Positions 1 to 64,000 of a stretch of 64,000 nt of DNA are shown piece after piece. Position 1 is the stretch's first letter; each line of letters starts with the position of its first letter. A model generated the notes under the pieces. It had not been told where the DNA came from and made no database searches. It saw nothing but the letters and a program-made list of their open reading frames with translations. Made by a program: the position numbers and the translations under genes. The stretch comes from Ruminococcus sp. (GTDB lineage: Bacteria; Bacillota; Clostridia; Oscillospirales; Ruminococcaceae), in contig SVNM01000003.1 in assembly GCA_015066875.1 (NCBI GenBank), forward strand, positions 19,091 to 83,090, given 5' to 3'.

Positions 1-1
1 C

Positions 2-349
2 CGCCTTGCAAGTAATTCTCTGCTTGAGGCTCTTGTGTTCTCACGCCGTGCTTCTGAGGATATTGCACGCAAGATTGATAAATGTCCCGAAGGCTTTGAT
101 ACAGTTGAATTTGCTCCCTCTACAGACCGCGAGCCTATCCCTCACGGCTTCCGTACAGAGGTAAGAAGAATTCTTCAGCAGTGCCACTTTGTTATCCCCG
201 ATAAAAAGTCTGCTTCCGAAAGCTTCAGGCGTGTGGAGGAAATACGTGAAACTCTGCTTAACGGCAATTTCCTCATCGACGCAGACTACGTTGAGGCTAA
301 ATCCCTCGTTACAACCGCCTACATCATTTTAAAGGAAGTTATCCGATAA
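2..349 (+). CDS. nadB: L-aspartate oxidase, C-terminal fragment
   Basis: The reading frame is open from the first bases and ends at TAA, so only the last 115 residues are present. It begins RLASNSLLEALVFSRRA, the conserved FAD-proximal segment of NadB (family RLASNSLLEGLVFG.RA), followed by the helical C-terminal domain. NadB oxidises aspartate to iminoaspartate, which NadA condenses to quinolinate. The gene stops 18 bp before nadC, so the two are almost certainly one NAD-synthesis operon whose 5' part lies outside the window. The apparent GTG start at 35 is internal and not a real start. Confidence 0.9.
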   Translation, partial: RLASNSLLEALVFSRRASEDIARKIDKCPEGFDTVEFAPSTDREPIPHGFRTEVRRILQQCHFVIPDKKSASESFRRVEEIRETLLNGNFLIDADYVEAKSLVTTAYIILKEVIR

Positions 350-367
350 TCCGAAAGGGGTTTTAAT

Positions 368-1213
368 ATGAAACTTTTACAGTGCTATATTGACAATATA
401 ATCAACAACGCTCTTATGGAGGATATCAGCTACATCGATGCTACGGCAGATAACCTTATTCCCGAAGAGCATACAAGCAAGGCTTATTACGTTGCAAAGG
501 CTTCAGGCGTGCTCTGCGGTATCGATATCGCAAAGCGTGTTTTCGAGCTTGCGGGCGGTAATGTAAGCTTCAATATTCTCCTCAGAGACGGCGCCAAGGT
601 AAACGAGGGCGATATCATTGCTGAAATGGAAGGAAGCACTCTTACTCTTCTCAAGGGCGAGCGTACTGCTCTTAATATTCTCCAGCATATGTCGGGAATT
701 GCAACCGCAACAAATGTCTGCGCTGAGCTTGTAAAGGGCACAAATGCTCACGTTACAGATACAAGAAAGACTCTTCCCGGTCTGCGTGCGCTTCAGAAGT
801 ATGCTGTTACTGTGGGCGGAGGCAAAAATCACCGTTTCAACCTTTCCGATGCGGCTATGCTTAAGGATAACCACATCGACGCTTACGGCGGAATTACCGC
901 TGCGGTAAACGCTCTGCGTGAGAAAATCGGACATACAGTAAAGGTTGAGGTTGAAGTCCGTACTCTCGATGAGCTTCGTGAGGCGCTCAGCGTTAACTGC
1001 GAAATCATTATGCTTGACAATATGAACTGCGACCAGATGCGTGAGGCTGTGGCTATCACAGACGGCAAGGCTCTGCTTGAGGCTTCAGGAAATATCACAG
1101 CTGATAATATCCGCTCTGTTGCCGAAACAGGCGTTAATATCATTTCTCTCGGAGCTCTTACCCACTCGGTAAAGGCATTCGATATTTCAATGAAAATCAA
1201 AAGCGATAAATAA
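368..1213 (+). CDS. nadC: Quinolinate phosphoribosyltransferase (carboxylating)
   Basis: Converts quinolinate and PRPP to nicotinate mononucleotide in the cytoplasm. The 281-aa length is normal for NadC. The signature DTRKTLPGLR is at residues 131-140, followed by GGGKNHRFNLSDAAMLKDNH (substrate and PRPP site) at 150-169 and a C-terminal LEASGNI..ISLGALTHS barrel segment. The start ATG has a GAAAGGGG ribosome site just upstream. It follows nadB in the same operon and is closed by a strong terminator at 1218-1250. Confidence 0.96.
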   Translation: MKLLQCYIDNIINNALMEDISYIDATADNLIPEEHTSKAYYVAKASGVLCGIDIAKRVFELAGGNVSFNILLRDGAKVNEGDIIAEMEGSTLTLLKGERTALNILQHMSGIATATNVCAELVKGTNAHVTDTRKTLPGLRALQKYAVTVGGGKNHRFNLSDAAMLKDNHIDAYGGITAAVNALREKIGHTVKVEVEVRTLDELREALSVNCEIIMLDNMNCDQMREAVAITDGKALLEASGNITADNIRSVAETGVNIISLGALTHSVKAFDISMKIKSDK

Positions 1214-1216
1214 AAT

Positions 1217-1254
1217 AAATCCCCGCAGGCATAAAAAGCTTGCGGGGATATTTG
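1217..1254 (+). terminator. Intrinsic terminator after nadC
   Basis: The stem ATCCCCGCA / TTGCGGGGAT, with GC-rich closing pairs and an A-rich loop, lies 5 bp after the nadC stop and is followed by ATTTGT. It should end the nadBC transcript before repeat element copy A. Confidence 0.8.
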
Positions 1255-1331
1255 TAAGGCTCTCCTTTAAGTAAATTATCCATACGGAAGCATTATGTGT
1301 ATTTAGTGGGGGAACCTTTCTGAAGAAAGTT

Positions 1332-1397
1332 TATGCCTGACAGGCACCCGTCCCCTCTGTCAGCTTCGCTGACATCTCCCCACCCCGTGGGGAGTCA
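1332..1397 (-). repeat. Nested 66-bp sub-element in left arm of copy A
   Basis: Read on the minus strand it contains three small hairpins: ACTCCCC..GGGGAG, GTCAGCGAAGCTGAC and GCCTGTCAGGC. It is nearly identical to 27427-27492 in copy E and related to 1546-1606. It interrupts the side hairpin of the larger repeat, so it entered later or is an optional module. Confidence 0.75.
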
Positions 1398-1545
1398 CCC
1401 ACACCCCCTACAAAGACTTTTACTCTGAATTAAATCCCCATATGGTACACACTAATAACGAGATGTTAAAATCTTATCAAAATGGTGTGTGTACCATATG
1501 GGGAATTAATTTAAAAATGAAAGTTTTAGGAAAGGAGTTTGAGGA

Positions 1546-1606
1546 TTACTCCCCGCAGTGCGGGGAGATGTCCGAAGGACAGAGGGGACAGGCTCCCGTT
1601 GGGAGA
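1546..1606 (+). repeat. Nested 61-bp sub-element in right arm of copy A
   Basis: Same architecture as the 66-bp module (ACTCCCCGCAGTGCGGGGAG, GTCCGAAGGAC, then an imperfect GGCTCCCGTTGGGAG hairpin), with different stem sequences that remain self-complementary. It is inserted just before the CCCTTTTTCAAAAGGG hairpin. Confidence 0.7.
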
Positions 1607-1693
1607 ACCCTTTTTCAAAAGGGTTTTCCTCAATAAATCACGTAAATACTTCTGTGTGAAAAGTCTCCTAAGGGTGAGCCTTAATTTTTGTTA

Positions 1694-3256
1694 TCAGACA
1701 AGTCCCATAAACTCTTCCATGGTCTGTATGTACTCGTCAGTTGTTGTTGAGACATAGGCGTAGTAGCTGAGGATACTTGCCGCATCGGTGGGAGTTATTT
1801 TTTCGTCCTTATTTACATCTGCGGCAGTGAACTCCACGTATGTAAGCCCTACACTTCCTGTTGTCTGCCCATCAGCATATGCTGAGAGTGCCTTTGCTGC
1901 ATCGGTAGGAGTAATCTGTCCGTCGCAGTTCACATCGCCAAGCATAACCTCAGGCGCAGAGCTTGTAGTCGGCGTTGTATAAGTAGTAGTTGAGGTAGTT
2001 GTTGTGGTAGTAGTTGTTGTTGAAGTGGTGGTAGTAGTCGTTGTAGTAGTTGTTGTAGTTGTAGTGGTGCTTGTAGTAGTCGTTGTTGTAGAAGTTGTAG
2101 TTGTAGTCGTTGTAGATGTTGTAGTCACAAGAGGCTCGTTGCCTGCTACCTTAAGGTATGTTTCATATGCAATTTCGGGATACTCTGCCTTATCCTCAAG
2201 ACTTTCAAACGTTGTCTTTAAAAGACCGTTATCGTTGTGAAGCTCGCCTATCTGCTCAAGAACAGCACAGGCAATGGCAATATGTCCCTTCTGATTGGGG
2301 TGGAAGTCCATATTGTTTATATCAAACTCGCCTGTTTCGGGCTGGATATCTGTGAAATAGTAGGCATAGCCCTGATTTTCCTTTGAAGGAGACTCGTTTG
2401 AGCTGAACTCGTAGAATATATCGGCAATTTTCACTCCCTCAATAGTCTGCAGGGCGTCACGATAAAGCTCCATAGCGCTTTCCAGGTTTTTTCTGAGAGT
2501 ATTTATTGCCATTGAGTATGTTTCATTTCCTGCAATATCAATGCTTCCGCTCCAGTATTCGGGAGCAAACTGAACAGGCTGATAAACTGTCTGAATGATT
2601 ATCTGAGCGTCGGGATTAAGCTCCTTTATCATAGAAACGATTTCAGCTGTTTCGGGAACATACTCTGTCTGAACAAGACCTGTAGGATTATTTGTTGTAC
2701 CGGCAAGCTCCTTTTTAAGTCCTGAAATAAACGGAGTTGCTGCCATAGGATTAGCCTCAAAGTAATCCATCAGCACTGCCTTATCAATCAGACGGTTCAT
2801 ATCGTCAAGAGTAGGGTCCTCAGGAATATCAGCTGATGAATAGCCCTCTTTGAACATGGGATATGTATCGGAATTTATTGTTCTTGCGTATTCAAGAGAA
2901 TACTTTGCCATATGACGGAGCATATTGTTTCCGCCTATTGAAATTACTACAACCTCAGCTTCTTCTGCAGACGCAATAGCCTCAGCGTCGTTTGAAAGAG
3001 CACTGATAAGGTCATCTGTTCTCAGACCGTCCTTAGCGTAGTAATCGACCTCCCAGCCGAGGTAATCGCCGATAATATCGCCGTATTTATGCTCAACAGT
3101 ACCGCCCATTGAAGTGCCCGATGCAATGCTGTCGCCCATAACGAAAACGCTGTTTGTATTATCGCTTTCAGCAGTCTCCTGAGCACATACCGCTGAAGCT
3201 GTAACAGACGATACAGCCAGTACTGCAGATAAAAGCGCTGATAATGTCTTTTTCAT
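1694..3256 (-). CDS. Secreted GDSL/SGNH esterase with Thr-rich linker and C-terminal dockerin
   Basis: A cellulosomal carbohydrate or acyl esterase by inference. It has a signal peptide (MKKTLSALLSAVLAVSSVTA.., residues 1-25). The SGNH motifs are GDS at 41-43, GGNN near 108-111 and a late DFHPNQKGH giving the catalytic Asp-His. A run of Thr/Ser (about residues 375-425) links to a dockerin with two calcium loops, GDVNCDGQITPTDAA and ADVNKDEKITPTDAA. In this dockerin class the helix reads AxxLSxYA. The substrate cannot be told from sequence. A consensus promoter lies at 3304-3332, and the 3' end abuts repeat copy A. Confidence 0.9.
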   Translation of the reverse strand: MKKTLSALLSAVLAVSSVTASAVCAQETAESDNTNSVFVMGDSIASGTSMGGTVEHKYGDIIGDYLGWEVDYYAKDGLRTDDLISALSNDAEAIASAEEAEVVVISIGGNNMLRHMAKYSLEYARTINSDTYPMFKEGYSSADIPEDPTLDDMNRLIDKAVLMDYFEANPMAATPFISGLKKELAGTTNNPTGLVQTEYVPETAEIVSMIKELNPDAQIIIQTVYQPVQFAPEYWSGSIDIAGNETYSMAINTLRKNLESAMELYRDALQTIEGVKIADIFYEFSSNESPSKENQGYAYYFTDIQPETGEFDINNMDFHPNQKGHIAIACAVLEQIGELHNDNGLLKTTFESLEDKAEYPEIAYETYLKVAGNEPLVTTTSTTTTTTTSTTTTTTSTTTTTTTTTTTTTTTSTTTTTTTTTSTTTYTTPTTSSAPEVMLGDVNCDGQITPTDAAKALSAYADGQTTGSVGLTYVEFTAADVNKDEKITPTDAASILSYYAYVSTTTDEYIQTMEEFMGLV

Positions 3257-3303
3257 TGTTAATCCTCCTTTAAATTCAAAAAAGCTTTCTTTTTATACAC
3301 TTA

Positions 3304-3332
3304 ATTATAAACCATTGAAGTCTGCCTGTCAA
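3304..3332 (-). promoter_or_regulatory. Sigma-A type promoter for the GDSL esterase gene
   Basis: On the minus strand TTGACA (3332-3327) and TATAAT (3309-3304) are separated by exactly 17 bp. The start codon is about 48 bp downstream of the -10 box. Confidence 0.8.
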
Positions 3333-3350
3333 CAGGAAACCACTGCCTTG

Positions 3351-3854
3351 TTATCTCACAGGAGCCTTTATAACTCCCTTGACTGTAAGTGCATACACTG
3401 TAACGTATGACGCAAAGGGTACTGCAACAAGGGGAAGCATCAGCCATACCTGTGCCGATGTAAGAGCCGAGCTTGACGCATCAGAGTTGATAAAGTTGTA
3501 AATCTGAAGAAAATATGCGTTCAGAAGCTTGTGCCATTTGTAAAAGTCAAATCCCGATGTTTTGTGGGATACAAAAAGCACAATCCAGCTTGCAAGTGAC
3601 GGAAGCGAAGCCGTAACTCCCGTTGCAAGCGGTACAAGAGGACTCAGCTTCAAATTCTCTGTTCTGCTTTTTTTCAGATCCTCAGAGGCTGTATTCATTG
3701 CAAAATTCGCCATAAGACAGATAAGTATTCCCACTGTGCACACAGCGCAGATAAGCTTCATAAAGGTCATTGCCGATGATGCAAGGGTAAGACCGATAAA
3801 AAGCGAAAGTATTTCAGATGCCACTATGTAGCCGATTGCTTTAAGATGTCTCAT
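3351..3854 (-). CDS. Four-helix membrane protein of unknown function
   Basis: 167 aa with four likely transmembrane segments, around residues 5-26, 33-52, 75-95 and 135-158, and a short charged loop (ASEDLKKSRTENLK) between the second and third. There is no recognised motif. It stands alone upstream of the GDSL esterase gene, reading the same way, with the esterase promoter lying between the two. Membrane location is inferred from hydrophobicity only. Confidence 0.65.
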   Translation of the reverse strand: MRHLKAIGYIVASEILSLFIGLTLASSAMTFMKLICAVCTVGILICLMANFAMNTASEDLKKSRTENLKLSPLVPLATGVTASLPSLASWIVLFVSHKTSGFDFYKWHKLLNAYFLQIYNFINSDASSSALTSAQVWLMLPLVAVPFASYVTVYALTVKGVIKAPVR

Positions 3855-3952
3855 ATCAAAAATTCCTTTTCTTTTATGTATAACAAAGATGATTTACGGG
3901 ATAATATTATCGCTGTTACCCTGAGCCCTGCAGAACGAAAGGAGCACTCTAT

Positions 3953-4132
3953 ATGCATATTATACCATTCAATAATAACGATGATGCGGTAAAAATCTAC
4001 ACTCCGCCGTCAAGAAACAGCAAAGCTAAGATGCAAAACGCACTTTCCGAGGACAACGATAATGTGAGAATTTACAGTATACGCTCACACCAACAGTCAG
4101 ATTCATCTTCTGATAATTCTTCCGATAAGTGA
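3953..4132 (+). CDS. Small acidic/serine-rich protein, 59 aa
   Basis: The short frame begins MHIIPFNNNDDAVKIYTPPS and ends SSSDNSSDK. A good ribosome site, AAAGGAG (3938-3944), lies 8 bp before the ATG, which is the main support. Two similar patches (DAVKIYTPPSRNS and DNVRIYSIRSHQQ) suggest an internal duplication of a VxIY motif. It runs divergently from the 3351-3854 gene and overlaps the last 30 bp of the permease gene on the other strand. No homologue is recognised; it could be a chance frame. Confidence 0.45.
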   Translation: MHIIPFNNNDDAVKIYTPPSRNSKAKMQNALSEDNDNVRIYSIRSHQQSDSSSDNSSDK

Positions 4133-4930
4133 AAACACAAGGAAGAAGAATACATTTACGATTACGATGCTTGCTCCGGGAGCAGTATTGAACATAAGGG
4201 CGATGAACATTCCCAGAAGAAAGCTTGCTACGGAAACTGCTCCTGCTGTGAGGACAACTCCGCGGAAGCTTTTGCATACTCTCATTGCGGTAAGCGATGG
4301 AATTACTATCAGGCTTGAAATAAGAAGCGAGCCCATCATCATCATTCCCAGAACAACGGTTACAGCTGTTAAAACCGCGAATATCATATTGTATATTCCC
4401 GCATTTACTCCTGTGGCACGGGCAAAGTTTTCATCAAAGGTAACCGAGAAGATCCTGTTGTACAGGAAAATGAATGCAAGTATCACAACTACCGACAGCA
4501 CTACGCTGAGCACAACGTCCTCAGTTGTCATAGCAAGTATGCTTCCGAACATATAGTGGCTCACATCATTGGTGAGTCCAGCCTTTGAGGAAACGAGAAT
4601 TCCTATGGCAAGAGCTGTTGTGGAAAAGAGCGCTATTGCCGAATCGCCGTGAAGCTTGCTGTTTTCGCTGAGCCTCAGCAGTATAAATGCTGCAACGATA
4701 ACTACAGGCAGAGCTACCTTCAGGGGAGCTAAATTCATTACTGCCGCAACGGATAATGCTCCGTAGCCGATGTGTGAAAGTCCGTCGCCTATCATAGAGT
4801 ATTTCTTCAGCACAAGAGTTACTCCCAGAAGTGAGGCACATATCGTAACCGCAATTCCTCCTATAAGTGCAGGGAGAAGTATGTGGCGGAAGAATTCAGG
4901 TGAAAACATTAATTCAAAATTTTCTGTCAT
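4103..4930 (-). CDS. znuB: Metal ABC transporter permease (ZnuB/MntB type)
   Basis: 275 aa of the ABC-3 family, with about eight membrane helices and the family patterns SMIGDGLSHIGYGALSVA (ATPase contact region, residues 45-62) and RATGVNAGIYN. It imports zinc or manganese with the ATPase encoded just upstream; the two frames overlap by 4 bp (ATGA). It is the last gene of the regulator-lipoprotein-ATPase-permease operon. The choice of zinc follows from the His-rich binding protein and the Zur-like regulator and is not proven. Confidence 0.9.
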   Translation of the reverse strand: MTENFELMFSPEFFRHILLPALIGGIAVTICASLLGVTLVLKKYSMIGDGLSHIGYGALSVAAVMNLAPLKVALPVVIVAAFILLRLSENSKLHGDSAIALFSTTALAIGILVSSKAGLTNDVSHYMFGSILAMTTEDVVLSVVLSVVVILAFIFLYNRIFSVTFDENFARATGVNAGIYNMIFAVLTAVTVVLGMMMMGSLLISSLIVIPSLTAMRVCKSFRGVVLTAGAVSVASFLLGMFIALMFNTAPGASIVIVNVFFFLVFSLIGRIIRR

Positions 4931-5640
4931 AGTTTCTGATCTCCGATAAATTTATTGCTGATGTGTGATGAAGCGTATTCCTGGGGAGTTCCGAAAAAGC
5001 TGTCACTGCTACTGCACAGGCACAGTATCTTCGATGAGTACTCAAGTGATTTTGCTATATCGTGGGAAACCATTATTATGGTCATTTTATCCTTCTCGTT
5101 AAGCTCTGAAATAACGGAATAGAGCTCTGCTGAAGCTGTGGGGTCAAGTCCTGTTACAGGCTCGTCAAGAAGAAGGAGCTTTTTTGCCGAGCATAACGCT
5201 CTTGCAAGAAGCATTCTCTGTTGCTGTCCGCCCGAAAGCTCACGACAGCCTCTTGAAGCAAGGTCGTAAATTCCCAGACGCTTCATTGCATTTGACGCAA
5301 TTTCCTTTTCGGCAGATGAATAGAAGGGACGATATCCTCTTCTTCCCAGACAGCCCGAAAGCACTACCTCGGAAACAGTAGCGGGAAATCCCGACTGCAT
5401 AGGCGTGTGCTGAGGAAGATAGCCTATATCGGTGTGCTTAAGTCCATCGCCAAGAGTTATTTTTCCTCCGTCGGCAGGCTTTATTCCAAGCAGACACTTT
5501 ACAAGGGTGCTTTTTCCCGAACCATTTTCTCCTAAAATACACAGATAATCGCCCTCGCTTATTGAAAATGAAAGCGAATTTATAACCTTTACTCCGTCAT
5601 AGCTTGCGGTAAGGTTTTCACAGGTAAGTATTTTTTTCAA
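4927..5640 (-). CDS. znuC: Metal ABC transporter ATP-binding protein (ZnuC type)
   Basis: 237 aa with Walker A GENGSGKST (residues 37-45), signature LSGGQQQR, Walker B KLLLLDEPVTGLDP and switch His in MVSHD. It powers uptake through the adjacent permease. It overlaps the lipoprotein gene by 4 bp upstream and the permease by 4 bp downstream, so translation is probably coupled. Confidence 0.93.
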   Translation of the reverse strand: MKKILTCENLTASYDGVKVINSLSFSISEGDYLCILGENGSGKSTLVKCLLGIKPADGGKITLGDGLKHTDIGYLPQHTPMQSGFPATVSEVVLSGCLGRRGYRPFYSSAEKEIASNAMKRLGIYDLASRGCRELSGGQQQRMLLARALCSAKKLLLLDEPVTGLDPTASAELYSVISELNEKDKMTIIMVSHDIAKSLEYSSKILCLCSSSDSFFGTPQEYASSHISNKFIGDQKL

Positions 5641-6701
5641 TACAGAGCCTCCCTTAAATTATTGAGATTTTCTCTCATAAGCTGAATATACGTTACGTTG
5701 TTTTCAAAATCTTCGCCTGATACATTGTGGCAGGAATGAAGTGTGAGCATCTGTGCGCCTGTCGCGTCGCAGAGCTTTTCCGCAAGCCTTTTCGTTGAAA
5801 ACTCAAGGCAGAATACGGTATCGATGTTATGCTCAAGTATCTCGTCTATCAGAAAAGCCATTGTATATACTCCCGGCTCTGATTCAGAACTGCATCCGCT
5901 GAATGCCGCAAAGTACTCCAGCCCCAGATCGTGTGTAAGATATCTGAAGGGGAAGCGGTCTCCTATGACTATTATATCAGTGGGAGCGTTCTCTGCCATT
6001 TCCGCAAAATCCTCCTCAAGCTCCTCAAGCTGAGAGATGTAGCCTTCCGCATTGACGCTGTAGTACGACTGCCGGTCAAAGCTGATATGTTCGGGCACTG
6101 CCGAGCACAGAGCGTCTCTTATACCCTCTGTGCAAAGCACAGCATTTGAAGGAGAAAGCCAGAAATGCTCGTCATATCCGAGATAATCGTTTTCTGCATG
6201 ATTGTGTCCGCAGTTTTCATCGTGATGATGCTCCTGTTCCTGTACGCTGTGAGAGTCCTCTTCCTCCTCTTCTTCGTTATGAGAATGGTCGTGGGAATGA
6301 CCGCTGGGAGAAGCTCCGTGCACCTCCTCTTCTTCAAGAGGCTCTACATAATCAAAAAGTCTTATTACTGTTTTATTGTCAGTACCCACCGATTCCAGTA
6401 TTTCCTCTGCCCATACCTCGCCTGAGCCCCCAAGATAAATAAACACATCGCACTCCTGAATTTTCAGTATGTCAAGCGGTGTAGGCTCGTAGGAGTGAGC
6501 CTCGGCGCCGGGACAAAGAAGCATTGTTATATCGGCGCTTTCCCCTGCAACAGCTCTTGCAAAGTCATAAGGCGGAAAACAGGTTGTCACTATGGAAAGC
6601 TTGTCCGGTTTCTTCTCTGCAGAGCTGTCTGCGCACCCTGTAAGGAGTCCCGAAACAAATAAAACTGCTGTTATAATCGTTACAAAGAGTCTTTTTTTCA
6701 T
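5637..6701 (-). CDS. znuA: Metal-binding lipoprotein of the ABC transporter (ZnuA-like)
   Basis: 354 aa from the ATG at 6701, chosen because it overlaps the upstream TGA as ATGA and begins a clean signal peptide. A frame start ten codons earlier would lie inside the regulator gene. The lipobox LLTGC puts the anchored Cys at residue 23. It has a cluster A-1 (TroA/ZnuA) fold with GAEAHSYEPTP (metal His), a His/Glu-rich loop around residues 128-165 (HGASPSGHSHDHSH, HHHDENCGHNH) and DEHFWLSP. Loops of this kind are typical of zinc-specific members. Confidence 0.9.
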   Translation of the reverse strand: MKKRLFVTIITAVLFVSGLLTGCADSSAEKKPDKLSIVTTCFPPYDFARAVAGESADITMLLCPGAEAHSYEPTPLDILKIQECDVFIYLGGSGEVWAEEILESVGTDNKTVIRLFDYVEPLEEEEVHGASPSGHSHDHSHNEEEEEEDSHSVQEQEHHHDENCGHNHAENDYLGYDEHFWLSPSNAVLCTEGIRDALCSAVPEHISFDRQSYYSVNAEGYISQLEELEEDFAEMAENAPTDIIVIGDRFPFRYLTHDLGLEYFAAFSGCSSESEPGVYTMAFLIDEILEHNIDTVFCLEFSTKRLAEKLCDATGAQMLTLHSCHNVSGEDFENNVTYIQLMRENLNNLREALY

Positions 6702-7117
6702 TCTTCCTCCGAACCCGAACACTCTGAGCATTTGCCGTAGAAAACCGTCTGTGTAGAGTTTACGGTAAAGCCGTGATGCTCAAAAATATGCTTGTTTACT
6801 CCCGAAAGAAAGTCACAGTCGATGTGAATAAGCTGACCGCAACAGACGCATTTCAGATGAAAATGCTCGTGACAGCTGTTATCCCCGATATACTGAAAGC
6901 AGGCTCCTGTTTTGCCATCAAGAACGTATTTACGTACAATTCCACGCTCCACAAGCTTTTCAAGCTGGCGATAGATAGTAGCTGTACCCACAGGCGAGCC
7001 CTCCTGTGCAAGATAAGAGCTTATTTCCTGGACATTTGTATGCCTGTCCTTATTTTTTATAAGAAAAGCAATAAGATTTTCCTTTTGCTTTGTTTTGTAC
7101 TCATTAGAAAGCTTCAT
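6698..7117 (-). CDS. zur: Fur-family metal regulator, probably Zur
   Basis: 139 aa from ATG 7117, preceded by GGAGG at short spacing; the longer frame to 7165 would run through the operator. The winged-helix N-terminus (NVQEISSYLAQEG..VGTATIYRQLEKLVERGIV) is followed by HFHLKCVCCGQLIHIDC and a final CSEC, the two CxxC structural zinc sites. As first gene of the operon with a Fur-type operator at its own promoter, it should repress itself and the transporter when metal is plentiful. PerR or Fur cannot be excluded; zinc is inferred from ZnuA. Confidence 0.85.
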   Translation of the reverse strand: MKLSNEYKTKQKENLIAFLIKNKDRHTNVQEISSYLAQEGSPVGTATIYRQLEKLVERGIVRKYVLDGKTGACFQYIGDNSCHEHFHLKCVCCGQLIHIDCDFLSGVNKHIFEHHGFTVNSTQTVFYGKCSECSGSEEE

Positions 7118-7134
7118 AAAACCTCCGTTAAAAA

Positions 7135-7155
7135 TGAAAATGATTTTCGTTTTCA
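7135..7155 (-). promoter_or_regulatory. Fur/Zur-type operator
   Basis: The inverted repeat TGAAAA..TTTTCA contains TGAAAAT-G-ATTTTCG, a 7-1-7 Fur-family box with one mismatch at the end. It overlaps the expected transcription start of the regulator-transporter operon. Confidence 0.75.
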
Positions 7156-7184
7156 ATTTTATCACATATTCCCCTCAATGTCAA
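7156..7184 (-). promoter_or_regulatory. Promoter of the zur-znuACB operon
   Basis: On the minus strand TTGACA (7184-7179) is 17 bp from TAAAAT (7161-7156). The operator begins directly after the -10 box. Confidence 0.75.
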
Positions 7185-7235
7185 GGAAAAGTGAGGGCTG
7201 TGCATTACTTAAAACAAAAAAATAATAAAACAGCC

Positions 7236-7264
7236 TTGACAAATAAGAACATATGTTTTATAAT
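7236..7264 (+). promoter_or_regulatory. Consensus promoter of the coiled-coil/sigma-like pair
   Basis: TTGACA (7236-7241) and TATAAT (7259-7264) are exactly 17 bp apart. The spacer is occupied by a LexA-like box, so such a strong promoter would need repression. Confidence 0.85.
7247..7258 (+). promoter_or_regulatory. LexA-like box 1 (GAACATATGTTT)
   Basis: The palindrome lies between -35 and -10 and matches the Gram-positive SOS box (GAAC-N4-GTTC core, purine/pyrimidine spacer) at 11 of 12 core positions. Confidence 0.6.
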
Positions 7265-7280
7265 ATCCTTACAAGGAATA

Positions 7281-7292
7281 GAACATTCGTTC
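7281..7292 (+). promoter_or_regulatory. LexA-like box 2 (GAACATTCGTTC)
   Basis: An exact GAAC-N4-GTTC lies about 10 bp after the expected transcription start and 34 bp centre-to-centre from box 1. Two boxes together make chance less likely. Confidence 0.6.
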
Positions 7293-7344
7293 GATAGCTA
7301 CCTTAGGTGCTTCTCCCTAAATAAATGACTGTGGAGGATTACCA

Positions 7345-7578
7345 ATGAAAGAACTTATTAGAAATTATCAGACAAGCTGTGAACTGGTTAAATCCCGTAT
7401 AGACCAGCTTACCGCTGAGCTCAACGTACTTATCAAAAACGGAGGTGAACAGGAAATTTCAGACAGAAATCTCAGACAGCGTATAGCTTTGCTTTATACT
7501 GAGCACAGGGAAATGCGCGATATCATCGGTCATCTTGACTCTTATGCAAGGGCGGTGGAAAATCGTGCCCAGACGTAA
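7345..7578 (+). CDS. Small coiled-coil protein, possible partner of a split sigma factor
   Basis: 77 aa, almost wholly helical and charged, with heptad-like patterning (SCELVKSRIDQLTAELNVLI.., REMRDIIGHLDSYARAVENR). A GGAGG site lies 7 bp before the ATG. It is the first gene behind the LexA-boxed promoter and overlaps or abuts the sigma region 4 gene, so the two products probably act together. There is no recognised family; a role as the missing N-terminal half of a sigma-like factor is inference. Confidence 0.7.
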   Translation: MKELIRNYQTSCELVKSRIDQLTAELNVLIKNGGEQEISDRNLRQRIALLYTEHREMRDIIGHLDSYARAVENRAQT

Positions 7579-7873
7579 TACTTATTCCGATACGTTTTCA
7601 GGCCAGGCTGACCGTGGAATACGTGCCATTCTTCAGGAAAAGGATAACGATTCCGGAGAATTTATGAGTCGTCTGAAAAAAGTGCTGTTAAAAGTTATAA
7701 ATAATGAGCTTACCACAAGACAAAAGGAAATAATTGTGCTATACTATTTTAAGAATATGGACATCGTTCAGATTGGCAGGCTTCTTGACGTATCGCCTCA
7801 GTCGGTATCAGTATGTATGAAGCGTGCACGCCTTAAAATCTATCGCTGTCTGCAATATAATATCAATATGTAG
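7544..7873 (+). CDS. Sigma-70 region 4-like HTH protein
   Basis: About 110 aa ending in a clear sigma region 4 helix-turn-helix: LTTRQKEIIVLYYFKNMDIV followed by IGRLLDVSPQSVSVCMKRARLK. There is no region 2 (-10 recognition) in this chain. The start is uncertain: ATG 7544 lies inside the preceding gene without a good ribosome site, while GTG 7565 follows GGGCGGTGG and may be the true start. It could be a transcription factor or half of a two-subunit sigma factor like SigO/RsoA of Bacillus subtilis. Confidence 0.75.
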   Translation: MQGRWKIVPRRNTYSDTFSGQADRGIRAILQEKDNDSGEFMSRLKKVLLKVINNELTTRQKEIIVLYYFKNMDIVQIGRLLDVSPQSVSVCMKRARLKIYRCLQYNINM

Positions 7874-7885
7874 TGGGAGGTTTCT

Positions 7886-9214
7886 GTGAATACGCCCGTT
7901 TATGATTTTCTAAAAAAATATTCCCGAAGCGATTTTCTGCGCTGTCATATGCCCGGTCATAAGGGAGCAGAATTCTGCGGACTTGCTCCTGAGATTTACA
8001 GTCTCGATATAACCGAAATAAACGGCGCCGACAGTCTCTTTGAAAGCGACGGTATCATTGCCGAAAGCGAAAGGAATATGTCATCGCTTTACAATACAAG
8101 GGCTACTGTTTTCTCTGCGGGAGGCTCTACCCTTTGTATACAAGCTATGCTTTATCTTATGAAAAAAGAAAACAGACGCGTTTTTGCCGTCCGCAATGTT
8201 CATCGTGCATTTCTCAATGCCTCCGCTCTGCTGGATATTGACGTGGAATGGATTATGCCCGATTACTCGGACAGTCTGCTTTCGGGAGAGCTGTGCCTTG
8301 CTTCAGTGGAAAAACTCCTTTCAGAGTGTGAAAGCTCTGCCTGTGTTTATGTTACATCTCCCGATTATACAGGAAAGCTTGCGGATATAAAGGCTCTCAG
8401 CGAAATCTGTCACAGATATGACGCTCGTCTGCTTGTGGATAACGCTCACGGAGCTCACACTGCCTTTTTCCCGCAAAGTCTTCACCCTATTGCTCTCGGA
8501 GCAGACCTTTGCTGTGACTCGGCTCATAAAATGCTTCCAGCACTTACAGGCTCTGCTTTGCTACATACCTCTCGTGAGGAGTACGCTCCACTTCTTAAAC
8601 AGGCTATGAGCATCTTCGGCTCTACAAGTCCCTCGTATCTCATTATGTGCTCGCTTGACCTTTGCTGTGATTACATAGAAAAGCATATACGTGAGGATAT
8701 ACGCATCGGCGCAGAAAGAATAACGGCTCTGAAAAATAATATTTCTCATCTTGTTTCCTTTGCGGATACTGAGCCCTTTCACATCACTGTAAAGGCACAG
8801 GAGTGCGGTTTCAACGGTCTTGAGCTTGCCGATATACTCCGCAGTTTCAATGTTGAGTGCGAGTATGCCGACGACAGTATAGTTATTCTGCTTATGGCTC
8901 CCGTTAATACGGAAAAGGACTACGATACGCTTGAAAAGGCTCTTGAAAAAGCTCTTGAAAAAGCAGAAAGGCACTCTCCTGCAGTAAGAAAGCTAAGCCT
9001 TCCCTCTCCTGTGAAGGCTATGAGCATCAGAGAGGCTGTCTTTGCTCCTTCCGAGGAAATTTGCGTCAATTCTGCCGAAAACAGAATATGCGCTTCAGTA
9101 AAGGTGCCCTGTCCCCCCGCTGTACCCATTGCAATAAGCGGAGAGCTCATCACACGTGAACATATAAAAATTTTCAATAGGTATGGCATTTTTACTGTGA
9201 ATGTGGTAAAATAA
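7886..9214 (+). CDS. Orn/Lys/Arg decarboxylase-family PLP enzyme
   Basis: 442 aa, GTG start with GGGAGG 5 bp upstream. Fold-type I PLP enzyme of the YaaO/SpeA group: early RCHMPGHKG (residues 19-27), VDNAHGAH (PLP Asp and His), and the Schiff-base Lys in CDSAHKMLPALTG. The substrate (arginine, lysine or another basic amino acid) is not settled by sequence, and a shortened C-terminal domain compared with classic decarboxylases is usual for this clostridial branch. It precedes darA and holB, as in many Firmicutes. Confidence 0.85.
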   Translation: MNTPVYDFLKKYSRSDFLRCHMPGHKGAEFCGLAPEIYSLDITEINGADSLFESDGIIAESERNMSSLYNTRATVFSAGGSTLCIQAMLYLMKKENRRVFAVRNVHRAFLNASALLDIDVEWIMPDYSDSLLSGELCLASVEKLLSECESSACVYVTSPDYTGKLADIKALSEICHRYDARLLVDNAHGAHTAFFPQSLHPIALGADLCCDSAHKMLPALTGSALLHTSREEYAPLLKQAMSIFGSTSPSYLIMCSLDLCCDYIEKHIREDIRIGAERITALKNNISHLVSFADTEPFHITVKAQECGFNGLELADILRSFNVECEYADDSIVILLMAPVNTEKDYDTLEKALEKALEKAERHSPAVRKLSLPSPVKAMSIREAVFAPSEEICVNSAENRICASVKVPCPPAVPIAISGELITREHIKIFNRYGIFTVNVVK

Positions 9215-9242
9215 ATATAATAAATTCAAAGAGGTGTCGGAT

Positions 9243-9569
9243 ATGAAACTTATTTTTGCTATTGTTAACGGCGATGACAGCCAGCCTGTCTCAAACGCCC
9301 TTATGGAAAACGGATTTTTCGCTACCAAGCTCGCTTCTACAGGCGGTTTTCTCAGTTCGGGAAATACTACCTTCCTCATCTGTACCGAAAACGAAAGAGT
9401 AGATGACGCTATTAACGTTATTGCTTCAAAAAGCCGTAAAAGAAAAGAGTTTGTGAAAAACTCTATGTCAGGACTCTCCTCTGATTCCTTCAGCTCATTT
9501 CCTATGGAGGTTCAGGTCGGCGGTGCTACTATCTTCGTAACCGATGTAGAGCGCTTCGAGAAAGTCTGA
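9243..9569 (+). CDS. darA: Cyclic di-AMP receptor, PII-like
   Basis: 108 aa from ATG 9243, which has GAGGTG 6 bp upstream; an earlier GTG adds only three residues. The sequence MKLIFAIVNGDD, then ATKLASTGGFLSSGNTT (nucleotide loop) and SSFPMEVQVGGATIFVTDV, is that of DarA/PstA (YaaQ). These trimeric cytoplasmic sensors bind c-di-AMP. The gene is adjacent to holB, as in Bacillus and Listeria. Confidence 0.92.
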   Translation: MKLIFAIVNGDDSQPVSNALMENGFFATKLASTGGFLSSGNTTFLICTENERVDDAINVIASKSRKRKEFVKNSMSGLSSDSFSSFPMEVQVGGATIFVTDVERFEKV

Positions 9570-9570
9570 T

Positions 9571-10551
9571 ATGGAAAAGATTTACGGCAATAAACAGCTT
9601 CTTGCAACAATCGGAAATATGATTTCTTCAGACCGTGCAGGCCATACCGTTATGTTTTACGGCGAATACGGTCTGGGAAAAAAGCATATGGCGGAATATT
9701 ATACCGCTTCCCTGCTTTGCGAAAATCCCGTGGACGGCGCTCCCTGCGGAGTCTGCCGTACCTGTCTCAATGTGGCACGCAATAATCACCCCGATGTGAT
9801 GTATGTTCCCACAAGCGGTAAGCTGGGCGGTTACTCTGCCGAAACTGCAAGAGCTGTTGTAAGCGACGCAAGTATAAAACCGAATAACAGCACAGGCAAA
9901 AAGGTGTATATCTTCCGTGATTGCCGTGATATCTCTGCGGTTACTCAGAATATCCTGCTTAAAATTATCGAGGAGCCACCCGATTACGCCTACTTCATCT
10001 TTACTGCAGAGTCTAAAACCAACTTCCTTCCTACCATAATTTCACGTTGTTTATGCTTCGGTATGTCTGTGTGCTCTGAGGAGGAAACCGTTGAGGCTTT
10101 GAGAAGCAGAAACTGCTCGGAAGCAGAAATCGCCTCGGCTGTAAAGTGCTTCCACGGAAATGTGGGACAATGCCTGGATTATCTCAGAAACGACAGTCTG
10201 AAGAAAATTGTGGATTTGACAAAAACGCTCACAGATAGTATAATAAGAAAAGATGAGTATGCGCTGAATGTTACACTGTTTAATCTGGGTAAGGAGCGTT
10301 CTGATGTCAAAAATACCCTTATCCAGCTGGATAAGCTGGTGAGAGACTGCGCTGTTCTTGCCAGGGATAAAAATTCCGCTACTATCGGTTGCTGGTATGA
10401 CGGAGCTGTTGCTCTTTCGGAAATGCTTACCGTGCATCAGGCTTCAAGGCTTCACAGCTGTATTGAACGAGCCTGGAATAAAATCGGCGCCAATGTAAGC
10501 ATACCGCTGGCACTCGCCTCAATGGCAGGCGAAATAATGAATTGTTTATAG
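9571..10551 (+). CDS. holB: DNA polymerase III, delta' subunit
   Basis: 326 aa clamp-loader subunit. It has a P-loop-like GEYGLGKK (31-38), a zinc module C50..C59-C62-C65, and SRC in the sensor 1 region (PTIISRCLCF). It loads the sliding clamp during replication. It begins 1 bp after the darA stop, so the genes are co-translated. The C-terminal third is divergent, as usual for clostridial HolB. Confidence 0.92.
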   Translation: MEKIYGNKQLLATIGNMISSDRAGHTVMFYGEYGLGKKHMAEYYTASLLCENPVDGAPCGVCRTCLNVARNNHPDVMYVPTSGKLGGYSAETARAVVSDASIKPNNSTGKKVYIFRDCRDISAVTQNILLKIIEEPPDYAYFIFTAESKTNFLPTIISRCLCFGMSVCSEEETVEALRSRNCSEAEIASAVKCFHGNVGQCLDYLRNDSLKKIVDLTKTLTDSIIRKDEYALNVTLFNLGKERSDVKNTLIQLDKLVRDCAVLARDKNSATIGCWYDGAVALSEMLTVHQASRLHSCIERAWNKIGANVSIPLALASMAGEIMNCL

Positions 10552-10576
10552 CCGTTTACGGCAGTCTGGAGTCACA

Positions 10577-11443
10577 ATGAAAGAAATTGTTGGTGTTCGC
10601 TTTAAAAGCGTAGGTAAAATATATTATTTCTCACCCGGAGATATTAAGGCTAATTCAGGCGATTACGCTATCGTCGAAACTGTAAGAGGTATTGAGTGCG
10701 GAGAGGTGGCTATCCCTAACCGTATGATCGAGGATAACCAGATTTCATCACCTCTTAAGCCTATTATCAGACTGGCTACTCCCGCCGATCTGAAAATAGT
10801 AGAGAAAAACAAGCAGAAGGAAAAGGAAGCTTTTACTATCTGTCAGGAGAAAATCAATGCACGAGGTCTTGATATGCACCTTGTTGATGTAGAGTGCACT
10901 TTCGATAACAATAAACTGCTCTTCTATTTCACCTCCGAAAACCGCGTTGACTTCCGTGAGCTTGTAAAGGACCTTGCTTCCGTTTTCAGAACAAGAATTG
11001 AGCTACGTCAGATAGGCGTGCGTGATGAGGCAAAAATCCTCGGCGGACTGGGTATCTGCGGAAGAGAATTCTGCTGTAAGGGCTATATGGGCGAGTTTCA
11101 GCCCGTTTCTATCAAAATGGCCAAGGAACAGGGACTTTCTCTTAATCCTACAAAGATTTCAGGTACCTGCGGAAGACTTATGTGCTGTCTCAAAAATGAG
11201 CAGAATGCTTATGAGGCTCTGCTGAAAATTACTCCTAAAATCGGTGCTATTGTCGTTACTCCCGACGGTGATAAGGGCAAAGTCGAGGACGCTAACCTTA
11301 TTACAGGTAAGCTCAGAATCAAAACAGAAAACTCTGAGGTTCCCGTTACTCTCGACAGAAGCGAGGTAAAACTCCTTAAGGACGCTGAAATCAGAGTAAA
11401 CCGCGATGAGCTCAGAGCTCTGAAAGCACTTGAGGATAAGTAA
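10577..11443 (+). CDS. ricT: RicT (PSP1-domain) regulatory iron-sulfur complex subunit
   Basis: 288 aa. The PSP1 domain carries the Cys-rich signature GGLGICGREFCCKGYMG and NPTKISGTCGRLMCCL. RicT (YaaT) works with RicA and RicF to promote RNase Y processing and, in spore formers, phosphorelay output. The order darA-holB-ricT is the conserved Firmicute arrangement. An intrinsic terminator follows at 11473. Confidence 0.93.
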   Translation: MKEIVGVRFKSVGKIYYFSPGDIKANSGDYAIVETVRGIECGEVAIPNRMIEDNQISSPLKPIIRLATPADLKIVEKNKQKEKEAFTICQEKINARGLDMHLVDVECTFDNNKLLFYFTSENRVDFRELVKDLASVFRTRIELRQIGVRDEAKILGGLGICGREFCCKGYMGEFQPVSIKMAKEQGLSLNPTKISGTCGRLMCCLKNEQNAYEALLKITPKIGAIVVTPDGDKGKVEDANLITGKLRIKTENSEVPVTLDRSEVKLLKDAEIRVNRDELRALKALEDK

Positions 11444-11472
11444 TCCTCCGCTTTATTCATAATACAAATTCA

Positions 11473-11498
11473 GGGCAGACGGTTCAGTCTGCCCTTTT
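11473..11498 (+). terminator. Intrinsic terminator after ricT
   Basis: GGGCAGAC / GTCTGCCC stem with loop GGTTCA and a TTTTCT tail. It separates the darA-holB-ricT unit from queH. Confidence 0.85.
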
Positions 11499-11514
11499 CT
11501 CAGAGAGGTTTTTT

Positions 11515-12144
11515 ATGCAGAAAATAAATTACGGAGCAATGCTTGATAAAAAGCTTGAGGAGCTGAAAAAAACAGGTGAGAAGCCCTCGCTTCTGCTTCA
11601 CGCCTGCTGTGCGCCTTGCAGTAGCTATACACTTGAGTACATACACAGCTTTTTCAATATTATTCTGTATTTTTATAATCCCAATATTGCTCCTCAGGAA
11701 GAGTACAGCTACCGTCACAGCGAGCTTCTGCGTCTTGTAAAGGAAATGGGACTTGATATTCCCGTTATCTGTGAGGAGTACGCTCCGCAACCTTTTTATG
11801 ACCTTGCAAAGGGACTTGAAACGCTACCTGAACGTGGCAAGCGTTGCAGAAAATGCATTGAGCTCCGTCTCAGAAGCACTGCACTGAAGGCTAAGGAGCT
11901 GGGATGCGATTACTTTACCACAACTCTCACAATAAGTCCTCACAAGGACGCTCCTTTCATCAATCAGTGTGGCGGAGCTCTTGCCGAAGAGCTTGGTGTG
12001 CCCTATCTTTTCTCGGATTTCAAAAAGCACGAGGGCTATAAACGCTCTATAGAGCTTTCAAAAATCCATAACCTCTACCGACAGGATTACTGCGGTTGTA
12101 TTTACAGTAAAAAAGCAAGGGAGAATATCAACTATGTGGACTAA
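11515..12144 (+). CDS. queH: Epoxyqueuosine reductase QueH
   Basis: 209 aa of the DUF208 family, which performs the last step of queuosine tRNA modification. The metal/cluster cysteines are visible: LLHACCAPCS (C31, C32, C35), GKRCRKC and RQDYCGC. The length fits the single-domain form. The start follows AGAGAGG. The 3' end overlaps the next gene by 11 bp. Other queuosine genes are not in the window, so the substrate may come from salvage. Confidence 0.92.
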   Translation: MQKINYGAMLDKKLEELKKTGEKPSLLLHACCAPCSSYTLEYIHSFFNIILYFYNPNIAPQEEYSYRHSELLRLVKEMGLDIPVICEEYAPQPFYDLAKGLETLPERGKRCRKCIELRLRSTALKAKELGCDYFTTTLTISPHKDAPFINQCGGALAEELGVPYLFSDFKKHEGYKRSIELSKIHNLYRQDYCGCIYSKKARENINYVD

Positions 12145-12928
12145 AATTTTCCGTGCAATCAATATAATCGTTATTATCACAATGCCTGTTCTCATTGTGT
12201 ATCAGCTCTTTTTCGCCGAGAAAACAGATGTGAAGCTTGTGGCAAAGGCTGTTTCTCTGCTTATTGTCTATCTGCTGGCTATGCTGAGAATACGCCGTAA
12301 GACTTCTCCCCTTGATTATCTCGTTTTTGAGGAGCAGTACAAGTCTATCCTCGGCAAAGCCTTTTCACAGGATAAGGACTCTTACAGAAAGCTTATGAAG
12401 GCAATAAGCCTGTATAATACCAACAAGCAGGAGAAGTCGCTGGATATTTTAGAGAAGCTCTACAATAACTGCTCAGAGCCCGATGACTATACCGCTGTGC
12501 TCTGCTTCAAGGCTCTTAATCTTGACGAGCTCAAGCGTACCGATGAGGCTATTGCCTGCTATGAGGAGGCTCTTACCCGTGACAGAACCAGATCAACTGT
12601 ATGGTCAAATCTCGGAATACTCTACAAAAACAACGGCAGAAACGACGACGCTGTTAATGCTTACCGCGAGGCTATTACATACGATCCCGAAAACGCCTTT
12701 GCATACAACAATATCGCAAATATCTATCTGCTTAAGGGCAATGCTCAGGAGACCATTACCTACGGGCTGAAAGCTATCGAGCTTAACCCTAAAATGCACC
12801 AGTCAATGAGCGCTCTTGCTGTTGCCTATAAAATGGAGGGCAATATGGAAAAGGCTCTTGAATATCGCAGAATGTACGAGAAAAACGGCGGGGACCCAAA
12901 GGTTATGAAGCTGTTTTTCGGCGAGTAA
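12134..12928 (+). CDS. Membrane-anchored TPR protein
   Basis: 264 aa with two N-terminal membrane helices (IFRAINIIVIITMPVLIVYQ and LVAKAVSLLIVYLLAML), then about four tetratricopeptide repeats between residues 95 and 255 (for example AIACYEEALTRDRTRSTVWS, AVNAYREAITYDPENAFAYN). TPR arrays hold protein partners; the partner is unknown. It is coupled to queH by an 11-bp overlap and followed by repeat copy B 22 bp after the stop. Confidence 0.8.
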   Translation: MWTKIFRAINIIVIITMPVLIVYQLFFAEKTDVKLVAKAVSLLIVYLLAMLRIRRKTSPLDYLVFEEQYKSILGKAFSQDKDSYRKLMKAISLYNTNKQEKSLDILEKLYNNCSEPDDYTAVLCFKALNLDELKRTDEAIACYEEALTRDRTRSTVWSNLGILYKNNGRNDDAVNAYREAITYDPENAFAYNNIANIYLLKGNAQETITYGLKAIELNPKMHQSMSALAVAYKMEGNMEKALEYRRMYEKNGGDPKVMKLFFGE

Positions 12929-12950
12929 ATTACATAAACGCTTCTTGAAA

Positions 12951-13249
12951 GGACTGCTTAAGGGCGCTACCCATATAGAAGTATTTACGTGAATTATTGA
13001 GGGAAACCCTTTTGAAAAAGGGTTATCCCTCAAACTCCTTTCCTAAAACTTTCATTTTTAATTAAATCCCCATAGGGTACACACACCATTTTAAAGAGAG
13101 TTCGATTTCTCGTTATCTGTGTGCACCCTATGGGGATTTAATTCAGAGTAAAAGTCTTTGTAGGGGGTGTGGGGGCAAACTTTCTTCAGAAAGGTTCCCC
13201 CACTAAATACGCATAATGCTTCCGTATAGACAGTACCCTTATGCGGTCC
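12951..13249 (-). repeat. Nested-hairpin repeat, copy B (299 bp)
   Basis: Outer arms GGACTGC (12951) and GCGGTCC (ends 13249) pair and are followed by TTTTTT, as in an intrinsic terminator. Orientation is opposite to copy A. Internal order: right-type hairpin AACCCTTTTGAAAAAGGGTT, central stem AATTAAATCCCC / GGGGATTTAATT with CATAGGGTACACAC, and left-type hairpin AAACTTTCTTCAGAAAGGTT. It has the same length (299 bp) as copy C and no sub-insert. It separates the TPR gene from the SpoIVFB-like pair. Confidence 0.85.
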
Positions 13250-13315
13250 TTTTTTGCAGTATAAACTCCATATAAGCCACATATAATTTAACAGCTTATG
13301 CAAAGGAGTCTTTCT

Positions 13316-13588
13316 ATGAACAACGAAACAGCTACAGAAGAAAAAGCAGAGCTCTGCTGTGACGACACAAGAGCTCTGCTTGAAAAATACGACAGGAAAG
13401 AGAAAAACCGCAAGGACGATGTCTTTGCTATGCAGACTGCCTTGTGCCTGTTGATTATCACAGCATTTTTAGCTCTGAAAGCGTTTAGTCCCGCTCTCTT
13501 TTCAGAGCTTTTCCATATAGTTTCAGAGCTTATACGCGATGAGAAGGAAATTCTGCCCGAAATCACAGGAAAGCACTCCTTTCTATGA
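13316..13588 (+). CDS. Small single-pass membrane protein, partner of the site-2 protease
   Basis: 90 aa from ATG 13316 (AAAGGAG 8 bp upstream). A charged N-terminus (ATEEKAELCCDD.., KYDRKEKNRKDD) is followed by one membrane helix, AMQTALCLLIITAFLALKAF, and a short tail. It overlaps the following protease gene by 4 bp (ATGA). By position it resembles SpoIVFA next to SpoIVFB, but it lacks the long LytM-like domain of SpoIVFA, so this is only an inference from context. Confidence 0.65.
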   Translation: MNNETATEEKAELCCDDTRALLEKYDRKEKNRKDDVFAMQTALCLLIITAFLALKAFSPALFSELFHIVSELIRDEKEILPEITGKHSFL

Positions 13589-14160
13589 TAAAGCTCTGCA
13601 TAGGAGGAGTGAAAATCACTGCCGAGTTCTCATTCTTTGTCTTTATGGCGATGATGTTTCTCTGCGGTGAAAACAGCCTCATCACAGACTACCTCATTTG
13701 TGTCCTTATCCACGAGTGCGCTCACGGGATAGCTCTGTGCGCTTTCGGAGGAAGTCTCGGCGAAATTTTATTTACAGCCTGCGGAATAAGGCTTATTCCC
13801 GCAAGAGAGCGTATCCTTTCCTACTGCAAGGAGATTTTTGTGCTGTCTGCAGGACCTCTGTCTAACCTTCTGCTGTTTTTTATGCTTCATTCAGCAAACA
13901 CACACAGCTCCTTTGCACTTATAAATCTCGGCACTGCTGTTTTCAATCTTCTGCCCTATTCCCTTCTTGACGGCGGTTGTATACTCATTGTCATATCACA
14001 GTTGTTCAATTGCGAAAAGCTTATGCGGTATTTTCTCACTACAGCTCAGATTTTCCTTTTTGCCCTGTCACTTATCTGCACAGTCACCCTCGGACTCGCC
14101 TTTCTGCCTCTTACGATTTTCACCTTATCCTACGGAATTTATGATATGAAACAAAAATAA
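13585..14160 (+). CDS. Site-2 metalloprotease, SpoIVFB-like
   Basis: 191 aa polytopic membrane protein with HECAH (HExxH zinc site, about residue 48) in the second helix and NLLPYSLLDGG supplying the third metal ligand Asp. This is the compact M50B type used by SpoIVFB to cleave pro-sigma-K. The substrate here is unknown. It is coupled to the small membrane protein before it and lies between repeat copies B and C. Confidence 0.85.
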   Translation: MIKLCIGGVKITAEFSFFVFMAMMFLCGENSLITDYLICVLIHECAHGIALCAFGGSLGEILFTACGIRLIPARERILSYCKEIFVLSAGPLSNLLLFFMLHSANTHSSFALINLGTAVFNLLPYSLLDGGCILIVISQLFNCEKLMRYFLTTAQIFLFALSLICTVTLGLAFLPLTIFTLSYGIYDMKQK

Positions 14161-14161
14161 A

Positions 14162-14460
14162 GGGAGCTTTATGGGTACTGTCTATACGGAAGCATTATGC
14201 GTATTTAGTGGGGGAACCTTTCTGAAGAAAGTTTCCCACCACACCCCCTCCAAAGACTTTTGAGTCTAATTTAAGCCCCATAGGGTGCACACGGAGAAAT
14301 AATTAAATTTCTTCTTTACTTGATGTGTGTACCCTATGGGGCTTAAATTAAAAACTTGAAAGTTTTAGGAAAGGAGTTTGAGGGATAACCCTTTTTCAAA
14401 AGGGTTTCCCTCAATAATTCACGTAAATACTTCTATATAGGTAGCGCCCTTAAGACTCCC
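14162..14460 (+). repeat. Nested-hairpin repeat, copy C (299 bp)
   Basis: Arms GGGAG (14162) and CTCCC (to 14460) pair and are followed by TTATTTTTAT. It begins 2 bp after the protease stop and ends 6 bp before the radA stop, between convergent genes. Central stem AATTTAAGCCCC / GGGGCTTAAATT with CATAGGGTGCACAC / GTGTGTACCCTATG. The side hairpins are clean and uninterrupted, so this copy is a good type specimen. Confidence 0.85.
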
Positions 14461-14466
14461 TTATTT

Positions 14467-15840
14467 TTATATCTGTCTGAATGCTTCGGCAAGCGATGAT
14501 GCTCCGATGATTTTTATGGTATAATCGTTGGGATTGATTCCCGAAAGCGACTGCTTCGGAACGATACACACCTCAAATCCCATACGTTCAGCCTCTTTCA
14601 CACGCTGTACAATATGCGATACCGAGCGTATTTCTCCGCCAAGACCTATTTCACCGAACGCTACAAGTGAGCGATTTATCTGCTTGTCCATTATTCCCGA
14701 ATAAAGAGCCATTGCTACAGGAAGGTCACCTGCAGGCTCGTCAAGGCGAAAGCCTCCCACTATATTGAGGTAAACGTCAAGAGTGTTCAGGTGAATTCCC
14801 AGACGCTTTTCAAGCACGGCAATAATAATGTGAAGTCTGTTGAAGTCAAAACCTGTAACCATTCTTCTTGGTACACTGTAGCTTGTTTTCGACGCAAGAG
14901 CCTGTACCTCGGCAAGAATAGGTCTTGTTCCCTCCATTACACAGGCTACACAGGTTCCCGAAACGTCAAGCGGACGCCCCGAAAGAAGCATCTGCGAGGG
15001 ATTTTCAACCTCACGCAGTCCCTTGTCGATCATCTCGAAAACTCCGATTTCATTTGTAGAGCCAAAACGGTTTTTTACAGCTCTCAGCAAACGATAGCTC
15101 TGATGGCGCTCGCCCTCAAAATAGAGAACGGCGTCCACAATATGCTCCATAACCTTAGGGCCAGCAATAGCTCCGTCCTTGTTGACGTGTCCCACGATTA
15201 TCACAGGAATTTCCTGATTTTTTGCCGTATGCATAAAAAGGTTTGTGCACTCTCTCACCTGTGTAAGACTTCCCGGGCTTGAGCTTATACTGCTTATACT
15301 CATTGTCTGGATTGAGTCGATTATTGCTATATCGGGAGCACACTGAACGATTGTATCCGCAACAGCCTCAGCGTCTGTAGCTGTAAGTATGTAAAGATTT
15401 TCCGTATCAACGCCAAGTCGCTGAGCTCTCAGCTTTATCTGTCTTGCAGATTCCTCGCCCGAAACATAGAGCACCGAGTGCTCCTTTCCTAAAAACTGGC
15501 ATATCTGGAGGAGAATCGTACTCTTTCCGATACCCGGCTCTCCGCCCAGAAGCACCAGCGAGCCCTTTACAAGACCTCCGCCGAGAACACGGTTAAGCTC
15601 GCCCACACCCGTATCGTATCGCACATCATCGTCAACGCCTATATTCTCAAGCTCTAAAATTTTATCGGAAAGGTCCATTACGGCATTTCCCGTTGCAGTT
15701 GAACCTCTTGACGATGCTCTGCTTTCTGAAATCTCCTCCTCAAAGGAATTCCACGCACCGCAGGAAGGACATTTTCCGTTCCATTTTGAGCTTTCATATC
15801 CGCACTGATTGCAGGTATATATAAATCTTGATTTAGCCAT
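14467..15840 (-). CDS. radA: DNA repair protein RadA
   Basis: 457 aa. Zinc finger C10-C13-C24-C27, RecA-like ATPase with Walker A GEPGIGKST (about residues 99-107), the RadA-specific KNRFG motif, and a Lon-like C-terminal domain (VGGFRLDEPAGDLPVAMAL). RadA is a branch-migrating helicase for recombination intermediates. The following short zinc-ribbon gene (15864-16106) lies upstream on the same strand. Confidence 0.96.
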   Translation of the reverse strand: MAKSRFIYTCNQCGYESSKWNGKCPSCGAWNSFEEEISESRASSRGSTATGNAVMDLSDKILELENIGVDDDVRYDTGVGELNRVLGGGLVKGSLVLLGGEPGIGKSTILLQICQFLGKEHSVLYVSGEESARQIKLRAQRLGVDTENLYILTATDAEAVADTIVQCAPDIAIIDSIQTMSISSISSSPGSLTQVRECTNLFMHTAKNQEIPVIIVGHVNKDGAIAGPKVMEHIVDAVLYFEGERHQSYRLLRAVKNRFGSTNEIGVFEMIDKGLREVENPSQMLLSGRPLDVSGTCVACVMEGTRPILAEVQALASKTSYSVPRRMVTGFDFNRLHIIIAVLEKRLGIHLNTLDVYLNIVGGFRLDEPAGDLPVAMALYSGIMDKQINRSLVAFGEIGLGGEIRSVSHIVQRVKEAERMGFEVCIVPKQSLSGINPNDYTIKIIGASSLAEAFRQI

Positions 15841-15863
15841 ATTCCAGTTCCTTTCAGAGTATA

Positions 15864-16106
15864 TCAGTATTCCTCAACCTTGAAAACTCCCGTAACTATA
15901 TTGCATTTTTCACAGTAATATGCATCGGGTACTTTTGTTTCCGAATACAGCATACTTGTTGTGCCTATTCTCTTTCCTATAGTAAAAGTACGCTTGATAG
16001 GGTGTTTATCATAAGTTTTCTCAGGATACCATACAAGAGCACAACTGTCGGTTACAAGTCCGCCTTTTTCCATTTCTGCTCCGCATTCGGGACATTTCAT
16101 TTTCAT
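15864..16106 (-). CDS. Small zinc-ribbon protein
   Basis: 80 aa with two Cys pairs, CPECG at the N-terminus and CEKC near the C-terminus, framing a core with GKRIGTTSMLY. This resembles the DUF6487 group of zinc-ribbon proteins. Function is unknown. It lies 23 bp upstream of radA in the same direction. Confidence 0.75.
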   Translation of the reverse strand: MKMKCPECGAEMEKGGLVTDSCALVWYPEKTYDKHPIKRTFTIGKRIGTTSMLYSETKVPDAYYCEKCNIVTGVFKVEEY

Positions 16107-16180
16107 AGCTCCCCTCTGTAATATATAGATAATTATATCATCTGCCTCTCAGAAAGTCAACGGCGGGACAGCCTAAAACA

Positions 16181-16214
16181 AAAAACGCATCTGCGTCATA
16201 ACACAGATGCATTT
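16181..16214 (-). terminator. Intrinsic terminator after the PL11 gene
   Basis: On the minus strand GCATCTG / CAGATGC closes a 10-nt loop and is followed by GTTTTTTG. It lies about 90 bp after the PL11 stop. Confidence 0.7.
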
Positions 16215-16304
16215 TCTGATTTGTCCTTAATTTTGGAATACATAAAGGAATATTTTAAAGCCCTGTTATCGTTTGTGCAGATTACGAGTCACAGGCTTTA
16301 TCAC

Positions 16305-18821
16305 TCAGGATACTTTTTCAAATATCCAGCTCTGACAAGAACTTCCGTTGACCTTCATCTGCTGAACGTTTGCTCCGCTGTCTGTAGAAGCGTTTGCAAC
16401 CTCAACGCATTTTACTCCGCCGGTATAGGTATTTGTATGGATAACGTAACCGCCGTCGGAATTTTTTGTAAAGGTGAACTGCTGACCTCTTGAGCCTGAT
16501 TTCTCCCATATCTGTACGTTTGTACCGTTTGCAACATCTCCGCCGTTTACATCAAGATAGTAGGTGTTTTTGTCGCCAAGCTGTGAAATGAGATAGTAGA
16601 AACCGTTGCCGTCCTCTTCAAGTCTCCAGGTATTGTGTGAAGCGGGACCGTTTGCTCCCCACTGCTGAACATTTGCGCCGTTTTCAGCATTACCGCCGTT
16701 AACCTCAAGATACTGTCCGCTGTTTACATTCTTTATCATATAAACAGAACCCGCTTCAAGAGAAGACTCTCCCACATAGCTGATATCGGGAGTTTCGGGA
16801 GCTTCCATATTATAACCAAGGAAGTAATCAAGCATATTTGCCTGATAATAACCCTTACCTGTCATACAGTTTCTGTAGCAGGGATTCTGAGCAAGACAGT
16901 AAATACGCTCGTTAGTGGTATGAGTTGTTGTATAGATAACAAGCTCATCTGTATCATAGTTTACCTGTACTGTCTCTTCACGCCAGTCGCCTATGATATC
17001 TGCGTGAAGCATTGCAACGCCACGCTCGCTTCCGCTTGAGCCGTAAATCTTCCAGTAGGTATCAACACGCTCAACGCTCTGTGTTTCGTAATTCCAGCCT
17101 TCAAGCTTACCCTCGTTGTAGGATTCGCTGAAAAGGTCGCCGTCCCAGAAGACTCTGAATACGGGATACATATAATTTGTTGAAATAAGCTTGTTGTCCA
17201 TTGAGTAAAGTCCCTGGAAAGACCATACCTCAAGACCATCGTGATTGGGATCGATATCGCCTATATTTCCTCTTGCCACATCGGCAGTACCCTCTGAAGC
17301 ATAGTGTTCCCAGATAAGCTCGCCTGTATTGGCATTGTAGAAGTATTCAAGAAGTCCGCTTGCGTTATCCTGCTGGATACCGTAGCCCATCATTTCATTG
17401 CCGTTGTTTGCATTGCAGAAAGAGCCAACATACCAGCGGTCGCCGTGAACGACGTTCTTTACGGTATATCTGAGACTACCGTCGCCGTTAAGAGCGTAAC
17501 CCATATGAAGAACCTCGTCCTTGCCGTCATAGTCAACATCGGCAACTCGGATATTATGTGCCTCAGCTCCATAAGCACCCGCCTTCCACTGCATTACGAA
17601 ATCGCCGTTTTCGTAGGTGTAGGCAACATTGTAGCTGTTGAAGCTCTTATCATCGTTACGATTTTTGATCCAGCAGACAAGGCTTGGTTTAACTCCGTCA
17701 AGATAGCCTATCTGCATCATACAAGCCTTGGGGCCTGCTTCGATTTTATCATCGGGTACGGGAGCTGTGTCCTGCAAAGCTCCTGTCATACCGTCAACAA
17801 CAGCAATCGCCTGCCCGTTTGTGACGCTGTTGGTGTAGACTGTACCGTCGCCGAAGGTAACTCCGTCAGCGACTCTTATCATAACCTCGGCATATCCGTC
17901 GCAGTCGATATCGTAAACAGTAGCACCGTCCCACATACCGACGTCGATTGTTGAGGGACCCGGCTCTATCTGATAGCGGTCTGTGCTGTTATAGCCCATA
18001 TCAACAGTCCAAAGATATGTTCCGTCGTTAAGGTAGGCTTCAAGCTTCTGAGTATCCTCGTCACAGCGGTCGATAAGGTAATCGTAAGCTCCATCGCCGT
18101 TGAAATCTCCCACCCATACAAAGTGAACTGTACCGCCGTCCTTGATAGGAACAGTATAATATGCGCCTGAGCCCTTATTTGCTTTGAGGGTAAAGCTTCC
18201 GTCAGACTCCTTTTCCACGCCGTTATACACAGTTTTAACCGTGTACGTATTGTCTTTTGTAAGGTCGGCAGTTTTATCGGTATAATTTGTTCCGCCTGTA
18301 ATAACCTCGCTGTTTACCTTTACAGTAGTGCCGTCTGTTGTTCTGTAGACGTTAAATCCCATATCAGGCTCATCTGAAGCAAGAAGTCTCCAGCTTACAT
18401 AAGCAGAGCCACCTGAATTAAGAGCAACAACACCTCGGTCGAGCTTTTCAAACATACGGCTTCCGTCAAGAGTCTTGATACCGTCGTAAACCTCAGGCTC
18501 CTCATAGCTGAAGGAGCTTCCTGCGGGGAAGCTGTCTATTCTTCCCAGAAGATAATCCTGAAGCATTTTTACATCACCGGCATCAAAGCTTCCGCTTTCG
18601 TCAAGGTCAGCTATCTCCAGCATAACACTGCTGAGCGATGTGTTGTTTGCATAAGCGTTTTTCATTGTTGAGAGGTCGAAAACGCTTATAAGGCCGTCGC
18701 TGTCCATATCCCCGTAGATATAATCATCAGCAGAAGCAGAAAAGCCTCCGCAGTACAGACTGAACAGCGCCGAGCCTGTCAGTGCCATTGCAGACACAAT
18801 TGAAATGCCTTTTTTTATCAC
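16305..18821 (-). CDS. Cellulosomal rhamnogalacturonan lyase (PL11) with dockerin and ricin-type lectin
   Basis: 838 aa secreted pectin-degrading enzyme. Order: signal peptide 1-31; N-terminal dockerin about 35-97 (GDMDSDGLISVFDL and ADLDESGSFDAGDV); FN3-like domain about 110-215; PL11 eight-bladed propeller about 220-660 with repeated calcium patches such as GDFNGDGAYDY, YDIDCDGYAEV and ADVDYDGKDEV; C-terminal beta-trefoil with three QxW-type repeats (NVQQWG, NVQIWE, CQSWIF). PL11 lyases cleave the rhamnose-galacturonate backbone of pectin. An N-terminal dockerin is less usual than a C-terminal one. The gene follows the GH5 gene, 114 bp downstream in the same direction. Confidence 0.92.
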   Translation of the reverse strand: MIKKGISIVSAMALTGSALFSLYCGGFSASADDYIYGDMDSDGLISVFDLSTMKNAYANNTSLSSVMLEIADLDESGSFDAGDVKMLQDYLLGRIDSFPAGSSFSYEEPEVYDGIKTLDGSRMFEKLDRGVVALNSGGSAYVSWRLLASDEPDMGFNVYRTTDGTTVKVNSEVITGGTNYTDKTADLTKDNTYTVKTVYNGVEKESDGSFTLKANKGSGAYYTVPIKDGGTVHFVWVGDFNGDGAYDYLIDRCDEDTQKLEAYLNDGTYLWTVDMGYNSTDRYQIEPGPSTIDVGMWDGATVYDIDCDGYAEVMIRVADGVTFGDGTVYTNSVTNGQAIAVVDGMTGALQDTAPVPDDKIEAGPKACMMQIGYLDGVKPSLVCWIKNRNDDKSFNSYNVAYTYENGDFVMQWKAGAYGAEAHNIRVADVDYDGKDEVLHMGYALNGDGSLRYTVKNVVHGDRWYVGSFCNANNGNEMMGYGIQQDNASGLLEYFYNANTGELIWEHYASEGTADVARGNIGDIDPNHDGLEVWSFQGLYSMDNKLISTNYMYPVFRVFWDGDLFSESYNEGKLEGWNYETQSVERVDTYWKIYGSSGSERGVAMLHADIIGDWREETVQVNYDTDELVIYTTTHTTNERIYCLAQNPCYRNCMTGKGYYQANMLDYFLGYNMEAPETPDISYVGESSLEAGSVYMIKNVNSGQYLEVNGGNAENGANVQQWGANGPASHNTWRLEEDGNGFYYLISQLGDKNTYYLDVNGGDVANGTNVQIWEKSGSRGQQFTFTKNSDGGYVIHTNTYTGGVKCVEVANASTDSGANVQQMKVNGSSCQSWIFEKVS

Positions 18822-18935
18822 TTGTTTTTCCCCCTTTGATATATTTTATCTTTCTTTGATTATAATCCTGTTTCTTTTATCTGTATATAGGGATTCTGAC
18901 CTTTTTTATAGCAAATAGTCTCAAATTTTCGTTTG

Positions 18936-20294
18936 TTATGAGATTAGTCTGTTCTTTAAAAGGCAAAGATCAAATATATCCACTCTTCCGTCATTGTCTG
19001 CGTCTGCCATTTCAGGCTGTTTAAGTGTTGTTGATGACGGGTTGAGAAGCCACATCTGAAGCACTGCAACGTCTGAGATAAGGAAGTTTCCGTCGCCGTT
19101 TATATCTCCCTCCACACTTGCGGGAGCATATGCGTCTCTTATTCTGATAAGCTCCTTCTGAAGCTCGCTGTCGGTCATTCTGTAATTTTTTCTGCTGTAG
19201 TGAAGGTCTGTTACGTCCCAGAGAACAGGACAGATTCCTCCACGTGACATCGAAGCCTCGGCAACTGCACTGATAAATCTTCTTACAGAAGCCTCTTCCT
19301 TATTTTCCTTGGGACAGCCGTATTCACCTATGATTACAGGCACGCCCTTAGATGTAAAGCGTGAAACAAGCTTATCCATATTTCCGTTGAGCTCTGCATA
19401 CTCGGCATCTGTACCCCATGTTGACGTTGCCTTGCCCCAGGAAGCGTCTTCTGTAAGGATAGCAAATCCGGCGGGAGTGTAATAATGAACCGAAACAGCA
19501 CATCTTCCTGCAGGGTCATCAGGCATTTTGAAAAGCGAATCACAGGTAAGAGTTATGTCAGTATTATAGCCTGATATCAGAAGGTGACGCTTTTCGTTGT
19601 TGCCTCCCGAAGAGCGGACGATATCAACAAATTCCTGATTTATTGCATTTACATAGCCGTATGAAACGTCCTTACCTGTGGTGCCTCCCCACTGATTCCA
19701 TACAGATGACCAGCCAAGCTCTTCATTCTGCGACTCGAACATAAGATAATCACCGTAATCGCGGAACTCATCGGAAAGCTGAGTCCATATAGCGCTGTAT
19801 TTTTTCATACACTCATCGTAATTTGTGGGAATTTCCTCAAGCCAGCCACCGTCCCAGTGGAGATTCATAATAACGTAAAGGTCAGCGTCAAGCGCCCAGC
19901 CGATAACCTCTTTTACACGGGCGATATAGTCAGGGTGGATCGTATAATTTCCGTCATCAGACATCATATTGGACCACGCAACAGGAACTCTCACTACTCC
20001 GAAGCCCTCATTGGCATAGCCCTGAATAAGCTCCTTTGTAACGGTAGGACTTCCCCAAGCGGTTTCATAGGCGTTGGGAGTACCGTCACCCCAGTCATCG
20101 ATCCACTGTCCGCTTGATTCAAAGGTATTTCCCAGATTGATACCTATTCCCATATCCTCAATAATATCCATAGTGGTCATATCACGCATAGTATTGTCAT
20201 TTGCGCCAAGAGCAGTATCTGCCTTTTTCCAGCCACCTGCCGAAACAAGCATTGCAGTCGCTGTAACAGCAGAAATAACAGCCTTTAAATTCAT
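18936..20294 (-). CDS. Cellulosomal GH5 endoglucanase with C-terminal dockerin
   Basis: 452 aa. Signal peptide about 1-30; GH5 barrel with MGIGINLGNTFES (residues 49-61), MNLHWDGGW, acid/base Glu in FESQNEELGW and nucleophile Glu in VIIGEYGC. The C-terminal dockerin has loops GDINGDGNFLISDV and ADADNDGRVDIFDL. The Q before NE replaces the more common M (MNE) but both catalytic Glu remain. Likely substrates are cellulose or related beta-glucans; subfamily 2 or 4 cannot be fixed by eye. A 17-bp-spaced consensus promoter lies upstream, divergent from the regulator gene. Confidence 0.92.
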   Translation of the reverse strand: MNLKAVISAVTATAMLVSAGGWKKADTALGANDNTMRDMTTMDIIEDMGIGINLGNTFESSGQWIDDWGDGTPNAYETAWGSPTVTKELIQGYANEGFGVVRVPVAWSNMMSDDGNYTIHPDYIARVKEVIGWALDADLYVIMNLHWDGGWLEEIPTNYDECMKKYSAIWTQLSDEFRDYGDYLMFESQNEELGWSSVWNQWGGTTGKDVSYGYVNAINQEFVDIVRSSGGNNEKRHLLISGYNTDITLTCDSLFKMPDDPAGRCAVSVHYYTPAGFAILTEDASWGKATSTWGTDAEYAELNGNMDKLVSRFTSKGVPVIIGEYGCPKENKEEASVRRFISAVAEASMSRGGICPVLWDVTDLHYSRKNYRMTDSELQKELIRIRDAYAPASVEGDINGDGNFLISDVAVLQMWLLNPSSTTLKQPEMADADNDGRVDIFDLCLLKNRLIS

Positions 20295-20393
20295 AAAAAT
20301 TCTCCTTTCAGATTAATCACACATCTGATTACACAGGCAGAGCTCATATGCAAGAAGCACTCTGCCATAGACATTACGTTATATTACAATTGA

Positions 20394-20422
20394 ATTATAC
20401 AATCGGTGAAGTGCTATGTCAA
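20394..20422 (-). promoter_or_regulatory. Promoter of the GH5 gene
   Basis: Minus strand TTGACA (20422-20417), 17 bp, TATAAT (20399-20394). This is a fully consensus promoter. The roughly 100-bp leader contains a CTCTGCC/GGCAGAG inverted repeat. Confidence 0.85.
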
Positions 20423-20473
20423 CACAGGATATTCGTTTAATCCACCTTTTTTTCAAAATCTGCACTTTTTCTG

Positions 20474-20502
20474 TTGACGATTGATGTAAAATAAGTTATA
20501 AT
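20474..20502 (+). promoter_or_regulatory. Promoter of the PBP/GGDEF-like/AraC regulator gene
   Basis: TTGACG (20474-20479), 17 bp, TATAAT (20497-20502), close before an AAAGGAGG ribosome site. It is back-to-back with the GH5 promoter, so one regulator could act on both. Confidence 0.8.
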
Positions 20503-20528
20503 CATATTGTGTAAAGGAGGTGCTTCAG

Positions 20529-22673
20529 ATGCCAAGAAAAATAATCGCCGTTATTACCGCAAGAGCCGATGACAGCGAGCAAAGAGCTCTTATAAGCGGA
20601 ATTGCTGATATGGCTTTTTCTCTTGACTGCGATGTTGCCGTTTTTTCAAATGTGTACAACCACTGGGTTACCGATGAATTTCTCAACTTTGAAAACCATA
20701 TATACGATTTCTTCTCACCTGAGCTTTTCTGCGGAGTTATTGTTACTGCTGAGGCTTTTCTTGATTTGTCAATCCTCGATGATGTGTTCGTAAAAATACG
20801 TGAAAGCGGTATTCCCGCTGTTATTATCGGTGGCAAGGCTGAGGGCTTTGTAAGTGTCGACTCAGATGATGAAGCCAATATGGAAAAAATCACCGAGCAT
20901 CTTATAACTGCTCACGGAATAAGAAAATTCCATATTCTTACAGGTCCGCCTGATATGGCTGTGTCACCTGTACGAGTAAGAGGCTGTATGAACTCATTTA
21001 AAAAGCATAATATCTCCTTTGACGAAAGCTGTATTTTCTATGGAGATTTCTGGAATACCTCCGGCGAGGCTCTTGCTCAGAGATATCTCAGCGGTGAGCT
21101 TGAAATGCCCGAAGCTATTATCTGCACCAACGATTATATGGCTTACGGACTATGCGATGTGCTTACCTCGGCGGGAGTGCCTATCCCCGAAAAGCTTGCC
21201 GTTACAGGCTATGACCATACCGACGGACGTATTTTCTATTACCCTGTGCTAACAACTTACCGCAGAAACAGATACCAGATGGGCGAAAATGCTGTGAGGA
21301 TTATAATGCAGAAGGAATACTCTGACATATGCAGTGAGGACGGTCTTATGTGCGGAAACTCATGCGGTTGCCGTGTAAATTCCGCTCAGCTGAACGATGA
21401 TACCAGAACCGCGCGTATAGGACAGTTTCACACGGCAATGAACTCTTCTGCCCAGTTTGCAAACCGACTTACCCTGAGCCGTACTCTTTCAGAATATATG
21501 GCTGTTCTCAATGAGTTTTTCTACCTCCTTCACGGAGCTACTACTCTTTATCTTTGTCTCGACAAGGAATGGAACAACACCTATTATGAGGGCGAGGAGT
21601 TTATCTGCTGTAAGGCTTATTATAACTCCACCCCCGAACTGCCTGTCCACTTCAAGCGAAATCAGCTTCTTCCCATTCTGTTTGAAGAGCGTGACAGACC
21701 TGTTGTCTTCTGCTTCAGTCCGCTTTGCTTTCAGACAAGACTTTTCGGATATACCGCACTGATGTACGCTATTCCCCAGTGCTATGATTTCAGCTTCCGC
21801 GACTGGAATAAAACCGTAGCAAATTCACTTGAATTCCTGCGTATGAAAAATGATATCCAGTATCTTACACAGTGTAGACGGGTTTCAACTCTTTATGACT
21901 CGCTTACAGGCTTTTATCATATGCGTGAATTCCGCCAGATTATCGAAACTCTCGGTACCGAATTTTCAGGCGAGTGCTTTTTACAGGCAGTAAAGCTCAG
22001 CTTTTCCGACGACGGCGAGTTCATCTACGGCGAAAATTTCCGTAGCGATATCATCTCCTCATCAGCCGGCGCTATAAAGGACTCATTCGGAAACAAAGCC
22101 GTTTACTGCCGTGGCGGAGACGACCTTTTCCTTGTTCTCTGTCGCGGAGAAAACGCTCACCTGCTTTCGGAAAAGCTTAAGATTATGCTTTATTTCGCAC
22201 TGAACGGAAAATTCGATGAAAACCGTGTTTTTGTAACCTATGCCGAAGTACAGGGAAAGACTGATTCCGATACCGCAGACACTCTGTGCAGAAAGGTAAA
22301 TCAGCTTGCGGAGGAAAACGCTCAGCTTATTCAGGAGCAGAAAAAGCTTCCCCATTACAAATCACTTCTTGCTGTGAGAAACCGTATGCAGAGTCAGCCT
22401 GAAAAGGCTCCCACAACGGAAGAGGTGTGCAGAGCCTTGTGTATGAGCGATGGCTATTTCAGAGTAAGCTATAAAAAATGCTTCGGTACAAGCTATGTTC
22501 AGGACTGCATCAATGCACGTATAAAAAAAGCATGCTACCTTTTGTGTACAACAGCTATGAGCGTGTATGCCATCGCCCTGAAATGCGGTTATACCGATGA
22601 AAAGTACTTCTCACGCCAGTTCAGACAAACTACAGGCTGTTCACCTGTGCAGTACAGAGAAAGATATTGCTGA
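20529..22673 (+). CDS. Three-domain transcription regulator: LacI-type sensor, GGDEF-like, AraC HTH
   Basis: 714 aa from ATG 20529 (AAAGGAGG 7 bp upstream). Residues 3-280 form a periplasmic-binding-protein-like sugar sensor (IIGGKAEGFVSVDSDD, EAIICTNDYMAYGL, VTGYDHTDGR). The middle has a degenerate GGDEF domain (DSLTGFYHMREF and RGGDDLFLVL), probably not catalytic. The C-terminus is an AraC HTH (VCRALCMSDGYFRVSYKKCF, then CGYTDEKYFSRQFRQTTGCSP). Divergent from the GH5-PL11 genes, it is the likely sugar-responsive controller of that locus. Cytoplasmic; no membrane segment is seen. Confidence 0.88.
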   Translation: MPRKIIAVITARADDSEQRALISGIADMAFSLDCDVAVFSNVYNHWVTDEFLNFENHIYDFFSPELFCGVIVTAEAFLDLSILDDVFVKIRESGIPAVIIGGKAEGFVSVDSDDEANMEKITEHLITAHGIRKFHILTGPPDMAVSPVRVRGCMNSFKKHNISFDESCIFYGDFWNTSGEALAQRYLSGELEMPEAIICTNDYMAYGLCDVLTSAGVPIPEKLAVTGYDHTDGRIFYYPVLTTYRRNRYQMGENAVRIIMQKEYSDICSEDGLMCGNSCGCRVNSAQLNDDTRTARIGQFHTAMNSSAQFANRLTLSRTLSEYMAVLNEFFYLLHGATTLYLCLDKEWNNTYYEGEEFICCKAYYNSTPELPVHFKRNQLLPILFEERDRPVVFCFSPLCFQTRLFGYTALMYAIPQCYDFSFRDWNKTVANSLEFLRMKNDIQYLTQCRRVSTLYDSLTGFYHMREFRQIIETLGTEFSGECFLQAVKLSFSDDGEFIYGENFRSDIISSSAGAIKDSFGNKAVYCRGGDDLFLVLCRGENAHLLSEKLKIMLYFALNGKFDENRVFVTYAEVQGKTDSDTADTLCRKVNQLAEENAQLIQEQKKLPHYKSLLAVRNRMQSQPEKAPTTEEVCRALCMSDGYFRVSYKKCFGTSYVQDCINARIKKACYLLCTTAMSVYAIALKCGYTDEKYFSRQFRQTTGCSPVQYRERYC

Positions 22674-22680
22674 GTAATGT

Positions 22681-22976
22681 AACAGGACATTTATCGTTGC
22701 TGTTCTTATATAAGCATTATATATTTTTCGGGGGAAACTTTCTGAAGAAAGTATCCCCCATACCCCCTCCAAAGACTTTTAATCTGAATTTCAGCCCCAT
22801 AGGGTGCACACCGAGAGAATTTTAAGCATCTCAGTTGTTTGTTGTGCACCCTATGGGGCTGAAATTAAAAACTGAAAGTTTTAGGAAAGGAGTTTGAGGG
22901 AAACACTTTTTCAAAAGGGTTTCCCTCAATAAGTGTGTAAAACTTCTATCAAAGCATTAACTATGAATGTCCCGTT
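22681..22976 (+). repeat. Nested-hairpin repeat, copy D (296 bp)
   Basis: Arms AACAGGACATT (22681) and AATGTCCCGTT (to 22976) pair over 11 positions with one mismatch and run into TTATTATTT. Central stem AATTTCAGCCCC / GGGGCTGAAATT. It begins 7 bp after the regulator stop and ends 3 bp before the amidase stop (convergent genes). It is the most divergent copy at its ends, which suggests an older insertion. Confidence 0.85.
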
Positions 22977-22979
22977 TTA

Positions 22980-23702
22980 TTATTTCCCGCAGATAAATTC
23001 GTTGAGTCCGCTGAATATGGTAAAGGCGACCTTGCGCTGATACTCCTCAGTTTTGAGAAGCTCGGCCTCTTCGGGATTGGATAGAAATCCGCACTCTACC
23101 ATAACTGTGGGATTGTCACTGTAATAGCACAGGAAAAGCTCCTTTCCGCAAAGCTTTATCTCTCTTGTGTTTTCGGGCTGAAGGTACTCTGCAAACTTTT
23201 TCTGCAGAATTCCCGCAAGCTGTTCATTGCTGTTGTTGCTGTCGGAATAAAACATCTGCGCTCCGCTGTATTTGGGATCGGTAAACTGATTCTGGTGAAT
23301 GGATATGCACACAGCATCGGGCTCGCTGTTGAAAATCTCAAGCCTGTTATCCATATCCGAGCTTTTCTGATTTGCAATGCCCTCAATCCCCTTATCGTGA
23401 ATGGATTTGTCGCTGTCTCGTGTAACCTTAACCTCATAGCCGTTTATTTCAAGCATATCCCGAAGAGTAAGAAGTATATTCAGATTAATGCCTTTTTCGG
23501 GAACTCCGTCTGCTGTGGAACAGCCTCCGTCTATACCGCCGTGTCCTGCGTCGAGGATTATCACAGGCTTCTGCTGAGTATAGTCTGCTATGACAGGCAC
23601 GGCTTCATTGCTTCTACCGATAAGTGAAAAGGCTGTGGGAACGGCTACAGCCGTTGCAAGTACAAGAGCTCCCACAATAATTTTTCGTTTGATTTTCTTC
23701 AT
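22980..23702 (-). CDS. N-acetylmuramoyl-L-alanine amidase (Amidase_3, CwlD-like)
   Basis: 240 aa with an N-terminal membrane anchor or signal (IIVGALVLATAVAVPTAFSL). Zinc amidase motifs: LDAGHGGIDGG (residues 51-61), SIHQN and catalytic VECGFLSNPEEA. It hydrolyses the bond between muramic acid and the stem peptide. Size and single domain resemble spore-cortex CwlD rather than modular autolysins, but a vegetative role is equally possible. Confidence 0.9.
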   Translation of the reverse strand: MKKIKRKIIVGALVLATAVAVPTAFSLIGRSNEAVPVIADYTQQKPVIILDAGHGGIDGGCSTADGVPEKGINLNILLTLRDMLEINGYEVKVTRDSDKSIHDKGIEGIANQKSSDMDNRLEIFNSEPDAVCISIHQNQFTDPKYSGAQMFYSDSNNSNEQLAGILQKKFAEYLQPENTREIKLCGKELFLCYYSDNPTVMVECGFLSNPEEAELLKTEEYQRKVAFTIFSGLNEFICGK

Positions 23703-23814
23703 ATAAGCACTCCCGCAAAGTTATTTTAGTAAAGGATATGCTGTTAAAATGTCCGCTATGACAGAAATTTGTCCTTATACTGCAATAAAAAATCAAAAAG
23801 AGAGAAAATACCCG

Positions 23815-23843
23815 TTGCAGTATCAAAAAAAATATGGTATAAT
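23815..23843 (+). promoter_or_regulatory. Promoter upstream of prfB
   Basis: TTGCAG (23815-23820), 17 bp, TATAAT (23838-23843). It gives a leader of about 100 nt that includes the mini-ORF at 23879. Confidence 0.75.
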
Positions 23844-23878
23844 AAATAGGATATGGTATCTGAAAGGACTGAATTACT

Positions 23879-23890
23879 ATGGGAATCTGA
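23879..23890 (+). promoter_or_regulatory. Mini-ORF AUG GGA AUC UGA in the prfB leader
   Basis: A three-codon frame ending in UGA (an RF2 stop) sits 60 bp before prfB, in the same phase. Its ribosome site GAAAGGACTGAATTACT closely copies the prfB one, GAAAGGATTGAATTAT. It may be a duplicated start region that now senses RF2, or chance. Confidence 0.4.
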
Positions 23891-23950
23891 CGTGTTCCGC
23901 TTTTTTCACATACATCAGCTTAATTTTTGTTTACGAAAGGATTGAATTAT

Positions 23951-25069
23951 ATGATTATTCTCGACGACCTCAGAGTCGAAATGGTCGGCTATAGAAAAGA
24001 AATGACCGAGCTTGCCGATGTTCTTAACATCAAGTCTGCTAAGGAAGAGCTTGATGAACTCAACAAACAGGCTTCTCAGGAGGGCTTCTGGGAGGATCTT
24101 GAAAATTCTCAGAAAGTTCTTCAGCAGACAAAGGCTTTGGAAAAGAAAATCGCACGCTATAATCAGCTCAACGACAGCCTTGAGGATCTGATTACTCTCA
24201 TTGAGCTTTCTATCGAGGAAGAGGACGAAAGCTCTATCGAGGAAATCAAGTCTGAATCAGCTATGTTCAAAACAAAGCTTGAGGACGAAAAGCTTTCTAC
24301 TCTGCTTACAGGCGAATACGATAACTCTAACGCTATTCTCACATTCCACGCAGGCGCAGGCGGTACTGAGGCTCAGGACTGGGCTGAAATGCTCTACAGA
24401 ATGTACAACCGCTGGGCTGAGCGCCACGATTATAAGGTTACTCTTATGGATTATCTCGACGGCGATGACGCAGGACTCAAGTCTGCTTCTATTCTCATTG
24501 AGGGCGAAAATGCTTACGGCTATATGAAGTCTGAGTCAGGAGTTCACCGTCTTGTTCGTATATCTCCCTTTGACTCTTCCGGAAGACGTCATACTTCCTT
24601 CTCTGCTCTTGAGGTAATGCCCGAAATCGATGACTCTATCGAGGTTGATATCCGTCCCGAAGATATCGAAATGGAGGTTTACCGTTCAAGCGGTGCAGGC
24701 GGACAGAAGGTTAACAAGACCAGCTCTGCTGTAAGACTTATCCACAAGCCTACAGGAATCGTTGTTTCCTGTCAGACTCAGCGAAGCCAGTATCAGAACA
24801 AGGACTACGCTATGAAGATGCTCCGTTCAAAGCTCATTGAAATCAAAGAGCGTGAGCACCTTGAGAAAATCGAGGACATCAAGGGTGTTCAGAACCAGAT
24901 TGGCTGGGGCTCGCAGATACGCTCATACGTATTTATGCCCTACACTCTTGCCAAGGACCACAGAACAGGCTTTGAAAACGGAAATATCCAGGCTGTAATG
25001 GACGGCGATATTGACGGCTTTATCAACGCTTACCTGAAATCGCTCTCACACGGCACATTACAGAAATAA
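23951..25069 (+). CDS. prfB: Peptide chain release factor 2
   Basis: 372 aa, ATG 23951 with GAAAGGA 9 bp upstream. Carries the RF2 stop-recognition SPF motif (RISPFDSSGRRH) and catalytic GGQ (SSGAGGQKVNKT). It ends translation at UGA and UAA. The frame is continuous: the usual programmed +1 shift near codon 25 (in-frame UGA) is absent. A strong terminator follows the stop. Confidence 0.95.
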   Translation: MIILDDLRVEMVGYRKEMTELADVLNIKSAKEELDELNKQASQEGFWEDLENSQKVLQQTKALEKKIARYNQLNDSLEDLITLIELSIEEEDESSIEEIKSESAMFKTKLEDEKLSTLLTGEYDNSNAILTFHAGAGGTEAQDWAEMLYRMYNRWAERHDYKVTLMDYLDGDDAGLKSASILIEGENAYGYMKSESGVHRLVRISPFDSSGRRHTSFSALEVMPEIDDSIEVDIRPEDIEMEVYRSSGAGGQKVNKTSSAVRLIHKPTGIVVSCQTQRSQYQNKDYAMKMLRSKLIEIKEREHLEKIEDIKGVQNQIGWGSQIRSYVFMPYTLAKDHRTGFENGNIQAVMDGDIDGFINAYLKSLSHGTLQK

Positions 25070-25073
25070 TATC

Positions 25074-25105
25074 AAAGGGACTGCATAAACTGCAGTCCCT
25101 TTTTG
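25074..25105 (+). terminator. Intrinsic terminator after prfB
   Basis: AAAGGGACTGC / GCAGTCCCTTTTT with a 7-nt loop. Confidence 0.9.
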
Positions 25106-25126
25106 TGTGTGACAGATACAAATCTG

Positions 25127-25419
25127 TAGGGGACGATGCACCCCAAGAGTACTTCCTTCGGGCGCCCACATCGTCCCGATATTTACACAATCTGTTATTT
25201 CAATCTGATGTAGGGGCGGATATCATCCGCCCGAAACACCGCAACAATGAATTATCCCGTTGCACATAAAATTGTAGGGGACGATGCCCACATCGTCCCG
25301 CACAAATAAAACAACGTCACGTATACACGCTGTTCAATAACGGGCGGATGCTCACATCCGCCCTACACATTCGGTAAATCAACATATGCAAAAATAAAAG
25401 GGCGGATTTTATCCGCCCT
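25127..25419. repeat. Cluster of five small GTAGGGG-type palindromes
   Basis: Units at 25127-25178, 25210-25233, 25274-25300, 25341-25366 (reversed) and 25400-25419. Two stem types alternate: GGGGACGATG..CATCGTCCC and GGGGCGGATR..ATCCGCCC. The first unit is lengthened by an inner CCCCAAGAGTACTTCCTTCG segment. They fill the gap between prfB and the coiled-coil gene; no gene is seen here. Confidence 0.85.
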
Positions 25420-25447
25420 GAATATGTACGATAATCAATCCCGTCCA

Positions 25448-25921
25448 TTACTTCTGCTTGTTTGCGGAAGCTGTTGCCTTGCCTTCTATTCTTGACTTCA
25501 TAACCTTCATTTCCTGAAGTGCACGTGAATAGTGAAGCTCGGTATCGTTCATAAGCTTGTTTACTGAATTGATTGCATTCTGCTGAAGTGTCTTTGAAGC
25601 TGTCTGAGCCTTTGTAAGCATATCAATAGCCTTTTTCTTTGCCTCAGTAACAATAGCTTCCTTAGAAACTATCTGCGCTGCGCGCTCCTCAGCCTTTCTG
25701 ATAATAGCCTCTGCATTGATTTTAGCTTCATTAAGAATTCTCTGGCAGTCAAACTCAATCTTCTTAGCCTCTTTAAGCTCGTGAGGCATATTAAGACGCA
25801 CGTCGTTGATAAGCTCGCGGAGTCTTTCGCCGTCGATTACCTTTTTATGTGATGCAAAGGGCACGGAAGCAGACTTGTCAAGAAGCTCGTCCATTTCTTC
25901 AAGAATTTCATCAATACTCAT
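25448..25921 (-). CDS. Coiled-coil protein encoded beside coaD
   Basis: 157 aa, almost entirely helical; Ala/Glu/Lys-rich heptads (AKINAEAIIRKAEERAAQIV, EAKKKAIDMLTKAQTASK) resemble the stalk subunits of ATP synthases and DivIVA-type tails. Such genes sit next to coaD in many clostridia and are often called ATPase-like without proof. No membrane segment is seen. It follows coaD with a 6-bp gap. Confidence 0.75.
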   Translation of the reverse strand: MSIDEILEEMDELLDKSASVPFASHKKVIDGERLRELINDVRLNMPHELKEAKKIEFDCQRILNEAKINAEAIIRKAEERAAQIVSKEAIVTEAKKKAIDMLTKAQTASKTLQQNAINSVNKLMNDTELHYSRALQEMKVMKSRIEGKATASANKQK

Positions 25922-25927
25922 ATTAAT

Positions 25928-26419
25928 TTACCTCTCTTTAACTAATCTTTCTTTTATATTTTCAAGAATACATTCGGGAACAAAGTGGCTTATATCGCCT
26001 CCGAAATAAGCAATCTGCTTTACCACACTTGAACTGAGGTACATATTTTCGGAAGCTGTTGTAAGGAATACAGTTTCTGCACCTGCATACAGCTTTTTAT
26101 TGGCGAGAGCCATCTGAAATTCATATTCAAAGTCACTTACAGCTCTTAAACCCTTGACAATGGCAATTGCGCCCACATTCTTGACGTAATCGGCAAGCAA
26201 TCCGTCGAGAATATCAATAACCACGTTATCAAGATTTTTTGTAACAGCCTCGATCATCAGCATACGCTCGGTAGCTGTAAAGCTTGGCTGGCTTTTTCCT
26301 GCATTTCTTGAAATCAGCACGATAACCTTATCAAAGAGCTTTGAAGCACGTGTGATGATATCAAGATGTCCGAGGGTTACAGGGTCAAAGCTTCCGGGAC
26401 AAACGGCTATTCTTCTCAT
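25928..26419 (-). CDS. coaD: Phosphopantetheine adenylyltransferase
   Basis: 163 aa, full length. The nucleotidyltransferase motif PGSFDPVTLGHLDI is at residues 8-21 and the C-terminal motif YLSSSVVKQIA (family ISSTxVR) follows. It makes dephospho-CoA from phosphopantetheine. Downstream of rsmD with 5 bp between, a common Firmicute pair. Confidence 0.95.
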   Translation of the reverse strand: MRRIAVCPGSFDPVTLGHLDIITRASKLFDKVIVLISRNAGKSQPSFTATERMLMIEAVTKNLDNVVIDILDGLLADYVKNVGAIAIVKGLRAVSDFEYEFQMALANKKLYAGAETVFLTTASENMYLSSSVVKQIAYFGGDISHFVPECILENIKERLVKER

Positions 26420-26424
26420 TTTAC

Positions 26425-26979
26425 TTATTCCTCCTCATCGTCATCGGGCTTACGATAAATGGTTACGTTGATCTTTCCGTATTTGTAAGTCTTTCTGACA
26501 ACAAGTCCGTCGGGAGCCTCAGGCGCCTGTGCACCTGACTCATACTCACAGATTATACTTCCCCCCGCATTGAGCTTCTGTGAAGCAAGCGGAAGAACTC
26601 TGTCAATATGTCCGCAGTTATAGGGCGGATCGAGAATGATTATATCAAAAGACGAAGCTGTAAGACGGATATAGTCAAAGCTGTCTCTTGAGATGATCTC
26701 TGCCTGTGAAATGAGCTTTGTCTCACGCAGATTATCGGTAATGCATTTTATTGAGCGGGCGGAATTATCCACAAAAACAGCCCTTGAAGCACCTCGGCTG
26801 AGCGCCTCAATACCCATCTGACCGCTTCCTGCAAAAAGGTCGAGCACAACCGCACCTTCAAGCTCAAACTGAACGGCTGAAAAAACAGCCTCCTTGACCT
26901 TATCGGTGGTAGGTCTTACGTCGAGGCCTTCAGGTGTAGAAAGTCTGCGTCCTCTTGCGATACCGGTAATAACTCTCAT
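26425..26979 (-). CDS. rsmD: 16S rRNA (guanine966-N2)-methyltransferase
   Basis: 184 aa from ATG 26979, chosen because MRVITGIARGRRL is the family N-terminus and GGAG lies 7 bp upstream; a start five codons earlier is less likely. SAM motif VLDLFAGSGQMGIEALSRGA and catalytic IILDPPYN. It modifies G966 of 16S rRNA. Confidence 0.93.
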   Translation of the reverse strand: MRVITGIARGRRLSTPEGLDVRPTTDKVKEAVFSAVQFELEGAVVLDLFAGSGQMGIEALSRGASRAVFVDNSARSIKCITDNLRETKLISQAEIISRDSFDYIRLTASSFDIIILDPPYNCGHIDRVLPLASQKLNAGGSIICEYESGAQAPEAPDGLVVRKTYKYGKINVTIYRKPDDDEEE

Positions 26980-27091
26980 AATAAGACTCCGCAACGTGCG
27001 AAGGCAATAAGCTTCAGCACGAAGTCTCCGTATTTACGGCTACGGGTGCCGTATTTCCGAAGAATATAAATTTTCAGATTATATCAGATTA

Positions 27092-27120
27092 ATTATAACC
27101 GATTTTCTTCAGCTTGTCTA
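27092..27120 (-). promoter_or_regulatory. Probable promoter of rsmD-coaD
   Basis: Minus strand TAGACA (27120-27115), 17 bp, TATAAT (27097-27092). The rest of 26980-27196 is AT-rich leader with no gene seen. Confidence 0.55.
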
Positions 27121-27196
27121 TATTATTTCCGCAAAATAGGCGATTTTGCACAAATATTTCTCCCTGTAACTATGCACTTTTACATCTTCTCAGCAA

Positions 27197-27573
27197 AAAA
27201 ATACCAGAGAATTTAAAGGTAATGACCATACAGAAGTAATTACGTATAATAATGAGGAAAACCCTTTTGAAAAAGTGTTTTCCTCAAACTCCTTTCCTAA
27301 AACTTTCAAGTTTTAATTTCAGCCCCATAGGGTGCACACAGAGAAATACTTATATTTCTTTTTTACTTGGTGTGTGTACCCTATGGGGCTGAAATTAGAC
27401 TCAAAAGTCTTTGTAGGGGGTGTGGGTGACTCCCCACAGTGTGGGGAGATGTCAGCGAAGCTGACAGAGGGGACGGGTGCCTGTCAGGCATAAACTTTCT
27501 TCAGAAAGGTTCCCCCACTAAATACATATAATACTTCTATATGAGCATAACCCTTAACTGCTCCGGTATTTTT
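27197..27573 (-). repeat. Nested-hairpin repeat, copy E (377 bp, one sub-insert)
   Basis: Arms AAAAATACC (27197) and GGTATTTTT (to 27573) pair over 9 bp, then GAG/CTC and TTAAAGG/CCCTTAA. On the minus strand this forms a terminator right after the 27585 gene. Central stem AATTTCAGCCCC / GGGGCTGAAATT. A 66-bp nested module lies in the left-type arm (27427-27492). Confidence 0.85.
27427..27492 (+). repeat. Nested 66-bp sub-element in copy E
   Basis: Three small hairpins (ACTCCCCACAGTGTGGGGAG, GTCAGCGAAGCTGAC, GCCTGTCAGGC); nearly identical to the reverse complement of 1332-1397 and inserted at the same point of the host arm. Confidence 0.75.
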
Positions 27574-27584
27574 AATATTCACAA

Positions 27585-28214
27585 TCAGCTGATAGCGTCC
27601 ATTGAATCAGGTGAAAGCTTCCAGCCCTCGCCCTTGATTTTGATAACATCAAGCTCAGTTTCGTCTGAGTTCTTACCTTCCTTACCCTTTACAGTAAGCT
27701 CAACCTCAAGCTCATAGCCCTTTGAGATTTCGATATCAGAGTCATAAGCACTGCTGTAGAGAGTCTCAAGCTCTTTAAGATCGTCCTTATCGATTTTTTC
27801 CTTATCCTTGATCTTGATTGAGAACTTAGCGTTATCGCCATACTGCTCTTTAGCGCTCTCGGTGATATAGCCAAGAAGGTTATCCATAAGCTCTAAACCT
27901 TCCTTACCCACTTCATCGATCATATCATCAGTAAGCATTGTTTCCATAAACTTTTCGCCATCGCCCTTGTTAAGAGCCTTTTCAAAATCCTTTACAGGAG
28001 TCTTATATCCGCCTGAAAGCGAAGAAATAAGCATAACAAGGATAATGATCAGGAGCAGTGCTCCACCCGCAATAACGATCATTCCCTTTGTCTGATTATT
28101 TGTAGCCGGCTGATTGATCTCCTCTGCTGTCACAGCGGGAGTTGTCTGGGCTCCACCGCAATCGCAAGCTGAACCCTCGGGAATTTCCTTCCCGCAGAAT
28201 TTACAAAATGCCAT
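27585..28214 (-). CDS. Zinc-ribbon, single-pass membrane protein
   Basis: 209 aa. N-terminal zinc ribbon FCKFCGKEIPEGSACDCGG, one membrane helix at about 44-66 (GMIVIAGGALLLIIILVMLI), then an outer domain rich in Lys/Asp (TPVKDFEKALNKGDGEKFMETM..) like the NTF2-type DUF4878 or lumazine-binding-like domains. Function unknown. It has its own gap both sides and ends at the terminator arm of repeat copy E. Confidence 0.75.
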   Translation of the reverse strand: MAFCKFCGKEIPEGSACDCGGAQTTPAVTAEEINQPATNNQTKGMIVIAGGALLLIIILVMLISSLSGGYKTPVKDFEKALNKGDGEKFMETMLTDDMIDEVGKEGLELMDNLLGYITESAKEQYGDNAKFSIKIKDKEKIDKDDLKELETLYSSAYDSDIEISKGYELEVELTVKGKEGKNSDETELDVIKIKGEGWKLSPDSMDAIS

Positions 28215-28281
28215 AATAAATCCTCCATATCTAAAATTTACACACTAATAATACCATTTTGTTATTATTTTGTCAAGAGTT

Positions 28282-30012
28282 TTACTGCCGTGAAGCTTCC
28301 GCAGTCTCCTCTTCATATTTTCCAAGGCACTCATCGGTATATTTCAGAATATACTCTTCACGGCGGTTTGCGAACTCATTGATAATTTTAAGCTGTCCGT
28401 TAAGGTGTCCGCCGGCTGTCCATATAGAGCTGTCGCCCTCTTTACGAAGATTATCGAGATGTCCGTAATACTTCATCTGCTCGAAATAGCGTGAACCGTT
28501 CAATGTATCAAGCACAGCCTTTATATTTTCCCCGTCAAGAGCTCCCTCTGCAAGCTCATACATCTTATTTCTGAAATACTCACGGCAGTCGCTACGGTTC
28601 ATCATATTTGCAAAAAGCGGAGAATATCTGTCGCTGTTTTCATCGAGAATACGCTTCAGATTATTGTATCTTGCCTGAACCTCTGCCTGTTCGTACATTC
28701 CGAGGGAATAATCCGTATCGTGTAGCAGAAACCTCCATCTTCCGTCATAAACGCTTTCCTCAAAGGACTCGCCCTCTGCTGACACATATTTATAGCACTT
28801 AAAGTTGTTCTGTGGCCAGTCGCGGTTATTTATATAGATGTTGAAGGCAAAATAATCAAGATAATTCTCAATGTCCATAAACTGATTAAGCTTTTCATAC
28901 TCGGAAGCGTCTGTAAGGTCGGCAGAGGCAAAATATTCGTACTGCTCGTTGAATTCCTGACTATAGACAGACTCTTCTTCCTCTTCGTCAACGTTTTTCT
29001 CTGCGTCGGTGCCCTCGGCTATGACAAACTCGCCCATTGCAGTTTCATTTGGATATTTCTTCTTGAAATAGTCATCGCAGTAGCTTTCGTGAAGCCACAG
29101 CAGTCCGTAATACTCGCCGTTAAGATAGCATACAGCAGGCATTACAGCCTCGTAATCCGTAAATCCAGCCTGCTGAGCCAGAGTCTGACAGAGCTCGTCA
29201 CGTATAAACGCAAACTGATAGTCGTTGCCCGCATTTCTCAATACAAGCTTATCGTACTCGGAAATAATATTGCCTGAGCCGTCCTCAACGGGAGTTTCAA
29301 AGATATCCGTATGGAATTTTCCTACTCCCGATGAATAGCTCTTTCGCGCATAAAACTTCATTGACTTTACTGTATTTCCTCTTGAGCCTGCTCCGTAAAT
29401 ACGCACACCGCAGTACTGTCCCAGTATCTGATTGCCGAAGCTGTCCCAGGCTGAAAGATAGACCTCACGCTCGCTTTCTCTGCCACGCTGTTCATAATTT
29501 TTGCCGTAGAATATTCCGTCGGGACCTTCCGTAAGTACAGAGGGCTCGCCACTAATTGAGAATACATACTCTGAAAAACGCTCGTCCACACCGACAGCCG
29601 AAAAATACGTATGCACGGAAACATCAGATTCTGTTCCGTCGGGATAATAAGCCTTTGCCTTGATCGTATGAGCTGTAGGATACTTGCTGTCCTCGCACTC
29701 AAACAGCAGAGGCTCTGTATAAAGAGTATCTGTTTTATCAGGCTCGCTTCCGTCCTGAGTGTAATATATTTCTGCTTCGGAAACAGTTTTCAGCTCTACC
29801 GAGATGCTTGCGGGATAAAAAAGCTTGTCAAGCGAGAAAACAGGTGAATTATCGGTAAAGATATACTGCTTGTCCTCAGGCGCTGAAATAATTACAGGCT
29901 CAGGCTCGGTAACCTCTTCAATTACGGAAGAGCCCTTACCCTTGTCTGCACAGGCACAAAGCAGTGAAACAGCTGAAAAAACAGCCGTAAGCTTCAGCAA
30001 AAGTCTGTTCAT
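28282..30012 (-). CDS. CotH kinase-family lipoprotein
   Basis: 576 aa. Lipobox SLLCAC (Cys near 20) after a signal sequence; a chitobiase/hexosaminidase C-terminal-like beta domain at about 60-140 (YTQDGSEPDKTDTLYTEPLLF); then a CotH-type protein kinase fold with YYGLLWLHESYCDDYF and the metal/active-site WRFLLHDTDYSLGMY. CotH enzymes phosphorylate secreted or spore-coat proteins; members also occur in cellulosomal Ruminococcus. The client protein is unknown. Confidence 0.85.
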   Translation of the reverse strand: MNRLLLKLTAVFSAVSLLCACADKGKGSSVIEEVTEPEPVIISAPEDKQYIFTDNSPVFSLDKLFYPASISVELKTVSEAEIYYTQDGSEPDKTDTLYTEPLLFECEDSKYPTAHTIKAKAYYPDGTESDVSVHTYFSAVGVDERFSEYVFSISGEPSVLTEGPDGIFYGKNYEQRGRESEREVYLSAWDSFGNQILGQYCGVRIYGAGSRGNTVKSMKFYARKSYSSGVGKFHTDIFETPVEDGSGNIISEYDKLVLRNAGNDYQFAFIRDELCQTLAQQAGFTDYEAVMPAVCYLNGEYYGLLWLHESYCDDYFKKKYPNETAMGEFVIAEGTDAEKNVDEEEEESVYSQEFNEQYEYFASADLTDASEYEKLNQFMDIENYLDYFAFNIYINNRDWPQNNFKCYKYVSAEGESFEESVYDGRWRFLLHDTDYSLGMYEQAEVQARYNNLKRILDENSDRYSPLFANMMNRSDCREYFRNKMYELAEGALDGENIKAVLDTLNGSRYFEQMKYYGHLDNLRKEGDSSIWTAGGHLNGQLKIINEFANRREEYILKYTDECLGKYEEETAEASRQ

Positions 30013-30041
30013 AACAAATTCCCCTAAAAGTTTTTTATTTG

Positions 30042-30070
30042 ATTATAACCCAACAACTTCATTTCGTCAA
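30042..30070 (-). promoter_or_regulatory. Promoter of the CotH-like gene
   Basis: Minus strand TTGACG (30070-30065), 17 bp, TATAAT (30047-30042), about 30 bp before the start codon. Confidence 0.75.
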
Positions 30071-30090
30071 TAGAAATGTAGAATTATCCA

Positions 30091-30130
30091 AAAACAAAAA
30101 GGTATCGCACCACAAGATACGATACCTTTG
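30091..30130 (-). terminator. Intrinsic terminator after the RING-type gene
   Basis: Minus strand AAAGGTATCG / CGATACCTTT stem, then TTGTTTTTGG. It separates this gene from the CotH-like gene promoter. Confidence 0.85.
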
Positions 30131-30135
30131 ACTTT

Positions 30136-31134
30136 TTAAATTACTCCGGAGGACTGAAGGAATGTAAGCAGAAAAGTTACTGCAAAATAACCGCCTGAAG
30201 AAAGTGCCAGAATAATAAGCACAATAATAAGAATATTAAGAGGCTGAACTCCGCCCTTTGCTCTCAGTCGCTGAGGAGTAAGGGGCATATCCGAATTGCG
30301 CTTCATCTTTCTGATTTTACTGAGAATAAACTTCATATACAGCCAGTTTGCAAATATGCACATACAGAATCTCAGGGCAAAATCTGCAAATCCGCAGATT
30401 TCGTTAAGACTGAGGATCAGGTCATCGTATTCGCTTATAAACGAAGCAATCTCCTGCATAAACTTATAGGGCATACCCGAAAGCTCTTCACCGATAAGGT
30501 AAAGCATTGACGGAATATTCAGAATAAGGCTTGCAAAAGCGGTAATCAGCGCCCACAGCCACATTTTTCTGTTGGCAAAGTAAAAATACGGGAAAAACAG
30601 GCATATCATATTGAAGGATATTTTCGAGCCCAGGTCCTTCATTCGCTTGAAAAGCGGGATATAATAAAATGTATTCGTGCCCACAAAGTTTGAAACTTCG
30701 CTTAAGGTTGCTCCGCCGAAATCCTCATCGGGATTAAAGCCCATATATTCCTTTGTAAGGTCGATTTCCTCAAAGCCCTTTGCAAATCCGCCCTCCTGAG
30801 CATCACTGCGTCTGTCTGTTCTGATTTTTTTTACCTGAACAAGAGGCGTTCCGCAGTTATCGCATTTTTCCTTTTCGGGATCATCGTATATCCGCAGACA
30901 TTTTGTACAGAAGGAGGAAGCGCCTGCTGTATCGTCGTCGCCCACAGCGTTATTCATTTCACTGCTTCTTTTCCAGCCCTCGCCCGACTCGTGAAGCTGA
31001 TGATTGAGGCACTCGCCCGCAGATTTATAACACTGCCTGTGATACGGCGTACCGCAATCGGGGCATACAACTACATCATCGTCATCGGTAAAGGTATTTC
31101 CGCAACTGAAGCATTGTTCACCTGTATAATACAC
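30136..31134 (-). CDS. Membrane protein with N-terminal RING-like zinc domain
   Basis: 332 aa. Residues 5-45 hold CFSCGNTF..VVCPDCGTPYHRQCY..GECLNH, a prokaryotic RING/treble-clef pattern; a second ribbon, CTKCLRIYDDPEKEKCDNCG, is at about 75-95. The C-terminal half has four membrane helices with FFPYFYFANRKMWLWAL, typical of DUF2628 proteins. Function unknown; perhaps a membrane sensor or scaffold. Confidence 0.75.
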   Translation of the reverse strand: MYYTGEQCFSCGNTFTDDDDVVVCPDCGTPYHRQCYKSAGECLNHQLHESGEGWKRSSEMNNAVGDDDTAGASSFCTKCLRIYDDPEKEKCDNCGTPLVQVKKIRTDRRSDAQEGGFAKGFEEIDLTKEYMGFNPDEDFGGATLSEVSNFVGTNTFYYIPLFKRMKDLGSKISFNMICLFFPYFYFANRKMWLWALITAFASLILNIPSMLYLIGEELSGMPYKFMQEIASFISEYDDLILSLNEICGFADFALRFCMCIFANWLYMKFILSKIRKMKRNSDMPLTPQRLRAKGGVQPLNILIIVLIILALSSGGYFAVTFLLTFLQSSGVI

Positions 31135-31253
31135 GCTATCCCTCCTATAATAATTATAACAGACTTATTATATCATCTTTACTGCTGTAAAATCAAGTGT
31201 TTTTTTGGTATTACAGGTAAAATCCTGTTGAAAATTCTGTGAAAACCGATTCA

Positions 31254-33161
31254 TTACATAAGAAGATCGCAGACCTTGTTTGTGAATTCCAGAGGATTTT
31301 CCACGTTCATACCCTCGTTGATAAGTGCAAGATTGTAAAGAATATCGGCATATTCCTTGATCTGTCCGCTCTGTTCGGAAGCAAAGGATTCTTTCAGAAC
31401 ACCGAATATTTTATGCTCGGGATTGATTTCAAGAACACGCTCAGCCTTGATTTTCTGGTCTGTAGGCATTGAATTGAGAACACGCTCCATTTCAAGTGAG
31501 ATCTGTCCCTCGCTTGAAAGGCATACAGGGTGGGATTTAAGTCTGTGGGAAAGAACAACCTTTGTTACCTTTCCGTCAAGTCCCTCTGCAAGAGCCTTGA
31601 GAAGCTCAGCATTTTCCTCTTCCTTAGCCTTTATCTCCTCTTTCTTTCCGTTGTCCTCTAAACCGAGATCATCTGAAGAAACAGAACGGAACTCCTTATC
31701 CTTGTACTTCATAAGAGTCTTTACGGCAAATTCGTCGATATTATCTGTAAGATAGAGTATCTCAAAGCCGTTATCCTTGATAAGCTCTGTCTGAGGAAGC
31801 TGTTCAATACGTGCAATACTCTCGCCTGTTGCGTAGTAAATGTACTTCTGCTCCTCACGCATAGCAGTAACGTACTCGTCAAGAGTAACAAGCTTGCTTT
31901 CGTTTGATGAGGTAAACATAAGAAGGTCCTGAAGCTTTTCCTTGTTCATACCATAATCGCTGTAGATGCCGTATTTAAGCTGTAAACCAAAGGCTTTCCA
32001 GAACTCCTCATACTTTTCACGCTCGTTTTTCAGCATCTTTTTCAGCTCGCTTGAGATTGTTTTCTCAATACTCTTTGCAATAACCTTAAGCTGTCTGTCG
32101 TGCTGAAGCATCTCACGTGAGATATTGAGTGAAAGGTCCTCGCTGTCAACAAGTCCCTTTACAAAGCTGAAATAATCGGGCAGAAGGTCTGCGCACTTAT
32201 CCATAATGAGAACGCCGTTTGAGTAAAGCTGAAGTCCCTTTTCATACTCCTTGGAATAGAAATCAAAGGGAGCCTTGCCCGGAATATAAAGAAGTGCATT
32301 GTAGTTTGCATTGCCCTCATTCTTGACGTGAGCGTATCTTAAGGGCTCGTTGTAATCATAGAACTTCTCAACGTAGAAATGCTTGTAATCCTCTTCCTTA
32401 AGCTCAGTCTTGTTCTTCTTCCAGAGAGGAACCATACTGTTGAGTGTTTCATCTTCAATGTACTCCTCAAATTCAGGAGCCTTGCCCTCTGCCTTTTCTT
32501 CCTCGGTCTGAGTAACGGGACGGCTGTGTGTAACCTCCATTTTAACGGGGAAGCGGATATAGTCAGAATACTTTTTGATAAGTCCCTTAATGCGGTACTG
32601 GTCAAGGAAATCGGAATACTTCTCGTCCTCAGTATCCTCAAGAAGCTCAAGAATAATCTCAGTTCCGGCAGTTGCCTTATCCGCTTCTGAAATTGTATAT
32701 CCCTCAACGCCCTCAGACTCCCACTGATAAGCCTTATCACTTCCGTAAGCCTTAGAGATTACAGTTACCTTTTTTGCAACCATAAACGCTGAGTAGAAGC
32801 CTACGCCGAACTGTCCTATAATCTGGCTTTCGTCGTCAAGCTTGTTTTCGCTTTTGAATTTAAGTGAACCGCTGTTTGCGATAATTCCAAGGTTATTTTC
32901 CAGCTCTTCTTCAGTCATACCGATACCGTTATCACTGATTTTAAGAGTACGGCTATCCTTATCGGCAGTAATGCGGATTGCAAAATCGTCCTTTGAAAGT
33001 CCTACATTCTCGTCTGTAAGAGACTTGAAATAGAGCTTGTCTATAGCGTCGCTTGCGTTTGAAATAAGCTCACGAAGGAAGATTTCCTTATGTGTATAAA
33101 TTGAATGAATCATCATTTCCATAAGTCTTTTGGACTCGGCTTTAAACTGTTTTGTTTCCAT
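31254..33161 (-). CDS. htpG: Hsp90-family chaperone HtpG
   Basis: 635 aa. GHKL ATPase N-terminus with [24 protein letters not shown] and [14 protein letters not shown]; middle domain [11 protein letters not shown]-terminal dimer domain. Full length. A perfect CIRCE operator lies 23 bp upstream, so expression should be under HrcA heat-shock control. Confidence 0.96.
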
Positions 33162-33184
33162 TTTAACATCTCCGAATTATGTTT

Positions 33185-33211
33185 TTAGCACTCTCAACCT
33201 CAGAGTGCTAA
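33185..33211 (-). promoter_or_regulatory. CIRCE operator (HrcA site) before htpG
   Basis: TTAGCACTC-N9-GAGTGCTAA with no mismatch, placed just after the -10 box. Confidence 0.95.
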
Positions 33212-33215
33212 AATA

Positions 33216-33245
33216 AGTATATAACTTTTCCTTATACAATGTCAA
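33216..33245 (-). promoter_or_regulatory. Promoter of htpG
   Basis: Minus strand TTGACA (33245-33240), 18 bp, TATACT (33221-33216), directly before CIRCE. Confidence 0.8.
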
Positions 33246-33291
33246 GCAAACGCCGTATTGTTTACACTTTGTTCATATATAAACTCCAAAA

Positions 33292-33320
33292 GAAAAAGGA
33301 CAGCACAAATAAGGCTGTCC
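33292..33320 (-). terminator. Intrinsic terminator after the rhomboid-like gene
   Basis: Minus strand GGACAGC / GCTGTCC with a 9-nt loop, followed by TTTTTCTTTTGG. It lies 13 bp after the stop. Confidence 0.85.
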
Positions 33321-33332
33321 TGATTTTTTATT

Positions 33333-33989
33333 CTATCCCTTCCACTTTTTCTTGAAGTCTCTGCGTCTTTTCCAGTCCTTGATATTGAAAACGATATCGC
33401 CCCAGAAGAAAAGAATTATATTTCCCACTGCGATAATAAGAGCAAGCTTGCCTGCCCATCCGCTTAAGATAAAGCTCCTCAGAAGCAGAAATGCGTCAAA
33501 AAGAGCAAACCATTTTGCCTTGACCGGTATACAGAAAAACAGCAGAAGCTCGTAATTGGGATAAATTATTGCAAAGGCAAGGAACAATGAAAGGTTAAGG
33601 AAGTAATTTGTTGCAAAGCCTGTGATAAATCCCATTGCAACAGTACATAACGCTCCTGTAAAATAGAACAGATTGAACTTGAATGAGCCCCACTGAGACT
33701 CCAGCGCCGAGCCTATAAACCAGTAGAAATAAAGTGAGAAAAATATGAATATCAGACTGCTGTCGGGGGGAAGAAGCAGAAATGTTACTGCACGCCATAC
33801 CTGTCCCTTTAAAAAGAGTGCGCGGTCAAACACCATTGCCGAATAAAGACTGAAATTCAGCTGTGGGAAGATAAAAGTGTCGGCGACGAAAACTGCGCCC
33901 ATACCGATAATGATATAAAGCATCAGATTATCAATGGCAAATCTTCCGAATTTTCTGTCGAGTCTGTCAAGCAGACGCTGTTTGTTCAT
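33333..33989 (-). CDS. Rhomboid-like membrane protein without catalytic residues
   Basis: 218 aa, about six membrane helices. The pattern WRAVTFLLLPPDSS..FSLYFYWFIGSALESQWGSFKFNLFY matches the early rhomboid/derlin region (family GNMWGxxLE). The usual GxSG serine motif is replaced by FLNLSLFLAFAIIYP, and no paired catalytic His is evident, so it is probably a pseudoprotease. The C-terminus is strongly basic (WKRRRDFKKKWKG). Confidence 0.75.
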   Translation of the reverse strand: MNKQRLLDRLDRKFGRFAIDNLMLYIIIGMGAVFVADTFIFPQLNFSLYSAMVFDRALFLKGQVWRAVTFLLLPPDSSLIFIFFSLYFYWFIGSALESQWGSFKFNLFYFTGALCTVAMGFITGFATNYFLNLSLFLAFAIIYPNYELLLFFCIPVKAKWFALFDAFLLLRSFILSGWAGKLALIIAVGNIILFFWGDIVFNIKDWKRRRDFKKKWKG

Positions 33990-34018
33990 AGTATAGCCTC
34001 CCTGCTGTATGAATTTGA

Positions 34019-35518
34019 TTACAGGCCAAGATACGCCTCAAAGGTAATATTGTCTCCGCCTGTTGAAACATATGCATAGTACTCAAGAATTTTAGCTGCG
34101 TCTGTTACAGTTGATGCTCCGTCGCCGTTTGCATCGCCCAGCTTTTCCTGAAGAGGAACAAGTGAAGATACTCCTCTTGAAGCGTTGTCGGCATATCCGC
34201 CAAGAATTGTTGCGGAATCCGAAGCTGTGATTTTTCCGTCGAAATTCACATCGCCGAAGGGAATACTCTCAATGCTCTTGAAATTGTAATTGTAATATTC
34301 AGCGTATGCCTGAGCTGTAGAGCCTTCATAGCCGATAATTGTTCCGTAGAAAACACTGCAGTCAACAGCTGTGTGGTCCCAGGCATTGCTTACACAGGCG
34401 CCGTCCTGATAAATCTCGCACTGAGGATTTGAAACGACCAGATATCTGAGATTAGGCATACGGTAATATGTTTCGTTGAAAATTTTAGGTGAATTTACAG
34501 GCACCTCGAAAATACTCAGACCTGTGAATGCAAAGTTCTCATAGCCTATAGCCACGCCTTCGGGAACTCTTATTGCGGAAAGCTTGTCACAGTGATAGAA
34601 TGCGCTCTGATTTATCTTTGTCAGTGTTGAAGGAAGCTTTACGTATTCAAGATTATCGCAATCGGGGAAGCTGTCACGTCCGATTGAGGTTATGCCCTCG
34701 CCGATAACTATATTTGTAATCAGACTGCGGAAATAGTACCAGGGCGGTGTGAAATCGCTGTACCATACATACTCTGTTTCGTCACTTGCTGTGCTTCGCT
34801 CGCCCCAGCTGAATGAAGGCATTTCACCGCTTCCTGTTATAGTAAGCGTGCCATCGGGGTAAAGAGTATAGTCAAGATTTTCGGGCTCTCTGAGATCAAG
34901 CTTGCCGATATCCCCAAGAAACAGGCTTATCTGGTCGTATTCGATCCATTTTGTATCTTCTATGCCTCTATATACCTTCTCGCTTACGATATTACTGAAT
35001 TCCTCGTATGTGATTCCGTTTCCGTTATTGGTGTACGAACTTACCGTACTGCCTACTCCGTCTACTCCGATAAAATAACGCGAATCATGAACAAGCTTGT
35101 TTTCGATGATATTCTGGCCGTTTTCAACACGGAATATCATATAGCAGTCGTACTCGCTGTCATCATCATACTGAGTATAATACAGCACATAATTGCCTGT
35201 TTCTTCATTACTGCCGATATAATAGAAATTCGTGCCTATTGTGGTAAGCTTGACAGCTTTTTCACCGTCATAGGTGTAAACACCGCCGTCAGCCTTTGCA
35301 AATTCAGCATACACAACAAGCTCCGGAATATTATCGTCATCAAGAAATACTGCGTCATAAAGGTAATCTGTACCTGTAGCGTTATACTCCTCAACGATTT
35401 CTGTGTAGGCGTCAACCCACTCAAAGCCGTCTGTTGCCGATGAGGCAATGGGTGTGGGCATCATTGATACTGCCACTCCAAGCGACAATACTGCTGATAA
35501 AAGTCTGTTTTTTTTCAT
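34019..35518 (-). CDS. Secreted BspA-type LRR protein with C-terminal dockerin
   Basis: 499 aa. Signal peptide 1-28; an N-terminal domain with YLYDAVFLDDDNIPELVVYAE resembling calcium/FG-GAP-like input domains; LRR_5 repeats about 270-400 (LEYVKLPSTLTKINQSAFYHCDKL); the GYEGSTAQAYAEYYNY cap; and a dockerin with GDVNFDGKITASDS and GDANGDGASTVTDA. Probably a cellulosome-attached binding or scaffold protein; no catalytic motif is seen. Tandem with the next LRR-dockerin gene, 23 bp apart. Confidence 0.87.
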   Translation of the reverse strand: MKKNRLLSAVLSLGVAVSMMPTPIASSATDGFEWVDAYTEIVEEYNATGTDYLYDAVFLDDDNIPELVVYAEFAKADGGVYTYDGEKAVKLTTIGTNFYYIGSNEETGNYVLYYTQYDDDSEYDCYMIFRVENGQNIIENKLVHDSRYFIGVDGVGSTVSSYTNNGNGITYEEFSNIVSEKVYRGIEDTKWIEYDQISLFLGDIGKLDLREPENLDYTLYPDGTLTITGSGEMPSFSWGERSTASDETEYVWYSDFTPPWYYFRSLITNIVIGEGITSIGRDSFPDCDNLEYVKLPSTLTKINQSAFYHCDKLSAIRVPEGVAIGYENFAFTGLSIFEVPVNSPKIFNETYYRMPNLRYLVVSNPQCEIYQDGACVSNAWDHTAVDCSVFYGTIIGYEGSTAQAYAEYYNYNFKSIESIPFGDVNFDGKITASDSATILGGYADNASRGVSSLVPLQEKLGDANGDGASTVTDAAKILEYYAYVSTGGDNITFEAYLGL

Positions 35519-35541
35519 AATTAATCCCTCTCCTTAAAAAT

Positions 35542-36453
35542 TTATATTCCTGTTGCACTTTCTGCATAGAAAGCCAGTATCTGTGCTCCGTCTGTAGGAG
35601 TAACGCTTCCGTCACGATTATAGTCCGCGGTCTTTTTTTCTATATCGGTCAACACGCCCGAACCTGTAGTCGCTACCGAAGCATACTCTGAAAGAGCAAG
35701 AGCAGAATCTGTGGGGGTAATTCTGCCGTCAAAATTAACATCGCCGAGCCAGTCAGCATAGAAATCCCCAAGTGAAACAAACTGATTGCCCAGCTCCTGA
35801 GCAAGAGCCTGTGCTGTAGAGCCTTCATAACCGTAAATTACAACATTGGAATAAAGCGACCACGATGACATTTCAAGCTGGCAATCCGGATTGAGTACCG
35901 TAAGCTTTTCAAGAAATCCACAGCGGTAAAACGCGTTTTCAACATATGTGACACTGGGCGGAAGCACTGCTTCTGCAAATGAGTTGTAGTCAAGTCCCGC
36001 AATGCTCTGCAGACCATAATCAAATGTAAGCTTTGAAATATAGCACTCATAAAAAGCGTTAGGTTCTATGGTGCGAACGCTTGAAGGAATATGCACCTGC
36101 CCAAGAAAGTGTGCCTGATAGAATGCTCCCCACCCGATAGTTTCTATTGTATCGGGAAAAGTAACCGATGTAATGCCCTCGCAGTAATTGAATGCGCCGG
36201 GACCGATTATTTTTACAGGAGTTTCCTCAATATATGAAGGAATAACCACTTCTCCCTCATAGGCATCAGGGAAATCGGAAATCACAGCATAGCGTTCACC
36301 ATTTTCATCGGAACGTATTTCATAGGAAAACTCATTTATTGTTCCTGTTGAAATCACATCGTCTGTATTTCCGATAGCTGAAGCTGTTGAGCCTGCCGAT
36401 GCTCCTGCAATACACAGCGACAACGCTACTGATATTACTCTTTTAATTTTCAT
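35542..36453 (-). CDS. Secreted BspA-type LRR protein with C-terminal dockerin (short)
   Basis: 303 aa. Signal peptide 1-26, four to five LRR_5 repeats (ITSVTFPDTIETIGWGAFY; VRTIEPNAFYECYISKLTFD), the GYEGSTAQALAQELG cap and a dockerin with GDVNFDGRITPTDS and ADYNRDGSVTPTDG. The dockerin helix sequence is the same class as in the GDSL esterase (PTDxAxxLxxYA). Likely co-transcribed with the longer LRR gene downstream. Confidence 0.87.
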   Translation of the reverse strand: MKIKRVISVALSLCIAGASAGSTASAIGNTDDVISTGTINEFSYEIRSDENGERYAVISDFPDAYEGEVVIPSYIEETPVKIIGPGAFNYCEGITSVTFPDTIETIGWGAFYQAHFLGQVHIPSSVRTIEPNAFYECYISKLTFDYGLQSIAGLDYNSFAEAVLPPSVTYVENAFYRCGFLEKLTVLNPDCQLEMSSWSLYSNVVIYGYEGSTAQALAQELGNQFVSLGDFYADWLGDVNFDGRITPTDSALALSEYASVATTGSGVLTDIEKKTADYNRDGSVTPTDGAQILAFYAESATGI

Positions 36454-36479
36454 TTCAACTCTCCATATCCAAACAATCA

Positions 36480-36527
36480 GGGACGAATACAGTGCGCCTT
36501 AAAGGCTCATTCTGAAGTCGTCCCTAC
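36480..36527. repeat. Small GGGACGA palindrome with nested inner hairpin
   Basis: GGGACGA..TCGTCCCTAC outer stem encloses GCCTTAAAGGC. It belongs to the family clustered at 25.1 kb and lies between the SUKH and LRR genes. Confidence 0.65.
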
Positions 36528-36562
36528 ATTATTGTTTTATCTTGTTCTGCTGTTACAGGGAT

Positions 36563-37015
36563 TTACATCAGACCTGCGTCATACATATTATCCTCAAGAT
36601 TATCGATTACCCATTTTACAAGAAACTCTCTGAAAGACATCTTGTAAAGCTTGTTATATCCGTGATCAAATTCATAGAAATTACCGCAGTCATCAATTAC
36701 AAGCATTGAGCCGTCGCCGATATAATGTCCGACAATAAAGCATACGTCAATACCCTCAACATCATCATGGGTATATCTGCGTATTGATTCAAAAGGAAGA
36801 ATATCCGCAGTCGAGTTCATATCAAAACCGTTTGAAAGCATATACCAGCATTTCAGCTCCTGCGGAAGAGTGATGCCGTTATCGCGCTCCCACCTGCATA
36901 TATCCTCTTCATCTGCGGGAGAATAAAGCTTATAGCTGTCATAAGACGCCTCTTCAAGCTTTCCGCAGTATTCCTTTATTTTGCAAAACTGTTCATAAAT
37001 CGGGTTATTCTGCAT
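36563..37015 (-). CDS. SMI1/KNR4 (SUKH) family protein
   Basis: 150 aa. SUKH fold signs: PADEEDICRWERDNGITLPQ, ELKCWYMLSNGFDM and VIDDCGNFYEFDHGYN. These domains often act as immunity proteins against nuclease toxins, but lone copies also occur; no toxin gene is seen nearby. It begins 14 bp after metG with its own GGAGG, so it is translated from the metG transcript. Confidence 0.82.
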   Translation of the reverse strand: MQNNPIYEQFCKIKEYCGKLEEASYDSYKLYSPADEEDICRWERDNGITLPQELKCWYMLSNGFDMNSTADILPFESIRRYTHDDVEGIDVCFIVGHYIGDGSMLVIDDCGNFYEFDHGYNKLYKMSFREFLVKWVIDNLEDNMYDAGLM

Positions 37016-37029
37016 TTTCAGCCTCCGGT

Positions 37030-38976
37030 TTATCTTATCTTTGCACCAACAGGAACGCTGTCATCAACGAAAAGAACCTTTACGCCGTCGGGAGTATCAG
37101 CTGCGCAGATCATACCGAAGCTGTCAACACCGCAGAGCTTACAGGGCTTGAGATTAGCGATAATCTGCACCTTCTTGCCGATAAGCTCTTCGGGAGTATA
37201 ATACTGGGCTATACCCGAAACGACCTGACGTCCGCCCATACCGTCGTCCAGCTGGAGACAGAGGAGCTTCTTTGATTTCTTGACCTTCTCACATTCCAAA
37301 ACCTTTGCAACACGGATTTCAACCTTTGCAAAGTCGTCGATTGTGATTTCGGGCGCAAATACGATTTCTTCCTTTGCTTCCTCCTCAGCCTTTGCTGCAG
37401 CAATCTGAGCAGCCATTTTCTCAGCTGCCTCCTGCATAAACTTTTCAGCGTCAATTCTTGCAAAAAGCGGTACAGGCTCGCCTACAGACTTACCTGCCTC
37501 AAGTCCGCCGAAGCTTTCAAGACTTTCAAGAGTACGTGCAGAAGCACCTATCTCGTCAAGAATCTTGTCTGCTGTTTCAGGCATAAAGGGAGTAAGAATA
37601 ACTCCCAGGAAGCGTATAGCTTCAAGAAGATTGTAAAGAACAGTACCGAGTCTGTCGCTCATAGCTTCGTCCTTTGCAAGAACCCACGGAGCAGTCTCGT
37701 CGATGTACTTGTTTGCACGTCTTGCAAGGCTCATAATGGCTTCCATAGCGTCAGCCATACGGTACTCGTCCATATATTTTGCAACAAGCTGAGGCATTTC
37801 AACAGCCTTAGCAATAAGCTCATCATCAACAGCTTCTGCACATACGGGAGCCTTTATTTCTCCGCCAAAGTACTTCTTTGACATTGCAACACTTCTGTTT
37901 ACAAGATTTCCCAGTGTGTTTGCAAGGTCTGAGTTGTATCTTTCGATAAGTGATTCGTAAGTAATTGAGCCGTCTGAATTTATAGGCATTTCGCTGAGAA
38001 GATAATATCTTGCACCGTCAACTCCGAAAGAGTCCACAACATCGTTTGCATAGATAACATTTCCGCGTGACTTGCTCATCTTGTCCTCGCCGAATAAAAT
38101 CCAGTTGTGTCCGAAAAGCTTCTTGGGAATTTCAAGTTCGAGAGCGTGAAGCATAATCGGCCAGTAGATTGAGTGGAATCTCATAATATCCTTGCCGATA
38201 ACGTGACAGTCGCAGGGCCAGTACTTCTCGAAAAGCTCGGAAGAGCCGTCGGGGTCATAGCCCATTGCTGTGATATAGTTTGAAAGCGCGTCGATCCATA
38301 CATAGATTACGTGCTTGGGATCAAAGGTTACAGGGATACTCCATGTGAAAGATGTTCTTGAAACGCACAGGTCCTGAAGGCCGGGCTTGATGAAGTTGTT
38401 GAGCATCTCCTTCTTACGGCTTTCGGGAACTATGAAATCAGGGTTCTGCTCGATATAGTCCTCAAGCCACTGCTGATACTTTGAAAGGCGAAGGAAGTAC
38501 GCCTCTTCATTTGCGGGCTGAACCTCTCTTCCGCAGTCGGGACACTTTCCGTCTACAAGCTGTGAAGCTGTCCAGAAGCTCTCACAGGGAGTACAGTAAA
38601 GTCCTTCATATGAGCTTTTGTAGATATCTCCGCTCTCATAGAGCTTGTTAAAGATCTTCTGAACCACCTTTTCGTGCTGTTCATCTGTAGTTCTGATAAA
38701 ACCGTCATAGGAAACATTCATAATGTTGCAGATATCCTTGATTTCTCCTGCAACCTTATCAACGTGCTCCTTGGGAGAAATGCCCTCAGCCCTGGCAAGC
38801 TCCTCAATTTTAAGACCATGCTCATCTGTACCTGTAAGGAAGTAAACGTCATAGCCCTGCATTCTCTTGAAACGTGCAACTGCGTCTGTAAAGACAACCT
38901 CATAGGTATTGCCGATGTGAGGCTTCTTCGACGCATAAGCGATTGCCGTTGTTATATAAAAAGGTTTTTTTGACAT
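37030..38976 (-). CDS. metG: Methionyl-tRNA synthetase
   Basis: 648 aa. Class I signature AYASKKPHIGNTYE (HIGH-type) at residues 13-26, zinc knuckle CTPCESF..CPDCG, KMSKSRGN (KMSKS) and a C-terminal tRNA-binding OB domain (FAKVEIRVAKVLECEKV). Charges tRNA-Met. No T-box leader fits in the short upstream gap. Confidence 0.96.
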   Translation of the reverse strand: MSKKPFYITTAIAYASKKPHIGNTYEVVFTDAVARFKRMQGYDVYFLTGTDEHGLKIEELARAEGISPKEHVDKVAGEIKDICNIMNVSYDGFIRTTDEQHEKVVQKIFNKLYESGDIYKSSYEGLYCTPCESFWTASQLVDGKCPDCGREVQPANEEAYFLRLSKYQQWLEDYIEQNPDFIVPESRKKEMLNNFIKPGLQDLCVSRTSFTWSIPVTFDPKHVIYVWIDALSNYITAMGYDPDGSSELFEKYWPCDCHVIGKDIMRFHSIYWPIMLHALELEIPKKLFGHNWILFGEDKMSKSRGNVIYANDVVDSFGVDGARYYLLSEMPINSDGSITYESLIERYNSDLANTLGNLVNRSVAMSKKYFGGEIKAPVCAEAVDDELIAKAVEMPQLVAKYMDEYRMADAMEAIMSLARRANKYIDETAPWVLAKDEAMSDRLGTVLYNLLEAIRFLGVILTPFMPETADKILDEIGASARTLESLESFGGLEAGKSVGEPVPLFARIDAEKFMQEAAEKMAAQIAAAKAEEEAKEEIVFAPEITIDDFAKVEIRVAKVLECEKVKKSKKLLCLQLDDGMGGRQVVSGIAQYYTPEELIGKKVQIIANLKPCKLCGVDSFGMICAADTPDGVKVLFVDDSVPVGAKIR

Positions 38977-39077
38977 AGTAAAAATCGCTCCTGTCGTGAA
39001 AATTTCTGCCGTAAGGCATTATTATTTTTATTATACACCATTTTTTCCCGTTTGTCACGTGTTTTCTTAAAATATGC

Positions 39078-39106
39078 TTGAATTACTTTTTTCCGGGTGG
39101 TATAAT
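39078..39106 (+). promoter_or_regulatory. Promoter of the LRR-dockerin gene at 39141
   Basis: TTGAAT (39078-39083), 17 bp, TATAAT (39101-39106); the ATG follows 34 bp later. Confidence 0.75.
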
Positions 39107-39140
39107 TATATTAATAATAAGTATTTGGGAGGGATTACTT

Positions 39141-40349
39141 ATGAAATATAAAAAAATTCTTGCAGGTATTCTTGCCTGTGCCGTTATGGGAGTATCTCTG
39201 CCGTGTGCTCCTTATATATTGTCTGTTACTGAGGTTTCGGCAAGCGAGGAGACTGAATATACCGAAGCTTCCTATGGTGCTCTTACATATCACATTTATG
39301 CTGATTACGCTGTTGTTGCAGATTGCGACGAAGCGTCTGCTGAGGTTGAAATACCTTCTCAGATAGACAATGTTCCCGTAACATCAATCGGTGAGCTTGC
39401 ATTTGATGATTGTACAGTACTGACTAAAGTTGTTATCCCCGATACGGTTACAACCATTAGTTATGGTTCGTTTTGGGGGTGTGAAAGCCTTAATGACATA
39501 AATATTCCTAATAGTGTTACTTTTATTGATAAACAAGCATTCCTTGAGTGTAACAGTCTTGTCAGTATTACTATTCCTGCTTCTGTAACAGAAATGGGAG
39601 TCTATGTTTTTAGTAATTGCGACAGTCTCGAAGCAATTTATGTGGATGATGAAAATACAGCTTACTGCGATTTCGAGGGCGTTCTTTTTGATAAGGCAAT
39701 GACAACTCTTATCCGCTATCCCCGTGCAAAGAAGGCCTCTTCATACCATATCCCCCACGGAGTACTGTATCTTGATAACGGCTGTTTTACCGACTGTGAA
39801 AATCTTACCGAAGTTATATTGCCTGAATCACTCGAACAGCTTATCTACAACACATTTACAGGTTGCGACAATATCAAGGAGTTCACTGTACCCAAAAGTG
39901 TATGGCGTATAGGTGCTTCAGCGTTCAATTGCAAGGGAATGACCGACATTACAATTATGAATCCCGACTGCGTTATCGATGACAGCACTCTTACTATCGC
40001 TAATACATTCAGAGGCGAGTATTCATATACAGGAACAATTCACGGCTATGAAGGCTCAACTGCTCAGGCTTACGCTGAAAAATACGGCTACAGCTTTATG
40101 GCAATCAGCGAACCTTCAACCGAGCCCGCAGAAATAGTTTACGGCGACGCCGACAACGACGGTGAAGTAAAAATGAATGACGTAATAAGAGTTATGCTTT
40201 ACTCTTCCAATTCAAACGCATATCCTCTTGATGAAAAAGCTCTCAATGCCTGCGATGTGTATCAGCGGGGTGACGGCGTTACTCTTTCAGACGCTCTTTC
40301 AATTCAGAAGATGGTTACTCAGATTATCAGAGAGCTTCCCGAATCGTAA
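39141..40349 (+). CDS. Secreted BspA-type LRR protein with variant dockerin
   Basis: 402 aa from ATG 39141 (GGGAGGG upstream); an apparent earlier start lies in the promoter. Signal peptide about 1-33; LRR_5 repeats (LTKVVIPDTVTTISYGSFWGCESL, LVSITIPASVTEMGVYVFSNC); cap GYEGSTAQAYAEKYGY; C-terminal dockerin with GDADNDGEVKMNDV and a second loop DVYQRGDGVTLSD that is one residue longer than usual. It shares this dockerin with the next gene, so the two are recent paralogues at that end. Confidence 0.86.
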   Translation: MKYKKILAGILACAVMGVSLPCAPYILSVTEVSASEETEYTEASYGALTYHIYADYAVVADCDEASAEVEIPSQIDNVPVTSIGELAFDDCTVLTKVVIPDTVTTISYGSFWGCESLNDINIPNSVTFIDKQAFLECNSLVSITIPASVTEMGVYVFSNCDSLEAIYVDDENTAYCDFEGVLFDKAMTTLIRYPRAKKASSYHIPHGVLYLDNGCFTDCENLTEVILPESLEQLIYNTFTGCDNIKEFTVPKSVWRIGASAFNCKGMTDITIMNPDCVIDDSTLTIANTFRGEYSYTGTIHGYEGSTAQAYAEKYGYSFMAISEPSTEPAEIVYGDADNDGEVKMNDVIRVMLYSSNSNAYPLDEKALNACDVYQRGDGVTLSDALSIQKMVTQIIRELPES

Positions 40350-40522
40350 TTCAAGCAATTTATAGGGAATCATCTGTTAGCCATATTGCTGAAAAACTCC
40401 TTAAATATTTGTTCAAGCCTACAATCTTCAGAAAAAAAGTGCGAAATACGCTCTCTTTCTGCAACTAATATATATATAAGGGATTATTATCGACAAATTT
40501 ATTTACGACAGGAGGTTTTATT

Positions 40523-42682
40523 ATGAAAAAAATACTTTCAGTACTGGCATCTGCTACTATTATGCTTTCATCGGTTCCGTTTACAGCCTCTTCAATGGCT
40601 TCGGCGGAATTCTGGACAGAGGAGATTATCCTCCACGCTCCAAATGAAGAACTGCTTTATACGGGAAGCAGTTTCTATCTGCCTTGTACCCAGAATAACT
40701 ACTACCGCTCAAAGTTTTATACAAGTGACGAAAGCGTTGCTTCAGTCAGCGGAAGCTTTGTTACCATAAACGGCACGGGTACTGTTCAGATTACCGGTGC
40801 AATCGGATATGACAGCGGAGAGGCTATTCCTATGGGTACCATAAGCGAAATTCCCGCTGATGTGGAAAATGATGAAACAGACGATATCCCCACCGACCAC
40901 GAAATGTTTGCAGAGGATTTTGATTTCGTGGTGGATACAAGCACAATTACCCTTGAAGTAACTCACGACAGCTTGTTCGCTTCTCCTTCGTCAGAGGGGC
41001 TTCTCTATGAGGTTCAGGAGGACGGTACTGCCCTGATAACAGGCTATGAGGGCAAAAACGCATATCTTCTCATTCCGGAAGAAATCGACGGCTATAAGGT
41101 TTCAGGCATTGCGGAAGAGGCTATAGGCTGGTACACAAAGGATAACTTCAATACACAATTTATTGATATCGAAGCCGAGCTTACAGAGCTTACTCCATAC
41201 GCCTTCATTGATTTCTGGAATCTGCGCCGTGTAAAGCTTCCCGATGGTCTTGAGGTTATTGATAAAAGCGCTTTCGGCAATTGTCGTCTGCTTTCAGAAA
41301 TAAATATTCCCGATACGGTAAAGACTATAGAAAACAATGCATTTTCTTCCTGCTATTCTCTGGCTGAGCTTGAGCTTCCATATGGACTTGAAACTATCGG
41401 AGGTGCATCTTTTTTCAATTGCCGTTCATTAATCAGCCTTATTCTTCCCGATTCACTGACGACTCTTGAGGGATCGGCATTTACAGATTGTACAAGTCTC
41501 ACCTCAATGACAATCCCCGACAGCGTTACTACTCTCGAAGGAAATGTATTCAGTGGCTGTACTGCTCTTGAAGAGGTTATTCTGCCCGACACTCTTACTG
41601 TTCTGCCACAGTACTTCTTCAGCCGGTGCGAAAATCTGACTACTGTAAATCTGCCGTCATCTCTCGTTGAAATTCAGGAGAACGCATTTTCAGGCTGTAC
41701 CGCTCTTAAAAGCATCGATTTCCCCGATGGACTTACAACTATAGGAGATTTCGCTTTTCACAATTCAGGACTTAAATCAGTCTCTCTGCCGGAAAGCCTT
41801 ACAACCACAGGCGAAGGTATCTTTCGGGAATGTCTTTCACTTGTTCACGCAGAGCTTCCTGATAATATGACAACAAATGGAAAAAGTATGTTCTCGTATT
41901 GTTCTGCGCTTGAAACAGTAAAGCTTCCCGCAAATCTTGAGGTGCTGGGCGCATATACATTCACTAACTGCACAAGTCTCAAAACCGTTGATTTGCCTGA
42001 AGGTCTGAAACGAATCAACTCTTACTCATTCCACCGCTGTTCGTCATTCAGCGAGGTCACAATTCCCGAAAGCGTGGAGTATCTGGGACCTGACGCTTTC
42101 AGAGGAACAAATCTCACTGAAATAGTGCTTCCCGAAAATATGAACACTATATCAGACTATGCATTTATATCCTGTGAGAAGCTTGCAAAGGTCAATATTC
42201 CCGAAAAGGTTACTATGATTGAAAACTACAGCTTTGCACACTGTCTCTCGCTTACAGAATTTGTTATCCCCCAAAATATCACTATCATTGAACACGGAGC
42301 ATTCTTGGGCAGTGAAAACATTACTGAAATGACCTTCCTTAATCCCGACTGCAAAATAGAAGAAACTGACATTACTCTTCCCGAATCAGCTGTTATTTAC
42401 GGCTATGAAGGCTCTACCGCTCAGGCTTATGCGGAAGCCTTCAACAGAAGCTTTATGCCTCTTGTCTACGGTGATACCGACAACGACGGTGAAGTAAAAA
42501 TGGCTGATGTTATCAGAGTTATGCTTTACTCGGCAAATCCGACAGCCTATCCTATTGACGAAACAGGCCTCAGCAATGCCGATGTGTATCAGCGGGGTGA
42601 CGGCGTTACTCTTTCAGACGCTCTTTCAATGCAGAAGCTTATTGCTCAGGCAATAACAACGCTTCCCGAATCAGCATTATAA
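40523..42682 (+). CDS. Large secreted BspA-type LRR protein with variant dockerin
   Basis: 719 aa. Signal peptide 1-29; an N-terminal Ig-like (BIG2-type) region around 40-95 (SKFYTSDESVASVSGSFVTI); about sixteen LRR_5 units between 190 and 630 (LTSMTIPDSVTTLEGNVFSGC); cap GYEGSTAQAYAEAFNR; dockerin with GDTDNDGEVKMADV and the 13-residue second loop DVYQRGDGVTLSD. Probably a cellulosome-borne adhesin. The AGGAGG site precedes the ATG. Confidence 0.87.
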   Translation: MKKILSVLASATIMLSSVPFTASSMASAEFWTEEIILHAPNEELLYTGSSFYLPCTQNNYYRSKFYTSDESVASVSGSFVTINGTGTVQITGAIGYDSGEAIPMGTISEIPADVENDETDDIPTDHEMFAEDFDFVVDTSTITLEVTHDSLFASPSSEGLLYEVQEDGTALITGYEGKNAYLLIPEEIDGYKVSGIAEEAIGWYTKDNFNTQFIDIEAELTELTPYAFIDFWNLRRVKLPDGLEVIDKSAFGNCRLLSEINIPDTVKTIENNAFSSCYSLAELELPYGLETIGGASFFNCRSLISLILPDSLTTLEGSAFTDCTSLTSMTIPDSVTTLEGNVFSGCTALEEVILPDTLTVLPQYFFSRCENLTTVNLPSSLVEIQENAFSGCTALKSIDFPDGLTTIGDFAFHNSGLKSVSLPESLTTTGEGIFRECLSLVHAELPDNMTTNGKSMFSYCSALETVKLPANLEVLGAYTFTNCTSLKTVDLPEGLKRINSYSFHRCSSFSEVTIPESVEYLGPDAFRGTNLTEIVLPENMNTISDYAFISCEKLAKVNIPEKVTMIENYSFAHCLSLTEFVIPQNITIIEHGAFLGSENITEMTFLNPDCKIEETDITLPESAVIYGYEGSTAQAYAEAFNRSFMPLVYGDTDNDGEVKMADVIRVMLYSANPTAYPIDETGLSNADVYQRGDGVTLSDALSMQKLIAQAITTLPESAL

Positions 42683-42690
42683 TAAAGCAA

Positions 42691-42728
42691 AAAATGCCGT
42701 ACAGCTTTTTGTACGGCATTTTATTTTT
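42691..42728. terminator. Bidirectional terminator between the LRR gene and uvrC
   Basis: AAAATGCCGTAC / GTACGGCATTTT stem with T-rich tail on the plus side and A-rich flank on the other. Serves both convergent genes. Confidence 0.88.
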
Positions 42729-44551
42729 TACATATCCTGTATGATTTTATAAAGCTCTGCTGAGATATCCATATTGACTCCCGCAATTTTTGCAAGCTCT
42801 TCTACAGAGGCTGATTTAAGCTTTTCCTTTGTTTTGAAGTGGAGCTTTAGTTTAGTGGCTTTTTTCTCGCCAATGCCTCTTACGTTTGTAAGCTCTGACT
42901 TGTAGGTTTTCTTCTTATGCTTTGCGTGCATAAAGCTTACCGAATAGCGATGAACCTCGTCCTGAATTCGTGTAACAAGCATAAATGCTGATTTCAGGTT
43001 ATTTATCTGTATCTCTCTTCCCTGAGAGGCTATGGCTCTTGTGCGGTGCTTGTTATCCTTGACCATACCGAAAACGGGGATATCCAGTCCCATTTCACGC
43101 ACAACAGGCTCTACCGAGCTTACGTGTCCCTTGCCTCCGTCAAGGAGTATAAGGTCAGGAGTCCTTCTGAAATACTCGTCCTCATCATCGTTTTCAATAC
43201 GTGCAAGACGACGTCTCAGCACCTCCTGCATACTGCCATAGTCATTCTGAAAAGCCTGTTCCTTTATGCTGAAGCGTTTATATGCCTTTTTAAGAGGTCG
43301 TCCGTCCTCGAAAACAACCATTCCCGCAACCATTGACTCTGAGGAAAGGTTTGAAATATCGTATGCTTCTATATATTTGGGAGGCTTTTTCAGCCCCAGT
43401 ATCTGTCCAAGTTCTTCAAGAGCAACCATTTCCTTGCCTGTGCGGTTGTTTTTCAGTGCGCAATACTCAGCACTGTTGTTTTTTGCAAGACGGACCAGCT
43501 CTGCCAGTCTGCCCCTCTTAGGAGCGCTGATTGTAACCTTTCTGCCTGACTGCACGCTTAAAAACTCACCGATAAGCTCTGCTTCGGCGGGAGTGTATTC
43601 CGTAAGTATCACCTTTGGAATATCGCTTTTCCCGTGATAAAAACGAGTCATAAAAAGGCTGAGTATATCCTCGTCACCATCAGGCTTTTCAACCTCAAAA
43701 ACAGCCTTGTCAAAAAGTCTGCTGTCTCTGTACATAAGAACAGAAATAAAAATTCCGCCGTAATGCTCAGCCATAGCGATTACATCTGCACAGCGCACGG
43801 CACTTCCGATAATTTTCTGCTTTTCCGAAGCTTTTTTCACGGCATTTATACGGTCTCTCAGCATTATGGCGCGCTCGAAATCAAGATTTTCAGAAGCCTC
43901 TGCCATTTCCTTTTCCATACGCTCAACCGAATCCGCACTGCCGTTTCTGATATATTCAACAGCCTGTGCTATGGTCTTTTTATATTCCGAAGAGCTTACT
44001 TTTCCTCTGCAAAGTCCCATACACTGCTTTATATGGAAGTTAAGACAGGCTCTGCCCTTTCCGAAATCGCGTGGAAATTTCTTATGGCATACGGGAAGCA
44101 TAAACACCTTGTTTGCCTCGTTTACAGCCTCTTTTGCTATAAATCCGCTTGTGTACGGTCCAAGATAGGTGCCCGGCTCTTTGGTATTCTTTTCAGCGGT
44201 AATGCGTGGAAACTCCTCATCTGAAATTCTGATATAGTGATAGCCCTTATCGTCCTTCAGCAGAATATTATACTTTGGCTTGTGCTGTTTTATGAGACTG
44301 CACTCAAGCAAGAGAGCTTCATACTCGCTGTCGGTAACGATGAAATCGTAATCGTGAACGTTTGAAACCATTGCCGAAACCTTTGGGGTATGGTCGGGAT
44401 TTTCCCTGAAATAGCTTGTTACACGGTTTTTCAGATTTTTCGCCTTGCCGATGTAGATAATAGCTCCCTCTTTATTTTTCATAATATAAACTCCCGGCGA
44501 GGAAGTCAGCTTTGAGGTTTTTTCCCTCAGAAAAGGAAGTCTTGTGTTCAT
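42728..44551 (-). CDS. uvrC: Excinuclease ABC subunit C
   Basis: 607 aa from ATG 44551; a GTG five codons earlier overlaps the GGAG site and is unlikely. GIY-YIG domain (PGVYIMKNKEGAIIYIGKAKN), UvrB-binding region, RNase H-like domain with DLILLDGGKGHV, and a C-terminal HhH pair (LTNVRGIGEKKATKLKLHF). Makes both incisions in nucleotide excision repair. Confidence 0.96.
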   Translation of the reverse strand: MNTRLPFLREKTSKLTSSPGVYIMKNKEGAIIYIGKAKNLKNRVTSYFRENPDHTPKVSAMVSNVHDYDFIVTDSEYEALLLECSLIKQHKPKYNILLKDDKGYHYIRISDEEFPRITAEKNTKEPGTYLGPYTSGFIAKEAVNEANKVFMLPVCHKKFPRDFGKGRACLNFHIKQCMGLCRGKVSSSEYKKTIAQAVEYIRNGSADSVERMEKEMAEASENLDFERAIMLRDRINAVKKASEKQKIIGSAVRCADVIAMAEHYGGIFISVLMYRDSRLFDKAVFEVEKPDGDEDILSLFMTRFYHGKSDIPKVILTEYTPAEAELIGEFLSVQSGRKVTISAPKRGRLAELVRLAKNNSAEYCALKNNRTGKEMVALEELGQILGLKKPPKYIEAYDISNLSSESMVAGMVVFEDGRPLKKAYKRFSIKEQAFQNDYGSMQEVLRRRLARIENDDEDEYFRRTPDLILLDGGKGHVSSVEPVVREMGLDIPVFGMVKDNKHRTRAIASQGREIQINNLKSAFMLVTRIQDEVHRYSVSFMHAKHKKKTYKSELTNVRGIGEKKATKLKLHFKTKEKLKSASVEELAKIAGVNMDISAELYKIIQDM

Positions 44552-44626
44552 TTTATTTATCTCCACTAAGATTTTTTATTATTATAGCATTATACGGAAA
44601 AGCTGTCAAACATCAGCCTTTACGTC

Positions 44627-44654
44627 TTGACATTCTGAAATAATGTGGTATAAT
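44627..44654 (+). promoter_or_regulatory. Promoter of a candidate small RNA
   Basis: TTGACA (44627-44632), 16 bp, TATAAT (44649-44654), with no gene downstream on this strand before a terminator. Confidence 0.75.
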
Positions 44655-44660
44655 ATAAAT

Positions 44661-44750
44661 AGAAAAGGGTACTGCGATAAGCGGTTCTCCCGATAGTTTT
44701 TGATGTTAAAGAAACACCGCAAACTTTGGTCGAGTTGGGCGGTGTTTTTC
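44661..44750 (+). ncRNA. Candidate free-standing small RNA, about 90 nt
   Basis: Bounded by the consensus promoter and a terminator (AAACACCGC / GCGGTGTTTTTC, 44712-44750). The body can fold GGG..CCC around CTGCGATAAGCGG. There is no open frame with a ribosome site, and the next gene runs on the other strand. I do not recognise the family; it is not SRP, 6S or tmRNA by sequence. Confidence 0.55.
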
Positions 44751-44755
44751 TTTTT
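44711..44755 (+). terminator. Terminator of the candidate small RNA
   Basis: Nine-bp stem AAACACCGC / GCGGTGTTT with an 18-nt loop and TTTCTTTTTG tail. Confidence 0.8.
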
Positions 44756-44761
44756 GATAAT

Positions 44762-44789
44762 AAAACGGGAGCTCCTCATCAGAGCTCCC
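44762..44789 (-). terminator. Terminator after the TPR gene
   Basis: Minus strand GGGAGCTC / GAGCTCCC followed by GTTTTATT, 8 bp past the stop. Confidence 0.8.
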
Positions 44790-44796
44790 TTTAATT

Positions 44797-45897
44797 TTAT
44801 GCTTCGGGGTTTTCGTTTACTGTTCTTGTGATGTTGGGAGCTCCGCCCTCTGTATTCATAGGAGTTCCGTCACGGTTGATCTGCTGTGCGTTGGGATCAT
44901 ACTTAAGAATAAGCTGTTTGATCTCCTCGTCCTTTGTAAGATTATAGAGGATTTTCAGTGCATTGAGAGCATTTGGAATATCTCCCTTTGCAAGATATGT
45001 TGCACTGAGCTGTGAAGCTGTCTTGATAACATCGGGATCGGGAGCACAGATAAGCTCATACTTTGCAAAGGTCTTTTCTATCTGAGAAGCCTCAGGCTTT
45101 ACAATAGGCTTGTTGAATTTCTGAGCAATGCTTCTGAGCTCGTAAGGAATTGCGGGGTGAGGAGCAACCATTGAGCTTACTGTATAGAACACAACAGCGT
45201 CGTCATACTCGCCCATATCAGCGCACATATAGCCCATATTTGCATAACAGCGTGCAAGAGCTACAGGTGAGGAAGCAACCTTAAGTGTATCCTTTGTAAC
45301 CTCAATGAGCTTCTTTTTGTTCTTGAGAAGCTTATAAACCTCTGCAAGCTCGAACTTAGGTCCGCAGTCTACAGGGTTGAACTCAATAGCCTTTTCAAGC
45401 ACGGGGATAGCCTCAAGAGTAGAACCTGTCTCCACGAGAATAAACGCATACGCGCTGATAAATGTGCAGAAATCAAAGGGAGTACGGTTGATTGTCTTTT
45501 CGGGCTTGAAAAGATTATGAAGAAGAGCGTCCTCAAAGGGATTTCTTGTAGAAACAAACTTTGAATTCTCACCCTCTTTATACTCCTCGGTAATTTTGCA
45601 GTAGAGCTTTTCTGCAATAGGCTTAGCGTCAACGCAGTTCTTTTCGTTTATAAGAGCAACGATTTTCTTGTAAATCTCATCAAGACGCTCACCGTCGATA
45701 TGAGTAAGTCTTTTAATCTCCTCAACCTGCTCTGCAGGCATAATTTCCATCATAAGAGTACCTACGGCTCTTATTCCGTCATCGTTTTTAGCTCTTGCGT
45801 ATTTTTGGCCCTCTGCCTTGAGAATTTCCGCATTTTCGCTGTAATTCTCACCGGTAAGCTTACCTCTGAGCTCTTCAAGAATTTCGTTATATGTCAT
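44797..45897 (-). CDS. Cytoplasmic TPR-repeat protein
   Basis: 366 aa, no signal or membrane segment. TPR-like helical pairs at about 145-330 (ALVETGSTLEAIPVLEKAIEFNPVD without a gap; CYANMGYMCADMGEYDDAVV; LSATYLAKGDIPNALNALKI). The N-terminal 130 residues are charged and helical. Partner and function unknown. The promoter region holds a 19-bp palindrome. Confidence 0.78.
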   Translation of the reverse strand: MTYNEILEELRGKLTGENYSENAEILKAEGQKYARAKNDDGIRAVGTLMMEIMPAEQVEEIKRLTHIDGERLDEIYKKIVALINEKNCVDAKPIAEKLYCKITEEYKEGENSKFVSTRNPFEDALLHNLFKPEKTINRTPFDFCTFISAYAFILVETGSTLEAIPVLEKAIEFNPVDCGPKFELAEVYKLLKNKKKLIEVTKDTLKVASSPVALARCYANMGYMCADMGEYDDAVVFYTVSSMVAPHPAIPYELRSIAQKFNKPIVKPEASQIEKTFAKYELICAPDPDVIKTASQLSATYLAKGDIPNALNALKILYNLTKDEEIKQLILKYDPNAQQINRDGTPMNTEGGAPNITRTVNENPEA

Positions 45898-45930
45898 TGA
45901 TTTTTCCTCATTTCCAAGTAATTTGCGTAT

Positions 45931-45949
45931 TATACGGATTTTCCGTATA
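45931..45949. promoter_or_regulatory. 19-bp palindrome TATACGGA-TTT-TCCGTATA
   Basis: Perfect 8-bp arms overlap a TATAAT-like -10 (minus strand) of the TPR gene, 33 bp before its start. Could be an operator; no regulator is assigned. Confidence 0.45.
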
Positions 45950-45956
45950 TATTATT

Positions 45957-45995
45957 ATTGAGATGCCACAGTAAGAATATGTGTGGCATCTCAAT
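45957..45995 (-). terminator. Hairpin after the repeat-protein gene
   Basis: ATTGAGATGCCACA pairs with GTGTGGCATCTCAAT around an 11-nt loop, 13 bp beyond the stop. The tail is AT-rich rather than pure T. Confidence 0.65.
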
Positions 45996-46007
45996 ATGAT
46001 TTCATTA

Positions 46008-48368
46008 TCAGAAGCCTCGCTTAGCAAGGTCCTTTTTGAATTTCTGGTCGATCTTTTCCTGTTTTTTCAGTGCCTTAAGCTCTGCCTTTGTAAGCGGTCT
46101 TGAAGGCTCCTGAGGCTTGGACTCGGTCTTCTTCGCAGTTGTACTTCTTGTGGGAGCCTTGTACTCCTGGAAAACAGGAACATTAAGCTCTGCCTGTTTC
46201 TTGCGCTTAGCTGAGTCATCGCCCATCTGTGAAAGAACGTCCTCGATTGAATCGAGCATAGGCATCTTATTTCTCTCGTACTCTGCGTCGAGAATATTAT
46301 GCTGGCTTCTTTCTCTTGAGCTTGCGATAGCATTTACAAAGTGCTGAGACATAGGTCTGCGTGCGTTAGAGCCTACCTTTGAAATGTTAACCTGAGGAGC
46401 TGTATAGCCCTGAGGCTGAACAGGTGACTGGGGCATAGGCTGTACAGGAGTGGGAGCCGGCTGAATAGGTGCTGGCTGTACAGGTGTCTGCTGAACAGGA
46501 GCCGGCTGTACAGGAGTCTGCTGAACGGGTGTCTGCTGAACGGGAGCCGGCTGTACAGGTGTCTGCTGAACGGGTGTCTGCTGAACGGGAGTCTGCTGAA
46601 CAGGTGTCTGCTGAACAGGTGTCTGCTGTACGCCCATATTCTGATAATTCATAGGCTGTACGGGAGCAAACATAGGCTGACCGTTCTGGTCGTATCCTAC
46701 TATCTGCGATGGTACATATGTATATACAGGCTGACCATTCATATCATATCCTGTAATCTGCGGAACATTCACGATCATCGGCTGTTCAGGTGAAGGAATA
46801 TTCATCTGAGGTTGTACAGGTGCCTGAGCCATAGGCTGAACAGGTGTAGGCTGTACGGGTGTCTGCTGAACGGGTGCGGGCTGAGCCTTGACCTCATCAG
46901 CAAATACAGGTGCACTGTAAACGTGCTTGTTAGTGTGATTCATTTCAAATTCACCGATAGAATCCATATCATATATTTTCTTTTCTTCTGGCTGTGCAAC
47001 AGGAGCGGGAGCTTCTTCGATCTCAGGCTCTGCCATAGCAACGGGAGCTTCCTCAATCTCAGGCTCTGCCATAGCAACGGGAGCTTCTTCGATCACAGGC
47101 TCTGCCATAGCAACGGGAGCTTCTTCAATCTCGGGCTCTGCCATAGCAACGGGAGCCTCTTCAACCTCAGGCTCTGCCATAGCAACGGGAGCTTCTTCAA
47201 CCTCAGGCTCTGCCATAGCAACGGGAGCCTCTTCAACCTCAGGCTCTGCAACAGGTGCAGAAGCTTCGGGAATACCGATTTCAGGCATTTCGCCTGCAAC
47301 TCCGAACAGCTGATTAGCAACGCTTTCCCACTGAGAAAGGCTGATTTCTTCCTCAGCTTCAGGCTCTGCCATAACTGCGGGAGCCTCCTCTGCAACAGGT
47401 TCTTTCTCAACCTCAGGCTCATAGCTTTCATATGAAGGTGTGCTGAAAATATCATCTGAGCGTGTCATCTGATTTTCTTCAACATCAACTACATTTTCAT
47501 CATTATCATATATACTCTTTTCCTCGGGAACCTTATCAGCAAGAATTTCCATTCCGCTTTCGGGAGCGCCCGATGAAATAGAAAACATCTTCATTATATC
47601 GTCGTCTGAAACATCTGCCTGTACAGGCTCTTCTGCTACAGGAGCACTCTCTTCCACAGGAGCATATGAAGGCTCTGGCACATAGCTTGGCTCAGCGGGA
47701 GCCTCTGTGAAATCAGACATATATGAAGGAGCTTCCTCAGCTACAGGAGCAGTCTCCTCAACAACAGGGGCCACAGGTGCGGGAGCAGGCTCCTCAGCAA
47801 CAGGGCTGGGAATAGCAAACTGAGCAAGGAAATCGTCCTCAGGCTTTTCAGCAGGCTTTTCAGGTTCTTCCTTTGGTACATTTATAGCAAATGCAGCAAG
47901 GTCGCTGTCGATAGCAACGCCTGTTCCGGGAATTGTCATAGGAGCAACAGGCTCAGGAGCAGTAATTTCAGGCTCGGGAGCAGTAATTTCAGGCTCAGTA
48001 AAACGCTCTGGCTCGGGAGTAACAGCTCTGTAGAATGTCTCAGGCTCTTTCTTTTCCTCGGGAGCCTTTGTCATCTTAGCCTGAGTATTTCCAAGCGGAA
48101 CTATGCCGTCATCCTCAATACCCTTCTTTGCACGCGCTTTTTCTTCCTTGATAAGACGTGTTCTTTCCTTCTTATCAGCCTTGATCATCTTCTTTGCAAT
48201 TGCAAATTTACACTTCTCACAGGTAAGCTCCTTCAGGTCTTCCATAACGCCGATCTGCTTGAACATCATTGCATTTTTCATCATGTTCATTCCGCATCCG
48301 GTTTTCTTGCCGTTATCGGTACCATGTACTTCTTCGCTTCCCACAGAAGTAATAAGCATTATTTCCAT
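46008..48368 (-). CDS. Large low-complexity repeat protein
   Basis: 786 aa from ATG 48368 (GGGAGA upstream). N-terminal 75 residues: MEIMLITSVGSEEVHG.., TGCGMNMMKNAMMF and CEKCKFAIAKK, a possible zinc site. Then Pro/Glu-rich disorder, a 12-aa repeat APVAMAEPEVEE (about seven copies), a 5-aa repeat VQQTP (about a dozen with VQPAP variants), and a basic C-terminus (KAELKALKKQEKIDQKFKKD). No signal peptide. Probably a cytoplasmic scaffold; not a recognised family. The repeats are coded by 36-bp and 15-bp DNA units prone to slippage. Confidence 0.8.
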   Translation of the reverse strand: MEIMLITSVGSEEVHGTDNGKKTGCGMNMMKNAMMFKQIGVMEDLKELTCEKCKFAIAKKMIKADKKERTRLIKEEKARAKKGIEDDGIVPLGNTQAKMTKAPEEKKEPETFYRAVTPEPERFTEPEITAPEPEITAPEPVAPMTIPGTGVAIDSDLAAFAINVPKEEPEKPAEKPEDDFLAQFAIPSPVAEEPAPAPVAPVVEETAPVAEEAPSYMSDFTEAPAEPSYVPEPSYAPVEESAPVAEEPVQADVSDDDIMKMFSISSGAPESGMEILADKVPEEKSIYDNDENVVDVEENQMTRSDDIFSTPSYESYEPEVEKEPVAEEAPAVMAEPEAEEEISLSQWESVANQLFGVAGEMPEIGIPEASAPVAEPEVEEAPVAMAEPEVEEAPVAMAEPEVEEAPVAMAEPEIEEAPVAMAEPVIEEAPVAMAEPEIEEAPVAMAEPEIEEAPAPVAQPEEKKIYDMDSIGEFEMNHTNKHVYSAPVFADEVKAQPAPVQQTPVQPTPVQPMAQAPVQPQMNIPSPEQPMIVNVPQITGYDMNGQPVYTYVPSQIVGYDQNGQPMFAPVQPMNYQNMGVQQTPVQQTPVQQTPVQQTPVQQTPVQPAPVQQTPVQQTPVQPAPVQQTPVQPAPIQPAPTPVQPMPQSPVQPQGYTAPQVNISKVGSNARRPMSQHFVNAIASSRERSQHNILDAEYERNKMPMLDSIEDVLSQMGDDSAKRKKQAELNVPVFQEYKAPTRSTTAKKTESKPQEPSRPLTKAELKALKKQEKIDQKFKKDLAKRGF
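46466..46630 (-). repeat. 15-bp tandem repeats (VQQTP / VQPAP)
   Basis: Repeated TGCTGAACAGGTGTC-like units (plus-strand reading) coding the 5-aa motif. Copies differ mainly at ACAGG/ACGGG and GTC/GCC positions. Confidence 0.85.
46995..47270 (-). repeat. 36-bp tandem repeats (APVAMAEPEVEE)
   Basis: About seven near-identical 36-bp units inside the gene, with V/I and E/V variation in the coded motif. They maintain the reading frame. Confidence 0.88.
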
Positions 48369-48452
48369 AAGTAATCTCCCTTTCTGCCTGTCTGAACTCT
48401 TCATCTGCAGTTCATCAGGCTTCCGCTTTTTCGGCTGACGGTACGCCGTAAT

Positions 48453-48479
48453 TCAAAAAACCGGCTCATAATTACCGGT
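48453..48479 (-). terminator. Terminator-like hairpin inside the leader of the repeat-protein gene
   Basis: Minus strand ACCGG / CCGGTTTTTTG with a loop of about 10 nt, roughly 85 bp before the start codon and about 120 nt after the promoter. It could act as an attenuator or end a small RNA. Confidence 0.6.
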
Positions 48480-48586
48480 ATTGCTCAGCAATATCTTCAT
48501 AAAAAAAGCACGCAGAGCTTCCGAATTTAAAATAACCGCAACAATTAAGACAAAAAACAGTCACAGCAATTTTACATAACATATAC

Positions 48587-48615
48587 ATTATACAATATGC
48601 GAATAAAAAAATCAA
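48587..48615 (-). promoter_or_regulatory. Distal promoter of the repeat-protein gene
   Basis: Minus strand TTGATT (48615-48610), 17 bp, TATAAT (48592-48587). It implies a leader of about 210 nt. The rest of 48616-48972 is AT-rich with one CTCTGCACA/TGTGCAGAG inverted repeat (48813-48846) and no gene that I can see. Confidence 0.65.
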
Positions 48616-48972
48616 CACTTTCCTGAAAAATCAATGATAAAATTATACGATTTTTAATTTTTTTGGTAAAAACAACAAATTGTTATTGATTTTTTTGTCA
48701 TATTTTTCTTAACATCAATCCCATTTATTGTTAAATATATTCCCATTTCTGCTTCTCGGTACGCTCGTTTTTCCTCTTGCCGTAAACCGTGCAATAGTTC
48801 AATTTATATATGCTCTGCACAATTACACCGAAAAGGCTGTGCAGAGTGTAGAAAAATATCAAAAAGCGTGATTTTGCTCTTGCATTATTTCCGAAATTGT
48901 TGTATTATAATAGTGTATTGTTTATTGATTATTTAAAGGGCTCTTTGCCCTGTATCCTTTAGGAGGAGTTTT

Positions 48973-49986
48973 ATGAAGCTCGTTTCAATTGTTGTCCCCT
49001 GTTATAACGAACAGGAGGTTCTTCCACTTTTTTATGATGAGATTATCAGAGTTACAAATGATATGAAATCGGAATTCCCCGAACTGGATTTCGAGTTTCT
49101 CTTCGTAAACGACGGCTCTAAGGACCGCACACTGGAAATCTTCCGCGAGCTTGCCGATAAGGACAAGCGTGTGAGATATATTTCCTTTTCAAGAAATTTC
49201 GGAAAGGAATCAGGTATGTATGCAGGCCTGAAAAATTCAAAGGGCGATTACGTCGTTGTTATGGACGCTGACCTTCAGCATCCCCCCGCATTTCTTCCCG
49301 AAATGTACCGCTATGTGCGAAACGGCGAGTACGATTGCGCTACCACACGCCGTGTAAGCCGTAAGGGTGAATCCAAAATCCGCTCCTGGTTTGCTATGAA
49401 GTTCTATCAGATCATGAATAAGATCTCTCAGACAGAAATTGTCGACGGCGCTCAGGACTTCAGATTTATGACTCGTCAGATGGTGGATTCAATCCTTTCT
49501 ATGTCTGAATACAACCGCTTTTCAAAGGGTATATTCAGCTGGGTCGGCTTCAATGTAAAATATATCGAATACGAGAACGTTGAGCGTGCCGCAGGCACTA
49601 CTGCCTGGTCTTTCTGGGGACTCTTCAAATATTCCCTTGAGGGTATTATGGCTTTCTCAACTGCTCCACTTGCAATTTCTTCCCTGCTGGGAGTTATTAC
49701 CTGTATCATCGCTTTTATCGCCATTATCGCCACTGTTGTAAAAACTCTGGTGTTCGGCGAGGACGTTTCGGGTTATCCCACAACTCTTTGCGTTATTCTC
49801 CTGTTCAGCGGAATTCAGCTCTTCTGTACAGGTATTCTGGGACAGTACCTTTCAAAAACTTATCTTGAAACAAAGGGACGTCCTATATATATCGCCAAGG
49901 AAACAGACGAAATCTACAGAAATAAAAAGGCAGAGGCTTCTGAGACTGATGCTCAGGATAACACCGGAGACTCTGCTTCCGAATAA
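48973..49986 (+). CDS. Family 2 glycosyltransferase, polyprenyl-phosphate type (GtrB/DPM1-like)
   Basis: 337 aa. GT2 domain 1-230 with SIVVPCYNEQEVLP, FLFVNDGSKD, VVMDADLQHPP (DxD) and SFSRNFGKESGMYAGL; two C-terminal membrane helices about 232-255 and 268-290. Such enzymes load a sugar on undecaprenyl phosphate on the inner face of the membrane for later transfer outside. Sugar unknown. AGGAGG precedes the ATG. Confidence 0.9.
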   Translation: MKLVSIVVPCYNEQEVLPLFYDEIIRVTNDMKSEFPELDFEFLFVNDGSKDRTLEIFRELADKDKRVRYISFSRNFGKESGMYAGLKNSKGDYVVVMDADLQHPPAFLPEMYRYVRNGEYDCATTRRVSRKGESKIRSWFAMKFYQIMNKISQTEIVDGAQDFRFMTRQMVDSILSMSEYNRFSKGIFSWVGFNVKYIEYENVERAAGTTAWSFWGLFKYSLEGIMAFSTAPLAISSLLGVITCIIAFIAIIATVVKTLVFGEDVSGYPTTLCVILLFSGIQLFCTGILGQYLSKTYLETKGRPIYIAKETDEIYRNKKAEASETDAQDNTGDSASE

Positions 49987-50012
49987 TTTGAATACCGGAG
50001 GTGCGGAAATCA

Positions 50013-51080
50013 TTGAATAAACAAACAAAACTGGTGGTTTCCGTGCTTTTTGTCGTTATTGCAGTCCTTGCTGTGGGAATTATCAGCTTCCGCATAAGCA
50101 CTTCGGGCGGTACCGATAACAACAGCGCTCAGACAGAAATCACCCGAAAGCTTGCTATCGACGCTTCGGGAAACAGAATTTTTGAGGGCGACGGCGGTCT
50201 TTACGGTATCGTTGACCACAATGATAAGGTTATTGTCGCTCCCGAATGGACAGAGCTTGAATTCGCCGACGGCTCGCTGTGTATTGCTTCAAAAAGAATC
50301 AACGGAAGAATGTTGTCAGGCTGTATCGACTATGAGGGCAATGTGATGATTCCCCTCATCTACCGCAATATCACCCGTCACGGCACGGATAACTTTACTT
50401 TCTATGTTGCTGAGGCGGATTCCGACAGCTCTTGTATTATCTATAACGAAAATTTCATTCCCCTTTTCAATCGCTCGTGGGAAAGCTTTTCCGTTTCGGG
50501 ACAGGCTCTTACTCTTGCTTCGGAAAATGACTCTTTTGAGTATACCTTCGGCGATAACGGTCTTGTGTGCAGTCACGCAAGCGTTTACAACGAGGTTATG
50601 GGTTGCGGTTTTACTCTCAATATCAGTAGCAGAGTCCTTCTTTCAAAGCTTGACTGCTCAAGTATTGAATATATGGCTGACGGTGTTTCAGCTTACCTTG
50701 AATACGCATATACAGGCAATTATGAGGCTGTTAAAGAGCTCGCCAAGGGTAATCCCGGTGTCGTTCTTACAGGACTTTTCCCCGATGACACCCGTATTAC
50801 TTCAAGACGTCTGCTCGGAATAAGCAGTATATCTATCTACTCTGAAAAAACAGATTCAGGCGTGCTTTACTATAATATTGCGGTCACCGCAGATACAAGA
50901 ATCGGATATACAGGCGAAAACAACCGCTACTCTACCATTACCGATGAGTATAAGGCTGTTGTGAGATTCTCTCAGCCAGACCCCGATGTGAGCATTATTT
51001 CAGGTCTTTTTACCCAGACTCAGCCCGATTATCCAGATGCTGAACTTCTTGAACAGGAGACCGAAAGCTCTGCTGAATAA
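50013..51080 (+). CDS. Membrane-anchored WG-repeat-like protein
   Basis: 355 aa from TTG 50013; the GTG at 50001 lies in the GGAGGTG ribosome site, so TTG with about 10-bp spacing is preferred. One N-terminal membrane helix (LVVSVLFVVIAVLAVGIISF), then WG-like repeats (GGLYGIVDHNDKVIVAPEWTEL, SGCIDYEGNVMIPLIYRNI) and a C-terminal beta-rich part of unknown type. Follows the glycosyltransferase by 26 bp and probably shares its transcript. Confidence 0.75.
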   Translation: MNKQTKLVVSVLFVVIAVLAVGIISFRISTSGGTDNNSAQTEITRKLAIDASGNRIFEGDGGLYGIVDHNDKVIVAPEWTELEFADGSLCIASKRINGRMLSGCIDYEGNVMIPLIYRNITRHGTDNFTFYVAEADSDSSCIIYNENFIPLFNRSWESFSVSGQALTLASENDSFEYTFGDNGLVCSHASVYNEVMGCGFTLNISSRVLLSKLDCSSIEYMADGVSAYLEYAYTGNYEAVKELAKGNPGVVLTGLFPDDTRITSRRLLGISSISIYSEKTDSGVLYYNIAVTADTRIGYTGENNRYSTITDEYKAVVRFSQPDPDVSIISGLFTQTQPDYPDAELLEQETESSAE

Positions 51081-51119
51081 TCTTTAATTTTTCGGAATTT
51101 ATCATTGCCGTTTTTCTTC

Positions 51120-51173
51120 TTTACGGCTGTGAATTCAATATATCTTATAATTCGGCGCGCCATCTGCCGTAAA
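51120..51173 (+). promoter_or_regulatory. Leader inverted repeat before purE
   Basis: TTTACGGC and GCCGTAAA (8-bp perfect) enclose an AT-rich loop with TTATAATTC. It could be a leader structure; the usual purine riboswitch cores are not seen intact. Confidence 0.35.
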
Positions 51174-51224
51174 TGTGGCTGTCACTACGGAGCTCTTTTC
51201 CGTGTGGACATAACGGAGGACACT

Positions 51225-51725
51225 ATGTCTAAAAAGGTTGCAGTTATTATGGGAAGCGACAGCGATTTTCCCGTAGTAAAATCAGCTCTCACAGAACTTA
51301 AAAAGTATGACGTTCCCTTTGAGTGCCGTGTTATGAGCGCTCACAGAACTCCCGTTGAGGCTGCTCAGTTTGCAGACTCGGCTAAGGAAAACGGCTTCGG
51401 AGTTATTATCTGTGCCGCAGGTATGGCTGCTCATCTCGCAGGTGTTATCGCCGGTCACACTACTCTGCCCGTAATCGGAATTCCTATGAAGTCTTCCGTT
51501 CTCGATGGTATGGACGCTCTGCTGGCTACTGTTATGATGCCCCCCGGAGTTCCAGTTGCTACAGTCGCAATAAACGGCGCTAAAAATGCTGCTGTTCTCG
51601 CAGTTCAGATGCTGGCAGTTTCCGATGAGGAGCTTTCAGCCAAGCTTGTTGCAGAGAAAAATGCTATGGCTGACGGCGTAAGAGCAAAGGACGCTAAATT
51701 ACAGGAAGAAATCGCAGGTATCTGA
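51225..51725 (+). CDS. purE: N5-carboxyaminoimidazole ribonucleotide mutase
   Basis: 166 aa from ATG 51225 (CGGAGGA upstream). Class I PurE motifs MGSDSDFPV, SAHRTP and AAGMAAHLAGV. Makes CAIR in purine synthesis. First purine gene of the cluster; it overlaps the HAD gene by 1 bp (TGATG). Confidence 0.95.
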   Translation: MSKKVAVIMGSDSDFPVVKSALTELKKYDVPFECRVMSAHRTPVEAAQFADSAKENGFGVIICAAGMAAHLAGVIAGHTTLPVIGIPMKSSVLDGMDALLATVMMPPGVPVATVAINGAKNAAVLAVQMLAVSDEELSAKLVAEKNAMADGVRAKDAKLQEEIAGI

Positions 51726-52372
51726 TGAACTCTTTTGATACAATTCTCTTTGACCTGGACGGTACGCTTACAGACTCTGCGCCCGGTATTATCGAATGTT
51801 TCAGGTTTACTCTTGCTCATATGGAGTTTCCTGAGCCCGATAATATTATGCAGATTTTAGGTCCGCCTCTGCAAAACTCTTTCTCAGAGCTTTGTGGTAT
51901 GGATTCAGCTCAGACTGATGAGGCTGTGAAGTTTTTCCGCAGACACTACAGTGAAAAATACCTCTTCGTAAACAGCGTTTACGAGGGTGTTCCGCAAATG
52001 CTGGAAGAACTGAAAAGTCACGGTATAAAACTGCTTGTGGCTACCTGCAAGGCAGAGTCTTATGCTCTGCGGATACTGGAAAAATTCGGTCTTTCCCCAT
52101 ATTTTGACTTTGCGGGCGGTGCAGATATCAACGGCTCACGCAGTACAAAGTCTCAGGTTATAGAGTATGTTCTGGAAAACGCAAGGGTTTCCGGAAACAG
52201 CAGAATTCTTATGGTCGGCGATCGTATGCACGATATCGAGGGTGCTCACAGCTGTGGTATCCCCTGTATGGCTGTCGCCTGGGGCTACGGAAACAAAACC
52301 GAGTTCACAGAATATAACGCCGATTTCATTGCAGAAAATCCAAAGGATTTATTAAATCTCATTATCGCTTAA
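51725..52372 (+). CDS. HAD-family phosphatase, phosphoglycolate-phosphatase type
   Basis: 215 aa. Motif [12 protein letters not shown], cap domain, motif II ATCKAES, motif [15 protein letters not shown]. Translationally coupled to purE. HAD phosphatases of this class act on small phosphate esters or nucleotides; substrate unknown. In this position it may clear a purine-pathway side product. Confidence 0.88.
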
Positions 52373-52424
52373 ATTTGTCCGCAAGGACTCAAATATAATC
52401 ATAATTTCTCAGGAGGAATTTAAA

Positions 52425-53144
52425 ATGGCAAATATAGTTAAAATGGAACAGCTCTATGAGGGCAAGGCTAAGAAGGTTTACGCTACAAATGATCCCGATC
52501 TCGTAATTGTTGACTACAAGGACGACGCTACAGCTTTCAACGGCGAAAAGAAGGGCACAATCTCAGGCAAGGGCGTTATCAACAACAGAATGACTAACTT
52601 TATGTTCAAGATGCTCGAAAAAGAGGGCGTTCCCACTCACCTCGTTGAAGAGATCAGCGACCGCGAAACTATCGTTAAGAAGGTTTCTATCGTTCCCCTC
52701 GAAGTTATCGTAAGAAACGTTGCTGCAGGTAGCTTCTCAAAGAAGCTCGGTATCGAAGAGGGTACTCCCCTTAAACAGCCTACTCTTGAATTCAGCTACA
52801 AGAACGACGATCTCGGCGATCCCTTTATCAACGATTACTATGCTCTCGGTTTAGGTCTCGCTACTCAGGAAGAGATCGACACTATCACCAAGTACGCTTT
52901 CAAGGTTAATGAGTTTATGCTCAAGTTCTTCAAGGAGCTCAACATCGACCTTATCGACTTCAAGATCGAATTCGGCAGAACTTCAGACGGTACTATTATC
53001 CTCGCTGACGAGATCTCTCCCGATACATGCCGTTTCTGGGACAGCACTACTCACGAAAAGCTCGATAAGGACCGCTTCCGTCGTGATATGGGTGGCGTTG
53101 AAGAGGCTTACGCTGAAATTATGAAGAGACTTATGGGTGAATAA
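52425..53144 (+). CDS. purC: SAICAR synthetase
   Basis: 239 aa. [10 protein letters not shown] at residues 7-16, [23 protein letters not shown] and [13 protein letters not shown]. Condenses CAIR with aspartate. AGGAGGA before the ATG. Confidence 0.96.
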
Positions 53145-53184
53145 TCCCCCTTCTTTCTCCGATTACATAACCGCATAAATGTTT

Positions 53185-53224
53185 ACGGCACTCTTCCACG
53201 CCGTCGGAAGAGTACGCCGTTTTC
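53185..53224 (+). terminator. Terminator-like hairpin in the purC-purF gap
   Basis: ACGGCACTCTTCC pairs with GGAAGAGTACGCCGT (two-base bulge), followed by TTTT. The loop segment GCCGTCGG (53200-53207) is perfectly complementary to CCGACGGC (53232-53239), allowing an alternative fold. This may be an attenuator ahead of purF. Confidence 0.55.
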
Positions 53225-53260
53225 CCCTATCCCGACGGCAGAAACGGAGATTGAACTACT

Positions 53261-54682
53261 ATGGGCGGATTCTTCGGAGTAGCTTCCGAAAACGACTGCG
53301 TTACAGACGTTTTCTTCGGAACCGACTATCATTCACATTTAGGTACAAGAAGAGGCGGTATGACCGCTTATTCCGATACGCTGGGCTTTCAGAGATGTAT
53401 CCACAGTATCGAAAACTCGCCCTTCAGAACAAAATTCGAAAAGGACGCTGTTTCTATGAAGGGTAAACTCTGTATCGGCTGTATCAGTGATACAGATCCC
53501 CAGCCTATTCTCGTAAGATCAAAACTCGGCGTTTATGCCATATGTACTGTGGGTATCATCAACAACGCGGAAGAGCTTGCTGATGAACTCTTTGAATACG
53601 GCTGTGACAACTTTGAGGTAATGAGTAGCGGAGCTATCAATTCAGGCTCGCTTATCGGCGCTCTTATCGCTCAGAAGGAAAGCTTTGCTGAGGGTATAAA
53701 GTATGCTCAGGATAAAATAAACGGCACAGTAACTCTCATTATTCTCACCAAAAATGAGATTATCGCTTCCCGTGATAAAAAAGGACGCCTTCCTATTGTT
53801 GTCGGCAAGCGCGATGACGGCTATTGCCTTTCTCTTGAGGATTTCGCTTTCCAGAAGCTGGGCTATGATACCTTTAAAGAGCTTAAGCCAGGTGAAATAG
53901 TACGTATTACCTCAAAGGGCTGTGAAACGCTGGCTGAGGGCAGGGACGAAATGAAGATATGTTCCTTCCTGTGGACATATTATGGATATCCCAATGCCGT
54001 TTACGAAAATGTGAATGTGGAAGTTATGCGTACAAGAAACGGCGAAATTCTCGCCGAAAACGATATTAACGCAGGCAGACTTCCCGATGTGGATTATATC
54101 TGCGGTATCCCCGATTCAGGCGTTCCCCACGCTATAGGCTATGCCAACAGAAGCGGTATTCCCTTTGCAAGACCTTTCATCAAGTATACTCCCACATGGC
54201 CGAGAAGCTTTATGCCTCAGACTCAGGAAATGAGAAATCATGTTGCGAAAATGAAGCTCATTCCCGTTCACGAGCTTATCGAAGGCAAAAAGCTCCTCTT
54301 CGTTGACGACAGTATCGTAAGAGGTACCCAGATGCGCGAAACAGTTGAGTTCCTTTATGCCAACGGCGCTAAGGAAGTGCATATGCGTTCTGCCTGTCCG
54401 CCTATTATGTACGGATGCAGATACCTCAACTTCTCAAGCAGTAAGTCTGAGCTTGAACTCATCGCAAGACAGATTATCAACGAAAATGAAGGCGCTGAGG
54501 GCGTTAAATATATTCAGGAGTACAGCAACTCTGCTACAGAGCGAGGCAAATTCCTCAGAGATGAAATCTGCCGTCGCCTTAACCTTACTACTCTTGAATT
54601 CCAGACTCTTGAGGGTACGGTAAGAGCTATCGGACTTCCCGAAGATAAGCTCTGCACATACTGCTGGAACGGCAAAGGCTGA
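53261..54682 (+). CDS. purF: Amidophosphoribosyltransferase-like protein lacking the N-terminal Cys
   Basis: 473 aa. The phosphoribosyltransferase half is intact: PRPP loop LLFVDDSIVRGTQMRETVEF, GIPDSGVPHAIGYA, and Fe-S type cysteines (KICSFLW, YGCRYLNFSS, CTYCWNGKG). The N-terminal Ntn-hydrolase half begins MGGFFGVAS, so the usual Cys-1 nucleophile (CGVFGI) is a Gly; glutaminase Arg motif GTRRGGM remains. It may use free ammonia, or a second PurF elsewhere may supply glutamine activity. Preceded by GGAGA. Confidence 0.85.
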   Translation: MGGFFGVASENDCVTDVFFGTDYHSHLGTRRGGMTAYSDTLGFQRCIHSIENSPFRTKFEKDAVSMKGKLCIGCISDTDPQPILVRSKLGVYAICTVGIINNAEELADELFEYGCDNFEVMSSGAINSGSLIGALIAQKESFAEGIKYAQDKINGTVTLIILTKNEIIASRDKKGRLPIVVGKRDDGYCLSLEDFAFQKLGYDTFKELKPGEIVRITSKGCETLAEGRDEMKICSFLWTYYGYPNAVYENVNVEVMRTRNGEILAENDINAGRLPDVDYICGIPDSGVPHAIGYANRSGIPFARPFIKYTPTWPRSFMPQTQEMRNHVAKMKLIPVHELIEGKKLLFVDDSIVRGTQMRETVEFLYANGAKEVHMRSACPPIMYGCRYLNFSSSKSELELIARQIINENEGAEGVKYIQEYSNSATERGKFLRDEICRRLNLTTLEFQTLEGTVRAIGLPEDKLCTYCWNGKG

Positions 54683-54744
54683 TGCTAAGCTTTGCTGTCT
54701 TTGCAATAAAACATAAATAAAATCCATTTACGGAGGTTATCAAT

Positions 54745-55782
54745 ATGAACAACAGTTTCTCTGAAAGTTACAAAAAGGCAGGCGTTGACGTTACTGCCGG
54801 CTATAAATCAGTTGAGCTTATGAAGGCTCACATCGCCAAGACTATGACTGCAGGTGCTCTTTCAGGTATAGGCGGTTTCGGCGGGCTCTATGAGCTCGAC
54901 CTTACAGGCATCAGCAAGCCCGTTCTCGTTTCAGGTACAGACGGCGTTGGTACTAAGATCAAGATCGCTTTTATTATGGATAAGCACAATACCGTTGGTA
55001 TCGACTGCGTTGCTATGTGCGTTAACGATATCATCTGCTGTGGTGCTAAGCCCCAGTTCTTCCTCGACTATATCGCTTGCGGAAAGAACGTTCCCGAAAA
55101 GATTGCTGATATCGTTTCAGGTGTTGCTGAGGGCTGTGTTCAGGCTGGCTGTGCTCTTATCGGCGGTGAAACTGCTGAGCACCCCGGTCTTATGCCTGAG
55201 GACGAGTATGACCTCGCAGGCTTCTCAGTAGGCGTTGTTGATAAGGACAAGATCCTTCAGCCCGATACTCAGAAGGCCGGCGACGTTCTCATCGCTATCA
55301 AGTCAAGCGGTGTTCACTCAAACGGCTTCTCTCTCGTAAGAAACGTTTTCACTGTTAACGAGCAGAACCTTGCAAGACATTTCTCAGATCTTGGTACAAC
55401 TCTCGGTGAATGTCTGCTTACTCCTACAAGAATCTACGTTAAGGCTATTATGAACCTCATCGACAAGGTTCAGGTAAAGGCTGTTTCTCATATCACAGGC
55501 GGTGGCTTCTATGAGAATATCCCACGTTCACTTCCCAAGAATCTTTCAGCTAAAATCGAAAGAAACGCTGTACAGGTTCTTCCTATCTTCGACCTTATCG
55601 CAAGAACAGGCAATATTCCTGAGCGTGATATGTTCAATACATTCAATATGGGCGTTGGTATGATCGTTGCTGTTGATAAGAACGACGCTGACAAGGCTAT
55701 CTCTGCTCTTACTGAGGCAGGCGAGCAGGCTTACGTTCTCGGTGAGCTTGTTGAGTCTGAAGAGGGCGTTATCATCTGCTAA
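54745..55782 (+). CDS. purM: Phosphoribosylformylglycinamidine cyclo-ligase
   Basis: 345 aa. [41 protein letters not shown] and [11 protein letters not shown] are AIR synthetase motifs. ATP-dependent ring closure to AIR. GGAGG before ATG. Confidence 0.96.
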
Positions 55783-55783
55783 G

Positions 55784-56254
55784 ATGTATCTTCTGATTAT
55801 TTCGGGTATTGTTTCTGCACTGCTTGGTGTTCTCCTTATTATAATAGGTGTGCTTCAGTGCAGAAAACGTATATCCTTTGACGATAGCTTCGCTTCCGCT
55901 GAAGGATACGTAACAGGATTTGAAAGCAGACTTGCTTCGGCTTCTGTGAATTTTATCCCTGTTATCGTTACCAGAGAGTACGCTCCCTATGTGAAATATA
56001 TGACGGACAAGGGCGAGTGGATTACGTCAATGCTCCCCTTTACGCTGAAGATTTCTCCCGTTTACCGTGACTATAAACGAAGCTTTGAACACGGTACTGC
56101 ACTTGATGTGCACTATAACCCCGAAAATCCAACAGATTGCCGTTATGGCTCGAAAAGAGCCTTCCGTGTAAGAGAGGTTATCTACAAATTTATCGTTGCA
56201 GTGCCTCTTTTGCTTATCGGATACGCTCTTATATGGAGTCACTTCAATATGTGA
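55784..56254 (+). CDS. DUF3592-like membrane protein
   Basis: 156 aa from ATG 55784, 1 bp after the purM stop. Two membrane helices (3-25 and about 133-152) flank a beta-rich domain with FIPVIVTREYAPYVKYMTDKG and LDVHYNPENPTDCRY, the DUF3592 pattern. Function unknown; it is carried in the purine transcript. Confidence 0.75.
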   Translation: MYLLIISGIVSALLGVLLIIIGVLQCRKRISFDDSFASAEGYVTGFESRLASASVNFIPVIVTREYAPYVKYMTDKGEWITSMLPFTLKISPVYRDYKRSFEHGTALDVHYNPENPTDCRYGSKRAFRVREVIYKFIVAVPLLLIGYALIWSHFNM

Positions 56255-56273
56255 AATCACACATTATTATATT

Positions 56274-57158
56274 ATGAAAAAAATTATCGCTTCACTTACA
56301 GCTTCGGCTGTGGTTTTCTCACTTTCGTCACAGTATGCCCTTTCTGCCGGCAATACATACGATTATAACTCTGACGGAGTTACCGATTGCCTTGACCTTG
56401 TTGCTCTGAGACAGTCTGTGGAGAGTGACGCCTCTTCCGCTGAGGAGCTCGGTACTCTGCGCGATTTCCTTCTTGGTCTTGAAATCAGTACAGGTGGCTC
56501 TTATGACTCGGATTACACAATAGATGAGTCATGTATTCTTGAGCCTAAGGGCACTGTCCATACAGGCGACGGCACCTACTACGGCGGTGGCTATGAGGGT
56601 GGCTGTGCTATGCTGGACCCCATTTCAAAAGAGGATTACTGGATCGTTGCCATGAACCTTGAGGACTATAACAACGCTCAGCTGGCAGGTGCCTATATCG
56701 AGGTAACAGGCGAGCTGGGTACAATCAATATGCTTGTTACAGACCTTCTACCCGAAGGTAAAAAGGGCGACCTTGACCTGTATGTTGACGCTTTCCCGCT
56801 GATTGCTCCCGCAGAAAAAGGCAGGGTTCCCGTTTCGTGGAGAATCATTCCCCTTGACAGCGCTGAAAATGCTCCCGTGTGCTATAAGTTCAAGGAGGGC
56901 ACTACTCAGTACTGGTGCGGTGTTCAGGTGAGAAATCACCGCTATCCCATTACAAAGCTTGAATATCTTAATGAAAACGGAGAGTTTGTGGAAATCCCGC
57001 GCCGTCAGTACAACTACTTTGAAAGTATGGATATGGGCGCAGGTCCCTTTACTTTCCGTATTACCGATATTTACGGTCAGGTCATCATCGATAAGGATAT
57101 CCCCCTTCAGACCGATGATTCCGTTATCGTTCAGGGAAATGCTCAGTTTCCTCTGTAA
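56274..57158 (+). CDS. Secreted expansin-like protein with N-terminal dockerin-type module
   Basis: 294 aa from ATG 56274. Signal peptide 1-25; a dockerin-like stretch 28-70 with one good calcium loop (YDYNSDGVTDCLDL) and a second that has lost it (SDASSAEELGTLRD); D1 barrel GDGTYYGGGYEGGCAMLDP and VTDLLPEGKKGDLDLY; D2 carbohydrate face with TTQYWCGVQVRNHRYPI and YNYFES. It aligns well with bacterial EXLX1/YoaJ, which loosens cellulose without hydrolysis. Unusual location inside a purine operon; weak ribosome site. Confidence 0.85.
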   Translation: MKKIIASLTASAVVFSLSSQYALSAGNTYDYNSDGVTDCLDLVALRQSVESDASSAEELGTLRDFLLGLEISTGGSYDSDYTIDESCILEPKGTVHTGDGTYYGGGYEGGCAMLDPISKEDYWIVAMNLEDYNNAQLAGAYIEVTGELGTINMLVTDLLPEGKKGDLDLYVDAFPLIAPAEKGRVPVSWRIIPLDSAENAPVCYKFKEGTTQYWCGVQVRNHRYPITKLEYLNENGEFVEIPRRQYNYFESMDMGAGPFTFRITDIYGQVIIDKDIPLQTDDSVIVQGNAQFPL

Positions 57159-57181
57159 AATTTCCACAGGAGGTTTTTCAT

Positions 57182-57808
57182 ATGAAAAACATAGCTGTTC
57201 TCGTATCAGGCGGAGGTACTAATTTACAGGCTCTTATCGATGCTGAAAAATCAGGCGTCATCAAGGGCGGTAAGATTACCTGCGTTATATCCTCTAACCC
57301 CGAGGCTTATGCTCTGAAAAGAGCTGAAAATAACGGCATTGCAACAAGAATTATCCCCCGTAAAGAGTACGCTGACGTTGCTTCCTATACAAAGGCTGTT
57401 ACCGACGCTCTCATTGAGGTTAAGGCTGATCTCGTTGTTTATGCAGGCTTTATGACTATCCTCGATGAGCAGATTGTCAAGGCCTTCCCCTATAAAATGA
57501 TGAATGTTCACCCTGCGCTTATCCCCTCATTCTGCGGAAAAGGCTTCTACGGACTACACGTTCACGAAGAGGCTCTTGCTAAGGGCGTTAAGCTTTCAGG
57601 TGCTACCGTTCACTTTGTTACTGAGGTCTGCGACGGCGGTCCTATCATTATGCAGAAGGCTGTTGCTGTTGAAAACGGAGATACTCCCGAAACACTCCAG
57701 CGACGTATTATGGAACAGGCAGAGTGGAAAATCCTTCCTGAATCTGTTTCACTTTTCTGTCAGGACAAAATTGAGGTCATCGACGGAAAGGCTGTAATCA
57801 AAGAGTAA
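57182..57808 (+). CDS. purN: GAR transformylase
   Basis: 208 aa. VLVSGGGTNLQALID at residues 6-20, catalytic NVHPALIPSF with Asn-His, and a late GATVHFVTEVCDGGPII (catalytic Asp). Uses 10-formyl-THF. AGGAGG before ATG. Confidence 0.96.
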   Translation: MKNIAVLVSGGGTNLQALIDAEKSGVIKGGKITCVISSNPEAYALKRAENNGIATRIIPRKEYADVASYTKAVTDALIEVKADLVVYAGFMTILDEQIVKAFPYKMMNVHPALIPSFCGKGFYGLHVHEEALAKGVKLSGATVHFVTEVCDGGPIIMQKAVAVENGDTPETLQRRIMEQAEWKILPESVSLFCQDKIEVIDGKAVIKE

Positions 57809-57878
57809 AAACTGTGCAGAGACAATATCGTCCCCTGACAAATTACTATAAAACAAATATCCGAGAGGAGTAATTATT

Positions 57879-58592
57879 ATGATCAAACTTGATATCGCTA
57901 AGGAGCTCAGCTCCAACGACTACCCCGGCAGAGGCATTATCATCGGTAAGTCTGATGACGGCCTTTCAGCTGTAACTGCTTACTTCATTATGGGCAGAAG
58001 CGTTAACAGCCGTAACCGCGTTTTCACTCGCGACGGAAACGGTCTGCGTACTGAGGCTTTCGATCCCAGTCTGCTTACCGATCCCCACCTTATTATCTAT
58101 GCTCCCGTAAGAGTTCTCGGCAATAAGCTCATCGTTACTAACGGCGACCAGACCGATACTATCTATGACCTTATGGATAAGCAGTTTACTTTTGAACAGG
58201 CTCTTCGTACTCGTGAGTTTGAGGACGATGCTCCTAACTATACTCCCCGAATTTCAGGTATCCTCCGCTTTGAAGAGGACGGCTTCAACTATGCTATGTC
58301 TATCCTCAAGAGCGCAAACGGCAACCCCGATTCATGCCAGAGACATACCTTTACATACACAAATCCTCTCAAGGGTGAGGGACACTTCATTCATACCTAT
58401 ATGGGCGACGGAAATCCCCTTCCCAGCTTTGAGGGCGAGCCTAAGCTTATCGGTATTTCAGGCAATATCGACGAGTTTACAGATATGCTCTGGAGCAATC
58501 TCAACGAGGATAACAAGGTTTCTCTCTTTGTTCGCTACGTGAACCTTGAGGACGGTACTGAGGAGACAAGAATCGTTAATAAGAATAAGTAA
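57879..58592 (+). CDS. IMP cyclohydrolase, PurO-like
   Basis: 237 aa of the IMP_cyclohyd family (archaeal PurO fold), with YPGRGIIIGKSDDG, YFIMGRSVNSRNRVF and YTPRISGI patterns. It would close FAICAR to IMP, the step otherwise done by the N-terminal domain of PurH. This fits the absence of that domain in the separate formyltransferase gene at 59655. GAGAGGAG precedes the ATG. Confidence 0.9.
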   Translation: MIKLDIAKELSSNDYPGRGIIIGKSDDGLSAVTAYFIMGRSVNSRNRVFTRDGNGLRTEAFDPSLLTDPHLIIYAPVRVLGNKLIVTNGDQTDTIYDLMDKQFTFEQALRTREFEDDAPNYTPRISGILRFEEDGFNYAMSILKSANGNPDSCQRHTFTYTNPLKGEGHFIHTYMGDGNPLPSFEGEPKLIGISGNIDEFTDMLWSNLNEDNKVSLFVRYVNLEDGTEETRIVNKNK

Positions 58593-58602
58593 TGCTTTTC
58601 CG

Positions 58603-59622
58603 ATGAAAAGAATATATGCTATATTAATTGCAACGACAATGCTTTTCTCGCTTGTTGCTTGTAAAACAGACAAAGATTCTTCTGCCGGTGTGTCAACATC
58701 TGAAATAACTGTGACCAGATCCGGACCGCCGGAAAAAAGTACAGATGATTATTACGATCTGATCGCATCTTTTAAGTTCAATTATGATGATGTTCAGTTC
58801 AGTGACGGCTGTCTTTCCTCTGAAATTCCCGAAACAGCTGTAGTCAAAAAAAGTATATCATATTTTTCAACAGACTATCAGAATATCAAAACTATAAAAA
58901 ATTATGAAATTTACTGCGATGAATATGATAATGAACTGCTCAGACTGGAATCAACAGATGGCGGGAATTTCTATGCTGTATACAATTATAAATACGAGTA
59001 TGATGAAAACGGCAATAAAATCACAGAGTATTATATTGATGAAAACAGCGAATACGTTACAAAGTATCAGTATTATGATAATGGTAAAATTGTAGTGTCT
59101 GAAAGAAAAACCGCTGAAGGAAATCTCAGGGAACGTAATTATACGGAATATGATGAATACGAAAACATAATTTTAAGTTGCCTTGCGTCATATGATATTT
59201 TTGAAAATGATACATTAAAAGAACCCTGGGTTCGGGAATTACGTAATATACACTACGACAGCAACGGCAATATTCTATCATATGATTATTTTTACTTTGG
59301 CGACAACCAACAGCCCATTTCCTCATTTGTCCTTACTTATGATGATAAAAACCGACTGTTGACATCAGAAGAGTATTTTACCGAACACGACAAGTCATAT
59401 TACAATTATTGCGAAAAGCTTGAATATTCTTATGAAGCTGATTGCGATGAACCAACTCTTTTCGTCAAAACCGAAATGGATACTCCTGACCATATTGAAG
59501 GTACTGTTACTGAGGAAAGGAAGTATGATGAAAAAGGACGCGTTGTGTATTATAAAAGCTATAATTCAACATATGACAATGTTGTAACAATTACAGAAAC
59601 CGAATATGAAGAGTTAAAATAA
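58603..59622 (+). CDS. Lipoprotein with YD-like repeats
   Basis: 339 aa from ATG 58603. Lipobox FSLVAC (Cys at 20). The body has Tyr/Asp/Asn-rich repeats reminiscent of Rhs/YD strands (YKYEYDENGNKITEYY, YTEYDEYENIILS, RKYDEKGRVVYYKS). It is more AT-rich than the neighbouring purine genes and uses rarer codons, so it may be a later arrival in the operon. Function unknown. Confidence 0.78.
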   Translation: MKRIYAILIATTMLFSLVACKTDKDSSAGVSTSEITVTRSGPPEKSTDDYYDLIASFKFNYDDVQFSDGCLSSEIPETAVVKKSISYFSTDYQNIKTIKNYEIYCDEYDNELLRLESTDGGNFYAVYNYKYEYDENGNKITEYYIDENSEYVTKYQYYDNGKIVVSERKTAEGNLRERNYTEYDEYENIILSCLASYDIFENDTLKEPWVRELRNIHYDSNGNILSYDYFYFGDNQQPISSFVLTYDDKNRLLTSEEYFTEHDKSYYNYCEKLEYSYEADCDEPTLFVKTEMDTPDHIEGTVTEERKYDEKGRVVYYKSYNSTYDNVVTITETEYEELK

Positions 59623-59654
59623 CATTTTCGAATTATAAAAAGGAGGACATTACT

Positions 59655-60836
59655 ATGTCAAATGAAATGCAGTTAAAATACGGCTGTAACCCCAATCAGA
59701 AGCCTTCAAGAGTTTATATGGCTGACGGAAGCGAGCTTCCTATCGAGGTTCTCTGCGGAAAGCCCGGCTATATCAACCTTCTCGATGCTTTCAATGGCTG
59801 GCAGCTGGTTAAGGAGCTTAAGGCTGCTACAGGTATGTGCGCAGCTACTTCATTCAAGCACGTTTCTCCCGCAGGCGCTGCTATCGGCAGACCTCTTTCA
59901 GATGATCTTAAGAAAATCTACTGGGTTGACGATCTGGGCGAGCTTACTCCCCTTGCTTCCGCTTACGCAAGAGCAAGAGGCGCTGACAGAATGTCCTCTT
60001 ACGGCGACTTTATCGCTCTTTCCGATAAGGTTGACGTTTGCACTGCTAAGATGATCCAGCGTGAGGTTTCTGACGGTGTTATTGCTCCCGATTACGATGA
60101 CGAGGCTCTTGAAATCCTCAAGTCAAAGAGAAAGGGCACTTACTGCGTGCTCAAGATCGATGAAAACTACAAGCCGGCTCCCATCGAGACAAAACAGGTT
60201 TACGGCGTTTCCTTTGAACAGGGACGCAATGAGCTCGATATCAACCGCGAGCTTCTTTCAAATATCGTAACTGATAACAAGGATATCCCCGATGATAAGA
60301 AGGACGATCTCCTTATCTCACTTATTACTCTTAAGTATACACAGTCTAACTCTGTTTGCTATGTCAAGGACGGTCAGGCTATCGGTATCGGTGCAGGACA
60401 GCAGTCAAGAATTCACTGTACTCGTCTTGCAGGACAGAAGGCTGATAACTGGTGGCTTAGACAGTCTCCTCAGGTTATAGGACTTCAGTTTGTTGACGAT
60501 ATCCGCCGTGCAGACCGCGATAACGCTATCGATGTTTACATAGGCGATGAGTATGAGGACGTTCTCCGTGAGGGCGAGTGGCAGAGAATTTTCAAGGTTA
60601 AGCCCGCTGTTTTCACTGCTGAGGAAAAGAAGGCCTGGCTTGCAAAGAATACAGACGTATGCCTCGGCTCAGACGCTTTCTTCCCCTTCGGCGACAATAT
60701 CGAGCGCGCTAAGAAGAGCGGTGTTTCATATATCGCTGAGCCCGGCGGTTCTATCCGTGATGATAATGTTATCGAGACCTGCAATAAGTATGGTATCGCT
60801 ATGGCATTTACAGGTATCAGACTTTTCCACCACTGA
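59655..60836 (+). CDS. purH: AICAR formyltransferase (stand-alone)
   Basis: 393 aa matching only the transformylase half of PurH: MQLKYGCNPNQKP, SFKHVSPAGAAIG (Lys-His catalytic pair), YTQSNSVCYVKDGQAIGIGAGQQSR and AEPGGSIRDD. The MGS-like cyclohydrolase domain is missing; that step is presumably done by the PurO-like protein two genes upstream. GGAGGA before ATG. Confidence 0.92.
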   Translation: MSNEMQLKYGCNPNQKPSRVYMADGSELPIEVLCGKPGYINLLDAFNGWQLVKELKAATGMCAATSFKHVSPAGAAIGRPLSDDLKKIYWVDDLGELTPLASAYARARGADRMSSYGDFIALSDKVDVCTAKMIQREVSDGVIAPDYDDEALEILKSKRKGTYCVLKIDENYKPAPIETKQVYGVSFEQGRNELDINRELLSNIVTDNKDIPDDKKDDLLISLITLKYTQSNSVCYVKDGQAIGIGAGQQSRIHCTRLAGQKADNWWLRQSPQVIGLQFVDDIRRADRDNAIDVYIGDEYEDVLREGEWQRIFKVKPAVFTAEEKKAWLAKNTDVCLGSDAFFPFGDNIERAKKSGVSYIAEPGGSIRDDNVIETCNKYGIAMAFTGIRLFHH

Positions 60837-60845
60837 TAAATATAT

Positions 60846-60912
60846 GGGGCGGATATTATCCGCCCTCATATAACATACAGATAATCGGGACGACGTGGTC
60901 ATCGTCCCCTAC
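60846..60912. repeat. Two small palindromes after purH
   Basis: GGGGCGGATATTATCCGCCC (60846-60865) and CGGGACGACGTGGTCATCGT with CCCCTAC (60886-60912); same family as at 25.1 kb. The first may double as the transcript end signal of the formyltransferase gene. Confidence 0.8.
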
Positions 60913-60928
60913 AAGAGTTGGTGACGTT

Positions 60929-61228
60929 ATGGAAGAGACAAAAAAGCCTAAGAAAAAAATAGCTCTGAAGATTTTTATCGGCATAATCTCGTTATGGGTT
61001 TTGCTCATAGGAGTTGATTTCGTGCGATTTACTGCCTAAGACAGCTATATCGAACCGCTTGTCTGCATTTACAGCACCGGTTGTAGATGTTATGAGTGGC
61101 GTGAAAAAACAGGCTTGGGCTACAGCTTTGACTACACCTTCTATAATGAAATGAAGCTCAGCAATAAAGAGCCTGAAACAGCTTCATTCAAGCTTTTCGG
61201 AATCGAATTGTACACAAGAGAAAACTAA
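60929..61228 (+). pseudogene. Small membrane protein gene broken by an in-frame TAA
   Basis: The frame starts MEETKKPKKKIALKIF, has one membrane helix (IFIGIISLWVLLIGVDFVRF), stops at TAA 61037-61039, then continues in the same phase for 63 more codons (DSYIEPLVCIY.., GLGYSFDYTFYNEMKLS, FKLFGIELYTREN) to a second TAA. The VDFxR..PLVCI..GLGYSFD pattern recalls small Firmicute membrane proteins. Most likely a nonsense mutation; a sequencing error is possible. Confidence 0.6.
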
Positions 61229-61230
61229 TC

Positions 61231-61299
61231 GTAGGGACACAGCGTGCTGTGTCCGTGATTGATAATTATTAATGGGACGATGAAACTGTCGTCCCCTAC
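61231..61299. repeat. Two small palindromes before purD
   Basis: GTAGGGACACAGC..GCTGTGTCC (61231-61254) and GGGACGATG..TCGTCCCCTAC (61274-61299). Together with 60846-60912 they flank the broken gene on both sides. Confidence 0.75.
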
Positions 61300-61337
61300 A
61301 AAATGTATATACACAACATAAAGGAGGTCTATCCCCC

Positions 61338-62624
61338 ATGAAAAACATATTAGTAGTCGGCGGTGGCGGTCGTGAGCACGCTATCATTATGAAGCTCGCT
61401 GAAAGCAGTCACGTCGGCAAAATCTACTGTACTCCCGGAAACGGCGGTATATCAAAATACGCAGAGTGCTTTAATGTAGGCGCCACCGATGTTGAAGGCG
61501 TTGTTGCTCTCGCTAAGGAGCTTAAACCCGATATGGTTGTAGTTGCTCCCGATGATCCGCTTGTTCTCGGAATGGTTGACGCTCTGCAGGCTGAGGGCTT
61601 TATGACCTTCGGACCTAAGGCGAATTCTGCAATTATTGAAGGCTCTAAGGTTTTCTCCAAGGAGCTTATGAAAAAATACAATATCCCCACAGCCTTCTAT
61701 GAGGTTTTCACAGAAAGCGATAAGGCTATCGCTTACCTTAAGGAACAGAACAGCTATCCCGCTGTTATCAAGGCTGACGGTCTTGCTCTGGGAAAGGGCG
61801 TTATCATCGCTCAGAATGAGGAGGAGGCTGTACAGGCTGTTCACGATATGATCGACGAGCTGAAATTCGGCAAGAGCTCTGCACGTATCGTTATTGAGGA
61901 GTTCCTCACAGGTCCTGAGGTTTCTGTTCTTTCATTCACAGACGGAAAAACTATGGTTCCTATGATTTCTTCAATGGACCACAAGCGTGCTCTTGACGGT
62001 GATGAGGGACTCAACACAGGTGGTATGGGTACTGTTTCACCTAACCCCTACTACTCTGAGGACATCGCAAAGCAGTGTATGGAGACTATCTTTATCCCCA
62101 CAATGAACGCTATGAACGCTGAAGGTCGTACCTTCGAGGGCTGTCTCTATTTCGGACTTATGCTTACTCCCAAGGGACCTAAGGTTATTGAGTATAACTG
62201 CCGTTTCGGCGATCCCGAAACTCAGGTTGTTCTTCCTATGCTTGACGCTGACCTTTACGAAATTTTTGAGGCTATATACAATCACGAGCTCGATAAGCTT
62301 GACATCAAGTGGCATAAGGGAAGCTGTGCCTGCGTTGTTATGGCAAGCGGAGGCTATCCCGAAAGCTATCCCAAGGGTATCGAAATGAACGGCTTTGACG
62401 AAAAGGGACAGGTTGAGGGCTGTTTTGTTTACCATGCAGGTACAAAGCTCTCAGATGACGGAAAGTTCCTCACAAACGGCGGACGCGTTATCGGTGTTAC
62501 CGCTAAGGGCGATACACTTCAGAATGCTCTTGATACAGCTTATGAGGGTGTAAATAAAATATCATTTGAAGGTGCACACTACAGAAAAGATATCGGTCAG
62601 AGAGCACTTAAGGCTCTCGGATAA
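61338..62624 (+). CDS. purD: Phosphoribosylamine-glycine ligase
   Basis: 428 aa. VVGGGGREHAI at residues 5-15, ATP-grasp region AVIKADGLALGKGVIIA, and GCLYFGLMLTPKGPKVIEYN with the metal-binding CRFGDPETQVVLP. Makes GAR. AAGGAGG precedes ATG. No terminator is clear before the next gene, 9 bp on. Confidence 0.96.
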   Translation: MKNILVVGGGGREHAIIMKLAESSHVGKIYCTPGNGGISKYAECFNVGATDVEGVVALAKELKPDMVVVAPDDPLVLGMVDALQAEGFMTFGPKANSAIIEGSKVFSKELMKKYNIPTAFYEVFTESDKAIAYLKEQNSYPAVIKADGLALGKGVIIAQNEEEAVQAVHDMIDELKFGKSSARIVIEEFLTGPEVSVLSFTDGKTMVPMISSMDHKRALDGDEGLNTGGMGTVSPNPYYSEDIAKQCMETIFIPTMNAMNAEGRTFEGCLYFGLMLTPKGPKVIEYNCRFGDPETQVVLPMLDADLYEIFEAIYNHELDKLDIKWHKGSCACVVMASGGYPESYPKGIEMNGFDEKGQVEGCFVYHAGTKLSDDGKFLTNGGRVIGVTAKGDTLQNALDTAYEGVNKISFEGAHYRKDIGQRALKALG

Positions 62625-62633
62625 GGAGCTGTT

Positions 62634-63248
62634 ATGCACGAAAAGCTGTCAAGAGGTCTTACTCTGGGACTTGCAGGCAATCTGTTCTTTATTCTTTTCG
62701 GAATAGTCTGCTACATCTACTACAAAACCTATGATCCATACAGCATTATGATGCCATTTATGGAGGCTGTTGCCTACATTTGTGAAGCTCTTGGATTTAT
62801 CTGCCTGCTGATTGCGATTATCAATATCGGCAGAGCTGTAAGAATGAGAAAATGGATCAAGATAGGCTTTCCAATTTATATTGCGGTGGAGCTTGTGCTG
62901 ATGATTATGGAGCTTAACTCTCAGTATTTAAGCTTCTATAAGCCCTATTCGCTTACTCTGGCAATACTTCACGCGGTTTTTTCAGCACTGGTATGCTTCT
63001 CATTCCTTTCGCTTGATCCCGGAAAGGTTCCCTTTGAGGTTGTCATTACAGTAGCAATCGGAATTATGCTGGGCGGTATGCTTGGCAATATTCTGGGAAT
63101 AAGAATTTATTTCAGTATTATCACAAATGCCTTTGCCTATGTTTTCCTTTTCGGAGCTATCAAGTGGCTTCTTTCAAGAGAAATGATCGAGATAGACTGT
63201 CACGGCGATAAAGCACGTGTTGCAGAATTTAAAAGCACTTTGTTCTGA
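62634..63248 (+). CDS. Six-to-seven-helix membrane protein of unknown function
   Basis: 204 aa with hydrophobic segments near 15-33, 45-64, 78-96, 102-122, 132-153 and 157-175. Ends in a short charged tail. Co-transcribed with purD by spacing. No motif recognised. Confidence 0.7.
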   Translation: MHEKLSRGLTLGLAGNLFFILFGIVCYIYYKTYDPYSIMMPFMEAVAYICEALGFICLLIAIINIGRAVRMRKWIKIGFPIYIAVELVLMIMELNSQYLSFYKPYSLTLAILHAVFSALVCFSFLSLDPGKVPFEVVITVAIGIMLGGMLGNILGIRIYFSIITNAFAYVFLFGAIKWLLSREMIEIDCHGDKARVAEFKSTLF

Positions 63249-63260
63249 TTTGCAAAAATT

Positions 63261-63300
63261 CAGCCACTTCCCTGTTTTATGGAAAGTGGCTGTTATTTTT
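63261..63300. terminator. Bidirectional terminator between convergent genes
   Basis: CAGCCACTT.CC / GG.AAGTGGCTG stem, followed by TTATTTTTTATT on the plus side and A-rich on the other side. Confidence 0.82.
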
Positions 63301-63961
63301 TATTAAAAAGCCTGTAGCGTGAAGCAAACGAGTCTGTCAGACTGCATAAGAGCTCGTAGTTTGTAAGAGCTTTTTCACCTGCTGTCCTTCGCAGAGTCAT
63401 TTCTACTCCCGATGAAGTTGTTATGTTTTTTTCAGCAATAAGCGGATAAAGTCTGCTGTTGAGACTGTCAAGGAGAGTGTAATCTGTCAGGCACAGCAGA
63501 ATACCTGTGCATAGATATTTAAAGCCCGCATTTTTTACTGTGAAGCCTTTGAATTTCAGAAAGAACTCTATTTCGCTTTCAAGACGGTATTCACTGTCAA
63601 AACCAAGCATTCCTGATATCAGCCTGTAAAGCTCCTGAATACCAATGGGCATACCTATTATATAGTCAGCAGATATATTCACAAGAAGCTGTGCAGAATT
63701 TCCGCCTGTAACATTAGTGCAGACTATAATCCTTGCCTGCTCGCTTGTCTTTTTTATTCCGCTTATGAGCAACCGCTCTTTATCTGAAATACTGCCTGAA
63801 AAAATAATCACTGTTTCGGGCGGTTCGCTTTTTATTTCATTTACAAGACATCGGTAATCCTTATGTCTGAAATATTTTATATCAGTTTTTTTCTCAAGAT
63901 AACGTGAAAAAAGTCTGCCGTAATAAGAAGTATTATCGCAGACAACTATCCTCTCAGACAT
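63293..63961 (-). CDS. Spo0A-like regulator with degenerate receiver
   Basis: 222 aa. The C-terminal 100 residues (FTVKNAGFKYLCTGILLC, LDSLNSRLYPLIAEKNITTS, SGVEMTLRRT) follow the Spo0A DNA-binding domain pattern GYxYLxxAI..LYPxIAxKxxTTxxxVExAIR. The N-terminal part resembles a receiver but where the phosphoacceptor Asp should be it reads TVIIFSGSISD, and the acidic pair near the start is only CDN. It is probably not phosphorylated. Likely a Spo0A paralogue with an altered control mode. The full frame fits in the window; its promoter region is mostly cut off. Confidence 0.75.
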   Translation of the reverse strand: MSERIVVCDNTSYYGRLFSRYLEKKTDIKYFRHKDYRCLVNEIKSEPPETVIIFSGSISDKERLLISGIKKTSEQARIIVCTNVTGGNSAQLLVNISADYIIGMPIGIQELYRLISGMLGFDSEYRLESEIEFFLKFKGFTVKNAGFKYLCTGILLCLTDYTLLDSLNSRLYPLIAEKNITTSSGVEMTLRRTAGEKALTNYELLCSLTDSFASRYRLFNKK

Positions 63962-64000
63962 AAAAACTCACCCGCTTTCAGTTCATATTCCTATAAATAT

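Follow-up and report, generated by a model that had tools for sequence, protein, structure and literature searches.

A three-hairpin module nested at stem boundaries of larger palindromic repeats in Ruminococcus

Why do some copies of a large palindromic repeat in a Ruminococcus genome carry a smaller multi-hairpin module in their arms while others carry none, and is that module a fixed part of the repeat or an element in its own right? The window, a stretch of 64,000 nucleotides holding copies A to E of the large repeat, belongs to a Ruminococcus metagenome-assembled genome of 2.25 Mb in 107 contigs (88% complete). An earlier note on this DNA had placed 66-bp modules at 1332-1397 and 27427-27492 and a 61-bp relative at 1546-1606, positions that the sequence bears out, and had described copies A and E as occupied and B, C and D as empty, in agreement with an alignment in which the latter three run uninterrupted through both sites. 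We use M for both types, a module of 60-66 bases composed of three small hairpins. When trimmed against the empty copies, the three modules span 1334-1397 (+), 1546-1605 (-) and 27427-27490 (-), and the features of the window are as follows.

1268..1671, + strand: copy A of the large composite palindrome (the host element), with a module in both arms; ends approximate
1306..1312, + strand: 5′ strand of the host left-arm outer stem, GTGGGGG; in copy A the 3′ strand is CCCAC at 1398-1402
1313..1333, + strand: host left-arm inner hairpin, AACCTTTCTGAAGAAAGTTT plus A, immediately 5′ of the module
1334..1397, + strand: M, left-arm type, 64 nt, in place of the CC of the empty arm
1334..1346, + strand: hairpin 1 (hp1) of M, TGCCT-GAC-AGGCA
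1359..1373, + strand: hairpin 2 (hp2) of M, GTCAGC-TTC-GCTGAC, with a GAA triloop on the other strand
1376..1394, + strand: hairpin 3 (hp3) of M, CTCCCCAC-CCC-GTGGGGAG
1437..1504, + strand: central palindrome of copy A; coordinates approximate
1546..1605, - strand: M, right-arm type, 60 nt, with hairpins CTCCC-AAC-GGGAG, GTCC-TTC-GGAC and CTCCCCGC-ACT-GCGGGGAG
12958..13241, - strand: copy B of the large repeat, with no module in either arm
14167..14452, + strand: copy C of the large repeat, with no module in either arm
22722..22949, + strand: copy D of the large repeat, with no module in either arm
27213..27556, - strand: copy E of the large repeat, of which only the left arm has a module
27427..27490, - strand: M, left-arm type, in copy E

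The two modules of copy A lie in opposite orientation on the window strand, as the note had it, because the arms are inverted repeats; relative to the arm, both point the same way. Folding as DNA recovered the three hairpins that had been described for each type, but the sequence given for them, GTCAGCGAAGCTGAC, fits only the middle hairpin of one type, and the stems differ. Both strands of both types fold into three triloop hairpins (z -4.2 to -6.0; 0/200 shuffles), while RNA folding did not recover the three hairpins for the 61-bp type.

Within the window's genome, 28 copies of M were located by BLAST, and a search with the core pattern returned the same 28 sites; an independent hp3 pattern gave 24 sites, all among the 28. 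Every one of these copies lies inside the large repeat and always at the same point, with the 66-bp type in the left arm (21 copies) and the 61-bp type in the right arm (7 copies), and no free copy was found in this genome by BLAST or the two pattern searches. Since about 10 modules sit at contig ends, the true number is probably higher than 28. The large repeat itself is present in at least 68 copies, and where both arms are visible, neither is occupied in 32 copies (L0/R0), only the left in 11 (L66/R0), only the right in four (L0/R61) and both in three (L66/R61). These arm states combine with differing ends, centres and loop orientations, and the copies are therefore recombinant mosaics; because M never occurs here outside the large repeat, most of its copies were probably amplified as passengers and not inserted one by one. 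We also observed that the large repeat has its central loop in either orientation with the same arms around it (own-genome copies L029-L088), as if the loop had been inverted at the palindrome, and that the repeat often lies within the loop of a gene's terminator hairpin, as in GAGTACC[element]GGGTACTCCTTTTTTTT, with the terminator stem closing around it (L033, L085, L088 and window positions 1257-1685).

Taken by itself, this genome would suit a history in which the large repeat contained M from the start and the copies without M have lost it by deletion: all of its modules occupy fixed sites, and both homologous arms can hold M, identically placed and oriented. The earlier note had named such a constant association as the finding that would speak against nesting, and it holds as far as this genome is concerned; across the genus, M is also found free and in other hosts. 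The M core, TCTGTC-stem-loop-GACATCTCCCC, scanned as a pattern with 17 fixed bases, was found forwards in 64 of 125 genus genomes, with up to 58 copies per genome, and in none of the 125 when the pattern was run backwards as a control, and it is therefore not a product of chance. In genus genomes G007, G009, G010 and G012, M stands free, in tandem or within other hairpins, so that the search for the module alone succeeded in relatives, even though 0 of 28 copies are free in the window's genome. The idea that one hairpin element has nested inside others thus gained from the free copies in relatives, from the variety of host hairpins and from hosts that are intact when empty.

These empty hosts reveal where M is placed. 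Hairpin loops had been proposed as repeated targets, and palindromes are indeed hit repeatedly, as the several hosts and their intact empty forms attest, but the site is not simply the loop. Mapping of the insertion points, which the note had suggested, put the boundary just 5′ of the host 3′ stem strand (|CCC), with one to three host bases, usually two, replaced. Across unrelated hosts, M is found directly 5′ of that strand in one orientation, with its GTCA end against the stem; in one host the site is the linker adjoining a hairpin. A CAAGGG hairpin occurs in both states in G009, G010 and G021: the empty form, GCAAGGGCTGTC-AG-CCCTTGACCTGACC, is a perfect palindrome, CAAGGGCTG-T-CAGCCCTTG, and the occupied form reads GCAAGGGCTGTC-[M]-CCCTTGACCTGACC, i.e. 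CAAGGGCTGTC[M]CCCTTG. Similarly, empty and occupied left or right arms of the large repeat coexist in G002, G003, G008, G010 and the window's genome. The bases replaced in clean pairs were AG (three genomes), CC, TT and TC, and once a single T, with the two-base replacement ambiguous by one or two bases in C-rich hosts and the right arm of the window's own repeat also alignable with none replaced. A target-site duplication, considered because the 5′ strand of hp1 often resembles the host CCC strand, was rejected, since occupied hosts lack bases of the empty form. For copies outside the large repeat, the flanks on either side of one M are more complementary to each other than to the flanks of other copies (mean run 4.83 vs 4.21; 3/2000 permutations), with some copies not clearly in a stem.

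One hp1 subtype (CCCTAATCGGG) is shared by four host palindromes, and at least six hp1 subtypes occupy the large-repeat site in different species. That a single M is found in many hosts and a single host with many Ms, and that the empty palindromes are intact, makes insertion into palindromes already present more likely than loss from an ancestral composite. At the copy A locus, followed through nadC, the element is absent in 29 of 29 relatives, and we infer insertion from paralogous host copies. Deletion from an original composite is contradicted genus-wide by the occurrence of M free and in unrelated hosts, by empty arms that are intact palindromes and not scars, with no partially deleted module among the arms inspected, and by the different hp1 types held at one site in different species; we regard it as very improbable as a general account, while it could still hold for single-copy histories in this genome. 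As a separate observation, G009, G010 and G021 contain long trains of differing small GC-rich hairpins (GGGGCTTTGCCCC, CAAGGGCTGTCAGCCCTTG and CCAAAGG..CCTTTGG; L332-L361); these trains recur as composites into which M is inserted at one or two positions.

The layout of M is hp1 (variable stem, AC-type loop), GTCCCCTCT, hp2 (GTC..GAC), AT, hp3 (CTCCCC..GGGGAG) and TCA, of which TCCCCTCTGTC, GACATCTCCCC, GGGGAG and the loops are constant. Its stems covary: in a gap-free set of 27 distinct M cores, 99.7% of cells were paired and 26 were double-change cells, compared with 8.0 in shuffled sets (0/500 as high) and at most five when the partner strand was slid as a control. Position 4 of hp2 was paired in 35 of 39 cases vs 12.9 expected when all distinct hairpins were counted. 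The hp1 loops are centred on AC (AAC, GAC, TAAC and TGAC), and of 29 distinct hp2 hairpins with a triloop, 18 show GNA when read on the bottom strand and none on the top; the tetraloops are mostly GNNA. Loops of the C-GNA-G and C-GNNA-G kind are especially stable in single-stranded DNA, and the loop bias on one strand, the sole pointer of this sort, hints that the bottom strand of M is recognised as single-stranded DNA hairpins.

Strong stem covariation, together with the position of the window's M copies downstream of genes, would also be expected of a structured RNA element, serving for example 3′-UTR stability or termination and kept by selection on transcripts. However, the orientation of these copies relative to the genes varies, and any transcript of copy A would contain one module in sense and one in antisense. 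Folding is less consistent as RNA than as DNA, and the core is missing from about half of the genus. No Rfam family matched at gathering score anywhere in the window, and a permissive scan gave sub-threshold matches only, to microRNA models that match any long palindrome. A role at the RNA level thus appears improbable.

Neither a transposase nor an autonomous parent of M was found among 30 Y1 loci and 30 RAYT loci. The core was absent within 1.5 kb of all 30 Y1-transposase loci, and strong IS200-type Y1 genes do not track its presence (p 0.64); derivation of M from IS200/IS605 was rejected on both grounds. The RAYT loci yielded one loose match to a relaxed M pattern. Mobilisation of M as a REP family by resident RAYT (TnpA-REP) genes has in its favour that the window's genome contains three RAYT-like genes and that across the genus RAYT presence goes with that of the core (43/54 vs 21/71, Fisher p 3e-8, phylogeny not controlled). 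The RAYT genes of this genome, however, each contain within the open reading frame an inverted pair of GTAG REPs of their own, unrelated to M, and the cognate repeats are therefore others than M, which has no GTAG tag. Among 12 M-rich genomes without a RAYT BLAST hit, 11 were also negative with a RAYT profile and the twelfth had a fragment only. Despite the correlation, RAYT was accordingly rejected as the cognate enzyme, and a REP family under its control is an improbable identity for M. In many RAYT genes of the genus, two inverted GTAG REPs lie about 180 bp apart in an open frame (L302-L331, L362, L363, L365 and L366), and the REP type changes with the gene type; this fits the published trait of TnpA-Y1 subclass 2.4, an inverted GTAG REP pair inside its own reading frame (PMC6006769).

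Spread could also have occurred by recombination only, through gene conversion between palindromes or template switching at replication forks, without any dedicated enzyme. The mosaic copies of the large repeat in this genome agree with this, as do the M-rich genomes without RAYT genes and the M subtype usually shared by left and right arms of one species, which gene conversion could produce. Yet the constant orientation and junction and the near-constant length of the replacement across unrelated hosts would be hard to obtain by homology-poor template switching, and those hosts offer no common sequence for conversion beyond short CCC strands. While recombination very probably plays a part in the spread of the composites, we think it rather unlikely to be the whole explanation.

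We therefore favour, as the probable though far from certain reading, that M is an independent, apparently old, non-autonomous REP-like element that enters unrelated palindromes at the boundary of the 3′ stem strand, with the composites then multiplying. M would enter unrelated palindromic repeats just 5′ of the host 3′ stem strand, in one orientation and usually with replacement of two bases; composites of host and M would then multiply and recombine as units, and in the window's genome only such composites would remain, with M in the left arm, the right arm or both. Movement would have been by insertion, M may act as single-stranded DNA hairpins, as the loop bias on one strand suggests, and an enzyme acting in trans could have moved it, an HUH/Y1-type single-stranded DNA transposase being the most natural candidate kind. 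A bolder version is conceivable but doubtful: that in M we see one component of a hitherto undescribed single-stranded DNA mobility system, in which a trans-acting enzyme inserts a tripartite hairpin element, common to Firmicutes and other phyla, into folded palindromes at the boundary of the 3′ stem strand, two bases being replaced and repeats coming to lie within other repeats that themselves lie within terminators.

Beyond the genus, the M core also occurs in Pseudoflavonifractor, Chloroflexi, Mesorhizobium, Roseibium and other records, some of which are metagenome-assembled genomes that may be contaminated. A 22-base pattern gave at least 113 matches in a 257-Gb collection, compared with an estimated 0.4 or so by chance. 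Comparison with the CCCTCTGTC..GACATCTCC repeats of gut clostridia, which the note had recommended, showed them to be of the same family as M. A 30-base core identical to that of Ruminococcus is present on the Rhizobium plasmids NZ_CP022999.1 and NC_020062.1, and a nearly complete module was seen in three short gut records labelled ‘Bacteriophage sp.’ (MT838420, MT839611 and MT838377), reflecting either phage carriage or mis-binned host DNA. On contig C1 of G009, 43 of 47 M cores (26 of 30 clusters) fall in the chromosome half around recF-gyrB (binomial p 1e-9; 3e-5 by cluster), which is probably the half near the origin; by eye, the strand bias of M relative to replication direction in G009 showed no switch at the presumed origin.

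The spread of short hairpin repeats without a linked transposase is an open question in REP biology, and M, with its many subtypes, several hosts and both empty and occupied palindromes, makes a strand-specific insertion rule testable at the bench. It also suggests a reason why composites grow: one palindrome offers a landing site to another, and after an insertion there the host hairpin may still be able to fold, as may a terminator that contains it.

Among known classes, M fits the broad one of untagged REP-like elements, being short, repeated and intergenic, with covarying stem-loops and small loops. No GTAG or GTGG foot was present in the M cores read, and no linked RAYT gene flanked by or containing M was found, the RAYT reading frames holding GTAG REPs and the 30 Y1 loci no M. 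Assignment to the CGTC REPs was rejected on layout, as CGTC occurs only within the CGTCCCCTC linker, hp2 begins with GTC/GAC and hp3 with CTCCCC. M alone was likewise rejected as a MITE, given that its ends are not inverted repeats of each other and that occupied and empty pairs show replacement, not duplication. The IS200/IS605 scheme is not known to involve the removal of about two target bases. BOX, RUP and SPRITE repeats and the Neisseria mosaics are modular composites of small repeats that multiply together, and the M composites, set beside them by description only, are alike in this modular co-multiplication. The Neisseria mosaics are mentioned in PMC3733652.

Like the REP, BIME and REPIN repeats of the GTAG superfamily, M is short, high-copy, intergenic and non-autonomous, with covarying stems and small loops, and is often grouped into larger palindromic composites (PMC3733652, PMC3116915); unlike them, it has no GTAG tag, three different hairpins instead of one, and no linked RAYT. 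With the CGTC-tagged REPs, including Neisseria dRS3, it shares a trans-phylum distribution, a palindromic nature and the lack of a dedicated transposase (PMC3733652). Those repeats are strong in alpha-Proteobacteria, some being reported inserted within larger palindromes, and have 8-9 bp stems almost always beginning with complementary AT, 4-5 nt loops and mostly a CCA tail (PMC3733652), a layout of AT-started stem and CCA tail that M does not share. TnpA-REP cuts at CT or CA dinucleotides beside a hairpin and recognises hairpins on one strand only (PMC8266576); such one-strand recognition may be common to M, IS200/IS605 and TnpA-REP, whereas M has no linked enzyme or identified guide sequence. 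Nesting of REPs in palindromes is already known, from A. variabilis GTAG-15, T. roseum GTAG-23, where the target palindrome is present in hundreds of copies, and H. neapolitanus CGTC-1 (PMC3733652). Searching the literature for the M core sequence gave only unrelated matches among those listed, and the open literature searched appears to contain no description of the untagged three-hairpin family, of its placement rule as seen in palindromes that are empty or occupied, or of its occurrence outside Firmicutes. In contrast to the known cases of REPs in palindromes, M occupies several unrelated hosts at a fixed strand and junction, usually with two bases replaced, and its host can itself be a multi-hairpin repeat lying within a terminator hairpin.
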